From Chromohalobacter marismortui (lineage in GTDB: Bacteria; Pseudomonadota; Gammaproteobacteria; Pseudomonadales; Halomonadaceae), in the NCBI RefSeq assembly GCF_004364315.1, contig NZ_SOBR01000002.1:186001-250000 (forward strand): 64,000 bases of DNA, given 5' to 3'. Positions 1 to 64,000 of the stretch are shown here, piece after piece (the first letter of the stretch is position 1; every line of letters starts with the position of its first letter). The translations under genes and the position numbers were made by a program. The notes under the pieces were generated by a model. That model was not told where the DNA came from. It saw nothing but the letters and a program-made list of their open reading frames with translations, and did not search any database.

Positions 1-869
<869 letters not shown>

Positions 870-883
870 CCATGCACCCGGGA

Positions 884-907
884 CAGCCACGCTGCATGGC
901 GTGGCTG
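884..907 (+). terminator. Hairpin after thiC
   Basis: CAGCCACGC pairs with GCGTGGCTG (9 bp, 6-nt loop) 14 bases after the thiC stop. There is no T-run, so it may be a weak terminator or a 3'-end-protecting hairpin. Eight bases of the stem are the same as in the cyoE terminator. Confidence 0.45.
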
Positions 908-994
908 GATGCGTGACCCCCAGATGACGCTTAAACTGGATGATCCTTCGATCGCAGTCGGCGATCGATGATCATGGCAGACAGGAGTGTCGAT

Positions 995-1534
995 ATGCTC
1001 AACGACTGGTTCGTATCCCATCCATCCAATCTGATCTGGGTGGTCTTGTGCACGGCCGTGCTGTATCTGGTCGTGGTGGCTCTGGCACGGTGGTCGGGGG
1101 TGCGTAGCTTCGCCGAGTTGTCGACGTTCGATATCGTGGTCACGATCGCACTCGGCTCGATGATCGCCAGCGTGGTGGTGTCCAAGGAGCCGCCTCTGCT
1201 GCAGGGAGTGGCGGCCGTGGCGACGCTGTACGTGCTGCAGCTTTTCGTGTCGCGCCTACGTTCGCGTTTTTCCGTGTTTGAGAAGGCGACCGACAATCGG
1301 CCCATTCTGCTCATGGGGCCGGGCGGCGAGATCAAGCACGCCAATCTGCGTGTGGCGCGCGTCACCGAGGATGATCTACGCGCCCACATGCGCCGCGCCA
1401 ATGTCTCTGATCCCCGCCAAGTGCAGGCGATGGTCATGGAAGGCGCCGGCAACATCAACGTACTTTACGGCGAGCATCACGACCTCGGCGATGACCCCTG
1501 GATCCTGCGTGGCGTGCGTGATTACACGCGCTAG
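995..1534 (+). CDS. DUF421 domain membrane protein (YetF/YcaP-like)
   Basis: This 179-residue protein has an N-terminal membrane region of about three helices (residues roughly 10-85) followed by a compact cytoplasmic DUF421 domain. The family-typical pattern is visible: ARWSGVRSFAELSTFDIVVTIALG in the membrane part, then a PILLMGPGGEI stretch and a C-terminal sensor-like domain. The biochemical role of the family is not settled. I chose the ATG at 995 because AGGAG (983-987) sits 7 bases ahead; two earlier in-frame ATGs (968, 974) lack a ribosome site. It stands alone, between thiC and the convergent cyo operon. Confidence 0.8.
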   Translation: MLNDWFVSHPSNLIWVVLCTAVLYLVVVALARWSGVRSFAELSTFDIVVTIALGSMIASVVVSKEPPLLQGVAAVATLYVLQLFVSRLRSRFSVFEKATDNRPILLMGPGGEIKHANLRVARVTEDDLRAHMRRANVSDPRQVQAMVMEGAGNINVLYGEHHDLGDDPWILRGVRDYTR

Positions 1535-1678
1535 GTCTCGGTCCGCCCTATCGACATCGCGCCTTGCTGCTTCGGTCACGCCTCGCCATATTCCGGGGAC
1601 CAGTTCAACCTGGGGCTCGCCTCAGCCACCGCATGGGCATGCCAGGATGAGCACACGGTCTGACACGCGCCCGGGACG

Positions 1679-1708
1679 AAAAAAGCCACGCTTTCGTTAG
1701 CGTGGCTT
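1679..1708 (-). terminator. Intrinsic terminator of the cyo operon
   Basis: Read on the minus strand, AGCCACGC-N8-GCGTGGCT forms an 8-bp stem followed at once by seven T residues (the A-run at 1679-1685 on the plus strand). It lies about 25 bases beyond the cyoE stop codon. This is one of the few classical U-tract terminators in the window. Confidence 0.85.
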
Positions 1709-1733
1709 GGCATGGCGGGCAAGGGGCGCAAGA

Positions 1734-2621
1734 TCAGCGTAGCGAGGTCATCAGCACTTCGTTGTCCGTGACCTGAAAGTCGATCGACATCATGATACTC
1801 AGTGCCGTGATGGTGAAGATCGAGAAGATGAACACCTTCTTGGCCCATACACGGTCGTCGCCGGCACGGTAACCGCGCAGCGCCATGACGAGCCAGTAAA
1901 GTCCCATGACCGCCGCAACCGCGAAGTAGCCATATCCGGCGTAGCCGCCCAGCGTGAGCATCAGGGTCGCCCCCAGAAACGCCAGGATGTACCAAAAGAT
2001 ATGATGCTTCGCCGCCCGCACACCACGCTCGACCGGCAGCACGGGAATCGATGCCGCGCGGTAGTCATGATAGCGAAAGATGGCGATGGCATACGAATGT
2101 GGCATTTGCCACAGGCAGAAGATCAGCAGCAGTGTCAGCGCACCAAGATCGAACTGACCACTGACGGCGCAATAACCCACCACCGGAGGCGATGCGCCGG
2201 ACAAGCTGCCCACCAACGTGCCATAGATGGAATGTCGTTTGAGATACAGACTATAAAGCCCGACATAGACGACGAAACCGAGCAAGGCAAACAGCGTCGC
2301 CAACGCATTGGTACCGAACCACAGCACAGAGAAGCCCGCGATCCCCAACGCACCGCCATAGGCCAGCGTGACCCCGGGCGGGATCAAGCCCTGTACCGTG
2401 GCGCGTTCCCGAGTGCGCTCCATGAGCCGATCGATGTCACGATCGATGTAATTATTGAATACGCATCCGGACGCGATCACCAGCGCAATCCCGATGACCG
2501 TGGCCAGGAAGAGCCCGCCATCCACGCTCCCTTGGGAAGCGAGGAAGAAGCCCCCGGCCACGGAAATCAGGTTGCCGAAGATGATCCCCGGCTTGGTGAT
2601 GGACACGAAGAGTTTGAGCAT
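1734..2621 (-). CDS. cyoE: Protoheme IX farnesyltransferase (heme O synthase) CyoE
   Basis: CyoE is a polytopic membrane prenyltransferase that adds a farnesyl group to heme b, making the heme O needed by the neighbouring quinol oxidase. The UbiA-family motifs are present: [18 protein letters not shown] (NxxxDxxxD type) near residue 70 and [15 protein letters not shown] in the second half, with multiple hydrophobic helices. I start at the ATG at 2621 because [17 protein letters not shown] lines up with the N termini of known CyoE proteins and gives 295 residues. A GTG at 2642 would overlap cyoD by 8 bases and cannot be excluded. It is the last gene of cyoABCDE. Confidence 0.95.
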
Positions 2622-2634
2622 CACGCGAGGCGAC

Positions 2635-2970
2635 TCACCCACCGAGCATCATATTGGCATGCAGGTTTTGCATGATCCAAATCGAGCCGCCCACCAGGAT
2701 CCCTAGAATCAACGCCGTAAAAGCGAAAGACCCTACATTCCAGCCTTCTTCGGTCTTGAAGTCCAGGTGCATGAACATCACCAGCTGCACCAGGACTTGC
2801 AAGATGGCCATGATGGAAATCGTCACGAAAACGGTCATCGTGCTGAAGCCGCCACTCATGACCATCCCGAACGGGATGATCGTCAGCACGATGGACAGGA
2901 TCAAGCCAGTCACATAGGACTTGACGCTACCGTGATTGCCACCATCGTGGGACGCATGTGCATCGCTCAT
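2635..2970 (-). CDS. cyoD: Cytochrome bo3 ubiquinol oxidase subunit IV CyoD
   Basis: Small subunit IV of the bo3 quinol oxidase, 111 residues with three predicted transmembrane helices after a short, His-rich N-terminal tail. The family pattern is visible ([18 protein letters not shown], then [18 protein letters not shown]). The subunit helps assemble the Cu(B)-heme O centre and does not bind redox groups itself. Its ATG directly follows the cyoC stop codon, consistent with translational coupling. Confidence 0.95.
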
Positions 2971-3588
2971 TTACAGAACTCCCATCAGATAGACGAAGGT
3001 AAAGACACAGATCCACACGATATCCAGGAAGTGCCAGAACAGGCTGAGGCACATGATGCGCGGGCGTGTCATGTCGTTGAGTCCCTTCGTGGACAGCTGC
3101 ACGATCATCACCAGCATCCAGATCAAACCGAAGGTCACGTGCAGACCATGGGTCCCGACCAGCGTAAAGAACGCCGACAGGAAGGCACTGCGATCCGGAC
3201 CGAAGCCTTCCACGATCAGGTGATGGAACTCATAGAGTTCCATGCTCACGAAGCCCACCCCCAGAATGAAGGTGACGATCAGCCAGGCCCGGACCTGTGA
3301 CAGGCTGTCCTTGTGCATGGCCAGCACGGCCATGCCATAGGTGAAACTACTGAACAGCAGCAGGAAGGTCTCGACCAGGATGAAAGGAAGTTCGAAGATC
3401 TCCTTTCCCGTGGGGCCTCCCGCCGTGCCATTCATGAGCACGGCATAGGTCGCGAACAGGCTTCCGAAGATGACCAGGTCGCTCATCAGATAGACCCAGA
3501 AACCGAACAACTTCATTTCCGAGGCATCGTGGTGCTCATGCCCGTCGTGGGCATGAGCGTCATGCTGATTCAAGGTTTGCGTCGTCAT
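2971..3588 (-). CDS. cyoC: Cytochrome bo3 ubiquinol oxidase subunit III CyoC
   Basis: Subunit III of the quinol oxidase, 205 residues, a five-helix member of the heme-copper oxidase subunit III family. Conserved segments include [20 protein letters not shown] near the start, [17 protein letters not shown] and [20 protein letters not shown] at the C terminus. The N-terminal 20 residues are His- and Asp-rich. The gene lies 2 bases after the cyoB stop and abuts cyoD. Confidence 0.95.
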
Positions 3589-3590
3589 GA

Positions 3591-5570
3591 TTACGCCTGC
3601 ATCTCCAGCCGTTTATGGTGCTCGCGCTCAATACGTTCGACTTCCGCCGCCGGGACGTAGTAGTCGATATCGTCATTGAAGATCCGGAACATGAAGGCCA
3701 CGAACATGCCAACCGCGCTAACACCGGCAAGCCACCAGATGTGCCAGACCAATGCGAACCCGAACACAATGCTGATCAGACCGATGATTGGCCCCGCCAC
3801 GGTGTTCTTGGGCATATGAATATCTTCGTACTGCGTCGGCTTGTCCGCTGCCATGCCCTTCTCTTTCTTCGCTTCCCAGAAGGCATCCACGGAGCCGACA
3901 TGAGGAAGATGCGCGAAGTTGTAGAACGGCGCCGGCGACGACGTGGACCACTCCAGGGTACGCGCGTCCCATGGATCGCCCGTGATGTCGGCGTTTTTCT
4001 CGCGATCGCGAATGCTGACGATGAACTGAATCACGGTGCTGGCGATACCGCACAGGATACACACGGCACCGACCCACGCCACGATCATGAACGGCTGCCA
4101 CTCAGGGTTGGCATACGACTGCATACGGCGTACCGCCCCCATGAAGCTCAGGATATAAAGCGGCATGAAGGCCAGGTAAAAGCCGACGATCCAGAACCAG
4201 AAGGAGCGCTTGCCCCACTTCTCATCGAGCTTGAAGCCAAACGCTTTCGGGAACCAGTAGGTCAGGCCCGCCAGCATGCCGAACACCACGCCGCCGATGA
4301 TGACGTTGTGGAAGTGGGCGATGACGAACAGGCTGTTGTGCAGCACGAAGTTTGCACCGGGGACCGCCAGCATCACACCGGTCATGCCACCGATGGTAAA
4401 GGTGATGATGAAGCCCAGCGTCCACAGTACCGGCGACGTGAACTCCAGACGCCCACGGTACATGGTGAACAGCCAGTTGAAGATCTTCACGCCGGTGGGA
4501 ATGGCGATGATCATCGTCGCGATCCCGAAGAAGGCGTTGACGTTGGCGCCCGCCCCCATGGTGAAGAAGTGGTGCAACCAGACGACGAACGACAGGACCG
4601 TAATACACGCCGTCGCCCAGACCATGGTGTTGTAGCCGAACAACCGCTTCTTGGCGAAGGTCGCGATGACCTCGGAGAACACCCCGAACGCCGGCAGGAT
4701 GAGAATGTACACCTCAGGATGGCCCCAGGCCCAGATGAGGTTGACGTACATCATCATGTTGCCGCCCATATCGTTGGTGAAGAAATGCATCCCCAGGTAA
4801 CGATCGAGCGTCAGCAGCGCGATGGTCGCGGTCAGAATCGGGAAAGAGGCAATGATGAGGATGTTCGCGCACAGCGACGTCCAGGTGAAGATCGGCATAC
4901 GGAACAGCGTCATGCCCTTGGTACGCATCTTCAGGATGGTGACGAAGAAGTTGATACCGGTCAGGGTGGTCCCGATCCCCGATATCTGCAGTCCCCATAT
5001 CCAGTAATCGACCCCCACGCCGGGACTGTACTTGATTCCCGATAATGGTGCATAGGCCAGCCAACCGGTCTTGCCATACTCACCGATGACCAGCGACACC
5101 ATGGTCAATATGACACCGGCCATGAACAGCCAGAAACTCAGGTTGTTCATGAACGGGAAGGCCACGTCACGCGCACCGATCTGCAGCGGCACGACCAGGT
5201 TCATCAGACCGATGACCATGGGCATGGCCACGAAGAAGATCATGATCACACCGTGGGCGGTGAAGATCTGATCGTAGTGCTCGGGGGGAAGGTAGCCCTC
5301 GGCTCCGCCGGCGGCCAGAGCCTGCTGGGTACGCATCATGATGGCGTCGGCGAAGCCACGCAGCAGCATGACCAGGGCCACGATGAAATACATGATGCCC
5401 AGTTTTTTATGGTCAATGGATGTGAGCCATTCCGTCCACAGCCATTTCCACTTCTTGAAATACGTCAGCAAACCGACGATGGCCAAGCCACCGAGGGCCA
5501 TCACGATAGCCGTCACGACGATGATCGGCTCGTGATAGGGAATATCGTCAAGTCCAAGTTTTCCGAACAT
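3591..5570 (-). CDS. cyoB: Cytochrome bo3 ubiquinol oxidase subunit I CyoB
   Basis: Catalytic subunit of the terminal oxidase: it oxidises ubiquinol, reduces O2 to water and pumps protons across the inner membrane. The 659-residue length matches the family. The Cu(B)/active-site segment [17 protein letters not shown] carries the His-Tyr pair, and [14 protein letters not shown] carries the histidines for the high-spin heme and low-spin heme b. About 14-15 hydrophobic helices are apparent. The gene is the second of a leftward cyoABCDE operon. Long open frames on the opposite strand of this gene are shadows caused by G+C-rich codon use. Confidence 0.98.
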
Positions 5571-5574
5571 AATG

Positions 5575-6483
5575 TTACTCCGCTGCCTCTGCGCTCATGG
5601 CCTTCTCGCCATGGCCTTCGCCGTGCCCGCTTTGCCCGCTGCCACCTTTGAAGCTCTGGATGATATTGCGGTAAAGGTTAGGCGTTACGTCGGAGAAATA
5701 TTCCACCGGGTGATCCGTGGAGGGTTCCGCCAACTCCTGATAGCTCCCTTTGAAAGAAAGCGTCTGGGGTGCTTGGCCGACCTTGTCGACCCAGTCTTCG
5801 AAGTCGTCCTTGGACAAGGCGAGCGCATCGAACGTCATCTCCGAGAAGCCTCTGCCACTGTAGTTGGACGACTTGCCGGCGAAGACGCCAGTCTCGTTCG
5901 CCACCAGGTACACGTCGTTGTCCATGCCGGCCATGGCGTAGATTTGGCTACCCAGGGTAGGAATGAAGAAAGAATTCATGACCGAGGCCGAGGTCACACG
6001 GAAGTGCACCGGCACATCGACGGGCATGGCGACTTGGTTGACCGTGGCAATCCCTTGCTTGGGATAGATGAACAGCCATTTCCAGTCCAGGGCGACGACC
6101 TGGACCTCCATGGTCTCGCTCGCTGGCGCGAGCGGCTTGTGCGGATCCAACGAGTGTGAAGTCTTCCAGGTAATGATCCCCAGAAACAGGATGATGATGC
6201 AGGGCACGAGCCACACCACCACTTCGATCTTGTTGGAGTGCGCCCAATCCGGCAGGTATTTGGCGGCATGGTTGCTATGCCGATACTTCCAGGCAAAGAC
6301 CACGGTCATGACGATGACCGGGATCACCACGATCATCATCAACCAGAAGGCCGTGATGATCAGCGACTTCAGCTGTTCCCCGATCAGGCCTTTCGGGTCC
6401 ACCAGCGCCGCGTCACAACCACTCAGCAACACTGCGATCAAAGGTAGGACACCGAGCCATCCCAGGTTCTTCTTCATTCTCAT
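5575..6483 (-). CDS. cyoA: Cytochrome bo3 ubiquinol oxidase subunit II CyoA (lipoprotein)
   Basis: Subunit II of the quinol oxidase, 302 residues. A signal peptide ends in the lipobox LLSGC, so Cys23 is the likely lipidation site. Two transmembrane helices follow (about residues 40-65 and 85-110), then a periplasmic cupredoxin-like domain (about 120-230). As expected for quinol rather than cytochrome c oxidases, the CuA ligand set is not apparent. The tail is rich in Gly, His and Glu. It is the first gene of the operon, so the promoter should lie in 6484-7011. Confidence 0.96.
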
Positions 6484-7011
6484 TGCATGGCCTCACTCAA
6501 GCATGGGAAGACGTTGCAGCGCTTGCTCATTGAATGCTTTCCTCCGCTAGCGACCCGTTGAACTCGACAGTCAGGAGGGATGGCAAATTCGCCGGCGGAA
6601 CACGAGCGACTTGCAGTGTGTCCGAGCGGTCATGTATGACGGCCTGACCGCTTGGACACGCCCAATGATTTGCATCCCGGCATGCTGCCGAATCCCAGCT
6701 GCCAATAACACGAGTATTATGCACTCTAAAGGTTGGGCATACCGCGCATGCTAGGAGATGACATGGGGCTTCGCCATCGGTGCGCATGCATCGCTTACGC
6801 CCTTGCGTCCCTGACCTGCCTGCAATACCGCCATTAGCCGATAGATCGCAAGCAGGGAAGGCCGACGGGGCGGCATTCTGAAGCAAAATCAGGTGAAATA
6901 GAAGCGACCATTTGCCGCAGTCGTGTCACACCCCACGCCTCTCGTCCGGGCAGGTGCGCCTACGATTGTAGGGGGTAGCGCAGCGCGCCTCAACGATCTC
7001 ATCGCCAGGCA
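6484..7011. other. Non-coding stretch ahead of cyoA
   Basis: This 528-base region separates the leftward cyo operon from the leftward J-domain pair and should hold the cyo promoter and the terminator of the upstream pair. I found a 42-base inverted repeat (listed separately) but no convincing -35/-10 pair and no FNR-type box. A 119-codon minus-strand frame (6527-6886) has no recognisable features and is not called. Two tiny ORFs with Shine-Dalgarno-like sequences (from 6580 and 6763) are too short to support. Confidence 0.5.
6618..6659. repeat. Long inverted repeat in the cyo leader
   Basis: GTGTCCGAGCGGTCA (6618-6632) and TGACCGCTTGGACAC (6645-6659) pair over 15 positions around a 12-base centre. 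The single departure is G-T, which is a wobble pair in a plus-strand RNA but an A-C mismatch in a cyo-direction RNA. It sits 135 bases upstream of the cyoA start. It could be an operator, a terminator arm or a structured leader. Confidence 0.6.
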
Positions 7012-7434
7012 TCAGAAAAGCTCGGGCGCGAACACCATCAGCGCCATGCCAACGCTCGTGGCCAGCGAGAGTCCGGCGCCCCAGAGCAGGACCCGACGCA
7101 CTTGCTGCCAGGTATCATGGACGCGTACGGCACGCGCTACTTTAGCCTTGAGTTCCGCATAACGGGCATACTCGTCATCGGCACTGATCGAGAAATCATT
7201 GGCCACGTTACCGCGCCAATAAGGCGCATGACTCAGCCCCATGCGTGCACGCAGCAGACCGATGCCCGTCAAGGTGCCGTAGAGCTGGTCATATTCACGC
7301 TTGCGCGATTCGACACACAGGATGTGTTCGGCGGCCGACTTGACGGCCTGGTTCTCGCAACGCGCAATGGCTCGCGCAATATCCGCGTCACTCGCCGACA
7401 CGTGGATGTCCAATCGTCGATAAATATCACGCAT
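7012..7434 (-). CDS. Small membrane-anchored protein with a J-domain-like N terminus, function unknown
   Basis: This 140-residue protein starts MRDIYRRLDIHVSASDADIARAIAR, resembling the first helices of a J-domain (DIYRRLDI, then an Ala-rich helix, then SRKREYDQLYG like the end of such domains). The canonical HPD tripeptide that stimulates DnaK ATPase is absent. One transmembrane helix lies at the C terminus (about residues 115-136), so it is probably membrane-attached with the N terminus in the cytoplasm. The gene overlaps the upstream DnaJ-domain gene by 8 bases, suggesting coupled translation and a shared role. Its exact function is not recognised. Confidence 0.65.
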   Translation of the reverse strand: MRDIYRRLDIHVSASDADIARAIARCENQAVKSAAEHILCVESRKREYDQLYGTLTGIGLLRARMGLSHAPYWRGNVANDFSISADDEYARYAELKAKVARAVRVHDTWQQVRRVLLWGAGLSLATSVGMALMVFAPELF

Positions 7435-8437
7435 GCTGGCGCATCAAATAATCGTAGGCATTCTTGATTCGCTGGAAACGCAGCGACGCCGTGACCATCG
7501 CCTCCTGGCTCTGCGCATGGTAGCGATCGGGATGGTATTTCTGTGCCAAGCGTCGATAGGCACGCTTGATATCGCTCTTCTGGGCGTTTTCCATCAATCC
7601 CAGCACCGCCAGCGCCCGTTGGGCTTTTTCATTGCCATTGGCATACCCGCCGGTACGCCCACTTTCATGGGAAAAACCTTCATGAGAAAACCCCTCATGG
7701 TGACGTTTACCCTCCCCAGAGCGCTGGCCCCCTCGAGAGCGTTCATGATGCCCGGTATCATCACGCCGCCAGCGCCAACGGCGCTGACGGTTTTCTTCAC
7801 GTTCTTCCTTGGCATGCTCATTTCGGCGATGCTGGCGTTCTTGTCGACGTCCCGCTCGAGCCCCCTGATCGCTGCTTTCCTGATCATCGGCATGCGCTCG
7901 AAAACGCTCGCCATCCGCGCCGCGACGTTTTTTTCGAGCCCCACCCCCAGGCTCGGCTCCTTCGCGTGCTTGCCAATGATCGACGGCACTAGGGTCCTCA
8001 GGCGCCGCTAACGGATAACCGGCAACATCCCGAAACAAGACCTCGAACCTTTCCGGCGCCACGCCCAGCAGATCGGCCAGAAACCTCAATACATGGTGCT
8101 GACCGGCCGCCAAGGCTCCTTCATGGGTCGCCACGTGAATCGCCTGGCGAAGAAAGGTTTCCCGGCGCGGACCACGATAATAGCGCTGCAACACTTCCGC
8201 CGCGAGCTGCAAGGCCACGAAATCCGGCGTACTCGCCAAATCAACGATCAACTGATGGCCATGGTCGTGGCGGAAATCCCCGGTGAGGTCGTCGAGCAAG
8301 GCCCGCTTGCGGTCGCTCAAGGCATCCTGTCCGTCGCTCATTGCCAACCATGCCAGCAACAACAACGCAGCCGTATCGGCCTCGTTACGACTGCTGAGCA
8401 ACAAGCGCTCGAAAGGCGTAAAACGCGATGATGCCAT
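7427..8437 (-). CDS. DnaJ-domain protein with N-terminal TerB-like region
   Basis: Predicted co-chaperone of 336 residues. The N-terminal 140 residues are helical and resemble TerB/DjlA-type domains (LLLLAWLAMSDGQDALSDRKR). A highly charged, low-complexity linker follows (about residues 155-260), with runs of Arg, Glu and His and a GFSHEGFSHE direct repeat. The C-terminal 65 residues are a J-domain (ALAVLGLMENAQKSDIKRAYRRLAQKYHPDRYHA) with the HPD motif intact. The start at 8437 is chosen because AGGAG lies 5 bases upstream, whereas the ATG 24 bases earlier has none. It is followed by an overlapping small membrane gene. Confidence 0.8.
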   Translation of the reverse strand: MASSRFTPFERLLLSSRNEADTAALLLLAWLAMSDGQDALSDRKRALLDDLTGDFRHDHGHQLIVDLASTPDFVALQLAAEVLQRYYRGPRRETFLRQAIHVATHEGALAAGQHHVLRFLADLLGVAPERFEVLFRDVAGYPLAAPEDPSAVDHWQAREGAEPGGGARKKRRGADGERFRAHADDQESSDQGARAGRRQERQHRRNEHAKEEREENRQRRWRWRRDDTGHHERSRGGQRSGEGKRHHEGFSHEGFSHESGRTGGYANGNEKAQRALAVLGLMENAQKSDIKRAYRRLAQKYHPDRYHAQSQEAMVTASLRFQRIKNAYDYLMRQHA

Positions 8438-8578
8438 GCCAGCTCCTGGCTTTCGGGTCATTTATTATGGGTAATCGCCATATCCTATGATGAATCGGCC
8501 GCTGTCTGCATAGCTTTAGCGGTGACACCATGACATGGGTCACTCGCCCTTACCCGATCATCGCTTTCACAGCGACGA

Positions 8579-10834
8579 TCAGCTCGTATCCGCTGGCGCG
8601 TCGCTCGCCACGCCACTGGTCGATGGCGCCTGCTCGGCCGCGGCCGGCAAACGTCCCGACGCATCCGATGCCTGTTCGAGGCTCACGCTCATGCGTGGCA
8701 TCGCGAGTTCCACGCCCAATTCATCGAAACGCCGCTTGAGACGCAAGTTGAAAGCCCGTGCCACGTCCCACTGCATGACCGGAGCCGTGCGCATACGCAC
8801 GCGCAGGATCGCCGCGCCGGCATCGAAACTTTCCACGCCCTGAAGCTCCAACGGCGACCAAATATAGTGTCGCATCATCGGATCGCGACGCAGCTCTTCG
8901 GCCACCTCCCTCACGATGGCAATCGCATCGTCGATCTGCATATGGTGCGCCACGCGAATGCGCAGCAGCGCGACCCCGAATTCACGTGAGAAATTCTGGA
9001 TCCCCTTGATCTGGCTAAAAGGGATCGTATGCACGATGCCATCCAGGTCACGCAGGCGCACGGTGCGTAGACTCAACCCCTCGACCGTCCCCATATGGCC
9101 GCTCAGGTCAACGAAGTCGTCGATGGCCAACGAGTCTTCGATGAGGATGAAAAGCCCCGTGATCAAATCCTGGACCAGCGTCTGGGCACCAAATCCCACC
9201 GCCAGACCGATCACCCCGGCCCCGGCCAGCAGCGGCGTCACGTTGACCCCCAGGTTGGCCAACGCCACGATGAAGGCAATGATCACGATGGTCGCGAAGA
9301 CCACATTGCGAATCAGCGGTGTAATGGTCTGTGCCCGCGTGCTCTGCGCGCGCCCGCTACGTCCCCGCTTGGAAGATAACAACGCCCGCTCGATCGCGGT
9401 ATCGGCGAGAATCCAGACCAGCCACGCCAGCAGCAGCGTCATGCCGATACTGATCAACGACTGGCCGATGCGCTGGCTGATGCCTTCGTCGCTACCAAAA
9501 ACCAACAGCGACAAGCCCCAGACACGCATCGCCAACTCGGCGAAGACCACCCAACTCATCAAGTGCGCCAGGGTGTAGCCGAAGCGTACCAGGCGCCGTC
9601 GATACTGTGATTGGCGACGCACCTTGGAAGGCTGCTCGGCATGGCGGTGAATCAAACCATTGACGATCAAGGTCACCACCAACAACCCGGCGGTGACGAT
9701 GGCCTTGGCGAACGCACTGCGCGAGTCACCTTCGGAGGTCAGGATGGCGATCAGCGAGACCACGACCATGAGCAGAACCGGCATATGCCATACCGTTCCC
9801 ACCACTTGAATCAACTCACTGCTGGCACGCTTATCGCGCCGGTAACGATAGGGACGATTGCGGATCAGGTGCTTGATGGGACGCTTGAACCGGAGGGCGA
9901 ACGCCCCCGTCAACAAGGCCGCCGTGACGTTGGCCAGCATGGAGACCACCTCCGCCAGTGAGGCCCCCAGGGTCGAGCGCAGTTCCGAGGCATTCGCGGC
10001 GTCGCCCAACGCGACTAGCGCACCGATGACGAATAGCCAACGCGCGGCGCGACGATGCAGAATGCGCAAGGCAACCCGTCGATGACCATTGGCGAAAAGC
10101 GAAAAAACGACCTCGCAAACGGCGGTGAACAAAATACCGCACAGGGTGATGTAAGCGATCACCATCGCCAATGTCTTCCCCAGCGTGGACGTCATGCCAT
10201 GCACCACGCCCAGCGTCATCCCGAACGCGAGCCCCCAGGGGAGCAAGCGACGCAGCATGTGACGTATCAGCATCCAAGTGCTCGGCTCAGCGCTGAGCGT
10301 GAGCTGCATATTCAAGCGTTTGGCCAAACTGCGCCCGCCGAACACCATCAACGCCGCGCTGCCCCCCCACAATCCCAGCACCCAGGCAAAATCGCCGACG
10401 AGATGCACAAGCGACTCCAGCGATGTGAATCGTTGCATCAGGGTATCGCCTGCTCGCGCGCTCAGGCGCCGCCAATACTCGAGAGGCGTCACGACGTCCC
10501 CGGCATCGCTCAGCGAGGTCAGCGACTCCGCAATGGCTCCCAGCAACCCACTCGGCGATTCGGCCTTAGCATCGGCGCCTTCCAGCGAGGCTCGCAAGGC
10601 GCGTAGCTGGGTGAGCAAGGCGTCTCGGCGCTGCTGGTCTTCAAGCATGGCGATGACACTATCCAATGATTCACGTGCCTGCTCATTCGATGGTGCCTGC
10701 GCGCCTTGGCTACCACCTGCGCCGGACAATGCCGCCATCGGCGATGCAATCTGCCCCCACGCAGCACTGGAAAACACCAGTAGCGCACACAACAAAACGA
10801 GCCATCGGCCCCAATGCGCCGCTCTCTTGTCCAT
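8579..10834 (-). CDS. Large MscS-family mechanosensitive channel (YbiO-like)
   Basis: Predicted inner-membrane channel that opens under membrane tension to release solutes during osmotic downshock. The 751-residue protein has a signal peptide (cut near SSAAWG-Q), a periplasmic N-terminal region with a helical segment, many transmembrane helices, and a C-terminal MscS domain. The pore-lining segment is clear (GVIGLAVGFGAQTLVQDLI), followed by the beta domain (VDLSGHMGTVEGLSLRTVRL). The extended N terminus resembles E. coli YbiO more than the minimal MscS. The ATG at 10834 is preferred to one 105 bases upstream because GAGGTG precedes it and it yields a clean signal peptide. Such a channel would suit a halophile facing dilution. 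Confidence 0.88.
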   Translation of the reverse strand: MDKRAAHWGRWLVLLCALLVFSSAAWGQIASPMAALSGAGGSQGAQAPSNEQARESLDSVIAMLEDQQRRDALLTQLRALRASLEGADAKAESPSGLLGAIAESLTSLSDAGDVVTPLEYWRRLSARAGDTLMQRFTSLESLVHLVGDFAWVLGLWGGSAALMVFGGRSLAKRLNMQLTLSAEPSTWMLIRHMLRRLLPWGLAFGMTLGVVHGMTSTLGKTLAMVIAYITLCGILFTAVCEVVFSLFANGHRRVALRILHRRAARWLFVIGALVALGDAANASELRSTLGASLAEVVSMLANVTAALLTGAFALRFKRPIKHLIRNRPYRYRRDKRASSELIQVVGTVWHMPVLLMVVVSLIAILTSEGDSRSAFAKAIVTAGLLVVTLIVNGLIHRHAEQPSKVRRQSQYRRRLVRFGYTLAHLMSWVVFAELAMRVWGLSLLVFGSDEGISQRIGQSLISIGMTLLLAWLVWILADTAIERALLSSKRGRSGRAQSTRAQTITPLIRNVVFATIVIIAFIVALANLGVNVTPLLAGAGVIGLAVGFGAQTLVQDLITGLFILIEDSLAIDDFVDLSGHMGTVEGLSLRTVRLRDLDGIVHTIPFSQIKGIQNFSREFGVALLRIRVAHHMQIDDAIAIVREVAEELRRDPMMRHYIWSPLELQGVESFDAGAAILRVRMRTAPVMQWDVARAFNLRLKRRFDELGVELAMPRMSVSLEQASDASGRLPAAAEQAPSTSGVASDAPADTS

Positions 10835-10923
10835 GCTCACCTCATCTCGACGTCTCATCGACACAGCGTGCCCTAGCCGCGCGCTGCAACCAACCGGTAG
10901 ACGCACGCAGGAGCGCTTCCAAA

Positions 10924-10950
10924 TAAAAAGCCAGGGCACGAGGCCCTGGC
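10924..10950 (-). terminator. Intrinsic terminator of the RND pump operon
   Basis: On the minus strand GCCAGGGC-N5-GCCCTGGC is followed by TTTTT, then ATTT. It lies 23 bases past the stop codon of the pump gene and upstream of the MscS-family start, so the two units are transcribed separately. Confidence 0.85.
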
Positions 10951-10972
10951 CATAATCCGATCCACTCGAGGG

Positions 10973-14176
<3,204 letters not shown>

Positions 14177-14179
14177 CCG

Positions 14180-15427
14180 TCAGGCTCCACTCGCCTGCTT
14201 GGCTTGGCGCGTCGAGGACGATGGTTCGGCACTCGACGTTTGCTGAGCCGCCGGCGGCGCGTCACGCGCCCCGGGGACCGCCTCCGCCTTGCCATCGAAA
14301 GGCTGAGGCTCGACGACCGCCCCCGGGCTAAGGTTGCCAATATCACTCACCACGACACGATCCCCGGTGTCGAGGCCGGACTTGACGATCATCCACGCCC
14401 CGGCGGTATCACCCAACTGGACAGTACGCGTGCGCACCTTATTTTCCTTGCTCAGCACATAGACCTGCGGGCCCATCAATCCCTGCGTCACGGCAATTTC
14501 CGGCACCGCGTACACATCGTAACGCTTCAGCCCTTCCAGCTTGACGCGCACGAACTGACCGGGCAGGTAGAACCCATCGGGGTTATCGAAAAAGGCATTG
14601 GCCTGGACGGTACTGGTGTTCTCATCGACGCGAGAGCCCAAAAACTGGATGCGTCCGGTCAGGCTATCTTTCGGTGACCCGGGAATCTGCAGGTTGGCGG
14701 TAATCGTTTGCTGATCATTTTCTTGCCGTTGACGACGCAACTGGAAGGCTTCCTCTTGAGGAAGCTGAAAACGCACCTCGAGAGGATCGAGCGGCGTAAT
14801 CGTGGCCAGCTCGGTGCCATCGTTGACGAGATTGCCGAGATTGACCTCGCTAAGACTGATCATGCCCGATGTCGGCGCTTCAATAGTCGTGTAATCGAGA
14901 TCGATACGTGCGCTATCCAGGGCTGCCTGGGCTTGCGCGACATTGGCGCGCGCGACTTTCAGGTCGGCGAGTGCCTGATCACGCTGTTGGACACTGACCG
15001 AGTTCTGCTTCAGCAAGCGTTGATAGCGGTTCGCATTGGCTTGCGCCAACTCGGCGTTGGCCCTGGCGCTCGCCAGGTCCGCCTCACGCTGGCGCACGAT
15101 GGCCTCGTAGACTTCAGGCTCAATCGTGTAAAGCGTCTGGCCCTTCTCCACTCGTTGCCCAGGCTCGAAGTGGCGTTCCTCCAGCATCCCGCTCACGCGT
15201 GCCGCGACGGTGACATCGTGATCGCTACGCAGCATCGCGGGGTAGGACTTGTCGAGTTCGATATCGCGCTTGGCCATTTCCATGACCTGAGCCTTCGTGG
15301 GCGGGGGAGCAGCACTCTGCGCCTGCTGTTGGCCGGCGTCATCGCCGCCGCTGCACCCCATCAGCAGAGCACCCGCCAACGCCACGGCCAAAAAGCCCCG
15401 GCGCTCATTCCCTGTCGTGGATACCAT
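14180..15427 (-). CDS. RND efflux periplasmic adaptor (AcrA/MexA-type lipoprotein)
   Basis: Membrane-fusion protein linking the RND pump to its outer-membrane channel, 415 residues. The signal peptide ends in the lipobox LLMGC, so it is probably lipid-anchored in the inner membrane. A split lipoyl domain flanks an Ala/Gln-rich alpha-hairpin (about residues 95-165), followed by beta-barrel and membrane-proximal domains and a Ser/Ala-rich tail. The ATG at 15427 is preferred because AAGGT lies 8 bases upstream. The ATG at 15457 falls inside a perfect FNR-type box. A TetR/AcrR gene diverges from it and probably represses the operon. Confidence 0.93.
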   Translation of the reverse strand: MVSTTGNERRGFLAVALAGALLMGCSGGDDAGQQQAQSAAPPPTKAQVMEMAKRDIELDKSYPAMLRSDHDVTVAARVSGMLEERHFEPGQRVEKGQTLYTIEPEVYEAIVRQREADLASARANAELAQANANRYQRLLKQNSVSVQQRDQALADLKVARANVAQAQAALDSARIDLDYTTIEAPTSGMISLSEVNLGNLVNDGTELATITPLDPLEVRFQLPQEEAFQLRRQRQENDQQTITANLQIPGSPKDSLTGRIQFLGSRVDENTSTVQANAFFDNPDGFYLPGQFVRVKLEGLKRYDVYAVPEIAVTQGLMGPQVYVLSKENKVRTRTVQLGDTAGAWMIVKSGLDTGDRVVVSDIGNLSPGAVVEPQPFDGKAEAVPGARDAPPAAQQTSSAEPSSSTRQAKQASGA

Positions 15428-15443
15428 CGGTGTTTTACCTTGT

Positions 15444-15457
15444 TTGATCGAGATCAA
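15444..15457. promoter_or_regulatory. Perfect FNR/Anr-type box ahead of the RND pump
   Basis: TTGATCGAGATCAA matches the FNR/Anr consensus TTGAT-N4-ATCAA at all ten defined positions. It lies 17-30 bases upstream of the adaptor start codon, probably downstream of or overlapping the promoter. If bound it could repress under low oxygen. Function is inferred from the match only. Confidence 0.55.
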
Positions 15458-15478
15458 TGATGGCTAAGACTACACGCA

Positions 15479-15494
15479 TACATACATGAATGTA
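15479..15494. promoter_or_regulatory. AcrR/TtgR-like operator in the divergent pump/regulator region
   Basis: TACATACATGAATGTA contains the inverted repeat TACAT-N6-ATGTA and resembles operators of AcrR-type TetR repressors controlling RND pumps (E. coli AcrR and Pseudomonas TtgR sites share TACATACAT or CATGAATGTA parts). It sits midway between the pump operon and its divergent TetR-family gene, as expected for coordinate repression and autoregulation. Confidence 0.6.
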
Positions 15495-15586
15495 AATGCC
15501 ATTCACTTGGGGTATGATGGCAGAAAAGTCTTGCCTTTCGGTGTCCATCGCCATCGTCTAGCCGGATTCATCAACGAGATCACGCC

Positions 15587-16210
15587 ATGCCCCGCAGAAC
15601 CAAAGCCGAAGCCGAAGCCACGCGAGAAGCCTTGCTCGATGCCGCCGAAGACGTTTTCCTCGAAAAGGGCGTCTCACGCACTTCCCTCGAGCATATCGCT
15701 CGCCATGCCGGCATGACGCGAGGCGCCGTGTATTGGCACTTCAAGAACAAGGCCGACCTGTTCCATGCCATGCTCGATCGGGTCAAGATGCCGCTCCAGC
15801 AGATCATCGACGACATCACCGCCGAGCGTCAGGCGTCAGGGCCACTGAACACGCTGCGCCTTGCCACGCTGCATGCCTTCGAAATGCTCGAGCGCCCACG
15901 CTCATGCCGTGTGCATACCATCTTGATTCACCGCTGCGAATTCATCAGCGACATCAACCCCGTGGAACTCCAGAACCGTTTGGCATCGGATTGCCGTGAA
16001 GTCGTGCGGCGCTGTTTTCAGCAGGCGCATGACGAAGGTCTGCTGATCGACGAGGTCACACCCGATGTCGCCACACTGATGCTGCATTCAATGATCGGCG
16101 GTCTGGTGCACGACTGGCTCCGGACGCCCGACAACTATTCGCTCAGCGCACACGGCGGCGAAGCGATCGACAACTTGTTCTATCTCATTACGCGTCACGC
16201 TCAGGTCTAG
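15587..16210 (+). CDS. TetR/AcrR-family repressor of the adjacent RND pump
   Basis: Predicted DNA-binding repressor of 207 residues. The N-terminal helix-turn-helix is clear (TSLEHIARHAGMTRGAVYWHF, about residues 32-52), followed by NKADLFHAML as in AcrR, TtgR and SmeT. The C-terminal domain shows AcrR-like features (SCRVHTILIHRCEF, MIGGLVHDWL) and would bind hydrophobic ligands that release the repressor. It is divergent from the pump genes with an operator-like palindrome between them. Its stop codon overlaps that of the convergent gene: CTAG at 16207-16210 serves both strands. Confidence 0.9.
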   Translation: MPRRTKAEAEATREALLDAAEDVFLEKGVSRTSLEHIARHAGMTRGAVYWHFKNKADLFHAMLDRVKMPLQQIIDDITAERQASGPLNTLRLATLHAFEMLERPRSCRVHTILIHRCEFISDINPVELQNRLASDCREVVRRCFQQAHDEGLLIDEVTPDVATLMLHSMIGGLVHDWLRTPDNYSLSAHGGEAIDNLFYLITRHAQV

Positions 16211-17040
16211 GCTGCTTGCAGGCGTGCGATGGCCCTTTCGACACCCGCACGGTAAGCGCCACCGAACAGCAGCAGGTGGTTGAGCAATGGGTACAGCTGG
16301 AACAATGTTTCACGACGATCCCAATCGTCGGGACGGTCGCCATCCCAGTAAGCCTCGAAGAATGCCTCACCCGGTGAGCCAAACAGTGTCAGCATCCCCA
16401 GATCGACCTCTGGATAATGATAGTAGACGGCGGGATCGATGATGGCCGGCCCCTCGGGCGTGGCGAGCACATTGCCGGACCATAGGTCGCCATGCACGAG
16501 GCTTGGCGACACCTGCGGCAACCATGTCTCGAGCTGATCGGCGACATCTCCCAGCGCATCCAGCATCGCTGCAGGCAGCAAGCCCCGTTCGACACAGGCC
16601 GTGCCCAGCGGCATCAGCCGATGCTCGCGTTGAAACACACGACCATCGTCGCAGGGCGTATTGCGCTGCGCCGTTGGCCCGCAGCGATTATCGCGGGGCC
16701 ACCCGTGACGCTCGCCGTGCACCGCGTGCAACTCGCGTAGTCCTTCGCCCAGCTTCGCCGCATTGCGCTTGCCGCCCGGCGTCAATGCCTCCATGACCAA
16801 CCACTCTCCCTCCTGGGCGATCACCGCCGGCACTTTCAACGCTGTGTTCGCTCGGTGCAAGGCACGCAAGCCTTCGGCTTCGGCAGCCAGGGCCACGGGA
16901 GCGTCGCGCTTGACCACCACCGCCCCCTGATCGGTTTCCAGCCAGGCGACATCGGCGATATCGCCTCCCGCAAGCGCTCGAGGCTCTCCTCGAGCGACCA
17001 GGTGTTGCGATGCCAGCACGGCACGCAGCGACTCCTGCAT
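16207..17040 (-). CDS. Fructosamine kinase family protein (phosphotransferase)
   Basis: Member of the fructosamine/ketosamine-3-kinase branch of the protein-kinase-like fold, 277 residues. Members phosphorylate sugar adducts on amines, which then fall off, a form of protein deglycation; the substrate here is unproven. The catalytic loop LVHGDLWSGNVL and the metal-binding segment AIIDPAVYYHYPEVDLGM match the family closely. The N-terminal lobe has the nucleotide-binding Lys in GAVVVKRD. The ATG at 17040 follows GGGAGG, while a longer frame upstream lacks family similarity. It overlaps the stop of the convergent TetR-type gene and lies 49 bases downstream of the K+ antiporter gene. Confidence 0.85.
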   Translation of the reverse strand: MQESLRAVLASQHLVARGEPRALAGGDIADVAWLETDQGAVVVKRDAPVALAAEAEGLRALHRANTALKVPAVIAQEGEWLVMEALTPGGKRNAAKLGEGLRELHAVHGERHGWPRDNRCGPTAQRNTPCDDGRVFQREHRLMPLGTACVERGLLPAAMLDALGDVADQLETWLPQVSPSLVHGDLWSGNVLATPEGPAIIDPAVYYHYPEVDLGMLTLFGSPGEAFFEAYWDGDRPDDWDRRETLFQLYPLLNHLLLFGGAYRAGVERAIARLQAA

Positions 17041-17089
17041 ATTGGCCTCCCTCTCGATTGCTGCTTGCCTTGCATGCCCCGCGGCGTGT

Positions 17090-18922
17090 TCAGCGCTCCT
17101 CCGGCACGGATGTGCTCGTCGTACCTGATGGCGACGCGGCATCGCCAGCCTCCTTGACGCGCCGCTGCTTCAACTCTTGCTGGAACAGCGCCTGAAACTC
17201 AGCGATGGCTTCATGCTCGGTCTTTCTCAAGGTTTCTAAATCATGACGATGTTCGTAGGACGATGCCAGTAATTGGTTATCGAAGTCACGGAAGGTGCGT
17301 ACGGCTTCCAGCGCATTGGAGCCAGGGTAGCCGAGGCCCTTGAGTACTTCCACGCTCATCTCCATGCTCGAGGCAAACGTCTCGCGTACGACGGTATCGA
17401 CGCCGAGCTCCATCAACTGCCAGGCATGATGGCGATTACGCGCGCGGGCGAAGATTTTGACTTGCGGATAATGACTGCGCACCATCCTCGCAATGGTGAG
17501 TGCCGCCTCCTCGTCGTCGACGGCGATCACCAACATCTTGGCTTGAGGGAGGCCCGCCGAGCGCAAGACATCGAGACGCGCGGCGTCGGCATAATAGATA
17601 CGCGAACCGAAACGGCGAATGAACTCTACTTGGGCGATATTGGGGTCGAGCGCGGTGAAGTTGATGCCCTGCAACTTGAGCACGCGCGCCACCATTTGCC
17701 CGAAGCGTCCCAGCCCCGCGATCAGGACCGACGGTGTCTCGTCGCCGAAGTCCTTGTCATAGGGGCGGCTCTCTTTCATCCACAGAGCAAGCCGATCACC
17801 GCCACGATAGAGGAAGGGCGTTAGCGCCATGCTCAAGGTCACCGCCGCGATGCACAAGCTGGCGATTCGCTGATCGAATACCCCCGCGCCCACCGCCGCG
17901 CTAAGCAGCACGAAGTCGAACTCGCCGCCCTGGGCAATCACCGTCGCCAAGCGCGGGATCTCCTGGCGTGGCAGGCGCGCCACCACTCCCACCAGTGTAA
18001 TGACGATCAGCTTGGCCGCCAGTAACCCGAGGGTGATGCCCAGCACCCACCATACATTGTCGAACACCAGCGCCAAGTCGACCGACATGCCTACGGCAAT
18101 GAAGAACAGCCCCAGCAGGATGCCCTTGAAGGGCTCGATATTGGCTTCCAATTCATGCCGATACGCTGTATCCGCCAGCATGACACCACCGAGGAAGGCC
18201 CCCAGCGCCATGGACAAGCCGGCCCACTCCATGACCAGCGCCATGGTGAGCACCATGAACAACGCCGCAGCAGTGAATACTTCATGCACCCCGCTGCGCG
18301 CGATGAGCGCCAGAACGCGAGGAAAGACCAGGCGCCCGAAGACGATCGCCGCCAGCACCATGCCCACGGCCTTGCCGATGTCGCCCCACATCGCTCCACC
18401 GTGACCACTCAGATCGCCCGCGAATAATGGCAGCAGGGCGAGTAGCGGAATGACCGCCAGATCCTGGAAGAGCAGGATGGAGAACGCCGTCTGACCGTGA
18501 GGTGTCGCCAGACGGTGCTGCTCATTGAGCAGCTGCAGGGCGAATGCCGTGGAGGACAGCGCCAGGATCAACCCCAGCAATACCGCGAGTTCCCATGACA
18601 GCCCCAACGCCCACCCGATGGGCGTCAACAGCATGCCACATGCCAGCAATTGCAGGATCCCCAAGCCGAACAGGTGCTTGCGCATGCCCCACAATCGCGC
18701 GGGCTCCATTTCGAGACCGATGAGGAACAACAGCATCACCACGCCGAACTCGGAGAAATGCAACACCTCTTCAGGCTCGGCAATGAAACCGAGCACGGAC
18801 GGCCCCAGCAGCAGCCCCACGGCCAGATAGCCGAGTATCGAGCCCAGCCCCAGGCGTTGAAACAGCGGCACGGCGATGATGGATACACCCAGCAGCACCG
18901 CTGCTTCATAGAAAAAATTCAT
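17090..18922 (-). CDS. Kef-type K+/H+ antiporter (CPA2 family) with TrkA-N domain
   Basis: Predicted inner-membrane cation:proton antiporter of 610 residues. Residues 1-380 form about 12-13 transmembrane helices of the CPA2 fold (LGSILGYLAVGLLLGPSVLGF near the start). After the membrane domain a Rossmann fold starts at VLIAGLGRFGQMVARVL and forms a TrkA-N/RCK nucleotide-binding regulatory domain. The C terminus is charged and helical. The architecture is that of glutathione-gated KefB/KefC; whether it is gated by glutathione conjugates cannot be read here. It is probably transcribed with the downstream fructosamine kinase-like gene. Confidence 0.88.
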   Translation of the reverse strand: MNFFYEAAVLLGVSIIAVPLFQRLGLGSILGYLAVGLLLGPSVLGFIAEPEEVLHFSEFGVVMLLFLIGLEMEPARLWGMRKHLFGLGILQLLACGMLLTPIGWALGLSWELAVLLGLILALSSTAFALQLLNEQHRLATPHGQTAFSILLFQDLAVIPLLALLPLFAGDLSGHGGAMWGDIGKAVGMVLAAIVFGRLVFPRVLALIARSGVHEVFTAAALFMVLTMALVMEWAGLSMALGAFLGGVMLADTAYRHELEANIEPFKGILLGLFFIAVGMSVDLALVFDNVWWVLGITLGLLAAKLIVITLVGVVARLPRQEIPRLATVIAQGGEFDFVLLSAAVGAGVFDQRIASLCIAAVTLSMALTPFLYRGGDRLALWMKESRPYDKDFGDETPSVLIAGLGRFGQMVARVLKLQGINFTALDPNIAQVEFIRRFGSRIYYADAARLDVLRSAGLPQAKMLVIAVDDEEAALTIARMVRSHYPQVKIFARARNRHHAWQLMELGVDTVVRETFASSMEMSVEVLKGLGYPGSNALEAVRTFRDFDNQLLASSYEHRHDLETLRKTEHEAIAEFQALFQQELKQRRVKEAGDAASPSGTTSTSVPEER

Positions 18923-18986
18923 GCGCTAGCGTTCCTCATATACGCTTTCCGTGATCGCACCGCGGTAGGTGTTCGACTGACAGCTG

Positions 18987-20132
18987 CTACTCATTATACG
19001 TGCGAAACGGCAAGCGCTCTCGGCATGCCAGGCGATAGTGGGCCATGGCCTGGCGCTCCTCGACGCAGAACCGCGCTACCGCCTCGCGAAATCCGGCATG
19101 TGGCAAGTAATGAAGCGAAGTACTCCGTTCGGGCGAGAAGCCACGCAGCAACTTGTGCTCACCCTGGGTACCGGGATCGAAGCGTTGCAGGCCCTGTTCC
19201 AGGCAATATTCGATGCCTTGGTAATAGCATGCTTCGAAGTGTAGACAGTCGGCCATGACTTCACTGCCCCAATAGCGTCCAAACAACGTATCACCGCCCT
19301 GCAGATAGAGCGCCGCGGCGACAGGCGTATCCCCCTGTCGCGCTTGCACCAGCATGAGGGCTTCGCCCATCGTCGCGCGCAGCCGGGTAAAGAATGCTTC
19401 ACTGAGATAGGGCAGCTGTCCGCGCTCGAGATAGGTGATACGGTAACAGCGATAGAAATGTGCCAACGCGGCGGCATCGATATCGTTCCCACTCAGGCGA
19501 TGCAGGCTCACCCCTTGTTCGGCGACCTTGCGCCGTTCGCGGCGAATCTCCTTGCGCCGCTTCCCCACCATCGACGCCAGAAAGCCCTCGAAATCACCGT
19601 AGTGGGCATCGCGCCACTCGAAACGCACCGCCTCACGTCGCAGCAAGGCCGGCCACTGTGCTTGCCACTGAGTGACTTCCTGCTCATCGGCAAACAGCAG
19701 ATGCCAGCTCGACACGTCGTTGCCCCGTTCCTCCAGAAAGGCCGCCACCGCTTGCATGGCCTGGGCACGCGAGATGTCGGATGCCACGATCAGGCGTGGA
19801 CCGACAGCAGGCGTGAAGGGAATGGCGCTCAACCGCTTGGGGTAATACCGTCCGCCGGCACGCTCCCAGGCATCGGCCCAGCTCCAATCGAAGACATATT
19901 CGCCGAAGGAATGCGTCTTGAGATAATGCGGTAACACACCCACCAGACGTGCGTCCTGCCACAGCGAGAGATGGCGAGGCGACCAGCCACTCTCGGCGTC
20001 TACACAGCCGGTACTTTCCAGCGCATCCAGAAACTCGTGCCGCAGGAAAGGATAGCGGCTCCCCACCAATGCGTTCCATGTGTCGAGCGGGACCTCGGCT
20101 ACGCGCGGCAGTTCCCGTATCGTCAAGCCCAT
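18987..20132 (-). CDS. GNAT/FemAB-like acyltransferase family protein (COG3146 type)
   Basis: Protein of 381 residues from a conserved proteobacterial family with a GNAT-like fold, often annotated as N-acetyltransferase or peptidoglycan-biosynthesis-related; the true substrate is unknown. Recognisable family segments are YPFLRHEFLDALE, HSFGEYVFDWSWADAWERAG and RFDPGTQGEHKLLRGFSP. It appears soluble. The start is chosen at 20132 (second of two adjacent ATGs) because GGGAGG lies 7 bases upstream; longer frames have no ribosome site. It is monocistronic and divergent from the small DUF4190-like gene. Confidence 0.8.
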   Translation of the reverse strand: MGLTIRELPRVAEVPLDTWNALVGSRYPFLRHEFLDALESTGCVDAESGWSPRHLSLWQDARLVGVLPHYLKTHSFGEYVFDWSWADAWERAGGRYYPKRLSAIPFTPAVGPRLIVASDISRAQAMQAVAAFLEERGNDVSSWHLLFADEQEVTQWQAQWPALLRREAVRFEWRDAHYGDFEGFLASMVGKRRKEIRRERRKVAEQGVSLHRLSGNDIDAAALAHFYRCYRITYLERGQLPYLSEAFFTRLRATMGEALMLVQARQGDTPVAAALYLQGGDTLFGRYWGSEVMADCLHFEACYYQGIEYCLEQGLQRFDPGTQGEHKLLRGFSPERSTSLHYLPHAGFREAVARFCVEERQAMAHYRLACRERLPFRTYNE

Positions 20133-20209
20133 CATCACGCCTCCCGAAGCGGATTCCCGAACATCACGGCTCATGCTAGGGTGAGGCCAACCCACTTTTG
20201 GAGCAAGCG

Positions 20210-20506
20210 ATGCCCCGCGTCACGCCCGTGCCTTCCAAGCCGCCTCCCACTCCACAGTTCAATAGCATGGCGCTGGTCGCTTTTGCGCTCAGCGTGCTGG
20301 GAATCTTCGTGCTGCCCAGTGCCTTGGGGGGTGTCGTCTGCGGCCATCTGGCGCGCCGACAAATCCGTCGCACCGGCGAACAAGGCGACGCCTGGGCGCT
20401 GGCGGCCCTCATTCTCGGCTATTTGCTGCTTCTGCTGTCCATCGCAGGCTTGTTAGTGTTTGGCGGTGTCATGATCACCATGTTCGGTGTCATGAGCTTC
20501 ATGTGA
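20210..20506 (+). CDS. Small membrane protein, DUF4190-like
   Basis: Protein of 98 residues with a short Pro-rich cytoplasmic head (PVPSKPPPTPQFNS) and two hydrophobic helices (about residues 22-45 and 65-92) joined by a basic loop (GHLARRQIRRTGEQGD). This layout is typical of DUF4190-type small membrane proteins, where the loop reads GHIALRQIRRTGE or similar. Function is unknown. GGAG lies 6 bases before the ATG at 20210; a TTG 12 bases upstream in frame overlaps this site and is rejected. Confidence 0.7.
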   Translation: MPRVTPVPSKPPPTPQFNSMALVAFALSVLGIFVLPSALGGVVCGHLARRQIRRTGEQGDAWALAALILGYLLLLLSIAGLLVFGGVMITMFGVMSFM

Positions 20507-20607
20507 ACAGTGCACCAACGATCTCCGGACTGGCAGCAGTGGTGCCCATTGCGTAGCTGCGCTAAGCTGGCGCTCCTGTTCCGGAACCTCGCAGTATAGG
20601 ATGCACG

Positions 20608-21780
20608 ATGCTGGATTCGCTCCTCGACAACGATTTTTACAAGTTCACCATGCAGAGCGCCGTCATCAAGCGCTTTCCTTACGCGCGAGCTCGCTATGCG
20701 TTCATCAACCGGGGCGACCACGCCTTTCCTCCTGGTTTTGCCGAACGACTGCGTGAAGCAGTGGACGCCATGGCGAATCTGTCGCTGACGCTCGAGGAAA
20801 AGCGTTACCTGGAACGTACTTGCCCCTACCTCGACCCGACCTACCTCGATTTTCTTTCGGGGTTCCACTACGACCCCGGCGAGGTCGAGATCTTTCAGGA
20901 AGGCGGGCACTTTACGCTACGCATCGAAGGCCTCTGGTATCGCACCATTCTTTGGGAAGTGCCCCTGATGGCACTGATCAGCGAGATCTGGTATCAGATG
21001 GGGGATGGTCAGCGCGATACCGATGAAATCATCGACGCCCGTACACGCGACAAGATCGAGCATTACAAGCGCCTGGGCCTCAAGATTGCCGAATTCGGTA
21101 CGCGTCGACGCTACTCCTACGACGTACACGACCGCGTCGTGGCATCGCTGCGCCACCACGGCGGCGACACCTTTTCCGGTTCGAGCAACGTGCATTTGGC
21201 CATGCGTCATGGCGTCAAGCCGATCGGCACCCATGCCCACGAGTGGTTCATGTTTCACGGCGCGCGCTTCGGGTTCAAGATGGCCACCAGCCTGGCCTTG
21301 GAGCATTGGGTGGATGTCTATCGCGGCGACCTGGGCATCGCGCTGACCGACACCTTTACCTCGGCCACCTTCTTCGACAGCTTCGACAAGAAGTTCGCCA
21401 AGCTCTTCGATGGCGTGCGTCACGACAGCGGCGATCCACTCGAATTTGCGGCCGCCACCATCGCGCATTACCAACGCATGGGCATCGACCCGCGCACCAA
21501 GACGATCATCTTCTCCGACGCCCTGACCCCCGAACGCGTGGAGCGCATCGACAACTTCTGTCGTGGCCGCATCACCACCGCATTTGGCATCGGTACCAAC
21601 TTCACCAACGATGTCGGCGTCACGCCCATGAACATGGTCATCAAGATGACCGAGGCACGCCCTGAGGGCCAGCACTGGATCCCCGTCATCAAGCTCTCGG
21701 ACGTTCCTGACAAGAACACCGGTGACGCCGACATGATCGAGCTCGCCAAACGCGTGCTAGCCCTCTCCCGGCGAGCCTGA
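20608..21780 (+). CDS. pncB: Nicotinate phosphoribosyltransferase PncB
   Basis: Salvages nicotinate: nicotinate + PRPP + ATP gives nicotinate mononucleotide for NAD synthesis (Preiss-Handler route). The 390-residue length is standard. Conserved family segments include LLDNDFYKFTMQSAVIK at the N terminus, FSGSSNVHLAMRHGVKPIGT, the THAHEWFMFHG segment containing conserved histidines, GVRHDSGDP, and FGIGTNFTND in the phosphate-binding region. It appears to be a single-gene unit convergent with the dienelactone hydrolase gene. No clear operator was seen in the 100 bases upstream. Confidence 0.96.
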   Translation: MLDSLLDNDFYKFTMQSAVIKRFPYARARYAFINRGDHAFPPGFAERLREAVDAMANLSLTLEEKRYLERTCPYLDPTYLDFLSGFHYDPGEVEIFQEGGHFTLRIEGLWYRTILWEVPLMALISEIWYQMGDGQRDTDEIIDARTRDKIEHYKRLGLKIAEFGTRRRYSYDVHDRVVASLRHHGGDTFSGSSNVHLAMRHGVKPIGTHAHEWFMFHGARFGFKMATSLALEHWVDVYRGDLGIALTDTFTSATFFDSFDKKFAKLFDGVRHDSGDPLEFAAATIAHYQRMGIDPRTKTIIFSDALTPERVERIDNFCRGRITTAFGIGTNFTNDVGVTPMNMVIKMTEARPEGQHWIPVIKLSDVPDKNTGDADMIELAKRVLALSRRA

Positions 21781-21804
21781 TACGTCCCGCCGTCAGGTTG
21801 CTTA

Positions 21805-22611
21805 TCAGTCCTTGTTGAGTGCGCGATCCAAGGCGACCAACGCGGCCTGCCAGGATGCCGCGTCGGCGGCGGCGTCATAGGCCAGGGGCAACTCGAACTC
21901 CTTGGCTTGGGCATCGGATGCCGGATTGCTGAAGCCATGCTTGGCACCGGGGTATTGAACCACCCTAACCTCGGCGCCTTGCTCGCTCAACGTGGCCGCC
22001 ATCGACTCCAATGCCTGCGTTTTCACCAACGGATCGTCCGCACCATTGTGGATCTGCACGATGCCATCGAAGGGTTGCGGATTGGATACCGCCTGGGTGG
22101 GACTCCCATGAAAGCTGATCGCCGCTTCGATGGGCATGCCCGCCAGCGCCATGTTCATGACGATGCCGCCGCCGAAGCAATAGCCGATCGCGGCCATGCC
22201 TCCATCGCTGACATACGGCTGCTGGCGAAGCTTCGCCATGGCCGCCTCGAGACTCGCGCGCGCCGTCGGCCAATCGCTCATGACACGCTGGGAAAACGCC
22301 TTGGCATCCTGCGGATGCGCCGCTGTCTTGCCGTTGCCATACATATCCACCGCCAGGGCGACGAAGCCGAGTGCCGCCAACTGATCGGCCCGTGACTTGG
22401 CGTAATCGTTGAGCCCCCACCATTCGTGCACCAACAATACGGCCGGACGCGGCTCATCGTCGTTGACGTTACGCGCCAGATACCCCTTGTACACCTCGCC
22501 ACCAGTGGCGTATTCGAACGTCTCGCCGACGACCTTCGGGCCTTGCACGGCCTCGGCCCAGGCCCCGACGCTCAGCATGCCCAGCAAGCAGGCCAACAGA
22601 ATTCGCAGCAT
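21805..22611 (-). CDS. Dienelactone hydrolase family protein, probably periplasmic
   Basis: Alpha/beta hydrolase of 268 residues with an N-terminal signal peptide (MLRILLACLLGMLSVGAWA). The DLH family nucleophile elbow is IGYCFGGG, with Cys as nucleophile; the acid and His are in DDPLVKTQ and AKHGFSNP. HEWWGLND near residue 70 is a family hallmark. Substrate is unknown; secretion of such proteins is fairly common but most biochemically known DLHs are cytoplasmic. The start at 22611 is supported by AAGGAG and by the signal peptide; the longer upstream frame is rejected. Confidence 0.88.
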   Translation of the reverse strand: MLRILLACLLGMLSVGAWAEAVQGPKVVGETFEYATGGEVYKGYLARNVNDDEPRPAVLLVHEWWGLNDYAKSRADQLAALGFVALAVDMYGNGKTAAHPQDAKAFSQRVMSDWPTARASLEAAMAKLRQQPYVSDGGMAAIGYCFGGGIVMNMALAGMPIEAAISFHGSPTQAVSNPQPFDGIVQIHNGADDPLVKTQALESMAATLSEQGAEVRVVQYPGAKHGFSNPASDAQAKEFELPLAYDAAADAASWQAALVALDRALNKD

Positions 22612-22693
22612 GTTTTTCTCCTTGATCCTTGCATCGTGTCCAGGTAAAGCTCGCCGATACGGCATATGAGTACCCAATGATTGCATCACCTGC

Positions 22694-24013
22694 TCAAGTG
22701 GGAGATAGCGGCGCCTGCTGCACACGATTGCGGCCGTTGCGCTTGGCGACATAGAGCCCCATGTCAGCGCGGTGCAGCAGCGACTCCACCCCCTCGTGGG
22801 CGTAACGCTCCGCCACGCCGAAACTGACCGTGAAACTCAGCCACTCGCCGTGACATTCCACCCGAACGCTTTCGAATTTCTTGCGCAGTCGCTCTGCCAG
22901 CAACACCGCATCGTTGAGCGACTGACCGGCCAGCATCAGCGAGAATTCCTCACCACCGATGCGCCCGAATACATCGTGATCTCGCAACGCGGTACGGCAC
23001 ATTTCGCCCACGCATGCCAGCACCAGATCCCCAGCCGCATGCCCCCAAGTATCGTTGACCGTCTTGAAATGGTCGATATCGAAAATGACCAGGGACACAC
23101 GCTGGACGACATGATCGGCGGCTTCCAGGCCGCTACGCAAGCAACTCAGATAGGTCCCTCTATTGAGTGCCCCGGTGAGACTATCAGTCGTCGAAAGCTC
23201 ATGCAGGCGATGCTCACGATGCTTGCGATCGGTGATGTCGCGCGCCACCGCGACGACCCATTCATGGCATTCGCTGGCAGGATTCAAATAAGGCGAGCAG
23301 CAGGTCTCCAACCACACATAATGGCCGAGCCGATGACGCACACGAAGCTCCATGCACACCGGTTCGCCATGCCGCGAAGCGTCATGGATCAGGCGCTGCA
23401 CACGCGGCGCATCATCCGGCGGCAACAGCGCCAGCACTCCCCGTCCGTAAAGCGTTTCGGGACGGTGCCCGAGCAGGTCACGAATCGACGGCGAGGCGAA
23501 TCGGCATTCGCCCTCGGCATCCAAGAGCACAATGGCATCGCTGACATTTTCGACGATGGCCCGATAACGGCGCTCGTGTTCGGCTAACGCTTCAAGGCGC
23601 GTCAAGGCGGCCTGAGTCTCGCTGATATCGGCCAGAGAACCGACCAACTCGACCACGTCGCCTGCCGAATCACGCTGGACGACGATATCGTCTTGCACAT
23701 GACGCACGGGCTCTTCGTCGGTGCCCACGATGCAATAATAAAGGCGAAGGCGTGATTCACCCGCCGCCAACGCGGCGAATAGATGGGCCTCGACCGCCGA
23801 CACATCGCGCACACGATCCAGCCACAAGGCAGGGGATGACTGAAGCTGTACCCGTGTGACGCCGATCAGCGCCGCGAGATTATGGCTGACATAGTGCACG
23901 TCATTGCGCCACCAACCGGGGCCGGTCGCATAAAGGATGGCGGGAGAGCTCTCCAGTACTGCATCGACATCGCTGAGCAGTGTGGAGAACCCCTTTGCGG
24001 CCGGTATATCCAT
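22694..24013 (-). CDS. Diguanylate cyclase with two PAS-type sensor domains
   Basis: Predicted to make cyclic di-GMP from two GTP. The 439-residue protein has an N-terminal PAS-like region (about 15-135), a second PAS domain (about 145-265, ERRYRAIVENVSDAIVLLDAEG) ending in a PAC motif, and a C-terminal GGDEF domain. The active-site signature is GGEEF at residues 353-357, and the product-inhibition I-site RDHD lies exactly five residues before it, so feedback control should be intact. No transmembrane helix or EAL domain is present, implying a cytoplasmic sensor-cyclase. The PAS ligand is unknown. Confidence 0.93.
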   Translation of the reverse strand: MDIPAAKGFSTLLSDVDAVLESSPAILYATGPGWWRNDVHYVSHNLAALIGVTRVQLQSSPALWLDRVRDVSAVEAHLFAALAAGESRLRLYYCIVGTDEEPVRHVQDDIVVQRDSAGDVVELVGSLADISETQAALTRLEALAEHERRYRAIVENVSDAIVLLDAEGECRFASPSIRDLLGHRPETLYGRGVLALLPPDDAPRVQRLIHDASRHGEPVCMELRVRHRLGHYVWLETCCSPYLNPASECHEWVVAVARDITDRKHREHRLHELSTTDSLTGALNRGTYLSCLRSGLEAADHVVQRVSLVIFDIDHFKTVNDTWGHAAGDLVLACVGEMCRTALRDHDVFGRIGGEEFSLMLAGQSLNDAVLLAERLRKKFESVRVECHGEWLSFTVSFGVAERYAHEGVESLLHRADMGLYVAKRNGRNRVQQAPLSPT

Positions 24014-24090
24014 AATGAGTCATAGCCCCACTTCACAGGCTTCGTGACGAATTCACACGACCGCTGACTCGACGAAGGCGCCCAACGGGA

Positions 24091-24375
24091 TTATCGCACC
24101 CCGGTTCGTCGCTGTGGCGGCACCGGGGCGGTCTCCGGCTCGGTTTGTTCAACGGGTCGGCGATCATGCGTCTCGAGATAGGCCGACACCAGGGTGCGCA
24201 GCTCTTCAACGCTCAGCGCCACACGCTCGCAGCGGGACTGACCCGACCAAGCGACGTAGACGGCAGGCGTGTCGCGCGATTGATCGACACCTGTGATTCT
24301 GCCTTGGCGATTGCGGTGTCCGTCGCGCAGCATGACACCGACCAGCCGATGAGCCTGTTGCACAAAATCGCGCAT
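24091..24375 (-). CDS. Small hypothetical protein
   Basis: Protein of 94 residues that I do not recognise. It has no signal peptide or membrane helix. The first 60 residues look like a compact mixed fold (LVGVMLRDGHRNRQGRITGV, AVYVAWSGQSRCERV, SVEELRTLVSAYLE). The last 30 are Pro/Glu/Arg-rich and probably disordered. The frame is the longest at this locus and uses G+C-rich third positions like its neighbours, but the ribosome site (GGAACGGG) is weak. It lies 77 bases upstream of the diguanylate cyclase on the same strand. Confidence 0.45.
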   Translation of the reverse strand: MRDFVQQAHRLVGVMLRDGHRNRQGRITGVDQSRDTPAVYVAWSGQSRCERVALSVEELRTLVSAYLETHDRRPVEQTEPETAPVPPQRRTGVR

Positions 24376-24749
24376 GATGCCCGTTCCGTTGATGAGAAAT
24401 GATGCATGCCTTTTCAGTCTATCACAGGCCGGCTATAAACCCGACCCAGACGAGACGAAGGACTCGCTACGACACGACGTCATTCTCTACAGGAGCTTAG
24501 GCATCGTCGCAAAAGTGGCAATGTCTCCATGGCCATGCGGTGTTGCCTTACCCTGAACATCGGCCAGGCATGACCGGACCTTGAGTATTTGCCCAGAAAA
24601 AAGGCGCCCTGAGGCGCCTGATGTCGCGGGTATCGGGGATACCCGATAGGAAGCGAGAGCGAACGGACAACGATCGAGCGGAGCCGTGAGTGCGCGAGAC
24701 GTGTATCCGGACGCTCCCACACGGGGTGGTTACGTCACCGACGATGGCC
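24376..24749. other. Non-coding stretch downstream of gapA
   Basis: A 374-base region between gapA and a small hypothetical gene, both leftward. It contains the gapA terminator and, just inside it, a second hairpin CGGGTATC-GGG-GATACCCG (24627-24645). Two overlapping 77-80-codon minus-strand frames here are not supported by ribosome sites or recognisable content. No other signal was seen. Confidence 0.5.
24597..24619 (-). terminator. Intrinsic terminator of gapA
   Basis: On the minus strand AGGCGCC-N4-GGCGCCT is followed by six T residues. It lies about 130 bases after the gapA stop codon. The only other candidates upstream of it lack a T-run. Confidence 0.8.
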
Positions 24750-25751
24750 TTACTTGGCCGCGTGCATGGCCAGTGCCGTATCCAGCATACGGTTGGAGAA
24801 ACCCCATTCGTTGTCGTACCACGCCATCACCTTGACCAGCCGGCCGTTGACACGCGTGTGGTTGGCATCGAAGGTGGATGAATTCGCATCATGATTGAAA
24901 TCGATGGACACCAATGGCTGGGCGTTGGCTGCCAATACCGGGGAATTCTCGGCCGCCTTTTCGACGATGGTGTTGATTTCATCCCGCGTCGTATCACGAC
25001 CTGCGGTAAAGGTCAGATCCACCAGCGAGACGTTGATCACCGGCACGCGAACCGCCAAGCCATCGAACTTGCCCTCGAGTTCTGGCAGCACCCGACCCAC
25101 CGCCGCAGCGGCACCCGTCTTGGTAGGAATCATCGACTGGGTGGCGCTGCGCGCACGGTACGGATCCTTGTGGTAGACATCGGAGAGGTTCTGGTCATTC
25201 GTGTAGGCATGCACGGTTGTCATCAGGCCGTTCTCGATGCCTACCGCATCATTGAGCGCCTTGGCGACCGGTGCCAGGCAGTTGGTGGTGCAAGAAGCGT
25301 TGGACACCACGCGATGTTCGCGAGTCAGCACGTCTTCGTTGACACCGAACACCACCATGGCATCGGCATCGCCGCTGGGCGCAGAGATCAACACCCGCTC
25401 GGCGCCGGCCTCGAGATGCTTGGCGGCCGCATCACGCGCGGTAAATAGCCCGGTACACTCCATGACCAGGTCGACATTCAGCGATGTCCAGGGCAAGGCG
25501 GCCGGATCTCGCTCGGACAATATGCGGATGCGGTCGCCATCGACAGTCAATGACTCATCGTCGTGCCCCACCTCGAACATGAAGTGCCCATGCACGCTAT
25601 CATGCTTGAGGAGATGGGCGTTGAGCAACGGGTCACCCAGATCATTGATGGCCACGACCTCGACGCGGTCGCGATAACCGTTTTCGTAGAGAGCCCGCAG
25701 GACGTTACGGCCGATACGCCCAAACCCATTGATTGCAATACGCAGCGTCAT
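24750..25751 (-). CDS. gapA: Type I glyceraldehyde-3-phosphate dehydrogenase
   Basis: Oxidises glyceraldehyde 3-phosphate to 1,3-bisphosphoglycerate with NAD+, the step that follows the Entner-Doudoroff cleavage. The 333-residue length is standard. The N-terminal NAD-binding [10 protein letters not shown]-type motif ([15 protein letters not shown]), the catalytic Cys in [12 protein letters not shown], and the C-terminal [14 protein letters not shown] are intact. An erythrose-4-phosphate dehydrogenase role cannot be fully excluded, but divergence from edd-glk favours GapA. The intergenic region carries a HexR-like site that could co-regulate both directions. Confidence 0.94.
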
Positions 25752-25816
25752 GATGGCTTCCTCTCTTTGATTGGCACTTTGATTGGCGTGAACCCAAGGA
25801 TACGATAAGAACCTTT

Positions 25817-25831
25817 TGGAAGAATACTACA
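25817..25831. promoter_or_regulatory. Candidate HexR-type operator between gapA and edd
   Basis: Read on the minus strand, TGTAGTATTCTTCCA matches 13 of 15 positions of the gammaproteobacterial HexR consensus TGTARTWWWWYTACA. It lies 66 bases upstream of gapA and 99 upstream of edd, in the divergent promoter region of genes that HexR controls in related bacteria. No hexR gene is in the window, so this is inference. Confidence 0.4.
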
Positions 25832-25929
25832 ACCATCCCCTCAATTTGGCCAAAAGACGCACGACCATCAAGGTATTTTTTGCTAAATTTACTTACATGA
25901 CCACCCACCGCACTTGATGAGGTCCTGAC

Positions 25930-27801
<1,872 letters not shown>

Positions 27802-28761
27802 ATGAGTCGACCTGCCTTGATCGGTGACATCGGCGGCACCAATGCCCGTTTCGCCTTGGTGACGCCGGGGAAGTTCGACCTTCAGGCCATTCGAACGCTC
27901 CCGTGCGCGCACTACCCGACACTCTCCGAGGCGATCCGCGCCTATCTCGATGAGGTAGGTGCGGACGTCCCCCACGAGGCCTGCCTCGCCTTCGCCTGCC
28001 CCGTGCACAACGATGAAGTCCGCATGACCAACAACGCCTGGTGCTTCTCCAAGCGCCAGGTCACCGAGGAGTTCGGTTTCGAGCTTTTCAAGGTCATCAA
28101 CGACTTCACCGCGCAAGCCCTCGGCGTCCCCCATGTGGAGGCCGACGACCTGGTCCCGCTGGGGGAAGGCGAGGCCGCACCCGGCAGCGCCAGATTGATC
28201 TTCGGCCCTGGCACCGGCCTGGGCATGGCGGGCCTCTTTCCCGGTCAACACGACTGGATCCCGCTCCCCACCGAAGGCGGTCATGTCTCCTTCGCGCCCA
28301 CCGATGCACATGAACGCAAGCTTCTGGCGTACTTTCATCAGCACTATGGGCGCGTCTCGGTGGAACGTATTCTCTGCGGACAAGGCTTGCTGGATCTGTA
28401 TCGCGCACACGCGCATCTGGCCAAGCAGATTTCCCACTACAACACGCCCGCCGAGGTCACCGGTGCGGCCCGTGCCGGTGACCCGCTGGCGCGTCAGTCG
28501 CTGGAACGCTTCCTCAAGATACTCGGCGATGTCAGCGGCGATGCCGCCTTGATGCTCGGCGCGCGCGGCGGCGTCTATTTGTGTGGCGGCATCCTGCCAC
28601 GCCTTCTCGATTGGCTGCCTCATAGCCATTTCCGTGACGCCTTCGCCGACAAAGGACGCATGCACGCGTACACTGCTCAGATTCCCGTGTGGGTGGTCAC
28701 GGCGCCGTGGAATGGGCTGCTGGGCGCCTGCGAAGCATTACACAACGAGGAGGTGGCATGA
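27802..28761 (+). CDS. glk: Glucokinase
   Basis: Phosphorylates glucose to glucose 6-phosphate with ATP. The 319-residue protein matches the bacterial Glk (group B hexokinase) family: IGDIGGTNARFAL at the N terminus for ATP binding, INDFTAQALGVP around the catalytic Asp, EGGHVSFAPTD, and GGVYLCGGILPR near the C terminus. It follows edd without a gap and overlaps the next gene by ATGA, so the four genes are probably translated from one mRNA. In an ED-based metabolism it supplies hexose phosphate to the pathway. Confidence 0.96.
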   Translation: MSRPALIGDIGGTNARFALVTPGKFDLQAIRTLPCAHYPTLSEAIRAYLDEVGADVPHEACLAFACPVHNDEVRMTNNAWCFSKRQVTEEFGFELFKVINDFTAQALGVPHVEADDLVPLGEGEAAPGSARLIFGPGTGLGMAGLFPGQHDWIPLPTEGGHVSFAPTDAHERKLLAYFHQHYGRVSVERILCGQGLLDLYRAHAHLAKQISHYNTPAEVTGAARAGDPLARQSLERFLKILGDVSGDAALMLGARGGVYLCGGILPRLLDWLPHSHFRDAFADKGRMHAYTAQIPVWVVTAPWNGLLGACEALHNEEVA

Positions 28762-29668
28762 TTCCCGATTCCCTGCGTCAATTGCTCGACGCGACCCAGG
28801 GGCAGCGCGACGCCGAATGGCAAGGGCGTCGCGTATTGCTGATCAATGCCGACTGGGGCGAATTGGCGGTGTCCCTACAGGGGGCCAGGTGCTGCACTAT
28901 TTGCCTTGCGGCCCCGAAGCCAAGCAAGCCGTAGGCACCCAACCGGCGCCCGGCACGGAGAATGGCTGGCTGTGGGTCACGCCTTCACCGCAGACGCTAC
29001 CCGGCACGATCCGCGGCGGTATCCCGGTGTGCTGGCCGTGGTTCGCCGATGAATCCCCCGATGGCCGCGGCCCCATGCACGGCACTGCCCGCCAGGCCGA
29101 GTGGCGGCTTGACGGTGTCGACGACGAGGACGAAGGGGTCGAGGTGCACCTGTCACCGACGACACGCCTCGACGAACAGCTCACCCCTCGCGTGATGATC
29201 CATGCCAGCGCCCGGCGCCTGCATGTCGAGTTGATCACCGAGCATCGCGGCGAAAAACCGGTGAAACTGACGGCGGCCTTGCATACCTATTTCGCCGTTG
29301 CGCACGCCCACCAATGTCGTCTAGAGGGGCTCGCCGGCGCTCGCTATCTGGACAAGCGCCAGGACTTTTCCGAAGCGCATCAACAGGGCGAACTCGGCGT
29401 GCGCGGCCCACTGGATCGCATCTACGAGTCCAATCGCCCGCTGGTGCTCGACGACGGCGAGCGTCGCATCAAGATCGCCAAGCAAGGCAGCGATTCCACG
29501 GTCGTCTGGCACCCAGGGAGCGAATTGCCCAGCGACACACCCGCCGATGTCAGCCATGGTTTCCTGTGTGTCGAAGCCGCCTGCACCCGCGTCGATCCCG
29601 TATGGCTGGTACCCGGCGCCCAGCACCTCCTGGCCACCACCCTGACCCGAGAGGAGACACTCCAATGA
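28758..29668 (+). pseudogene. D-hexose-6-phosphate mutarotase (YeaD type), interrupted by a one-base frameshift
   Basis: The product would interconvert alpha and beta anomers of hexose 6-phosphates such as glucose 6-phosphate. Reading starts at the ATG at 28758, overlapping glk by ATGA and preceded by GAGGAGG, and gives MIPDSLRQLLDATQGQRDAEW through LAVSLQG. The frame then breaks at a run of five G residues (28880-28884). The downstream frame continues QVLHYLPCG, GGIPVCWPWFAD, MHGTARQAEW and HTYFAV, all typical of aldose-1-epimerase-like YeaD proteins, to the stop at 29666-29668. One extra G would restore an intact protein of about 303 residues. It is either a real mutation, a phase-variable tract, or a homopolymer sequencing error. 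The ATGA junctions on both sides favour a recently intact gene. Confidence 0.8.
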
Positions 29669-30540
29669 GCGATGAGCTGACGTTCGATGTCCCTTTCGTC
29701 CTCGGCATGATGCGCCTCCACGAGCGTCCTGAACTGGCCGATGCCACCCATTTGGCCGACTGGATCGAGGCACGCCTCGACGAAGGACTCGACTGGTTCG
29801 ATCATGCCGATATCTACGGCAATCGCGAGTGCGAGCGACTGTTCGGCGAGGCCTTGTCACGGCGCCCGGCGCTCAAGGCCCGCGTCAACGTCATCACCAA
29901 GGCGGATATCGTACTCCCCGCACGTGACGTGTCGCGTTTCGGGGTCAAGCATTACGATACCTCGCCCGACTACCTCAACGCGCGGATCGATACCTCGCTG
30001 GAACAACTCGGCCTCGAGCGCCTCGATCATTTCCTGCTACATCGCCCCGACCCCCTGCTCGATGCCGACGCGACCGCCGCCGCCCTGGACGCCGCCATCG
30101 ACGCCGGCAAGATCGGTGCCGTGGGCGTTTCCAACTTCTTGCCCGAGCAATGGCGGCGCCTGCAGGCCGCCATGCGCCACCCGCTTGGCGCGCATCAGTT
30201 CGAGCTGTCGCTGGCCCGCCCGGACGTGCTGTTCGATGGCTTCTACGATGCCGTGATCGCCGATGGTCTCGCGCCCATGGCCTGGTCGCCGCTAGGGGGC
30301 GGCCTGGTCTTCGAGGATGTGCTGGGCAGTGCGCTGGAACACTTCGCCGAGACATTCGAGTCGAGTACCGCGGGTTTGGCACTCGCCTGGCTCAGACGCC
30401 TTCCGGGACATCCCGCGCCCGTTATCGGGACCCTCAAGGAAAGCCATATTCAGGCATTGCATCGCGACAGCAACCTGACGCTGGACCGGGCCACCTGGTT
30501 CGCGCTGCTCGAAGAGGCGCGTAGTCACCGTGTGGCCTAG
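29665..30540 (+). CDS. Aldo/keto reductase (YdhF-like)
   Basis: NADPH-dependent oxidoreductase of the aldo/keto reductase superfamily, 291 residues, soluble TIM-barrel. The catalytic set is visible: Asp and Tyr in DHADIYGN, Lys in VITKADI and His in FLLHRPDP. GKIGAVGVSNFLPEQW and the C-terminal PVIGTLKESHIQ form the cofactor side. Its ATG overlaps the mutarotase stop (ATGA), placing it last in the edd-glk operon. The substrate is unknown; position suggests a sugar-derived aldehyde or ketone. Confidence 0.9.
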   Translation: MSDELTFDVPFVLGMMRLHERPELADATHLADWIEARLDEGLDWFDHADIYGNRECERLFGEALSRRPALKARVNVITKADIVLPARDVSRFGVKHYDTSPDYLNARIDTSLEQLGLERLDHFLLHRPDPLLDADATAAALDAAIDAGKIGAVGVSNFLPEQWRRLQAAMRHPLGAHQFELSLARPDVLFDGFYDAVIADGLAPMAWSPLGGGLVFEDVLGSALEHFAETFESSTAGLALAWLRRLPGHPAPVIGTLKESHIQALHRDSNLTLDRATWFALLEEARSHRVA

Positions 30541-30575
30541 CCGGTGTTCCGCATGCGGCTTTCGTCGAATGAGCA

Positions 30576-30593
30576 TTGTCGACCCGCCGACAA
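30576..30593. promoter_or_regulatory. Inverted repeat upstream of pgi
   Basis: TTGTC-N8-GACAA (outer bases of an 18-base element) lies 67 bases before the pgi start, in the only non-coding gap of this gene series. It could be an operator; it does not match the HexR consensus and I know no exact counterpart. Confidence 0.3.
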
Positions 30594-30659
30594 GCTGACA
30601 CGATTCATCCAATCGACCCGCGTGGTCATGCCGCCCGATTCATGAAGAAGGATGACGCC

Positions 30660-32315
30660 ATGTTCCAACTCACGCGCAGCGTCACCTGGCGCGCTCTCGA
30701 ACGTCTCCACCGCGAGACCGCCAATGATCGCATCAGTGATTACTTCGCCGCCGATCCCCAACGCTTCGAGAAGATGAGCCTGCGTGTCGGTGGCCTGTTC
30801 CTGGATTACTCCAAGCATCATGTCTCCGATGCCGTGCTCGCCAAACTGATCGAACTCGCCGATCACTCGGCGCTGGTGCAACGCCGCGCGCAGATGTTTT
30901 CCGGCGACATCATCAACGTTACCGAGGACCGCCCGGTCCTGCACACCGCCTTGCGTCATCTGGGCGACGAGCCGGTCTACGCCGATGGCAAGAACGTCAT
31001 GCCCGAGATTCAGAGCACGCGCGAGCAGATCAGGCGCTTCTCGGAAGAAGTACGCAGCGGCGAGTGGAAGGGCTACAGCGGCGAACGCATCAAGGACGTC
31101 GTCAACATCGGCATCGGCGGCTCCGACCTGGGGCCTAACATGGCCTGCCGCGCGCTGCTCAAACACCGCAACGGCGAACTCAATTTTCACTTCGTCTCCA
31201 ACGTCGACGGCGCACACATTCAGAAAGTGCTGAGAGCGCTCGACCCGGCGACCACGCTATTCATCGTCTCGACCAAGACCTTTTCCACCCAAGAGACGCT
31301 GCTCAACGCCAAGACCGCGCGGCGCTGGTTCCTCGACAATGCCGGCGAAGATGCCGATGTCGGCGCGCACTTCATCGCTGCCTCGACCAATCGCAAGGCG
31401 GCGATGGAATTCGGCATCCGCGAGGAAAACGTCTTCGAATTCTGGGCCTGGGTCGGCGGGCGCTACTCGATGTGGTCGTCGATCGGCCTCCCCATCGCGT
31501 TATCCATCGGCTACGACGGCTTCATGGAACTCCTCGAAGGGGCCTACGAGATGGACCAGCACTTCATCGAGGCGCCGTTCGAGAAGAACATGCCGGTACT
31601 CATGGCGTTGATCGGCATCTGGTACATCAACTTCATCGGTGCCGAAACGCATGCCATCGTGCCTTACGATCAGGCCTTGCATCAGCTACCGTCGTTTCTC
31701 CAGCAGCTCGACATGGAGTCCAACGGTAAGTCGGTGGATATTTTCGGTCAGCCGGTGAATTACAAGACCGGCCCCATCGTCTGGGGACAGACGGGCTCCA
31801 ACGGGCAGCATGCGTTTTTCCAGCTGCTCCACCAGGGCACGCGCTACGTGCCCATCGACTTCATCGCCTCGCTCAAGCCCGAGCCGGAATTCGAGGATCA
31901 CCATTTCGCGCTGCTCACCAACATGCTGGCGCAGGCCAACGCCTTCATGGAAGGCAGCCAGGACGGGGGCCAGCTCGACCCCTACAGCTGCCCAGGCAAC
32001 CGCCCCTCGAGCACACTACTGCTCGATGAGTTGACACCCAAGAATCTGGGCGCGTTGATCGCCTTGTACGAACATAAAGTCTTCGTCCAGGGCGTGATCT
32101 GGAACATCAACTCCTTCGACCAATGGGGCGTGCAGCTCGGCAAGCGTATCGCCGGCGAGATCAGCGAACGCATCGATACCAACGCCGCGGATTTCGATGT
32201 GTCTACGCAAGGGCTGCTGTCGCTGGTACGAGAGCACTTCCCCTCGCCTCAGGCCACATCGACGCCGGACGCCAAGAAACCAAGCGGCCGGAAACCAGGA
32301 GGAAAAACGTCATGA
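30660..32315 (+). CDS. pgi: Glucose-6-phosphate isomerase
   Basis: Interconverts glucose 6-phosphate and fructose 6-phosphate, and so lets fructose enter the Entner-Doudoroff pathway. The 551-residue length matches E. coli Pgi. Both family signatures are present: GGRYSMWSSIGLPIAL and GQTGSNGQHAFFQLLHQG, with the catalytic Glu/His regions. I start at 30660 because AAGAAGGA precedes it by about 7 bases and the protein then aligns with the family (MFQLTRSVTWRALERL); an ATG 18 bases upstream is less likely. A 30-residue Lys/Pro-rich tail follows the core. Its stop overlaps the fructokinase start by ATGA. Confidence 0.96.
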   Translation: MFQLTRSVTWRALERLHRETANDRISDYFAADPQRFEKMSLRVGGLFLDYSKHHVSDAVLAKLIELADHSALVQRRAQMFSGDIINVTEDRPVLHTALRHLGDEPVYADGKNVMPEIQSTREQIRRFSEEVRSGEWKGYSGERIKDVVNIGIGGSDLGPNMACRALLKHRNGELNFHFVSNVDGAHIQKVLRALDPATTLFIVSTKTFSTQETLLNAKTARRWFLDNAGEDADVGAHFIAASTNRKAAMEFGIREENVFEFWAWVGGRYSMWSSIGLPIALSIGYDGFMELLEGAYEMDQHFIEAPFEKNMPVLMALIGIWYINFIGAETHAIVPYDQALHQLPSFLQQLDMESNGKSVDIFGQPVNYKTGPIVWGQTGSNGQHAFFQLLHQGTRYVPIDFIASLKPEPEFEDHHFALLTNMLAQANAFMEGSQDGGQLDPYSCPGNRPSSTLLLDELTPKNLGALIALYEHKVFVQGVIWNINSFDQWGVQLGKRIAGEISERIDTNAADFDVSTQGLLSLVREHFPSPQATSTPDAKKPSGRKPGGKTS

Positions 32316-33283
32316 CACCGCTCATTGCCTTCGGCGAAGCGCTGGTCGACATGCTCTCCAACCGCCTGGATGGCGCCGCCGACGATCTCCCGGAAACGTT
32401 CACGCCCTATGCCGGCGGCGCCCCGGCCAATGTCGCCGTGGCCTGCGCCCGACTGGGACTGCCGAGCCGTTTCTTGGGCATGGTCGGCGACGATCGCTTC
32501 GGCGATTTTCTCGTCGAGGAGCTCGCGCGCCATGGTGTCTCGGTCGAGAACATTTGCCGCACGCGCGAGGCCCGCACGGCCCTGGCGTTCGTCTCGCGCG
32601 ATGCCCATGGCGAACGACGTTTCGACTTCTACCGCCCCCCCGCAGCCGACCTTCTTTATCGCCTCGAGCATCTTCCCACAGGTGTCTTCGCCGAGCCGGC
32701 GATCCTGCATCTGTGCAGTAACAGTCTCACCGATGAAGCGATCGCCGAGACCACGCTGAGCATCGCCGATATCGCGCGGCGTGGCGGTACCCTGATCAGT
32801 GTCGATGCCAATCTGCGTACCAACCTGTGGCCCGACAATCGCGTCGATATAGGCCGTGTCACGGCCTTGCTCGACCACGCGCACTTGCTCAAGCTCTCCC
32901 GCGACGAACTCGAGCTGCTGCGCGGCGATCATGACGTCGATTCCTGGTTGCAATGGCGCCTGGCAGCCGGCGTGCGGATGATCGTGATTACCGATGGGGC
33001 AGCGCCGGTCATCGTGCATCGGCTGGGCAAGGTGATTGACGTCATTCCCCCCGACGTGACGGCCGTGGACACCACCGCCGGGGGCGATGCCTTCGTGGGC
33101 GGTCTGCTGGCACAACTGGCCGAGCACGATGTCAACGCCGCCACGCTTGGCGACTGGTGTCAAGACGAAGCCCGCCTGCGCCACGCCGTCGAGCTCGCCT
33201 GCCGTTGTGGCGCCTTCGCCGTGACGCGGCCAGGTGCCTACTCGGCATTGCCCACCCGCGACGATCTCGACGCCATGTATTGA
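32312..33283 (+). CDS. PfkB-family carbohydrate kinase, probably fructokinase
   Basis: Predicted to phosphorylate a sugar, most likely fructose to fructose 6-phosphate, which Pgi from the preceding overlapping gene would convert onward. The 323-residue protein has the ribokinase fold: GEALVDML near the start, the signature GGAPANVAVACARLG (residues about 35-50), and the anion-hole/catalytic segment DTTAGGDAFVGGLLAQL. AGGAGG precedes the ATG inside the end of pgi. ScrK/cscK-like fructokinases share this pattern, but KDG or ribokinase activity cannot be excluded from sequence. Confidence 0.85.
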   Translation: MTPLIAFGEALVDMLSNRLDGAADDLPETFTPYAGGAPANVAVACARLGLPSRFLGMVGDDRFGDFLVEELARHGVSVENICRTREARTALAFVSRDAHGERRFDFYRPPAADLLYRLEHLPTGVFAEPAILHLCSNSLTDEAIAETTLSIADIARRGGTLISVDANLRTNLWPDNRVDIGRVTALLDHAHLLKLSRDELELLRGDHDVDSWLQWRLAAGVRMIVITDGAAPVIVHRLGKVIDVIPPDVTAVDTTAGGDAFVGGLLAQLAEHDVNAATLGDWCQDEARLRHAVELACRCGAFAVTRPGAYSALPTRDDLDAMY

Positions 33284-33290
33284 AACACGT

Positions 33291-33313
33291 CGAGCGCCCA
33301 CCTCGGGCGCTCG
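33291..33313. terminator. GC hairpin between fructokinase and csgG
   Basis: CGAGCGCCC-N5-GGGCGCTCG, a 9-bp perfect stem with no T-run, sits 7 bases past the fructokinase stop and before the convergent csgG end. The same nine-base stem recurs at 36695-36717 on the other side of the curli island. Confidence 0.5.
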
Positions 33314-33367
33314 CCATGCTGGTCGTCTCACATCCCCGGGCATGCGGGATATCCACGATGCCGTTCC

Positions 33368-34258
33368 CTACAATGACGCGGCAACGGCTTTATTCGCATT
33401 CACTGCGTCCAGATCATCTTCCAGTGTCTGAACCCGGTCGTAATATGTCTTGATCGCCTGCCTGCCTTTCTCGGCATCAGCAAATGACCAGGTGTCCTTT
33501 TCAGCCCCTTCGATAATAGTGGTGTAAACGGCCAGCTCAATCGCTTCTCGGACAGCTAGCTGTGGTGGGTCATTGCGAGTAAACCCTGCTTCCAGTTCGA
33601 AAAGCTCATCGACAGCGACATAGCGGAATATCGATCCCTGCACCAGAAAGGAGTAGATCTTCTTCGTAGTGGTAACGCTATTCAACACGCGCCCGGTCTT
33701 CACACTGACGAGGCGCATGTTGACCGTCACCAGATCGCTGCGGTATTCGGTATTGGCGCCGATGCCTAGATAGCGGGCGCCAACGCCGCCCGTGGTGAGA
33801 TTCGTTTCATAGGCGATGATCCCGCCTTCCACGATGACACCGGCAAATGTCAAAGGAGGTAACGGCGTGGCCGATGCACCGTTGAACTGCTGACGAGTGG
33901 ATTGAATGACTTGCCGCTCTCTAAGCAGATTGGGCAGCCCTCGACGCTCCATGACATTGAACCATTGGCCTTTTCCCGCTTTTTCCAAGACGTCCACCAT
34001 GATAGCGTCTGCGCCTTGCGTCACCGCCCGTGAATATTCCGCGAAGTTATCATTCGGCTTGTATTGCCCCGTCAAATCGGAAAACTCATACACGGCTATA
34101 TCGATCGGCCGCGCGGCAGCCGGCAGTTGTTCGAGCAACGATGATGTCTTGGTTTCCTGCACGAAGCCAGCGGGTTCCGATGGCATCATCTGGCCAGACA
34201 CACACCCGCCCATCAGCAGCAACGCGCTCAACCCAATAAGTCCCTTGATAATATTCAT
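33368..34258 (-). CDS. csgG: Curli secretion channel lipoprotein CsgG
   Basis: CsgG forms a nonameric pore in the outer membrane for export of curli subunits. The 296-residue protein has a lipoprotein signal peptide with lipobox MGGC (Cys19). Family blocks are present: IDIAVYEFSDLTGQYKPND, NVMERRGLPNLLRERQ, the constriction/transmembrane region GGIIAYETNLTTGGVGARYLGIG, and VTVNMRLVSVKTGRVLNSV. The C-terminal 40 residues (DRVQTLEDDLDAVNANK) are helical. It is the last gene of the leftward curli operon, downstream of csgF. Confidence 0.96.
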   Translation of the reverse strand: MNIIKGLIGLSALLLMGGCVSGQMMPSEPAGFVQETKTSSLLEQLPAAARPIDIAVYEFSDLTGQYKPNDNFAEYSRAVTQGADAIMVDVLEKAGKGQWFNVMERRGLPNLLRERQVIQSTRQQFNGASATPLPPLTFAGVIVEGGIIAYETNLTTGGVGARYLGIGANTEYRSDLVTVNMRLVSVKTGRVLNSVTTTKKIYSFLVQGSIFRYVAVDELFELEAGFTRNDPPQLAVREAIELAVYTTIIEGAEKDTWSFADAEKGRQAIKTYYDRVQTLEDDLDAVNANKAVAASL

Positions 34259-34303
34259 ACCCCACCCTTGAGTTTTTATAATATATAATTTATTGAATGA
34301 GCT

Positions 34304-34750
34304 TTACTGACCCACGGATGACCTGGGAATATTCACAACATTGGTGTTGATGCCATCCGAAATATTCACGACAACTCTGTCACCCACTGTCTCGTAAGAG
34401 ACCATGGCACCGTCCAATGAAAAGTTACCCGAGGGTGGAGCGCCATCCTGAAAAATCGCCTCCGAAAGTTGACTCGCCGAACCGGCGATCATGGTATTGC
34501 GTATGGCATCCGCAAACTTGTCGGCGGTCGTCTCTTCCTCGAACAAAGAGGAGTATTCATCGCCATCATCCTTGTATTGATTCTGCACGTCTGCCGTCTG
34601 CAGGAGATAATTTATATAAAACGGATCTCCTCCAAATGCAGGATTGATAGGTTGGTATACGAGATCGCCGGCCCACGCCCCGGGGGCGACACCAAGCGTT
34701 GCCAATAACACTCCGCCCAGGCAAAGACGAAAATTCACTCGACGCATCAT
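34304..34750 (-). CDS. csgF: Curli assembly factor CsgF
   Basis: CsgF is secreted and sits on the CsgG pore, helping to anchor the nucleator at the surface. The 148-residue protein has a signal peptide (cut near GAWA-GD). The mature N terminus GDLVYQPINPAFGG matches the CsgF motif whose first residues plug into CsgG. The rest (EEETTADKFADAIRNTMIAG, then a beta-rich tail) fits the family. GGAG precedes the first of two ATGs by 6 bases. It lies between the CsgB-like gene and csgG. Confidence 0.93.
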   Translation of the reverse strand: MMRRVNFRLCLGGVLLATLGVAPGAWAGDLVYQPINPAFGGDPFYINYLLQTADVQNQYKDDGDEYSSLFEEETTADKFADAIRNTMIAGSASQLSEAIFQDGAPPSGNFSLDGAMVSYETVGDRVVVNISDGINTNVVNIPRSSVGQ

Positions 34751-34774
34751 GACACTCTCCCTGCATATCGGATG

Positions 34775-35341
34775 TTATTGAGGAATCGCTTTACTGATAC
34801 GCCCGCGCGGCGTGTCCAGTACCACGGAAGCCTCATGCTCACTGCCGGAAAAAACCAAGGGGGGACGGTTCTGGATATTCTCGCCTCGCTGCAAATGCAG
34901 GATCTTTTTATTACCTCCCACCACGAAAATATCAGAGGTGAGAAGGCTTCCTTTCTGATCGACGACAATGGCATTGCGTCGACCTGTCAAACTTATATGC
35001 GACTCAAGATCATCTCCCACCTGGCGTTGGTAGGTTAGATTCCGGTCTCCCTGTGAACTCACCACGGCCCTGTTGCGATTCCCGTATTGCAGGGAGTAGG
35101 TCACATTACTCTTCTCGGGAGCGGAAAGAGAAAGGTCATCGAAGTATCCTGACTCGATGGCATTGATCAATCCTTCACCCGGGGTAGAGAAGCTGGCAAC
35201 CTGACGCTCATTGTCATAGGTCGTCCGCTCGGCCTCGGATATCTGCTCCACGAAGGCCAGGGACCCTTGCCCCATGGCCGCGGGCAACACCGGTATCATG
35301 GCCACTAGTACAAGGAAGCCAAGCACTGCGGGATGTTTCAT
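34775..35341 (-). CDS. csgB: Curlin-repeat protein, CsgB-like (probable nucleator)
   Basis: Exported 188-residue protein with a signal peptide (MKHPAVLGFLVLVAMIPVLPAAMG-Q). The middle and C-terminal parts carry degenerate curlin-type repeats: LQYGNRNRAVVSSQGDRN, then ISLTGRRNAIVVDQKG. This is the N-x-A-V-x-x-Q-G pattern of CsgB/CsgA. The repeats are fewer and less regular than in csgA of this island, and a non-repeat N-terminal segment of about 80 residues precedes them, so it is larger than E. coli CsgB. A nucleator role is inferred from order in the operon. Confidence 0.7.
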   Translation of the reverse strand: MKHPAVLGFLVLVAMIPVLPAAMGQGSLAFVEQISEAERTTYDNERQVASFSTPGEGLINAIESGYFDDLSLSAPEKSNVTYSLQYGNRNRAVVSSQGDRNLTYQRQVGDDLESHISLTGRRNAIVVDQKGSLLTSDIFVVGGNKKILHLQRGENIQNRPPLVFSGSEHEASVVLDTPRGRISKAIPQ

Positions 35342-35383
35342 GATCTCTCTCCCATGTCACCATGCAAGCCTCAGGCATTGTGC

Positions 35384-35767
35384 CTAGATAGGACTCACGA
35401 CTTCTTCTGCTTCACAAGTGGAACCCGTAAGCCGCTCGGTCACCTCCAAGTGAAACTCCAACCAACCGGCCGGTGCCAGACGAAACTGCACGCGAGACGT
35501 GATCGCTTGTTCACCCGGCTGAAGCCGTTGAGAACCGGATTGCTCGATCGTGCCCGAGCCCCCCGGGTCAATCTTTAGCGTTTTCAGAACATAGTCCGCA
35601 CGCGTCGGTTTGACACTTTCGATAATACCCACTGCCGTCACGATATCGCCCTGCTGCTCTACCGCTATCCGGCAATACAGCTGGTTGAACACCTGCTGCC
35701 CCTCACTGGCAAGCGGATAAAAAAGCACGCAGGCGCATAGTAATTGCTTTACTTTGCAGGATATCAT
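35384..35767 (-). CDS. Curli assembly/inhibitor protein, CsgH (CsgC)-like
   Basis: Exported protein of 127 residues with a signal peptide and an Ig-like beta-sandwich signature. The mature part begins YCRIAVEQQGDIVTAVG and contains the SGTIEQSG segment, then RLQPGEQA, ending near a second Cys (GSTCEAEE). Two widely spaced cysteines could form a disulfide. This layout fits CsgH, the periplasmic protein that, like CsgC, is known to keep curlin subunits from polymerising too early. It does not resemble CsgE. Identity rests on pattern recognition, so it is a probable call. Confidence 0.65.
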   Translation of the reverse strand: MISCKVKQLLCACVLFYPLASEGQQVFNQLYCRIAVEQQGDIVTAVGIIESVKPTRADYVLKTLKIDPGGSGTIEQSGSQRLQPGEQAITSRVQFRLAPAGWLEFHLEVTERLTGSTCEAEEVVSPI

Positions 35768-35806
35768 GGCGCTCTCACAGTGCTTAACATGACTTACCGA
35801 TCAAGC

Positions 35807-35834
35807 TCCCCGGGCCACTACCAGCGCCCGGGGA
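35807..35834. promoter_or_regulatory. GC hairpin between csgA and the csgH-like gene
   Basis: TCCCCGGGC and GCCCGGGGA pair over 9 bases around a 10-base loop in the 86-base gap. There is no T-run. It could stop part of the transcription or protect the 3' end of csgA mRNA, giving more major subunit than accessory proteins. Confidence 0.5.
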
Positions 35835-35853
35835 TCAACACGCTCAGCCGACG

Positions 35854-36264
35854 TTAGTTCTTCTGAAGTGCGTTGAAGGAATTGCCATACCCATGCTGAG
35901 AGTGCACGGTGACGTTATAATCTCCGTACTGCCGTGCAATACCAGTATTACCAAAGCCACCCTGTTGGTAAGACATGGTGTTATGATTACCGTCTTGCAA
36001 CCCTGTCATCCTGTTGCCAAAACCGTACTGCTCTGCCTTGTTGACAAAGTTGTTGTCCCCTTTCTGCGTCAGATTAGCCTTATTGAAGCCACCATGCTGA
36101 ATGGCGCGATTCCCATTCGTGGCAATATCGTTGCCATCGCCTTCTTGCGTGGTATTGAAGGAGTTATGAGCTCCCACCTGGTTCATATAGACTTCGTTGC
36201 TGTCGGCAATGGCATAGCCGCTCATGACGGACAGAATACCTGCAGCCAGAATCAATTTCTTCAT
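35854..36264 (-). CDS. csgA: Major curlin subunit CsgA-like
   Basis: Predicted extracellular amyloid subunit of 136 residues. A signal peptide (MKKLILAAGILSVMSGYAIA) precedes a mature part built of about five imperfect 22-residue repeats with nine QxGxxN motifs (for example QVGAHN, QEGDGN, QKGDNN, QYGFGN, QHGYGN), the ladder typical of curlin. It is rich in Gly, Asn and Gln and has no cysteine. GAGGTG lies 6 bases before the ATG at 36264; a GTG 9 bases earlier overlaps that site and is rejected. It is the first gene of a leftward curli operon whose G+C content is visibly below that of its neighbours. Confidence 0.92.
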   Translation of the reverse strand: MKKLILAAGILSVMSGYAIADSNEVYMNQVGAHNSFNTTQEGDGNDIATNGNRAIQHGGFNKANLTQKGDNNFVNKAEQYGFGNRMTGLQDGNHNTMSYQQGGFGNTGIARQYGDYNVTVHSQHGYGNSFNALQKN

Positions 36265-36377
36265 TTCATTCACCTCTGCAACAATTATTATAACCCTCAG
36301 AGCCCTGGACCCCTGATCCCAGACTCACTCACGAGCAATTGATAATGTTCGAAACACTATCTTCACGCTCGATAACA

Positions 36378-36406
36378 ATTCTTGCCTCAATGTAAAAAAG
36401 CGTCAA
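36378..36406 (-). promoter_or_regulatory. Candidate sigma-70-type promoter of the curli operon
   Basis: On the minus strand TTGACG (36406-36401) and AAGAAT (36383-36378) are spaced by exactly 17 bases, about 115 bases upstream of csgA. A closer TATAAT (36292-36287) has no matching -35 and would leave a very short leader, but may be used by another sigma factor. Confidence 0.35.
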
Positions 36407-36691
36407 ACGACAAAAGACCCAAATACTTAAAAAAAAGATCTCAGAAAAGCAATCCGTTACCTTTAAAAAACAAACTACATTTCTCATACTCACTACCATT
36501 AAGCGCCTGCCAAAGGAGCAGACACGTTTTCAACAGCTTTTGAAATTCAAGACGTTACCCCTTGCCCCATGTCACTACTCCGTACCAGAGCGACCCACGC
36601 CGATGAGGAGGTTCGCGCACAGAAGTCACAGAAGTCTTTGAGAGGGGGCGGCACGCGACAAAGAGCTGCCTCGATACCAGGCACTGAAGCA

Positions 36692-36720
36692 CGACGAGCG
36701 CCCGTTAAGGGCGCTCGTCG
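36692..36720. terminator. 12-bp hairpin downstream of the pfpI-like gene
   Basis: CGACGAGCGCCC-N5-GGGCGCTCGTCG, a perfect 12-bp stem without a T-run, about 70 bases past the stop of the pfpI-like gene. It shares nine stem bases with the hairpin at 33291-33313. Confidence 0.5.
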
Positions 36721-36789
36721 CCTCCCCTACGGGAGCACTACAACGGGCATGTCGAACCGTTAGTGTTGCGCTGCGAAAGGGCGTAGAAC

Positions 36790-37347
36790 TTAAAGCAAGG
36801 CATTGAACTGCTTCAGCCATTCGGGATGCGCGGGCCATGCCGGGGCCGATACCAGGCGTCCGCAGGTAATCGCCTGATCGGCCCCGATCTCGGCGAAGTC
36901 ACCGCCCGCCAGCCGTACCTCGGGCGCACAAGCTGGATAGGCGGAGACGCGCCGACCGCTCAGTGATACCGCGGCGGCGAGCAACTGCGCGCCGTGGCAG
37001 ATGGCGGCCACGGGCTTGTCGGCTTCCATGAAATGGCGCACCAGCGCCAGGACACGCTCGTCGAGGCGCAGGTATTCGGGGGCACGCCCGCCCGGAATGA
37101 CCAGGGCGTCGTAGTGCGAAGCCTCGATATCGGCGAAACTGGCATTCAAGCTGAAATGATGGCCGGGTTTCTCGGAATAGGTCTGATCGCCCTCGAAGTC
37201 ATGAATCGCCGTCTTGATGCTGTCGCCCTTTTTCTTGTCCGGGCAGACGGCCTCGACGCCGTGCCCCATCGCTTGCAACGCTTGAAACGGCACCATGATC
37301 TCGTAGTCTTCGACGAAATCCCCGGCGATCAACAGTATACTGGCCAT
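36790..37347 (-). CDS. DJ-1/PfpI family protein
   Basis: Cytoplasmic protein of 185 residues with the DJ-1/PfpI fold. The nucleophile elbow [12 protein letters not shown] contains the conserved Cys-His pair, and [16 protein letters not shown] is the family's upstream motif with its conserved Glu region. Members act as glyoxalase III, as protein or nucleotide repair factors, or as proteases; YhbO/PfpI-like proteins are the closest type. The individual activity cannot be decided. It appears monocistronic, with a hairpin after it. Confidence 0.88.
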
Positions 37348-37441
37348 GCATCAGACTCCTTCGGGCAGTTGGGAAACGGATTGGCGCTTGCTGCTTCAGC
37401 ATAGTGCTTCGCATGCCACGCTGCACATCAGGGCGGCGTCA

Positions 37442-37596
37442 CAGGTCGGCTGTGTAATGGCACAGAACACGGCCATCACGGCGCACTGACAAGCCGCCTG
37501 GCAGTCGCCGACCTGGAGCGGGATGAAATGCGCTAACCGCCCATAAGCAAAAGCTTTTGCGTCTCCGCGAACGCTCGCATAGAGTGGCGAGCTTTT
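37442..37596 (+). promoter_or_regulatory. Possible structured leader/attenuator upstream of lysO
   Basis: Several complementary segments lie here. CAGGTCGGC (37442-37450) pairs with GCCGACCTG (37507-37515). GCAAAAGC (37547-37554) can pair with either copy of GCTTTTGC (37553-37560 or 37591-37598). GCTCGC-N8-GCGAGC (37573-37592) followed by TTTT looks like a short terminator 23 bases before the start codon. The pairing options are partly exclusive, as in attenuators. I do not recognise the lysine riboswitch consensus. Confidence 0.35.
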
Positions 37597-37619
37597 GCAG
37601 ATTTCTTCCTGGAGCGAGC

Positions 37620-38546
37620 ATGCTGGCCGGATTGCTGTTGATCTTGTTGCCTTTGATCGTAGGCTACCTCATTCCGGTTCACCATCGCGGTGCCCTGGCC
37701 CTGATCGAGCGCGGCGTAAACGCTTCGGTCTACATCATCCTGTTCTTGATGGGCGTCAGCCTCGCCGGCCTCGAGGATCTGCTGGGCCAGTTATCACGCA
37801 TGAGCGGCCAGGCCGCGACCCTGTTCGCGATCATCACGCCGCTCAATCTGCTCGCGCTGGCGTGGCTATCGCGCCGTAGCCGTCTGCGCGCCGGTGCGTC
37901 GCCGCGCGTCGCCGACGCACCGACCAGTACCGGCGCGGCGCTGGCCGGCTCGTTGTCGCTCGCCGGCGTGGTGGTCCTGGGCACGCTGTGCGGGGCGGCC
38001 GCTGGTCACTGGGAGCTTCGGTTCGTGCATGCCTGGGCGGAGCCACTCGCGGAATGGACCCTCTACCTGCTGCTGGCATTGATCGGCTGCCAACTGCGTA
38101 ATTCGGGGATGCCGCTCAAGCAGATCCTGCTCAACCGCCACGGCCTGGTCATCGCGATCTGCGTCGCACTCAGCTCGCTGCTCGGCGGCTTGCTGGCCGC
38201 TCCGCTGCTCGATCTGCGCTGGAACGAAGGCCTCGCCATGGCGGCTGGTTTCGGTTGGTATTCGCTCTCCGGGATTCTCATCGGCGACCAGCTCGGCCCC
38301 GTGCTCGGCGGCGTCGCCTTCTTCAACGACCTTGCACGAGAGCTCTTCGCCTTTCTGCTCATTCCGCTGGTCATCCATCGCGCCACGCCGTTGGCCATCG
38401 GCTACGGCGGCGCCACGTCCATGGATTTCACCCTGCCGGTCATCCAGCAGCACGGCGGCGTGGCCTGCGTGCCCATCGCCATCGTCAATGGCTTCTTGCT
38501 GTCGCTGCTCTCACCGCCCTTGATCCTGCTGCTGCTGTCTTTTTGA
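37620..38546 (+). CDS. lysO: LysO family (DUF340) exporter, probably L-lysine
   Basis: Inner-membrane protein of 308 residues with about eight to ten hydrophobic helices. In E. coli the family member LysO (YbjE) exports lysine. The characteristic segments are present: FGWYSLSGILIGDQLGPVLGGVAFFNDLARELFAFLLIPL and the GATSMDFTLPVIQ stretch near the C terminus, both with conserved acidic residues in membrane helices. GGAG lies 5 bases before the ATG at 37620; a longer frame upstream lacks support. The leader has attenuator-like structure. Substrate is inferred from family. Confidence 0.85.
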   Translation: MLAGLLLILLPLIVGYLIPVHHRGALALIERGVNASVYIILFLMGVSLAGLEDLLGQLSRMSGQAATLFAIITPLNLLALAWLSRRSRLRAGASPRVADAPTSTGAALAGSLSLAGVVVLGTLCGAAAGHWELRFVHAWAEPLAEWTLYLLLALIGCQLRNSGMPLKQILLNRHGLVIAICVALSSLLGGLLAAPLLDLRWNEGLAMAAGFGWYSLSGILIGDQLGPVLGGVAFFNDLARELFAFLLIPLVIHRATPLAIGYGGATSMDFTLPVIQQHGGVACVPIAIVNGFLLSLLSPPLILLLLSF

Positions 38547-38619
38547 CGCCTTTCCGACGCGCCCGCCTTGCGACCATGGCCCAACAGTCATGTCTCGCAC
38601 GAGATGCTAATCTTCTGGA

Positions 38620-38635
38620 ACGTTACCGCTAACAT
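38620..38635. promoter_or_regulatory. GntR operator upstream of gntR
   Basis: ACGTTACCGCTAACAT matches 14 of 16 bases of the perfect palindrome found before gntT in this window. It lies 35 bases upstream of the gntR start codon and suggests autoregulation. Confidence 0.7.
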
Positions 38636-38669
38636 TGCGGCATGACATAACAAGGGGATGGGGAGACAC

Positions 38670-39677
38670 ATGCCGCGTCGTTCGTCGGGCCGCGTCACGC
38701 TGCAGGATATCGCCGAACGCGTCGGCGTCAGCAAAATCACGGTCTCGCGTGCCTTACGTGAACCTCACCGCGTTTCTGAAACGCTCAGGCTGCGTATCGA
38801 GGAGGCCGCCGAAGCGCTGGATTACATCCCCAATCTCCAGGCTGGCGCACTCTCCAGCGGACGCAGCCTGAGCGTGGCACTGCTGGTACCGTCGATCTCC
38901 AACTCGGTTTTCTCCGAAGTCCAGCGCGGTGTCGATGAAGGGCTCCGCGAGGCGGGTTATCAGGTACTCATGGGGCATACCGGCTACTCGATTCTCGAGG
39001 AAGAACGGCTGATCGATACCTTCCTCGCCTATGGCGTCGACGCGTTCGTACTCTCCAGCACTCGGCACACCGACTACGCCCGGCGCCTGTTGAGCCGGGC
39101 GCGCCTGCCGGTAGTCGAGACCATGGAGCTGACCGATACGCCACTCGACGTCAATGTCGGCCTTGATCAACGCGCGGCCGGTCGCGCCATCGGGGAGGCC
39201 CTGATCGACGCCGGTTATCGGCGCATCGGATTTTGCGGCGCGCGACTCGACTATCGCGTTCAGCAGCGCTTGGCCGGCTGGGAAGATGCACTGAAAGCAA
39301 GGGGACTATCGACACAGCGCTGCCAGACGACGCCGCGCCCTTCGTCCTATCGCTTGGGCGGGGACCTGCTATCGGCCATGCTCGAACGCTGGCCGGATAT
39401 GGATGCCGTGTTCTGCTGCAACGACGACCTGGCGGCGGGCGCCTTGTTCGAATGCCAGCGACGGCGTCTCGATGTGCCCGGGCAGCTGGCCCTGGCGGGC
39501 TTCAACGGCCTGGATATCACCGACGCGACCTGCCCGGCGCTCACTACCGTGATCACGCCGCGTCGTCTCATTGGCGAACAGGCCGCACGCCTGCTCATCG
39601 AGCGCTTGCAGGGCGCACCACACGTTCCTTCCCGCCATGACATGGGCTTCGAGATCGCACTGCGTCACAGTACGTGA
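38670..39677 (+). CDS. gntR: LacI-family gluconate utilisation repressor GntR
   Basis: Predicted repressor of gluconate genes, 335 residues. A LacI-type helix-turn-helix is at the N terminus (VTLQDIAERVGVSKITVSRALREP), the hinge helix follows (LQAGALSSGRS), then a periplasmic-binding-protein-like effector domain. FCGARLDYRVQQRLAGWEDAL and FCCNDDLAAGALFECQRR fit the GntR/IdnR branch. GGGGAG precedes the ATG at 38670; an in-frame ATG 12 bases earlier sits on its own ribosome site and is less likely. A 14/16 operator lies upstream, and gntK and gntT are adjacent. Confidence 0.93.
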   Translation: MPRRSSGRVTLQDIAERVGVSKITVSRALREPHRVSETLRLRIEEAAEALDYIPNLQAGALSSGRSLSVALLVPSISNSVFSEVQRGVDEGLREAGYQVLMGHTGYSILEEERLIDTFLAYGVDAFVLSSTRHTDYARRLLSRARLPVVETMELTDTPLDVNVGLDQRAAGRAIGEALIDAGYRRIGFCGARLDYRVQQRLAGWEDALKARGLSTQRCQTTPRPSSYRLGGDLLSAMLERWPDMDAVFCCNDDLAAGALFECQRRRLDVPGQLALAGFNGLDITDATCPALTTVITPRRLIGEQAARLLIERLQGAPHVPSRHDMGFEIALRHST

Positions 39678-39705
39678 GACCACGCCTCGCTCACGAGGCG
39701 TGGTC
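39678..39705. terminator. Shared hairpin between convergent gntR and gntK
   Basis: GACCACGCCTC and GAGGCGTGGTC form an 11-bp perfect stem with a 6-base loop. It starts at the base after the gntR stop codon and covers the last codons of gntK. There is no T-run. It can serve both directions. Confidence 0.6.
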
Positions 39706-40230
39706 GGCACCGAGACGCGACACGCCTTGCACGCTGAGAGCGACGACGTCCTCCAACGAGGCATCGATATCGACGGTCACCGCTTCGTCTGCTCCCGGCG
39801 CCTCGAGGGTGGCCAATTGGCTATCGAGCATGGCCTCGCCCTTGAAGAAGTGATCTTGACGCGCCTTCAAGCGTTCCAGCAGTACCTCGCGCGTACCGGC
39901 CAAATGAACGAAACACAGCGCGTCGTCTCCATCACGCAACACCTCGCGATACTCGCGCTTGAGCGCCGAACAACCGATCACCAAGGTTTCGCGGTTGTCG
40001 CGCCCTTCGCGTACGAGTTCGGCCAAGCGTGCCAGCCAACCGGCGCGGTCGTCGTCATTGAGCGGCTCGCCGCGTGACATCTTCTCTACGCTGGTCGCCG
40101 AATGATAGTGATCACCATCGATGAAGCGTCCGTCGAGCGCCTCGGCCAGACGCTCACCGACAGAGGTCTTGCCGCACCCCGACACGCCCATGACGATGAT
40201 CCGCCGCGTGCTGCCCGTCGCTTCGCTCAT
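39691..40230 (-). CDS. gntK: Gluconokinase GntK
   Basis: Phosphorylates gluconate to 6-phosphogluconate, the substrate of Edd. The 179-residue protein is a P-loop kinase: Walker A GVSGCGKTS at residues 15-23, DGDHYHSATSVEKM for substrate binding, and CSALKREYREVLR in the lid region, all standard for the GntK family. The start is the ATG at 40230; a GTG two codons earlier overlaps the ribosome site (AAGGTG). It diverges from gntT, with a perfect GntR palindrome between them, and converges on gntR. Confidence 0.95.
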   Translation of the reverse strand: MSEATGSTRRIIVMGVSGCGKTSVGERLAEALDGRFIDGDHYHSATSVEKMSRGEPLNDDDRAGWLARLAELVREGRDNRETLVIGCSALKREYREVLRDGDDALCFVHLAGTREVLLERLKARQDHFFKGEAMLDSQLATLEAPGADEAVTVDIDASLEDVVALSVQGVSRLGADHAS

Positions 40231-40283
40231 ACCCACCTTTCCTCGTTTCTCTATTCGCTTTTCAACGCATTGTTATGCATGTG

Positions 40284-40299
40284 ATGTTACCGGTAACAT
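40284..40299. promoter_or_regulatory. Perfect GntR operator between gntK and gntT
   Basis: ATGTTACCGGTAACAT is a perfect 16-base palindrome and matches the GntR-type operator known from E. coli gnt genes. It lies 54 bases upstream of gntK and 90 upstream of gntT, so one site could repress both divergent genes when gluconate is absent. Confidence 0.85.
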
Positions 40300-40388
40300 T
40301 CATTTTCCTAAATCCGACGCCAAGACACAACGCGACCATCGCCGCATCTCCCGTTGCCGGTCGCGCCTCCACTAAAGGTTTCGTTCAC

Positions 40389-41735
40389 ATGGATAACGCT
40401 ACTCCCCTGCTCCTTTCCGCGCTGGGCGGCATCATCTTGCTTTTGTACCTTGTCATGCGCCTGCGCCTGCATGCGTTCGTCGCGCTCTTGACCGTCAGCC
40501 TGATCGTGGGTCTCACCACGGGAATGGATCTCGCGGCCATTCTACAATCCGTGCAGGACGGTATGGGGGGCTCACTTGGCTTCGTGGCGACCGTCGTCGG
40601 GCTTGGTGCAATGTTCGGCAAGATGCTGGAAGTCTCTGGCGGGGTCGATCGGTTGGCCAGCACGTTGCTCGATCGTTTTGGCGAAGACCGTTCGCAATGG
40701 GCCATGGGGGTGACCGGCTTCCTGGTGGCCATCCCGGTGTTTCTGGATGTCGCCTTCATCATTCTGGTGCCGCTGATCTATGCCCTGACACGTCGCACCG
40801 GACGCTCACTGCTTTATTATGGTATCCCGCTTCTCGCCGGCCTTGCAGTTACCCATTCGTTCATTCCGCCGACGCCGGGACCGATTGCCGTGGCGGAACT
40901 GATCGGCGCCGACCTGGGCTACGTCATTCTCTTTGGCGCCATGGCAGGCCTGCCCGCCATGGTCATCGCGGGCCCCCTCTTCGGACGCTATATCGCCCAG
41001 CATATCGACGCTGGCATTCCGGATTACATGGAACTGCCCAAGGACGAGATCGACAGCAGCGGCCTGCCGAGCTTCACGCTCATTCTCTCGATCATTCTGC
41101 TGCCATTGGTTTTGATCGTGCTCAACACCGTCTCCGGTGCGATATTGCCCGACGATAGCCCGATCGTCGCCGCCCTGGCGTTCGTGGGGCATCCCTTCGT
41201 GGCGCTCACCCTGGCGACGCTGTTGTCGTTCGTGTTTCTCGGCACGCGGCGTGGCATGAGCCGCGAGAATGTCATGGAGGTCGCTACCAAGGCGCTCGAA
41301 CCGGCCGGCATCATCATCCTCGTCACCGGTGCCGGCGGCGTCTTCAAACAGATGTTGATCGACTCCGGCGTCGGCGAAGTCATGGGCCAGATGATGGCCG
41401 ACAGCGCCCTGCCGCCGATTCTGCTCGCCTTCCTGATCTCCACTGCCGTGCGCGTGGTACAAGGCTCCGCCACCGTGGCCATGATCACCGCCGCGGGGCT
41501 GATGGCGCCGCTGATCTCCACGCTGGGCCTGGAAGGGCCGGTACTCGGCCTGATCGTGATCGCCATCGCCTCCGGCGCCACGGTGCTCAGCCACGTCAAT
41601 GACTCCGGTTTCTGGCTGGTCAACCGTTACTTCGGCCTGACCGAGGCACAGACCCTGAAAAGCTGGACGGTAATGGAGACATTGATCGGGCTGGTGGGTC
41701 TGGTGGTCGCCCTGATCATTGGGCTGTTCGTGTAA
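40389..41735 (+). CDS. gntT: Gluconate:H+ symporter (GntT/GntP family)
   Basis: Inner-membrane permease of 448 residues importing gluconate with protons. About 12-14 hydrophobic helices are visible. Family segments are GLGAMFGKMLEVSGGVDRLA, THSFIPPTPGPIAVAELIGADLG, VTGAGGVFKQMLIDSGVG and SHVNDSGFWLVNRYFGL near the C terminus. The ATG at 40389 (MDNATPLLLSALGG) aligns with the family start; AAAGG lies about 10 bases ahead. The gene is divergent from gntK under a shared GntR operator, which strongly supports gluconate as substrate. Confidence 0.94.
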   Translation: MDNATPLLLSALGGIILLLYLVMRLRLHAFVALLTVSLIVGLTTGMDLAAILQSVQDGMGGSLGFVATVVGLGAMFGKMLEVSGGVDRLASTLLDRFGEDRSQWAMGVTGFLVAIPVFLDVAFIILVPLIYALTRRTGRSLLYYGIPLLAGLAVTHSFIPPTPGPIAVAELIGADLGYVILFGAMAGLPAMVIAGPLFGRYIAQHIDAGIPDYMELPKDEIDSSGLPSFTLILSIILLPLVLIVLNTVSGAILPDDSPIVAALAFVGHPFVALTLATLLSFVFLGTRRGMSRENVMEVATKALEPAGIIILVTGAGGVFKQMLIDSGVGEVMGQMMADSALPPILLAFLISTAVRVVQGSATVAMITAAGLMAPLISTLGLEGPVLGLIVIAIASGATVLSHVNDSGFWLVNRYFGLTEAQTLKSWTVMETLIGLVGLVVALIIGLFV

Positions 41736-41753
41736 CTGGGCATCACTGGAAAC

Positions 41754-41782
41754 GCAGCAGGGGCCTGAATGGCCCCTGCTGC
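41754..41782. terminator. 12-bp hairpin between gntT and cca
   Basis: GCAGCAGGGGCC-N5-GGCCCCTGCTGC, a perfect 12-bp stem without a T-run, lies 18 bases after the gntT stop and 50 before the convergent cca end. It is probably a bidirectional terminator or mRNA-end protector. Confidence 0.6.
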
Positions 41783-41831
41783 TGGCATATCGCGGCTTCT
41801 CGCTTGGCGTCGCACACCTCTCGGCCAAGGC

Positions 41832-42962
41832 TTACCGCCTGAGCGCATTCTCGATGCTGTCCAGGCGACGTTGCGCCAGCGCTTCGCCTAATGCCTTGCC
41901 GCGATAGCCCTCCTCGAGCAACGCCCGTGGCTGGATCGCGCTGGCGGCCTGCCAGGCTTCATCGACGCATGTACTCAGCGCCGGCGCTGCCAAGGCCAGG
42001 TAACGCTGCAGCGGCGCGATGCGTTCGGACCGCCGCCACGCATCGATGGCATCGAACCAGGCCATCACGTCGGCTCCCGTCAACCCGGCATTGTCGTACT
42101 TCTGCCGCAACGCCCGAGTCCGCGCCACCTGACGGGCCAGCTCGCGCCACGCATTGGGCACGCGCAGGCGCTCGCACAAGGCCTCGCGCGACTCGTCGGC
42201 CAGCGCTTCGAGTAACCGCGCCCAACGCCACATCGCAGGATCGTCGCTGACAGGCAGTGTCGCCATGGCTTGTTCGCCAAGGTCGAGCGCAGCGTCGGCA
42301 TCCAGTTCAGGCATCCATACGGCCAGGGCCCCGCACGCTTGCAGTGCCTGGAAGTAAGCGATGGGACGCGGCTCCGCCAGCGCCTTGACGGTCTCCTGCC
42401 AGACACGCTCGGCGACGAGGTGGCCGATTTCGCCGCTATCGCATAGCCGACGCATCAGGCGCTTCGTGTCAGCGGCGATGACGAAGCCCAGATCCCGGTA
42501 GCGCGCCCAAAAGCGCGCCGTGCGCAGCACACGCAACGGGTCTTCGACGAACGCTTCGGAGACATGGCGCAGCACGCGGGCATCGAGATCCTCCGCACCC
42601 TGGAAAGGATCGACCAGATGCCCCTCGGGGTCTTCCGCCATGGCGTTGATGGTCAGGTCACGGCGCGCCAGGTCTTCTTCAAGGGTTACCTCGGGGCTGG
42701 CGTGAACCACGAACCCGGTATAGCCGTGGCCCTGCTTGCGCTCGGTACGCGCCAGGGCATATTCCGCGTGGGTCACCGGGTGCAGAAAGACCGGGAAGTC
42801 ACGCCCTACCGGGATGAAACCTCGCGCAGTGAGCTCTTCCGGCGTGGCACCAACCACCACCCAGTCTTCATCGGTGACCGGCCAGCCAAGACGCGCATCG
42901 CGCACCGCCCCGCCGACCCGGTAGACGGCAAAACCCTCGAGCACATCGCGCGGCTCGTCCAT
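41832..42962 (-). CDS. cca: CCA-adding tRNA nucleotidyltransferase
   Basis: Adds or repairs the 3' CCA end of tRNAs. The 376-residue protein has the class II polymerase-beta-like head: YRVGGAVRDARLGWP, DEDWVVVGATPEEL with the catalytic DxD-type acids, ARTERKQGHGYTGF, EEDLARRDLTINAMA and EDPLRVLRTARFWARY. The C-terminal HD phosphohydrolase domain of E. coli Cca is not apparent, so phosphatase/phosphodiesterase activities may be missing. The ATG at 42962 lies 4 bases after the glpE stop; a longer upstream frame is antisense-like shadow over glpE. It ends the lptD-to-cca gene series. Confidence 0.93.
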   Translation of the reverse strand: MDEPRDVLEGFAVYRVGGAVRDARLGWPVTDEDWVVVGATPEELTARGFIPVGRDFPVFLHPVTHAEYALARTERKQGHGYTGFVVHASPEVTLEEDLARRDLTINAMAEDPEGHLVDPFQGAEDLDARVLRHVSEAFVEDPLRVLRTARFWARYRDLGFVIAADTKRLMRRLCDSGEIGHLVAERVWQETVKALAEPRPIAYFQALQACGALAVWMPELDADAALDLGEQAMATLPVSDDPAMWRWARLLEALADESREALCERLRVPNAWRELARQVARTRALRQKYDNAGLTGADVMAWFDAIDAWRRSERIAPLQRYLALAAPALSTCVDEAWQAASAIQPRALLEEGYRGKALGEALAQRRLDSIENALRR

Positions 42963-42966
42963 GGGC

Positions 42967-43299
42967 TCAGTTCTCGACCCGCTCGGGATGACGCGCGGCC
43001 CAGTCAGTGAAGCCGCCGTCGAGGCTATAGACATCGCTGAAGCCCTGGGCCGCCAGCCAGGTAGCCGCCTGCTGGCTGGAATGACCGTGATAGCAGACGA
43101 CCACCATGGGGCACTCACGCGGCGCTCGCTCGAACAGTTCCGCCACACTGGCGTTGTCGAGATGATAGCTGCCGGGGATATGACCCTGTGAGTAACTCAA
43201 AGGATCGCGGATATCGACCAGCGTCAGCTCACGGTCGCTCTCGAGCCATTGAGCCAGGGTGGCCGGGGCGAGATGGGTAAAGCTTGTCTCGAGGGGCAT
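42967..43299 (-). CDS. glpE: Thiosulfate sulfurtransferase GlpE (single-domain rhodanese)
   Basis: Transfers sulfane sulfur from thiosulfate to cyanide or to thiol acceptors in the cytoplasm. The 110-residue length fits single-domain rhodaneses. The active-site loop CYHGHSS (residues 69-75) matches GlpE, with Cys69 as the persulfide carrier. LVDIRDPLSYSQGHIPGSYHL is the conserved rhodanese front motif. The gene is tightly spaced with cca downstream and apaH 24 bases upstream. Confidence 0.93.
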   Translation of the reverse strand: MPLETSFTHLAPATLAQWLESDRELTLVDIRDPLSYSQGHIPGSYHLDNASVAELFERAPRECPMVVVCYHGHSSQQAATWLAAQGFSDVYSLDGGFTDWAARHPERVEN

Positions 43300-43323
43300 G
43301 GAATCTCTCCTTGACGGAATGGC

Positions 43324-44142
43324 TCAGTGCCGCGAATGAGCCGGTTCGACGTAGCGTTCGCCGCTTTCCAGATCGATCGCGGTCAGCTCGCTCCCCCAGA
43401 CGCAACCGGTGTCCAGCGCCAGGGCACGCACGCGGGCGTCGGGGGTCTCACCTTGAAGCGCCGCCCAGTGGCCGAAGACAATGCGCGGGTCATCCTGACG
43501 TGGATAGGTGAACCAGGGGGCGAAGCCCTCTGGTCCGCTATCCAACCCTTCCTTGGCGGCGAAGTCGAGCGTACCGTCGGCGGCGATGAAGCGCATGCGT
43601 GTGAAGGTATTGACGATCACCCGGAGGCGCTCGATCCCCTCAAGGTTCTCCGACCAGCGCGCCGGCGAGTTGCCATACATCGCCGCCAGGAAGTCACCCA
43701 CCGCATCGCCACGCAGCACCGCCTCAGCCTCGGCGGCATGCTCGGCCGCCTGGGCCACGGACCAATGCGGCGGCAATCCGGCATGCACCATGACGGCATC
43801 TAGCGCAGCATCCTGCACCAGCAGCGGCTGGCGACGCAGCCAATCGAGCAACGCGTCGCGGTCATCGGCGTCGAGGATCGGTTGCAGGGTATCGGAACGT
43901 TTGAGCGGCGCATCGGCCCAGGCCACCGCCAGTAAGTGCAAGTCGTGATTGCCCAGCACGACCCGAGTGCTGTCGCCCAGCGCCTTCACCGCACGCAGAC
44001 AATCGAGCGACCCGGGGCCGCGATTGACCAGATCGCCCACTAACCACAGGCGATCATGGCGTGGATCGAAGGCGATCCGCTCGAGCAACGCCGCGAACTC
44101 CGCATGGCAGCCTTGCAAGTCGCCGATGGCATATGTCGACAT
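43324..44142 (-). CDS. apaH: Symmetrical bis(5'-nucleosyl)-tetraphosphatase ApaH
   Basis: Cleaves Ap4A to two ADP; loss raises Np4A caps and alarmones. The 272-residue protein is a metallophosphatase of the PPP type, with metal-ligand motifs YAIGDLQGC (GDxxG), VGDLVNRGPGSLDCL and LGNHDLHLLAV, and a His ligand in MVHAGLPPHW. It follows apaG in the conserved ksgA-apaG-apaH order, with an 18-base gap. Confidence 0.96.
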   Translation of the reverse strand: MSTYAIGDLQGCHAEFAALLERIAFDPRHDRLWLVGDLVNRGPGSLDCLRAVKALGDSTRVVLGNHDLHLLAVAWADAPLKRSDTLQPILDADDRDALLDWLRRQPLLVQDAALDAVMVHAGLPPHWSVAQAAEHAAEAEAVLRGDAVGDFLAAMYGNSPARWSENLEGIERLRVIVNTFTRMRFIAADGTLDFAAKEGLDSGPEGFAPWFTYPRQDDPRIVFGHWAALQGETPDARVRALALDTGCVWGSELTAIDLESGERYVEPAHSRH

Positions 44143-44160
44143 ATCTTCTCCCCGCCCTAC

Positions 44161-44544
44161 TCAGTGTATCTGATTAGGCCCCGCAAGACGGAAGGCCGCG
44201 ATGGGAACCTCGAAGGCACGCTGCTCGGTCGTGTCCAGGCAGGTGTAACTCCCTTCCATGACGCCCACCGGACCATCGAGCACTGCGCGGCTGGTGTAGC
44301 GAAAACGCTGACCGGGGCCAATCAATGGCTGCTGCCCCACGACCCCCTTGCCGCGCACCTCCTGCACCTGACCGCTGCTCTGCGTGATCTGCCAATGACG
44401 TGCCAGCAGCTGGATCGAGCGCATCGAGCGGTTATGCACGGTAATCGTATAACTGAATACATAACGCTGCTCGGCGGGAGCGGACTCACCTGCCTGGTAG
44501 ACGGGCTCGACCTCGACCTCTACATCGGACGCCACTTCACTCAT
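44161..44544 (-). CDS. apaG: ApaG (DUF525) protein
   Basis: Small cytoplasmic protein of 127 residues with a fibronectin-III-like beta sandwich (DUF525). Family signatures are YVFSYTITVHNRS, ARHWQITQSSGQVQEVRGKGVVGQQP and GSYTCLDTTEQRAFEVPIAAFRL. Its biochemical role is unsettled, with reported links to Co2+ resistance and nucleotide binding. The ATG at 44544 overlaps the end of ksgA by 8 bases, so translation is coupled. Confidence 0.93.
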   Translation of the reverse strand: MSEVASDVEVEVEPVYQAGESAPAEQRYVFSYTITVHNRSMRSIQLLARHWQITQSSGQVQEVRGKGVVGQQPLIGPGQRFRYTSRAVLDGPVGVMEGSYTCLDTTEQRAFEVPIAAFRLAGPNQIH

Positions 44545-45358
44545 GGTGTGTCGCCCCCGCGACATGGTTGGCAATACGCACCAGCTCTGCGACGCTCAGG
44601 GTCTGCGGGCGACGCCCCGCGTCGATCTCCAGTGCGTTCCAGGCCGCGTCGTCGAGACGCCCCTTGAAGTTGTTGCGCAGTGTCTTGCGGCGCTGGCCAA
44701 AGGCCTCGCGCACGATCTCGGCGAACAGCGCTTCGTCATGCGCGACATGGGGTGGCGCGACATGCGGCACCAGACGCACGATCGCCGACTCCACCTTGGG
44801 ACGCGGCGTGAAGGCTTCCGGCGGGACCACGAACAGATTGTCCACCCGACAATAATACTGCGCCATGGCCGACAGGCGTCCCCATGCCGAACTGCCCGGC
44901 GTCGCCGCCAAACGCTCGACGACTTCCCTTTGCAGCATGAAATGCATGTCGGCGATGGCGCCGCGCGCCGTCAACAGATGAAAGATCAGCGGGGTGGAAA
45001 TGTTGTAGGGCAGATTACCGATGACGCGCAATTTCTTGCCTGGCGTGTCTCCTTGCGCGGCGAGCGCAGCGAAGTCGAACTTCAGCGCGTCCCCCTCGTG
45101 AATGACGAACGCCGGGTAATTGAAGAACTGTACACGCAGCCCGGGAATCAGGTCGCGATCGAGTTCGATGACTTCCAGCGCACCGGCGGCGTCCAGCAAT
45201 GGCTCGGTCAAGGCGCCTTGCCCGGGGCCGATTTCGATCAGGCGCTGACCGGATTGCGGCGCGATGGCACGCACGATTCGATCAATCACGCCAGCATCGC
45301 GCAAAAAATTCTGGCCGAAACGTTTACGGGCCTGGTGGACCGGTGGGCGATTGGACAT
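44537..45358 (-). CDS. ksgA: 16S rRNA dimethyltransferase KsgA (RsmA)
   Basis: Dimethylates A1518 and A1519 in helix 45 of 16S rRNA, a late check in small-subunit assembly; loss gives kasugamycin resistance. The protein shows the SAM-binding IEIGPGQGALTEPLL, the catalytic NLPYNISTPLIFHL motif, and the family N terminus ARKRFGQNFLRDAGVIDRI. I start at the ATG at 45358 (273 residues) because it aligns with E. coli KsgA. An ATG at 45391, directly after the pdxA stop, would add 11 residues and remains possible. Confidence 0.95.
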   Translation of the reverse strand: MSNRPPVHQARKRFGQNFLRDAGVIDRIVRAIAPQSGQRLIEIGPGQGALTEPLLDAAGALEVIELDRDLIPGLRVQFFNYPAFVIHEGDALKFDFAALAAQGDTPGKKLRVIGNLPYNISTPLIFHLLTARGAIADMHFMLQREVVERLAATPGSSAWGRLSAMAQYYCRVDNLFVVPPEAFTPRPKVESAIVRLVPHVAPPHVAHDEALFAEIVREAFGQRRKTLRNNFKGRLDDAAWNALEIDAGRRPQTLSVAELVRIANHVAGATHHE

Positions 45359-45391
45359 GAGCGTTGCGTATTCCTTGGGAAAATCGAGCAT

Positions 45392-46411
45392 TCAGGCGCG
45401 AGGCGCACCATCGCGAGCCATTCTGGCAGCGACATTCAGCGCCACCCGCAGACTACCGGCGTCTGCCTGACCACTCGCGGCCAACTCGAGCGCCGTGCCA
45501 TGATCGACCGAGGTGCGAATCAAGGGCAGCCCCAACGTCACGTTGACGGCTTCGCCAAAGCCGGCGTATTTCAGCACTGGCAGGCCCTGATCGTGGTACA
45601 TGGCCAACACGGCATCGGCGTCGGCCAGGTGACGCGGCGTGAACAGGGTATCGGCAGGCAGGGGGCCGACGAGATCCACCCCCTCGTCGCGCATTGCCGC
45701 GAGTGTCGGCGCGATGATATCACGCTCTTCAACGCCCAGATGGCCGTCCTCCCCGGCATGCGGATTGAGACCACAGACCAGGATACGTGGTCGCGCGATA
45801 CCGAAATGACGCTGCAAGTCCGCCGCCAGGATGGTAATCACGCGCCGCAAACCACCGGCATCGATGGCATCGGCCACGGCCCGCAAGGGGAGGTGCGTCG
45901 TGGCCAACGCCACGCGCAATGCCGGGTCGGTGCGTTCGGTGGCCAGCAGCATGACCACCTCGTCGACACCGCAGGCATCGCGCAAATACTCGGTATGGCC
46001 GGTAAAGTCGGGATAGCCGCCCTCGATGATGGCCCCTTTGTGCAGGGGCGCCGTCACCATGGCATCGGCGCGCCCTTGGCGACACGCCACGATGGCGACA
46101 TCGAGCGTTTCCAGCACGTAGGCGGCGTTGCCGGGGTCGAGCCGACCGGCCTCGGTGGGTGCTCGCAGTGGCACTGACCACACCGGCAAGACACCATCGC
46201 GACACGCCGGCACGGCCTCACCATCGGCCAGCGGCACGATGCGTACCGCAAGCGACAGACGCGCGGCGCGCGCAGCCAGTAACTCAGGGTCGCCGACCGC
46301 CACGACACGTGCCTCGAGCGGGCCCCAGGACGCGGCCAAGGCCAGCGTCAAGTCCGGTCCGATCCCCGCCGGCTCCCCTGTGGTCACGACCAGTAACGGG
46401 GTGATCCCCAT
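45392..46411 (-). CDS. pdxA: 4-hydroxythreonine-4-phosphate dehydrogenase PdxA
   Basis: Oxidises 4-phosphohydroxy-L-threonine in the DXP-dependent vitamin B6 pathway. The 339-residue protein has the family start TPLLVVTTGEPAGIGPDL and conserved metal/substrate His segments FTGHTEYLRD and MYHDQGLPVLKY. The C-terminal LPLIRTSVDHGTALELA motif is intact. Its ATG overlaps the surA stop by one base (TGATG). It lies in the conserved surA-pdxA-ksgA order. Confidence 0.95.
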   Translation of the reverse strand: MGITPLLVVTTGEPAGIGPDLTLALAASWGPLEARVVAVGDPELLAARAARLSLAVRIVPLADGEAVPACRDGVLPVWSVPLRAPTEAGRLDPGNAAYVLETLDVAIVACRQGRADAMVTAPLHKGAIIEGGYPDFTGHTEYLRDACGVDEVVMLLATERTDPALRVALATTHLPLRAVADAIDAGGLRRVITILAADLQRHFGIARPRILVCGLNPHAGEDGHLGVEERDIIAPTLAAMRDEGVDLVGPLPADTLFTPRHLADADAVLAMYHDQGLPVLKYAGFGEAVNVTLGLPLIRTSVDHGTALELAASGQADAGSLRVALNVAARMARDGAPRA

Positions 46412-47718
46412 CACTGCTGGCCATCCTCCAGCCGGATATCGATATAGGCGTCGGCGCGAATCTCCTGCAACCAGGCTTCCATTTCATTGTTGACCTTGCG
46501 CTGGAACAGCGTCTGGCGAATCTGCTCGCGCTGCGCTTCACGCGTCACATCTTTCTTGCGGCGGTCCTCGAGCTTGATCACATGATAACCGAAGCGTGAG
46601 CGGACCGGCTGCGACAACTCTCCGACCGTCATCCGGTTCACGGCATCTTCGAAGGCCGGCACCATCTGCCCGGGGCGCACCCAGCCAAGTTCACCGCCGT
46701 CGAGCGCCGTACCATCGTCATCGCTGTACTGCTGAGCCATCGCGGCGAAGCTTGCGCCCTCCGCGATCCGCTGACGAATGTCCTGGGCCAGCGCCTGGGC
46801 CTGCTCGTCGTTACGGTTTGGATTGGTGCCGATCAGGATATGGCGTACGCGGTTCTCGGTGACGACTATCTTCTGCTCACTCTGGCCACCGCGCGTGTCG
46901 ATGCGCTTGACCAAGTGGAAGCCACTGGCGCTACGCACCGGCTCACTGACCTCGCCATCGGCAAGCTGCGGTACCACATCGGCAAAGATCGTCGGCAACC
47001 GGTCGCCACGGCGCCAGCCCAGATCACCGCCGGCACTCGCCTGCTCACCGTCGGATTCGGCTCTGGCGAGTTGCTGAAAATCGGCGCCATTCTGCAACTG
47101 ACGGTACAACTCTCGCGCTTTGGCGCGAGCCTGTTCGACCTGCTCGGGGGAAGGCGATTGCGGCAACGACACCAGCAAGTGCCCTAGATGATAGGCCGTA
47201 TCGGAGGTGCTGCCTTGCTGATCGAGATAGCGGTCCACTTCGCTGTCGGTGACGTTGACACGGCTAGCGACCTGGCTCTGCTGCACTTGACGCAGCAACA
47301 TTTCACGACGTACTTGCTCGCGTACCGTGGCCAACGACATACCGTTTTTCTCGAGCGAGTCGGCGAATTCATCCAGCGACATGCCATTGTTCTCGGCGAT
47401 CTTGCGCACGGCGGCATTGAGCTGTGTGTCGTCGACGCTCACATTAGCGCGTTCGGCCATCTGCAACTGAATCTGCTCGACGACCATGCGATCGAGCACC
47501 TGGCGGCGCAGCTCGTCCCGAGACGGCACGGGTATATCGCGACTGGCCATCTGCTTTCTTACCTGGGCGACACGATCCTCGAGCTGACTCTGCATGATCG
47601 CGTCCTTGTTGACGACCGCGACGATGCGGTCCAGCGGCTGGGGCTGCGCTGACGCCACCAGTGGCACCAGCGCCAGCAGTAGCATGAAGCCTAGTAAGGC
47701 GAACGATCTCAAGCGCAT
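46411..47718 (-). CDS. surA: Periplasmic chaperone/prolyl isomerase SurA
   Basis: Periplasmic chaperone for outer-membrane proteins, including LptD from the preceding gene. The 435-residue protein has a signal peptide (cut near ASA-Q), an N-terminal chaperone module (VAVVNKDAIMQSQLEDRV), and two parvulin domains (HLGHLLVSLPQSPS onward and RHILIGTNPNRND onward). A short C-terminal helix follows. Spacing to lptD is 67 bases. Confidence 0.96.
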   Translation of the reverse strand: MRLRSFALLGFMLLLALVPLVASAQPQPLDRIVAVVNKDAIMQSQLEDRVAQVRKQMASRDIPVPSRDELRRQVLDRMVVEQIQLQMAERANVSVDDTQLNAAVRKIAENNGMSLDEFADSLEKNGMSLATVREQVRREMLLRQVQQSQVASRVNVTDSEVDRYLDQQGSTSDTAYHLGHLLVSLPQSPSPEQVEQARAKARELYRQLQNGADFQQLARAESDGEQASAGGDLGWRRGDRLPTIFADVVPQLADGEVSEPVRSASGFHLVKRIDTRGGQSEQKIVVTENRVRHILIGTNPNRNDEQAQALAQDIRQRIAEGASFAAMAQQYSDDDGTALDGGELGWVRPGQMVPAFEDAVNRMTVGELSQPVRSRFGYHVIKLEDRRKKDVTREAQREQIRQTLFQRKVNNEMEAWLQEIRADAYIDIRLEDGQQ

Positions 47719-47785
47719 GAAGTCCTCTCTACGTTACTGTCTTATCGCCGACGCGACTGCCGACGGTGAAAATTTGCAAGCGGGT

Positions 47786-50206
47786 TTAGAAGCGCGTCGC
47801 CTGATAACCGGGGATCGCTTCCTCGAAGTAGCTGTCGGCGCCCTGGCCAATGCCGCCCAACCCCTTGAACACGAAGCGCAAGAAGACGCCACGGTTCGTG
47901 TAGTCGTCTGCGATGGTATTGGCGGTGTCGTTATCCTCGATCCATTTACGCCAGACGAGCTGTACCGCCGCACAGCAGTCATTGAACTGCACGCCCGCCA
48001 ACTCTTCCAGGGCACGGTCGTTGGTGTTGTCATACAAGAAGCGGCCAATCAGGTCCAGGCTCGGCAGCGCCTGATACGCGAAGGACACATCATAGTCCTC
48101 ACGGTTGTAGCCCAGGCGATCCTCGGCGTCGTCCGCCGGCTCGAATCCTTCGACTTGCCAAGTGTACCCCAGGTTCAACACATGGCCGGCGGGATCCCGG
48201 TATTGCAAATACGCCGAGGCTTTCTCGGTCATGCTGCGGTCGGGATCGTAGAACCAGGTATACCGGCTTCGCCAGCGCTCGCTCATCTGCCATTCCAGTT
48301 GAGTAATGACCGGCGAGCGGTCGCGTGTGGCGTCATACCAGTCCTGATAGTTCAACTCGCGATCCGGGAGGGTGTCGGGATTGCCGTTCATATCGATGTT
48401 GCGATTGGAAAAGTAACTGCTCTGTCCCACCGATAGAGACAACCGCTCGCGCCCCGTCTCGTCTTCCAGAAAGCGCGTGGACGCGCCATAGGATAGCTTG
48501 TTGACATCCCCCAGACGATCGGCGCCGGTGAACCTGTAAGGTGACCATAACTGCCCCCAGGACACGGCCCGTTCGCTGGTGTCGAAGTCAGGAAAACCGG
48601 TCTGGTCACGCTCAGGCACGTACGCATAATAGAGCCGTGGTTCCAGTGTCTGACGCCAATCATTACCAAACAATGTGGTCTCGCGCTCGAAGATCAGCCC
48701 CGAGTCCACCGACAGAACCGGCGCCGTCAGCGACGGGTTTTCATCGCGGTCGGTTTGCCGGTTGCCGTAGTCGAGCTCATAGCTCGTTTGCCAGAGCTGG
48801 GCGCGTGGCTCGAAGAAGCCCCAGCTGGGGCTGGTGCGCCACCCCAGCGCCGGCGCCAAGTGCACGCGAGAGCCGGTCGCCGCCTCGCGCAGAGGCACTT
48901 CCTGCTCGTCGACGTCCCGCCAGAAGTAGGTCACGTTGGAGTTCCACTCCTGATAGAAGCCACTGTCCTGTCGCCAGCGCGCATCGGCGGTCAGACTGGG
49001 CAGACGGTAGAACGGCTTGTCATTCTCGGCGAGCGGGTAGTCGAGTTTCTGATAACCTTGAGCACGGGCATCCAGCCGCCAGGTATCGCCCCGGTAAGTC
49101 GTGCGTGCCAGACGCAGCAAATGATCGGTATCCTGCTCGGCAAAATTACGCCCGAAATCATCGAAGTAACGGCCATCGCTCGCCGCCCCGTAGGCCAGCT
49201 GGTAATCCAGGCGCGGCGAAAAACGTCCCGCGTGTCGATAATCGATGTACCAACGCGATTCACCCTCGAAGGCATCGTCGGGATCATTCGGATTGTCGCT
49301 TGCCCCGCCGCGGTCACTGGCCAGGTACGCCCCCTCGAGGGTGCCCTGGTCGCTACCGAATAGATAACGGAACTCACCGCCCAACATGGCGCCATGCTCA
49401 CTCATCCAGCGCGGCGAGAGGGTGGCATCGTAATTGGGGGCCAGGTTGAGATAGTAAGGCTGCGTATAGTCCAGTCCAGCACTCGAAAAACCGAGCGTCG
49501 GCCATAGAAAGCCACTCTGGCGACGATCATCGATGGGAAAGCGTAACCATGGCCAGTAGAAGACCGGCACATCGCCCATCTCCAGGCGCGCATGGGTCGC
49601 CGTACCAAAGCCTTCGGCACGGTTCAGCGTCACGTCGCTACCCACCATGCGCCACAAGCCGTTGCCTGGCTCACAGGTGGTGAAGCTGGCTTCTTCGAGA
49701 CGGTAGCGGCCATCCGGCAAGCGCCGCAGTTCGACGGCATCGCCGCGCACGCGCTGGTCGTGGATCACATAGTGCGCCCTGTTGACGTGTGCGGCGTCAC
49801 TCTCCAGCGACATGCTCGCGTCGCCGCCCCGCACTAGCAAGCCAGGATAACGAACCGCCGTCGGGCCTTCGGCGAACGCCCGATCACGCGCCGCGTTGAC
49901 ACGTACACGCGGCGCTTCGAGCTGGGTATCATCACGCCGCAGTACCACTTCGCCGGACAGGATGGTGGCCCCGCCATCGCCATAGGCAGCGGTGGCGGAA
50001 ACACTACGAACTTGCCGGGGAGTGTCACCGGCGGACAACTGATAGCCCGGCTCAATGTAGCGCCCACTGCAAAGTGCGCCATTCGGCGCTTGGTCGCCCC
50101 AGGGTTGCCAATCGAGCTGCTGCGCAGGCAGGGGCGCGGGAGGCGCCGCGTGGGCAGCGCTTACCATCAAGCCTGAGAGGGCAGTCCAGAAGAGTCGCTT
50201 GCCCAT
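47786..50206 (-). CDS. lptD: LPS assembly outer-membrane protein LptD
   Basis: Forms the beta-barrel of the LPS translocon with the lipoprotein LptE. The 806-residue protein has a signal peptide (cut near AHA-A), an N-terminal OstA-type jellyroll (SATAAYGDGGATILSGEVVL) and a large barrel ending in Phe (GYQATRF), as in outer-membrane proteins. Cysteines occur at residue 46, in FTTCEPGNG, and as an adjacent pair in FNDCCAAVQ. This is the pattern used for the inter-domain disulfides in E. coli LptD. Its chaperone gene surA follows directly. Confidence 0.96.
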   Translation of the reverse strand: MGKRLFWTALSGLMVSAAHAAPPAPLPAQQLDWQPWGDQAPNGALCSGRYIEPGYQLSAGDTPRQVRSVSATAAYGDGGATILSGEVVLRRDDTQLEAPRVRVNAARDRAFAEGPTAVRYPGLLVRGGDASMSLESDAAHVNRAHYVIHDQRVRGDAVELRRLPDGRYRLEEASFTTCEPGNGLWRMVGSDVTLNRAEGFGTATHARLEMGDVPVFYWPWLRFPIDDRRQSGFLWPTLGFSSAGLDYTQPYYLNLAPNYDATLSPRWMSEHGAMLGGEFRYLFGSDQGTLEGAYLASDRGGASDNPNDPDDAFEGESRWYIDYRHAGRFSPRLDYQLAYGAASDGRYFDDFGRNFAEQDTDHLLRLARTTYRGDTWRLDARAQGYQKLDYPLAENDKPFYRLPSLTADARWRQDSGFYQEWNSNVTYFWRDVDEQEVPLREAATGSRVHLAPALGWRTSPSWGFFEPRAQLWQTSYELDYGNRQTDRDENPSLTAPVLSVDSGLIFERETTLFGNDWRQTLEPRLYYAYVPERDQTGFPDFDTSERAVSWGQLWSPYRFTGADRLGDVNKLSYGASTRFLEDETGRERLSLSVGQSSYFSNRNIDMNGNPDTLPDRELNYQDWYDATRDRSPVITQLEWQMSERWRSRYTWFYDPDRSMTEKASAYLQYRDPAGHVLNLGYTWQVEGFEPADDAEDRLGYNREDYDVSFAYQALPSLDLIGRFLYDNTNDRALEELAGVQFNDCCAAVQLVWRKWIEDNDTANTIADDYTNRGVFLRFVFKGLGGIGQGADSYFEEAIPGYQATRF

Positions 50207-50238
50207 GGTCCTCTGTGTCCTTGCCGAGTGGAATCGGT

Positions 50239-50244
50239 ATTATA
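50239..50244 (-). promoter_or_regulatory. -10 element upstream of lptD
   Basis: A perfect TATAAT on the minus strand, 33 bases before the lptD ATG, would give a leader of about 26 bases. No good -35 lies 17 bases further; an extended or activator-dependent promoter is possible. No sigma-E consensus was seen. Confidence 0.4.
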
Positions 50245-50426
50245 CAGCCCCTGTCGCGTGCGTCTGCCTCGCAAGGGCGCGTTAGATGAGTAACGTGGCA
50301 CGACGATACTACGCAACGCCTCGATCGTCAGCGATACGCAACAAGACAATGGACGTGCCAGGGAGTTGTCGACCAGCATGCTGCGGCGAACCAGGCCCGT
50401 CAACACGCAACCCACGAGGAGCCCGC

Positions 50427-51461
50427 ATGAACCAGCGCGCGGAGACCCTTCAACGCTGGATCGCCCAGCAACACGACCTGCCCCTCGGCGACTGCCGCCT
50501 GGAGCAAGTCGCCGGCGATGCCAGCTTCCGCCAGTATTACCGCTTGCACCTGCCCGATGGCACCCCACGGGTGCTCATGGATGCGCCGCCCGAGCACGAG
50601 AACAACCAGGCGTTCGTGGCTATTGCACGTGACTGGCGTGCGGCCGGACTTCCCATGCCCACGCTGTATGCCATGGACCTGGCGGCCGGTTTCGTCGAAC
50701 TCGAGGATCTCGGCGACGACGTCATGCATCACCATCTGACGACCGAGGCAGCGGCCAGTGCCTGGTTCGAGCGCGCCCTGCAACTGCTCGAACGCGTGCA
50801 GCGCCTGGCGCCGAGCTCGACCTTGCCCGCCTACGACCGCGCTCTACTAGCGCGCGAACTGGACCTGTTTCCAGACTGGTGCCTGTCGCGCCTGCTCGAG
50901 ATTCCCGCACCGCCCGCATGGCCCATGCTGCGCGAGGCACTCATCGACAACGCCATCACCCAGCCCCAGGTCGCTGTCCATCGCGACTTCGATGCCATGA
51001 ACCTGATGGTGCGCGATGACACGCTATGGCTGATCGACTTTCAGGACGCGGTACAAGGCCCCCTCAGCTACGATCTCGTCTCGCTGTTGCGGGGGCGCTA
51101 TCGGCTGTGGTCGCGCGAGTGCATGGACGCCTTTATCGGCACGTTTCACCAGCGGGCACAAGCCGATGGCCGACTTCCCGCCGACAGCGATGTCGCTACT
51201 TTCGTGTGCCAAGCGGAAGCCATGGGCGTGCAACGCTCGCTCAAGGTGCTGGGGATCTTCTGCCGATTGGCACTGCGCGATGCCAAGCCCCGCTATCTGG
51301 AGCGCCTGCCGCACTTCCTCGCGCATTTGCGGCAAGGGCTCGCGGCACTGCCGGCGCACGGCGAATTCCTCACCTGGATAGATACCGCCTTCATCCCCGC
51401 GTTGTGTCGTGAACTCGACCGCCGGGGCATCGCCCACTCCTTGCAAGCGAGCGCTTCATGA
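50427..51461 (+). CDS. amgK: Sugar kinase AmgK (anomeric MurNAc/GlcNAc kinase) family
   Basis: Aminoglycoside-phosphotransferase-fold kinase of 344 residues. In Pseudomonas, AmgK phosphorylates MurNAc at the anomeric carbon in a MurQ-independent peptidoglycan recycling path. The motifs are DASFRQYYRL near the N terminus, the catalytic VHRDFDAMNLMV and the metal site LIDFQDAVQGPLSYDLVSLL. GAGGAG lies 6 bases before the ATG at 50427; the longer frame upstream has no support. The partner nucleotidyltransferase gene overlaps its stop, and lptD diverges, the same layout as in pseudomonads. Confidence 0.9.
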   Translation: MNQRAETLQRWIAQQHDLPLGDCRLEQVAGDASFRQYYRLHLPDGTPRVLMDAPPEHENNQAFVAIARDWRAAGLPMPTLYAMDLAAGFVELEDLGDDVMHHHLTTEAAASAWFERALQLLERVQRLAPSSTLPAYDRALLARELDLFPDWCLSRLLEIPAPPAWPMLREALIDNAITQPQVAVHRDFDAMNLMVRDDTLWLIDFQDAVQGPLSYDLVSLLRGRYRLWSRECMDAFIGTFHQRAQADGRLPADSDVATFVCQAEAMGVQRSLKVLGIFCRLALRDAKPRYLERLPHFLAHLRQGLAALPAHGEFLTWIDTAFIPALCRELDRRGIAHSLQASAS

Positions 51462-52126
51462 AGGCCATGATACTTGCCGCCGGACTGGGGACGCGGATGC
51501 GCCCCCTCACCGACCATTGCCCCAAACCGCTGCTGCCGATCGCAGGCAAGCCACTGATCGAGCATCACCTGGAGCGTCTGGCGGCGGCCGGCGTCACCGA
51601 TATCGTGATCAACGTCAGCTACCGCGCCGAGCAGATCGTCGAGGCACTCGGCGACGGCCAACGTTTCGGCGTATCGCTCGTCTTCAGCCACGAAACGACG
51701 CCCCTCGAGACGGCAGGCGGCCTGCGCCACGCATTGCCCTTGCTGGGCGAGGCTCCCTTTCTCGTCATCAATGGCGATGTCTGGTGCGATATCCCTCTGG
51801 CGACGCTTCCCGGCCTTGGCGACGACCTCGCCCACCTGATCCTGGTCGACAATCCCGACCATCACGCCGAGGGCGACTTTGCCCTCGACGATGCAGGACG
51901 CGTGCGGCTCGACAGCACGCCCCGGCTGACCTACGCGGGGCTGGCGATACTCGCCCCCGCGCTGGTCGCCGGATTGCCGGACGACGTCCCGGCAAAGCTG
52001 GCGCCCCTGCTACGCGAGGCCATCGCAGCGGGGCATGTGAGTGGCACCCATCATCGCGGCGGCTGGGTGGATGTGGGCACCCCCGAACGCCTCGCCGCAT
52101 TGGACGCCCACCTGCGCGGCATTTGA
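51458..52126 (+). CDS. murU: MurNAc-1-phosphate uridylyltransferase MurU
   Basis: Predicted to turn MurNAc-1-phosphate and UTP into UDP-MurNAc, bypassing MurA/MurB and hence fosfomycin-sensitive de novo synthesis. The 222-residue protein is a short nucleotidyltransferase with the signature MILAAGLGTRMRPLT, KPLLPIAGKPLIEH and the metal site in INGDVW. It overlaps amgK by four bases (ATGA), and the pairing supports this role over generic sugar-nucleotide synthesis. Confidence 0.9.
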   Translation: MKAMILAAGLGTRMRPLTDHCPKPLLPIAGKPLIEHHLERLAAAGVTDIVINVSYRAEQIVEALGDGQRFGVSLVFSHETTPLETAGGLRHALPLLGEAPFLVINGDVWCDIPLATLPGLGDDLAHLILVDNPDHHAEGDFALDDAGRVRLDSTPRLTYAGLAILAPALVAGLPDDVPAKLAPLLREAIAAGHVSGTHHRGGWVDVGTPERLAALDAHLRGI

Positions 52127-52266
52127 GATTGGCTCCTGACATCCCCACATTGAACCGACGCCCCTACGGAAAGGCGACACAAACATGCCAACCCCGTTAC
52201 CATGCATCCTTTCGAGGCCACGCCTCAGGCGCACGGCACATGCAGACAGATGAGGAATCCCAGCCC

Positions 52267-52686
52267 ATGAAAGCCAGCATCAAATGGACCGACGGTCGCC
52301 AATTCGTCGCCGAGGCCGGCAGTGGACACAGCGTCGTGATCGACGGCAACCCGGAAAACGGCGGTCGCAATACCGGCCCCCGCCCCATGGAAATGATGCT
52401 CATGGGCCTCGGCGGCTGCACCTCGTTCGATGTCATGCAGATCCTCGACAAGTCCCGGGCGCCGGTAACGGACTGCGTGGCCAGCGTCGAGGCCGAGCGT
52501 GCCGAAGGCACACCCGCGGTGTTTACCAAGATTCACGTGCATTTCACGGTGACCGGCCACAGCCTCAAGGAAGCCCAGGTCAAGCGCGCCGTGGAGCTTT
52601 CCGCCGACAAGTATTGCAGCGCGTCCATCATGCTCGCGCGTGGCGGCGTCGAGATGACGCATTCCTACGAGATCGTCGACGCGTGA
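52267..52686 (+). CDS. OsmC family protein (YhfA-like)
   Basis: Cytoplasmic protein of 139 residues of the OsmC/Ohr superfamily, closest in pattern to E. coli YhfA. Conserved parts are MKASIKWTDG at the start, PRPMEMMLMGLGGCTSFDVMQIL with the first redox-type Cys, and AVELSADKYCSASIMLAR with the second. YhfA-type members have no firmly known substrate, whereas Ohr/OsmC relatives reduce organic peroxides. The start at 52267 aligns with YhfA; an ATG at 52240 would add nine residues. It lies upstream of speD on the same strand. Confidence 0.88.
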   Translation: MKASIKWTDGRQFVAEAGSGHSVVIDGNPENGGRNTGPRPMEMMLMGLGGCTSFDVMQILDKSRAPVTDCVASVEAERAEGTPAVFTKIHVHFTVTGHSLKEAQVKRAVELSADKYCSASIMLARGGVEMTHSYEIVDA

Positions 52687-52869
52687 CACGCCCACGCGGC
52701 GTGTGCGTGACGACATGAGCCGCATGGTGGCGCGAAAGAAATTGCACTCGACAGGTGCGCCGGTCACGGTGGATGTGCATAATACGCGCCTTCCTGCATA
52801 CGCTTCTGCTCGAGTTCCGGCGCCTGTTCGTCGGGTTCAGTACCAACCTGCCAATTGGGAGGCTCGGAC

Positions 52870-53664
52870 GTGACCGATAATCTCCGACTCCACGGGTTCA
52901 ACAACCTGACCAGCTCGCTGAGCTTCAACATCTACGACATCTGCTACGCCAAGACGGAACAGCAGCGCAAGGCGTACATCGATTACATCGACGAGCTTTA
53001 CAATGCCGAACGCCTGACGCAGATCCTCAAGGACGTCACCAACATCATCGGCGCGCACGTGCTCAATATATCGCGTCAGGATTACGAGCCGCACGGCGCC
53101 AGCGTGACCATCCTCATCGCTGAGCATGAGCTCGACGAACACGACCCGGAGCATATCGAACCGGGGCCAGGGCCGCTACCCGAAACCGTCGTCGGGCACC
53201 TCGACAAGAGCCACGTCACGGTGCATACCTACCCAGAATCGCACCCCGACAACGGCATCAGCACCTTTCGCCTGGATATCGACGTGTCGACCTGCGGCAT
53301 GATCAGCCCGCTCAAGGCACTGAATTATCTCATCCACAGTTTCGATTCCGATATCGTGACCACGGATTATCGCGTGCGCGGCTTCACCCGCGATGTCGAC
53401 GGCCGCAAGCTGTTCATCGACCACGACATCACCTCCATTCAGGATTACCTGGCGGAGGACACCAAGCGCGCCTACCAGATGGTCGACGTCAACGTCTATC
53501 AGGAAAACATGTTTCATACCAAGATGTTGCTGAAAGACTTCGAACTCGATAACTACCTGTTTGGCAGCACACGCCGCGACCTCACTTTCGAAGAGGCCCG
53601 CAACATCGAAGACCGACTGCGCAAGGAAATGCTGGAAATCTTCTACTCGCGCAACCTCGACTGA
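52870..53664 (+). CDS. speD: S-adenosylmethionine decarboxylase proenzyme SpeD (GTG start)
   Basis: Makes decarboxylated SAM, the aminopropyl donor for spermidine. The protein is the long E. coli type (264 residues). [17 protein letters not shown] contains the self-cleavage site between Lys113 and Ser114, where Ser becomes the pyruvoyl cofactor. [19 protein letters not shown] and [17 protein letters not shown] are conserved. The start is a GTG at 52870 preceded by GGGAGG at 7 bases, which aligns exactly with E. coli SpeD; no ATG fits. Spermidine synthase (speE) is not in the window. Confidence 0.95.
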
Positions 53665-53710
53665 CCCACCACCTCGCGGCTGAGCGGCACAGCGCCCGTT
53701 GAAGACCGAA

Positions 53711-53742
53711 AGCCCCCTGCCGGTTAAAGCCGACAGGGGGCT
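53711..53742. terminator. Hairpin between speD and coq7
   Basis: AGCCCCCTG-N14-CAGGGGGCT, with inner CGG/CCG pairs, lies 46 bases after the speD stop and 44 before the convergent coq7 end. No clear T-run follows on either strand. It is a probable bidirectional terminator. Confidence 0.6.
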
Positions 53743-53786
53743 GTCTTGATGTTCCTTGCAGCTTCCGGCTTATCGCCAGAATGCGC

Positions 53787-54428
53787 TCATAACTGATAAA
53801 CCGATTTAGTCATCACCCTGGACATCAAGCGCATGCCCAGTTTGACCGGCATGGGAAAGCGCGCACCGCCCGCCTCCAGCGCCCAGCGTTCGTGATGCGC
53901 CTCGTCGGTGCGCATCTGCTCGAGCACCGCCCGCGAGCGGCGATCGCCCATCGGCAGCTTGTGCATGTGGTCGTCAAGATGCCGGCCGACCTGCTCTTCG
54001 GTGGCGGCCACGAACCCCAGGCTGATGTTGTCGCCCAACTTGCCGGCCAGCGCGCCCATGCCAAACGAGGCCGCATAGAAGGCAGGATTGAGATAGCTGG
54101 TCCGACCATCGAGCTCGCGCAAGCGTTCATCGCACCACGCGAGGTGGTCGATCTCTTCGGACGCCGCCTGCTCCATCTGAGCACGCGTCTCGTGCAGCTT
54201 GGCGGTGGCTCCCTGTCCCTGATAGAGCGCCTGGGCGCACACCTCACCGGTATGATTGATGCGCATCAGTCCTGCGGCATGACGGCGTTCGGCGTCGGTC
54301 ATCTCGGCATCCTGCGTCCCCACCGCAGGATTGGCACGCGACGCACTGGCGGCATGCGGCACGAGCGTACGCAGGATGGTATCGAACTGCTGGATCAGGT
54401 TGTCGGTGCGGGAAAGCTGACGCGACAT
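53787..54428 (-). CDS. coq7: Demethoxyubiquinone hydroxylase Coq7
   Basis: Di-iron monooxygenase that performs the last ring hydroxylation of ubiquinone synthesis (in place of UbiF in E. coli). The 213-residue length and the ligand set (GEVCAQALYQGQ, EEIDHLAWCDERL, EEQVGRHLDDH, DEAHHERWALEAG) match the ferritin-like Coq7 family of pseudomonads and relatives. GGAG lies 8 bases before the ATG at 54428; the longer frame upstream is rejected. It supplies quinone to the bo3 oxidase encoded earlier in the window. Confidence 0.95.
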   Translation of the reverse strand: MSRQLSRTDNLIQQFDTILRTLVPHAASASRANPAVGTQDAEMTDAERRHAAGLMRINHTGEVCAQALYQGQGATAKLHETRAQMEQAASEEIDHLAWCDERLRELDGRTSYLNPAFYAASFGMGALAGKLGDNISLGFVAATEEQVGRHLDDHMHKLPMGDRRSRAVLEQMRTDEAHHERWALEAGGARFPMPVKLGMRLMSRVMTKSVYQL

Positions 54429-54476
54429 GTGGAAGTCTCCATGCAACGAAGCGGAGTGTAAAAGCACGAGCATCGT

Positions 54477-54505
54477 AAAACCGGGCCGCTCGAGGAGCGA
54501 CCCGG
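54477..54505 (-). terminator. Intrinsic terminator of hinT
   Basis: On the minus strand an 11-bp stem (CCGGGTCGCTC with GAGCGGCCCGG, one T-G wobble) with a 3-base loop is followed by TTTTA. It lies between the HIT-family gene and coq7, so the two are transcribed separately. Confidence 0.75.
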
Positions 54506-54561
54506 CAGCATCGATGCGTCCATCGCTGGGAAGAAACGCGCAAGCCGCTGGCGCGTTACGG

Positions 54562-54903
54562 TCAGCCCGCTGGCCAAGTGAAGCGACGACCGCCCATCAA
54601 ATGCATATGCACATGATAGACCGACTGGCCGCCATGGTCATTGCAATTCATCACCACGCGATAACCGTCCTCGGCAAAACCGAGATCCCGCGCCAAGCGT
54701 GCGGCGGTATGCTGTAACCGCCCGACCAACGCCAGATCGCCCTCTTCGATATCGTTGAGCGTGGCGATGTGCTTCTTGGGGATGATCAAAATATGCGTGG
54801 GTGCCTGAGGGTTGACGTCGTGAAACGCCAACACGTGATCATCCTCGTAGGCGATATCCGGCTCGATATCGCCTTTCACCATCTTGCAGAACAGACAATC
54901 CAT
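54562..54903 (-). CDS. HIT-family purine nucleoside phosphoramidase (HinT type)
   Basis: Small cytoplasmic hydrolase of 113 residues cleaving P-N bonds of nucleoside phosphoramidates. The histidine triad is clear in VYHVHMHLMGGR. CLFCKMVKGDIE with its CxxC and HILIIPKKHIATLND are conserved in the HinT branch. GAGGAG precedes the ATG. The gene is downstream of the phosphoribulokinase gene with a 36-base gap and has its own terminator. Confidence 0.93.
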   Translation of the reverse strand: MDCLFCKMVKGDIEPDIAYEDDHVLAFHDVNPQAPTHILIIPKKHIATLNDIEEGDLALVGRLQHTAARLARDLGFAEDGYRVVMNCNDHGGQSVYHVHMHLMGGRRFTWPAG

Positions 54904-54939
54904 GAGCCTTTCTCCTCGCGTCGATGTAGAAATGACTGT

Positions 54940-55812
54940 CTAGCGGAAGCGACGCTGATCCAACAACTGCGTCACCAGCGGTGCCAGGATCAGATCCATG
55001 GCCAACGACATGCGTGCCCCCGGCACTACCAGCGTATGCGGACGCGTCATGAAAGAGTCGCGAATCATGGTCAGTAGATACGGAAAATCCACCACATGCG
55101 GATCGCGGAAGCGGATCACCACCATGGACTCGGCATCGGTGGGAATGTCCTGCACCTCGAAGGGGTTGGACGTATCCACCGTCGGCACACGCTGGAAGTT
55201 GATATGACTGCGCGAAAACTGCGGCTGAATGTAACGCACGTAATCGTGCATGCGACTCAGGATGGTATCGATCACCGACTCCTGAGAATGGCCGCGCAGA
55301 TTGGTATCGCGATGAATCTTCTGGATCCACTCGAGATTCATCGTCGGCGCCACGCCGACCAGCAGATCGACATGCTTGGCAATATCGTATTCGTGCGTGA
55401 CCAGACCGCCATGCAAGCCTTCGTAGAACAGCAGGTCGGTGCCGCCGGGCACCGGCTCCCACTCGGTGAACGTGCCGACCTGGTACCCAGCCTCGATATG
55501 CTGCTTGTCCTCGGCATGGATATAATGACGGTGCATGCCCATGCCCAGATCACCGTACTCTTGGAACAGGCCTTCGAGACGATCGAGCAGGTTGGCCTCC
55601 ACCGCGAAATGTGACAGTTCGGACTTGCGGTTGGGCTCTTCCTCGAAGATGCGTGCCAACTCATCGCGCGTGTAGCGGTGGAAAGCATCGCCGTCGACGA
55701 ACGCCGCATGAATGTCTTCACGCGCGAACATGCGCTCGAACGTCCGCTTGACGGTCGTGGTACCGGCACCCGAGGAGCCGGTCACCGCAATGATCGGGTA
55801 TTCACGCGACAT
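54940..55812 (-). CDS. Phosphoribulokinase (class I-type, orphan)
   Basis: P-loop kinase of 290 residues that would phosphorylate ribulose 5-phosphate to ribulose 1,5-bisphosphate. The Walker A is GSSGAGTTT (residues 12-20). DGDAFHRYTRDEL, FYEGLHGGLVTHEYDIAKHVDLLVGV and the HYIHAEDKQH region match proteobacterial PrkB proteins. No RuBisCO or other Calvin gene is present, and many heterotrophic gammaproteobacteria carry such an orphan copy with unclear function. It lies between purD and hinT on the same strand. Confidence 0.9.
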   Translation of the reverse strand: MSREYPIIAVTGSSGAGTTTVKRTFERMFAREDIHAAFVDGDAFHRYTRDELARIFEEEPNRKSELSHFAVEANLLDRLEGLFQEYGDLGMGMHRHYIHAEDKQHIEAGYQVGTFTEWEPVPGGTDLLFYEGLHGGLVTHEYDIAKHVDLLVGVAPTMNLEWIQKIHRDTNLRGHSQESVIDTILSRMHDYVRYIQPQFSRSHINFQRVPTVDTSNPFEVQDIPTDAESMVVIRFRDPHVVDFPYLLTMIRDSFMTRPHTLVVPGARMSLAMDLILAPLVTQLLDQRRFR

Positions 55813-55951
55813 GACGCATCTCTCCGGCTCGCGAAATTCTCATCACCCGGCACATGCTCGCCGCGCGGTCGGCTCTGCTCGATCGTACAGCTTTCATGTC
55901 GCGTTACCCTGCTCGTCGCTTATCGTTTGGTAGGGCGAGGCGTCGAACGTC

Positions 55952-57250
55952 TCATGCGCCGGCATCGCGCTCGCGCGCCACGGCAAGATGAGCGATGTCA
56001 CGGCGATACAACGCATCCGGCCAATCGATCGCTGCCACGCCTTCATAGGCATGCTCGCGCGCCACCGTGACACGTGCCCCCAGCGCCGTTACACATAGCA
56101 CGCGGCCACCGCTGGTCACGACTCGACCATCGTCGCGCAGGGCGGTCCCGGCGTGGAAGACCTTGCATCCCACGGCCTCGGCCCCGTCGAGGCCGTCGAT
56201 GACGTCCCCCTTGCGATACGCGTCGGGATAGCCGCCCGCCGCCATGACCACGCCCACTGCCGCGCGGGTGTCCCACTCGCATTGCTGGACCGCAAGCTGA
56301 CCACGAGTCGCCGCCAGACACAGCCCTACCAGGTCTGACTTCAAGCGCAGCAGAATCGGCTGGGTTTCCGGATCACCGAAGCGGCAGTTGTACTCGATCA
56401 CCTTGGGCGCGCCTTGCGGTGAGATCATCAGCCCTGCATACAAGAAGCCGGTATAGGGGCGCCCTTCGATCGCCATGCCGTGCACGGTGGGCAGGATGAC
56501 CTCCCGCATGATGCGCTGCTCGACTGCCGGCGTCACCACGGGTGCCGGCGAATAGGCCCCCATACCGCCGGTATTGGGGCCGGTATCGCCATCGCCGGCA
56601 CGCTTGTGGTCCTGGCTGGTGGCCATCGGCAACACATCCTCGCCATCCACCATGACGATGAAGCTGGCTTCCTCGCCTTCCAGAAACTCTTCGATCACCA
56701 CCCGCGCGCCGGCATCACCGAAGGCATTGCCAGCCAGGATATCGCGTACCGCCGCGTCGGCTTCTTCCAGCGTCATGGCGACGATCACCCCTTTGCCGGC
56801 GGCAAGGCCATCGGCCTTGACGACGATCGGCGCCCCCTGTTCGCGCACATAGGCCAGCGCCGGCTCGACGTCGCTGAAGGTAGCGTAGGCCGCAGTGGGA
56901 ATCGCATGCCGAGCAAGAAAGTCCTTGGCGAAGGCCTTGGAGCCCTCCAACTGGGCGGCGGCCTGGGTGGGACCGAAGACCGCCAATCCCGCCGCCTGGA
57001 AACGATCGACCACCCCCTCGACCAATGGCGCTTCGGGGCCGACGATGGTCAGCTCTATGCCGTTGTCACGCGCAAAGAGCTCCAAACCCACCAAATCGGT
57101 GGCGGCGATATCCACGTTGGTGAGCTTCGACTCGCGCGCCGTGCCGGCGTTCCCCGGCGCCACGAAGACAGCATCGACCTGTGGGGATTGGGCTGCCTTC
57201 CAGGCGAGTGCGTGCTCGCGGCCACCGCCGCCGATGATCAAAACCTTCAT
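55952..57250 (-). CDS. purD: Phosphoribosylamine-glycine ligase PurD
   Basis: Joins glycine to phosphoribosylamine in de novo purine synthesis. The 432-residue protein is an ATP-grasp enzyme: MKVLIIGGGGREHALAWK at the N terminus, APIVVKADGLAAGKGV in the ATP-binding lobe, and the family signature YNCRFGDPETQPIL with metal-binding acids. AAGG precedes the ATG by about 9 bases. purH, which often accompanies it, is not adjacent here; phaR is upstream and phosphoribulokinase downstream. Confidence 0.97.
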   Translation of the reverse strand: MKVLIIGGGGREHALAWKAAQSPQVDAVFVAPGNAGTARESKLTNVDIAATDLVGLELFARDNGIELTIVGPEAPLVEGVVDRFQAAGLAVFGPTQAAAQLEGSKAFAKDFLARHAIPTAAYATFSDVEPALAYVREQGAPIVVKADGLAAGKGVIVAMTLEEADAAVRDILAGNAFGDAGARVVIEEFLEGEEASFIVMVDGEDVLPMATSQDHKRAGDGDTGPNTGGMGAYSPAPVVTPAVEQRIMREVILPTVHGMAIEGRPYTGFLYAGLMISPQGAPKVIEYNCRFGDPETQPILLRLKSDLVGLCLAATRGQLAVQQCEWDTRAAVGVVMAAGGYPDAYRKGDVIDGLDGAEAVGCKVFHAGTALRDDGRVVTSGGRVLCVTALGARVTVAREHAYEGVAAIDWPDALYRRDIAHLAVARERDAGA

Positions 57251-57331
57251 CTGGATAAGACCTTATGAAACTATGACGAAAAAAGATCGACCCATTATGG
57301 CAGAAAGCATGCGCCACGACAGAGCCAGGCG

Positions 57332-57790
57332 TCAGCGTTCCGGCGCATCATCATCCTGCGCTTGGTTCTGGCGCATCATGCGCTGCCAAAAGCGCAGGTT
57401 CTCCTCCGCCAATTCGTGCATGGTCTCCACTGGCGAGTGACGCATCGCCTGCTGCCATTGATCCTGCATACGGCGCTGCTGCTCGAGCATCAACTGCGTG
57501 CCCTGTTCGAGATAACGGGCCAGTGGCAGAGGCTGCGCCATGGCGTAAATACGGATCAACTGCTCGAGCAAGGCATTGGAAAAAACGTCAGCTTGGTTAT
57601 CGTCACGCTGTTCCTGCTCAGTGATGATCGACAACAGGATAGGCCGGGTCAGATCCTCACCGCTCTTGGCATCCTCGACGCGAAACGGGACCTCGTCGAG
57701 TACCAGACGACGCAAGTCTTCCAGCGTCACATAATGACTCTGCTGAGTATCGTAGAGACGACGATTGGCATATTTGCGTATTACGCGCAC
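57332..57790 (-). CDS. phaR: Polyhydroxyalkanoate synthesis regulator PhaR (GTG start)
   Basis: Predicted DNA- and PHA-granule-binding repressor that limits phasin or PHA gene expression. The 152-residue protein begins VRVIRKYANRRLYDTQQSHYVTLEDLRRLV, the PHB accumulation regulatory DNA-binding domain, followed by a PHB_acc domain and a Gln/Met-rich helical tail. The start is a GTG at 57790 with AAGGA 7 bases upstream; a longer frame reaching 58195 crosses the divergent rsmE and is a shadow. No phaC or phasin gene is in the window. PHA storage is common in the inferred host group. Confidence 0.88.
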   Translation of the reverse strand: MRVIRKYANRRLYDTQQSHYVTLEDLRRLVLDEVPFRVEDAKSGEDLTRPILLSIITEQEQRDDNQADVFSNALLEQLIRIYAMAQPLPLARYLEQGTQLMLEQQRRMQDQWQQAMRHSPVETMHELAEENLRFWQRMMRQNQAQDDDAPER

Positions 57791-57907
57791 GGCGCAGTCC
57801 TTGCTGAGGCTTTCATTGCATTGTGCACCGACATTCGAGCAGCGCAAGCCACCCGCGACAGGGCAGCGGTGTGATAGTAGACTACGCGCGTCATTCGCGG
57901 AGCCTTC

Positions 57908-58618
57908 ATGAACCTCATTCTCTTCGACGATAACGACCGTCTCGATGCCCAGCGCATGCATCTGCGCGACCCCGTGCGCCTGCGCCACCTGCGCGAGGTA
58001 CACCATGCGACACCCGGCGACGAGTTGAGCGTGGGCCTGGTCGGCGGCGCGCTGGGACGCGGGCGGCTGCAATCGCTGGACGACACGGGCGCCATCTTCA
58101 CGGTAACCCTGGATCGCGAGCCTCCCGCGCCCCTGCCGGTCCATTTGCTGCTGGCGTTGCCGCGCCCGCGCATGCTGGCGCGCACCCTCGAGCACGTCAC
58201 CGCACTAGGGGTAAAACGGCTCACCCTGCTGCATACCCGCCGCGTCGAAAAAAGCTATTGGCAGTCGCCGGAACTGTCCCCCGAGAAGATTCGCCACCAT
58301 CTACGCCTCGGGCTCGAGCAGGCACGCGATACGCATCTGCCATGCGTGACCTTCGAACCACGCTTCAAGCCCTTCATCGAAGACCGCCTGCCAGCACACC
58401 TGAGTGGCCGGCGTGCCCTGATCGCGCATCCCGGCATGGCCACGACCTGCCCACGCGGCCTGGAGGAACCCGTCACACTGGCGATCGGCCCCGAGGGCGG
58501 CTTCGTGCCTTATGAAGTCGAGCGCTTCGAGGCGCTCGGCTTCGAAGGCGTGCACCTCGGTGAACGCATACTACGCGTCGAAACCGCCGTGACCGCACTG
58601 CTAGCGCGGCTTTTCTAG
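57908..58618 (+). CDS. rsmE: 16S rRNA m3U1498 methyltransferase RsmE
   Basis: SPOUT-family methyltransferase that methylates N3 of U1498 in the decoding region. The 236-residue protein has an N-terminal PUA-like domain (HLRDPVRLRHLREVHHATPGD) and the trefoil knot with LAIGPEGGFVPYEVE and LGERILRVETAVTALL, both typical. It is divergent from phaR with a 117-base gap. Confidence 0.95.
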   Translation: MNLILFDDNDRLDAQRMHLRDPVRLRHLREVHHATPGDELSVGLVGGALGRGRLQSLDDTGAIFTVTLDREPPAPLPVHLLLALPRPRMLARTLEHVTALGVKRLTLLHTRRVEKSYWQSPELSPEKIRHHLRLGLEQARDTHLPCVTFEPRFKPFIEDRLPAHLSGRRALIAHPGMATTCPRGLEEPVTLAIGPEGGFVPYEVERFEALGFEGVHLGERILRVETAVTALLARLF

Positions 58619-58953
58619 ACCTGCTGCACATCCCCTTCTCGCCCTTCTTCTTCGCCATGTCGTAACGCCTCCGTGGCTCACTTTCCGTCGGCTTGCATGG
58701 CTTCTCGGTGACCTCTCGCGGGCTGCGACGGCACCCGATACCCCCTCCTCAAGTGCCGAGAGATCACCGCTACCATCACCACCGTGTGATGGATCGATGA
58801 TGCTCTTCCATACAAAAGCTGGACACAGGGAGTTAAATGTACAATCATTGTACATGTTACATTTGCTCACTTTCAGGCTACAGCCGAAGCACACTGACAA
58901 CGAAAAGAAACATTCAATAGCGAATCTGTCACCACCTCCGACATGGAGATTCC
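58619..58953. other. Non-coding region before the chemoreceptor gene
   Basis: A 335-base region; its right half is clearly AT-richer than the genome. It contains a 19-base palindrome (listed separately). No T-run terminator for rsmE and no sigma-28-like promoter were recognised. Confidence 0.5.
58837..58855. promoter_or_regulatory. 19-base perfect palindrome upstream of the PAS chemoreceptor
   Basis: ATGTACAATCATTGTACAT is a perfect palindrome with centre C/G, about 100 bases before the chemoreceptor start. It has the form of an operator for a dimeric regulator. I do not recognise the regulator; no regulator gene is adjacent. Confidence 0.6.
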
Positions 58954-60312
58954 ATGGTCCGTTTCCGCCAGCAGCGCCGCCACGCCGCCACGCTCGAGGC
59001 ACTCGATCGTGCCACCGCCATCGTCCACTTTCATCCCGACGGGACGGTGCTCGATGCCAATGCGAACTTCCTGGAAGTAACGGGATACCGTCTAGACGAG
59101 CTTCAAGGACGACACCACCGCCTGTTGTGCGAACCGGCTCACGCACAAAGCGACGCGTACCGCGACTTCTGGCGTCGCCTGGCGCATGGCGAGTCCATGA
59201 CCGGGCGCTACAAGCGCCTCGGCAAAGGGGGACGGCCCCTCTGGCTCGAAGCATCGTACATGCCGATACTCGGGCGATCTGGACGGGTCAAGCGCGTGGT
59301 CAAGACCGCCAGTGACATCACCGACAAGGTGCAAGCCGAAAACGACATGCGCAGCCGCCTCGACGCTCTGGATCGCTCCACCGCCGTCATCGAATTCACC
59401 CCTACAGGCGATATCCTGACCGCCAACACCAACTTCCTGGCGACCGTGGGATATCGTCTCGAGGACGTGGCCGGGGCCCATCACCAGCTTTTCTGCGAAG
59501 CCGAGTATGCCAACAGTCAGGCATACCGTGACTTCTGGGCACGCCTCAACGCCGGTGAATTCATTGCCGGCGAGTTCAAGCGCCTCGATAGCCAGGGGCG
59601 GCCACTGTGGCTAGAAGCCACGTACAACCCGGTTTTCGATAATCACGGCAACTTGTACAAAATCATCAAGTTCGCCACCGACATCACTCAACGCGTCGAA
59701 CGCCATCGGGCGGAATCAGACAGCGCCCGCATGGCGTATCGCATTTCCACCGACACCGACGTCAGCGCCACCGACGGCGCGCGTATCATTGGCGAGGCCA
59801 TCGAAGAGATCCGCCACATCGAGACGCGGATTCGACAGACATCCACCATCATCGACGAACTCACGCAACGTTCGCAGGATATCAATGCGGTCATCGAGAA
59901 CATCCAGCAGATCACCGAGCAAACCAACCTGCTGGCACTCAATGCCGCCATCGAAGCAGCACGCGCAGGCGAGCATGGCCGAGGGTTCGCGGTGGTCGCT
60001 CGCGAGGTACGCGAGCTCTCGACCCGCACGGCCCACGCCACTCGCGATATCGTGTCGACGACCGGCACCCTGCGCGAGTTGACCCAACGAGCCGATGCCG
60101 GAATGCGTGACTGCCTGAGTGGTGTGGAAAGCGGGGTCAGACATGCGGAAGGCGCCGGCGAGACGATTGAGCGCATTCGCCAGGGAGCCAATGAAGTGGT
60201 CGCCGCCATCGAGCGTTTCTCCGCGACGCTGGACGACGATCAACGAGATGCGCCGCAAGCGCCCCATGCGTCGCGGCAGGCGACCGCGGCCTCCCTCCCC
60301 GCAACCGCCTGA
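58954..60312 (+). CDS. Soluble chemoreceptor with two PAS domains (BdlA-like)
   Basis: Cytoplasmic methyl-accepting chemotaxis-type protein of 452 residues. Two tandem PAS/PAC domains (about 15-130 and 135-255) share near-repeat sequences, for example [11 protein letters not shown] and [11 protein letters not shown], then [11 protein letters not shown] and [12 protein letters not shown] short MCP signalling domain follows (about 270-430) with the hairpin tip [31 protein letters not shown]. There is no transmembrane segment or periplasmic domain. The layout is that of BdlA and Aer-like redox or biofilm-dispersal sensors. GGAG lies about 7 bases before the ATG. Confidence 0.92.
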
Positions 60313-60321
60313 GCGATACGC

Positions 60322-61611
60322 TTACCGCGCGGATGCCTCGCGCACGCTGTCGAGCAGTGCAGGCGTGGGAAAGCCATCCGCCGTCATGCCTTGGCTGCGC
60401 TGGAAGGCGCGCAGGCCCTTGCGGGTATTGGGCCCCACGATGCCATCCGGCGGTCCGCCGGTGGAAAAACCCAAGGCGTTGAGACGACCTTGCATGTCCT
60501 TGACCTGGGTACGTGACAGCGGCTCGACCTCACGCGGCCAGTCGCCTTGAATGCCGTCGCCGCCCGCGATGCGCTCGGCCAGCGTCACGACCGCCAGGGC
60601 ATAGCTGGTCGACGCGTTGTAGCGCATGATGGCACGGAAATTGGGGCCCACCAGAAACGCCGGCCCGCGCGCGCCCGCTGGCGCAATCACCGAGGCCGCG
60701 TCGAACGTCGGCAAGGTTCCTTCACGGGCGGTCACGCCCTGTGCTCGCCAGGCAGCACTGGAATGACGTACCGCCAGTTCGGTCTGCGAGTAGTCGAAAT
60801 CATCGGGCAAGATGACCTCCGTGCCCCAGGGTTGCCCGGCCTGCCAACCGGCTTCCTCGAGGTAATGCGCGGTCGAGGCCATCACATCGTCGATGCTGCC
60901 CCAGATATCGCGGCGACCGTCACCGTCGGCGTCAACGGCATAGGCGAGGAAGCTCGACGGCAGAAACTGCGTGTGTCCCATGGCGCCGGCCCAGGAACCG
61001 CGCATGTGGTCGCGGTCGATATCGCCGCTTTGTAGAATTTTCAAGGCCGCGAGCAACTCGTGACGGGCGAAGTCCTGGCGCCGCCCCTCGAACCCCAGCG
61101 TGGCCAGCGCGTTGATGGTCGAAAAGTGGCCAAAATAGCTGCCGTAGTTGCTTTCCACGCCCCAGATTGCCGTCAATATCTCAGCCGGCACCGCATAGCG
61201 GTTTTCCGCGCGGATGGCGGCATCACGATGGGCGTCGAGCTTGGCACGCCCCTGGCGAACGCGCTGCTCGGAGACCGCCGTGTCCAGATATGCCCACACC
61301 GGCCTGGAGAACTCCGGTTGAGAACGGTCGAGTTCGATGATGCGCGGCTGAAAACTCACCTGGTCGAAGGCAGCCGCAAGCGTGACCTCGTCGATGCCGG
61401 CGTTCGCAGCCTCTTGGCGAAACGCCGCGACCCAGGCGGCGAAGTCGCGGTACGTCTGCTCGCCGCCCTGCGTGTCATGGGTACTGGCACTTGAGGCCTG
61501 CGCCGATGAGCTGTCGACCGAAGCCGTTGAAGCAGCGGTATCGCTGGTCGCCATACCTTGGCATCCTGCCAAGTAAAGTCCCAATGCGAGGCCGAAAATG
61601 GGTCGTTTCAT
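60322..61611 (-). CDS. Lytic murein transglycosylase, MltB family, lipoprotein with PG-binding domain
   Basis: Cleaves peptidoglycan glycan strands to 1,6-anhydroMurNAc ends, feeding recycling such as the AmgK-MurU route. The 429-residue protein has a lipoprotein signal (LYLAGC) with Cys as anchor, and a Ser/Ala/Thr-rich linker. The SLT/MltB domain follows, with catalytic Glu in TAIWGVESNYGSYFGHF and with GSWAGAMGHTQFLPSSF. A C-terminal PG_binding_1 domain closes it (TQVKDMQGRLNALGFSTGGPPDGIVG). AAGGAA precedes the ATG at 61611. It converges on the chemoreceptor gene, 9 bases away. Confidence 0.93.
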   Translation of the reverse strand: MKRPIFGLALGLYLAGCQGMATSDTAASTASVDSSSAQASSASTHDTQGGEQTYRDFAAWVAAFRQEAANAGIDEVTLAAAFDQVSFQPRIIELDRSQPEFSRPVWAYLDTAVSEQRVRQGRAKLDAHRDAAIRAENRYAVPAEILTAIWGVESNYGSYFGHFSTINALATLGFEGRRQDFARHELLAALKILQSGDIDRDHMRGSWAGAMGHTQFLPSSFLAYAVDADGDGRRDIWGSIDDVMASTAHYLEEAGWQAGQPWGTEVILPDDFDYSQTELAVRHSSAAWRAQGVTAREGTLPTFDAASVIAPAGARGPAFLVGPNFRAIMRYNASTSYALAVVTLAERIAGGDGIQGDWPREVEPLSRTQVKDMQGRLNALGFSTGGPPDGIVGPNTRKGLRAFQRSQGMTADGFPTPALLDSVREASAR

Positions 61612-61922
61612 GTGTCGTTCCTTGTCAATGACGACGATGAGGGCCAAGCGCCGAGCGACGCGGGGCGGATCAGGCCGACAGGCACAGCTGCCGCGCAGGG
61701 GCCATGCTACCTAGCCGACAACGCTGCCACCAGAGTTGGCATGCCCAGATAAAGCATGCACCGCTGCATCTTTCGCCGCCCATGCTATAGCGAGGCCAGG
61801 AAGGTGCGTGGTACATTCGATCGACCATCTCGTTTTGGCGCTCGACGTAGCAAATAATCAGTCGATACAAGCCGCTGTACGCACAGCTTCGCGCCGAAGC
61901 GTCCCGAAGGAGGAGAGACACC
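61612..61922. other. Non-coding stretch before the small ORF and mrpA
   Basis: This region separates divergent mltB-like and mrp genes and should hold both promoters. I saw no convincing -35/-10 pair. Overlapping frames on both strands (for example plus 61736-62149) have no recognisable content. Confidence 0.4.
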
Positions 61923-62099
61923 ATGACAGGACACTCCCTGCCCGGCTGCCTGCCGCTGCGCATGCCCTGCCATTACGGTGCCCATCGTCTGTCACTCATG
62001 CCAGCCGGCGATGCAACCGACCGCACCCCTGCTTGGATGCTGGCACCACGAGGTATCAGACGGCCTTATCTGACGGATCCTCCCACCGTCTGCGACTGA
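61923..62099 (+). CDS. Putative small ORF with strong ribosome site upstream of mrpA
   Basis: A 58-codon frame starting at ATG 61923 and ending TGA 62097-62099. AAGGAGG (61907-61913) lies 9 bases upstream, the strongest Shine-Dalgarno in this part of the window. The predicted peptide is Pro-, Leu- and Arg-rich with four cysteines (GCLPLRMPCHYG, ending TVCD), has no membrane helix, and resembles nothing I know. It may be a real small protein or a leader peptide for the Mrp operon, which starts 91 bases after its stop. Confidence 0.4.
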   Translation: MTGHSLPGCLPLRMPCHYGAHRLSLMPAGDATDRTPAWMLAPRGIRRPYLTDPPTVCD

Positions 62100-62190
62100 C
62101 GTTCGCGCCGCTGCCGTCCATACTCGTATCCGAGTCTCCGCCCGGATGAGCTCGGGTACTCTCAAACGTTAAACGACAAGAGCAAGTTGC

Positions 62191-64000
<1,810 letters not shown>

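Follow-up and report, generated by a model that had tools for sequence, protein, structure and literature searches.

Curli operons that carry csgH and lack csgC, csgD and csgE have been described in the Alphaproteobacteria (PMC3521004), in a study that regards horizontal transfer as a minor player in curli. A CsgE-less, csgH-bearing curli system is, by that description, an already known alphaproteobacterial type and not a new mechanism in itself; our literature search found no published account of this type spreading across bacterial classes. In E. coli, where the system is encoded by csgBAC-csgDEFG, deletion of csgE removes the Congo red phenotype, and over-expression of CsgG without CsgE brings Congo red binding back (PMC6957492), which suggests that capless export is possible.

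The locus described here lies in a 64-kb stretch of DNA, analysed as a whole and called the window below. It consists of five intact minus-strand reading frames in a row, csgA-csgH-csgB-csgF-csgG (A-H-B-F-G), at 33368-36264, separated by 86, 42, 24 and 45 bases in that order:

35854..36264, minus strand: csgA-like major curlin (reading frame and profile match)
35384..35767, minus strand: csgH, probable periplasmic amyloid-inhibiting chaperone with a predicted CsgC/CsgH fold (NF041112 and structure model)
34775..35341, minus strand: csgB-like minor curlin, probable nucleator (Curlin_rpt match)
34304..34750, minus strand: csgF (PF10614 match)
33368..34258, minus strand: csgG, lipoprotein secretion pore (PF03783 match)
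36274..36788, no strand assigned: probable promoter region, a low-G+C stretch 5′ of csgA (position and composition)

With the alphaproteobacterial type, as defined in PMC3521004, the operon shares a csgH gene beside the curlin gene and the absence of csgE, and its CsgG and CsgF place with alphaproteobacterial sequences, the CsgG tree containing long branches. The alphaproteobacterium Oricola nitratireducens, whose genome has no CsgE match, carries the identical gene order twice in tandem. The present operon differs in that it belongs to a gammaproteobacterial family, the Halomonadaceae, where it is found at four chromosomal sites, and in that its G+C content is below that of its host, whereas the Oricola operon matches its own flanks. 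With E. coli it has in common CsgA-type repeats, a CsgB-like protein, the CsgF plug motif, the CsgG pore and a CsgC-fold chaperone, but it is a single five-gene operon without csgE or a local csgD, it has CsgH (with distant cysteines) in place of CsgC, its CsgA has no N22-like stretch, and the eyelet loop of its CsgG is longer and acidic. The CsgE-containing curli systems of the Halomonadaceae come from the same bacterial family but form separate CsgG and CsgF groups. A second CsgE-less type in this family (genomes G055, G214 and G224) likewise has no CsgE in the locus and a CsgG in the same large clade, but differs in its gene order (F-G-curlin-curlin), its seven-residue eyelet loop and the lack of a CsgH over the cut-off; G214 and G224 hold a CsgE-type locus in addition.

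Gene content of the operon

The five leftward genes named in the sequence-only reading, which had been made from the letters of the DNA, were borne out by the reading frames and profile matches. With CsgG (PF03783, E 6.6e-58), CsgF (PF10614, E 3.5e-26) and curlin repeats in two subunits (Curlin_rpt over the cut-off in both, about 1e-5) all present, the locus is a curli, or type VIII secretion, kit. The csgA frame starts with ATG at 36264, a GTG at 36273 also being possible, and encodes 136 aa from the ATG, the second shortest of nine, with nine Q-x-G/A-x-x-N motifs. In the mature protein, as delimited by a crude signal-peptide rule, repeat 1 comes almost at the start, and the targeting stretch of the E. 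coli N22 type is absent. We rejected this absence as a mark of CsgE loss, as two other curlins (L087 and L120) also begin almost directly with repeats, while CsgE was found in the genome of the former and a CsgE-like reading frame in the locus of the latter. The CsgB-like protein has a conserved non-repeat N-terminal part and weak repeats; its structure model (pLDDT 53) was too poor for a structure search.

CsgH scored 48.3 bits against NF041112 (cut-off 35) and 20.7 against Pfam PF21112, below the cut-off of 27. Its cysteines, C32 and C118, lie far apart and are invariant in nine of nine sequences, and CsgH is defined by two distant cysteines, not C-x-C (PMC4838910). The best matches of the structure model (pLDDT 84) were 2n59, the CsgH of R. 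palustris, with a Foldseek E of 4e-8 and a Z of 12.1, and 2xsk, the CsgC of E. coli, with an E of 1.5e-5 and a Z of 13.4; unrelated Ig-like domains were not far behind (Z 11.3). The protein is accordingly predicted to have the CsgC/CsgH fold.

In the probable promoter region, 36274..36788, an Rfam search gave no match and a short reading frame had no Pfam match. A promoter and terminator scan gave site numbers no greater than in shuffled sequence, and the search for a conserved promoter motif gave no clear one.

Insertion, base composition and origin

The island is a precise insertion between a pfkB gene and a DJ-1 gene:

33332..36788, no strand: inserted segment, absent in nine of nine congeners compared
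32312..33283, plus strand: sugar kinase of the pfkB family, bordering the target site on the left
36790..37347, minus strand: DJ-1/PfpI protein, bordering the target site on the right
33266..33313, no strand: 48-nt direct repeat, left copy, with the pfkB end and the hairpin GAGCGCCC-ACCTC-GGGCGCTC
36670..36717, no strand: 48-nt direct repeat, right copy, 75% identity to the left one, hairpin of the same kind

Similarity ends at 33277–33331 on the left and restarts at 36788–36794 on the right, the exact points varying with the congener. The sequence-only reading had proposed horizontal acquisition and a search of sister species for an empty site; this site is empty in all nine congeners searched, the pfkB and DJ-1 genes being only about 35–74 bases apart, and CsgF is present in one of ten genomes of the genus, the present one. 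It is on the empty site, together with the CsgG and CsgF trees, that we base horizontal transfer. As the repeats at the ends are just 75% alike, the insertion may be old. The exact hairpin pattern of the repeat occurs at only three places genome-wide. No integrase or transposase was found in the island, and ten further reading frames there had no Pfam match.

Low G+C had also been put forward as a sign of transfer. The difference itself is real, 0.525 for the operon against 0.614 for the remainder of the window, and the 24 lowest-G+C stretches of 2.9 kb in the window (<0.56) all start within 32701-35001. As proof of transfer it is poor, because the same operon has a G+C of 0.506-0.546 in all nine family loci, six of which come from Onishia-type genomes and occupy one common site, and because in Oricola, the nearest alphaproteobacterial relative, the operon (0.604) matches its own flanks (0.606). 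Since the present operon, at 0.525, departs from this nearest known relative, we name no immediate donor.

The A-H-B-F-G order without csgE was found in 9 of 275 Halomonadaceae genomes, in four genera and at four sites, and these make up nine of the ten family genomes in which CsgF occurs without CsgE; the flanks of the four genus groups, compared for a shared element, did not match each other. The CsgG tree was built from 56 of 114 distinct sequences, hand-picked for spread, after 14 identical copies and L123, with too short a match, had been left out. In it the nine family loci make up a single clade (100/98), Oricola branches next to them (99/91; 58% CsgG identity), and both fall within one clade of CsgE-less loci (99/96). 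A long-branch warning applies to this tree, the long rows being Oricola, Afifella and two sequences from the same phylum but another class (G414 and G422). The CsgF tree, made without the short CsgF of L081 and L175, has groups matching those of the CsgG tree at 99/97, 99/94 and 99/95, while the positions of Pseudovibrio and of the second CsgE-less type inside the clade differ between the two. In both trees the sampled CsgE-less systems group with Alphaproteobacteria, apart from the CsgE-containing systems of the Halomonadaceae, and the operon thus appears to stem from a distant bacterial class. The locus, with its clean insertion boundaries, documents a transfer of curli between classes, against the view of 2012 that such transfer is minor (PMC3521004).

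Proposed export without CsgE

The absence of csgE and csgD from the cluster, noted at the outset, was confirmed, and for csgE it extends to the whole genome (99.99% complete), in which the profile PF10627 had no match over its cut-off of 25; a csgE gene in the genome, which would mark CsgE-gated, E. coli-type curli, was therefore not found. The best match (C2:420166; E 0.51, 12.2 bits, 41 of 105 positions) was put down to chance after the reading frames there had been inspected. PF10627 was the sole profile used for calling CsgE absent because a local CsgE profile misses divergent CsgE. For csgD, LuxR-type (GerE) domains were mapped instead of a CsgD profile, since about 1% of the hits of a CsgD model were reported as correct (PMC3521004); there are nine such domains in the genome and none in the window, and hence no local csgD-like gene.

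We propose, with a probability of about 0.8, that this is a complete CsgE-less, csgH-bearing five-gene curli operon that entered this Halomonadaceae lineage horizontally by insertion between pfkB and the DJ-1 gene. Its gene content, the lack of a CsgE match, the insertion, the kinship and the fold prediction for CsgH are established directly, and the functional steps we infer by analogy with the proteins of E. coli and R. palustris. Sec would carry CsgA and the CsgB-like protein into the periplasm, where CsgH would prevent their aggregation; the unfolded subunits would enter the CsgG pore without a CsgE cap, and CsgF in the pore mouth would link their exit to the nucleating action of the CsgB-like protein, so that amyloid would form on the surface.

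Alternatively, CsgH could replace CsgE directly by delivering CsgA to CsgG or capping CsgG, besides inhibiting amyloid, and PMC3521004 suggests that csgH might take over the role of the missing csgE and csgF. Among the 275 Halomonadaceae genomes, CsgH over the cut-off without CsgE occurs in 9, CsgE without CsgH in 99 and both together in none, and in the phylum sample CsgE is missing from all eight genomes of other classes whose CsgH exceeds the cut-off. This exclusion, however, counts as one event, because the CsgG tree has a single change in CsgE status. Moreover, a weak CsgH match below the cut-off accompanies CsgE in two family genomes (G161 and G193) and three of another class (G287, G336 and G447), CsgE is combined with an over-cut-off match to the CsgH model (probably of CsgC type) in another eight gammaproteobacterial genomes from the phylum sample, G055 has CsgF and neither CsgE nor a CsgH over the cut-off, and the extra CsgE-less loci of G214 and G224 come without such a CsgH. 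We consider a direct replacement unlikely, and CsgH as an obligate substitute for CsgE is unsupported given the sub-cut-off co-occurrence and the CsgE-less loci that lack CsgH.

It is less probable that the pore is gated in the ordinary way, capped by a divergent CsgE below the reach of the Pfam profile or by an unrelated periplasmic protein. The loss of the Congo red phenotype upon csgE deletion in E. coli speaks for a cap, and capping by an unrelated protein is beyond the reach of sequence comparison. Yet PF10627 detects CsgE in 99 of the 275 family genomes (97 of which also have CsgF), in one Salegentibacter and in one Caballeronia, and it found nothing over the cut-off here, in the other eight A-H-B-F-G genomes of the family, or in Oricola, Afifella and two Pseudovibrio genomes. 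Similarly improbable is an island that was transferred but is silent or decaying and makes no fibres: low G+C, the missing local regulator and the short csgA would fit, but the five frames are all open and can be aligned along their length with those of the other eight Halomonadaceae loci, and the operon is preserved as a unit in four genera. That the operon is ancestral to the genus and was retained in one of ten genomes, though conceivable in principle, we dismiss as very improbable, for nine species would have had to lose it from one site and leave junctions of some 35–74 bases, and this reading also sits poorly with the four different sites in four genera and with the grouping of CsgG and CsgF with Alphaproteobacteria and not with the CsgE-type systems of the Halomonadaceae.

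The CsgG eyelet

A profile of the nine CsgG sequences aligned to solved CsgG (6lqh, E 3.7e-63), and E. coli residue numbers were transferred via this alignment and L180 (same class, taken as Enterobacteriaceae). The eyelet loop here, NDNFAE at residues 69-74, has six residues and is acidic. CsgE status was counted for the 40 of 56 tree rows whose genomes were searched with PF10627: all 15 CsgE-less CsgG have a longer loop and all 15 an acidic one, whereas of the 25 with CsgE one has a longer loop and two an acidic one. L072 and L073 were left out of this count, their genomes holding a second, CsgE-containing system. Two Pseudovibrio rows and another three Bacteroidota whose loops have six residues also stand outside it. 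In the 18 CsgE-containing Halomonadaceae examined, the eyelet consists of five uncharged residues. The association is only a lead, because it is a single evolutionary event on the CsgG tree.

CsgF aligned to CsgF of 6l7a, and it retains the N-terminal segment (NPxFGG) that serves in E. coli as the plug of CsgG. Its residue at the eyelet, Phe44 here where E. coli has Asn36, was tried and rejected as a mark of CsgE loss, Phe or Leu being usual in CsgE-containing family members too.

We tentatively hypothesize that the altered acidic eyelet may compensate for the missing cap. A broader and more speculative reading is that CsgE-less CsgG forms a separate branch with a rebuilt constriction, in which the pore itself might discriminate substrates and the cassette moves between classes. 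The features in question would be the one or two extra residues, the acidic side chains, the absence of Pro at the second loop position and Arg or Lys replacing Thr or Ser two positions past the aromatic ring residue; on the same doubtful footing, a self-gated amyloid exporter could be a five-gene cassette able to insert at gene-end hairpins. A natural CsgE-less branch of CsgG with a different eyelet offers a direct comparison for the role of CsgE and for the passage of CsgA through the outer membrane, and capless pores may be of interest to nanopore builders.

A horizontally acquired curli operon without csgE

We conclude that the window carries a genuine curli operon, which was horizontally acquired, lacks csgE and is of the csgH-bearing type described in Alphaproteobacteria, whose operons are without csgC, csgD and csgE (PMC3521004). 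The sequence-only reading had proposed a five-gene curli island, poor in G+C and without csgE, and all of this is borne out. The features are:

33368-36264, leftward: five ORFs encoding CsgA, CsgH, a CsgB-like protein, CsgF and CsgG, with intergenic gaps of 86, 42, 24 and 45 bases
33266-33313 (left edge of the island) and 36670-36717 (near its right edge): 48-nt direct repeat, 75% identity

Ten additional ORFs in the island had no Pfam match. In profile searches of the whole genome (3.55 Mb, completeness 99.99%), CsgG, CsgF and CsgH each gave one match and CsgE none over the cut-off. The operon has a G+C content of 0.525 versus 0.614 for the remainder of the window; at third codon positions its genes have 0.54-0.62 and three adjacent genes 0.74-0.77.

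The island lies between pfkB, which was found in all ten genomes of the genus, and a DJ-1 gene. The comparison with sister species suggested by the sequence-only reading revealed an empty site: the nine congeners are collinear around these two genes, whose last aligned coding bases are only 35-74 bases apart, and the window is about 3.46 kb longer there. The 48-nt repeat is composed of the end of pfkB and a hairpin. As the repeat occurs at both edges, the genome contains the exact hairpin pattern just three times (twice at the island edges), and a closely similar hairpin is present in the empty site of three of the nine congeners, we regard it as a possible trace of the insertion. A 32-nt direct repeat (94%, 6456-6487 and 11202-11233) is found on either side of the csgA-H-B-F-G operon of Halomonas sp. 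M20, and the Onishia locus L067 has similar terminator-like pieces on either side of its operon (5240-5279 and 8760-8790). The operon flanks in the window, the Halomonas sp. M20 locus, a further locus (L071) and the Onishia group are mutually different, which indicates at least four insertion sites.

Distribution of CsgE and CsgH

Profile searches detected CsgF in 107 and CsgE in 99 of 275 Halomonadaceae genomes. Ten have CsgF without CsgE, nine of which, in four genera, carry csgA-H-B-F-G in that order; the tenth (G055) has only an F-G-curlin-curlin locus (L063). Two genomes (G218 and G226) have a CsgE match without a CsgF match, and two others (G214, locus L072; G224, locus L073) each have a CsgE-type system together with an F-G-curlin-curlin system lacking CsgE and CsgH. 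CsgH exceeded the cut-off in exactly the nine csgA-H-B-F-G genomes of the family and fell below it in four more, two of which (G161 and G193) also have CsgE. A profile built from these nine CsgH sequences matched only the window's genome and G164 among 341 genomes of the order, only some of them Halomonadaceae.

In a sample of 398 genomes of the phylum, CsgH exceeded the cut-off in 17: eight of other classes, none with CsgE; the window's genome; and eight other gammaproteobacterial genomes, all with CsgE, where the matches are probably of CsgC type. Seven more fell below the cut-off, five of them with CsgE (G624, G638 and, from another class, G287, G336 and G447). Given these weak matches alongside CsgE and the eight gammaproteobacterial genomes, CsgH does not strictly exclude CsgE outside Halomonadaceae. 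CsgH-like sub-families have been reported in other classes too, including Gammaproteobacteria (PMC4838910). Five loci from another class (L173, L174, L176, L177 and L181) have curlin and CsgH, and local profiles found no CsgF or CsgG within 13-14 kb.

Proposed export without CsgE

By analogy with E. coli, we infer how each of the island's products probably functions: CsgH would shield the curli subunits, CsgG, plugged by CsgF, would export them unfolded, and the CsgB-like protein would act as nucleator. In E. coli, Congo red binding is lost in the absence of CsgE and restored by over-expression of CsgG, for which low-efficiency entry through diffusion was suggested (PMC6957492); it is therefore plausible that a CsgE-less system needs no substitute.

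The three eyelet rings of E. coli CsgG (Tyr51, Asn55 and Phe56; PMC6957492) align with Asn69, Glu74 and Tyr75 of the island CsgG. The eyelet loop is six or seven residues long in 15/15 CsgE-less CsgG sequences, and six in one of 25 CsgE-bearing ones (Salegentibacter); it contains Asp or Glu in 15/15 versus 2/25 (Salegentibacter and Caballeronia). These counts are not independent observations, since CsgE status changes only once on the CsgG tree, and we present this new difference as a lead.

The predicted CsgH model has seven strands and is confident from about residue 28 to 127; it scores best against the structures of CsgH (2n59) and CsgC (2xsk), and unrelated Ig-like domains follow closely. 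Its widely spaced cysteines, C32 and C118, do not vary among the nine loci; such spacing distinguishes CsgH from CsgC (PMC4838910). The island CsgF retains the segment with which E. coli CsgF lines the pore of CsgG (PMC7304575). CsgA lacks the N22 stretch that binds CsgG in E. coli (PMC7217966; PMC6957492), as the mature protein, with a conserved D-x-N-E-x-Y start, has its first repeat motif at about residue 9-11 in all nine loci. N22 loss was rejected as a hallmark of CsgE-less systems, some CsgE-bearing ones also being without it.

Origin of the island

In a scan of genome contigs for CsgG (49 loci, two peptide patterns only), the closest sequences were from Onishia (75% identity) and Halomonas sp. 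M20 (63%), followed by the alphaproteobacterial Oricola (58%), Afifella (55%) and Pseudovibrio (44-49%); Bacteroidota, Burkholderiaceae and others came further down (37-45%). Trees of CsgG (56 rows, with a long-branch warning) and CsgF (50 rows) concur that the nine csgA-H-B-F-G loci form one clade with Oricola next, and that a supported clade unites the CsgE-less loci and leaves the CsgE-type Halomonadaceae systems outside. They disagree within the CsgE-less clade, where the CsgF tree joins Pseudovibrio to the second CsgE-less type, F-G-curlin-curlin. In Oricola nitratireducens, csgA-H-B-F-G occurs twice in tandem (locus L080, 3452-10372), the second csgG being cut by the contig end.

Literature searches for class-crossing transfer, csgH curli in Halomonadaceae and CsgE-less export found no report beyond PMC3521004, which calls horizontal transfer minor, at odds with the present data, and PMC4838910. 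What is new is the documented spread of the described alphaproteobacterial-type CsgE-less curli into Halomonadaceae. Two marine-phage papers mention curli, CsgF or CsgG (PMC7029224; PMC9004378), and phages are possible carriers of curli genes.
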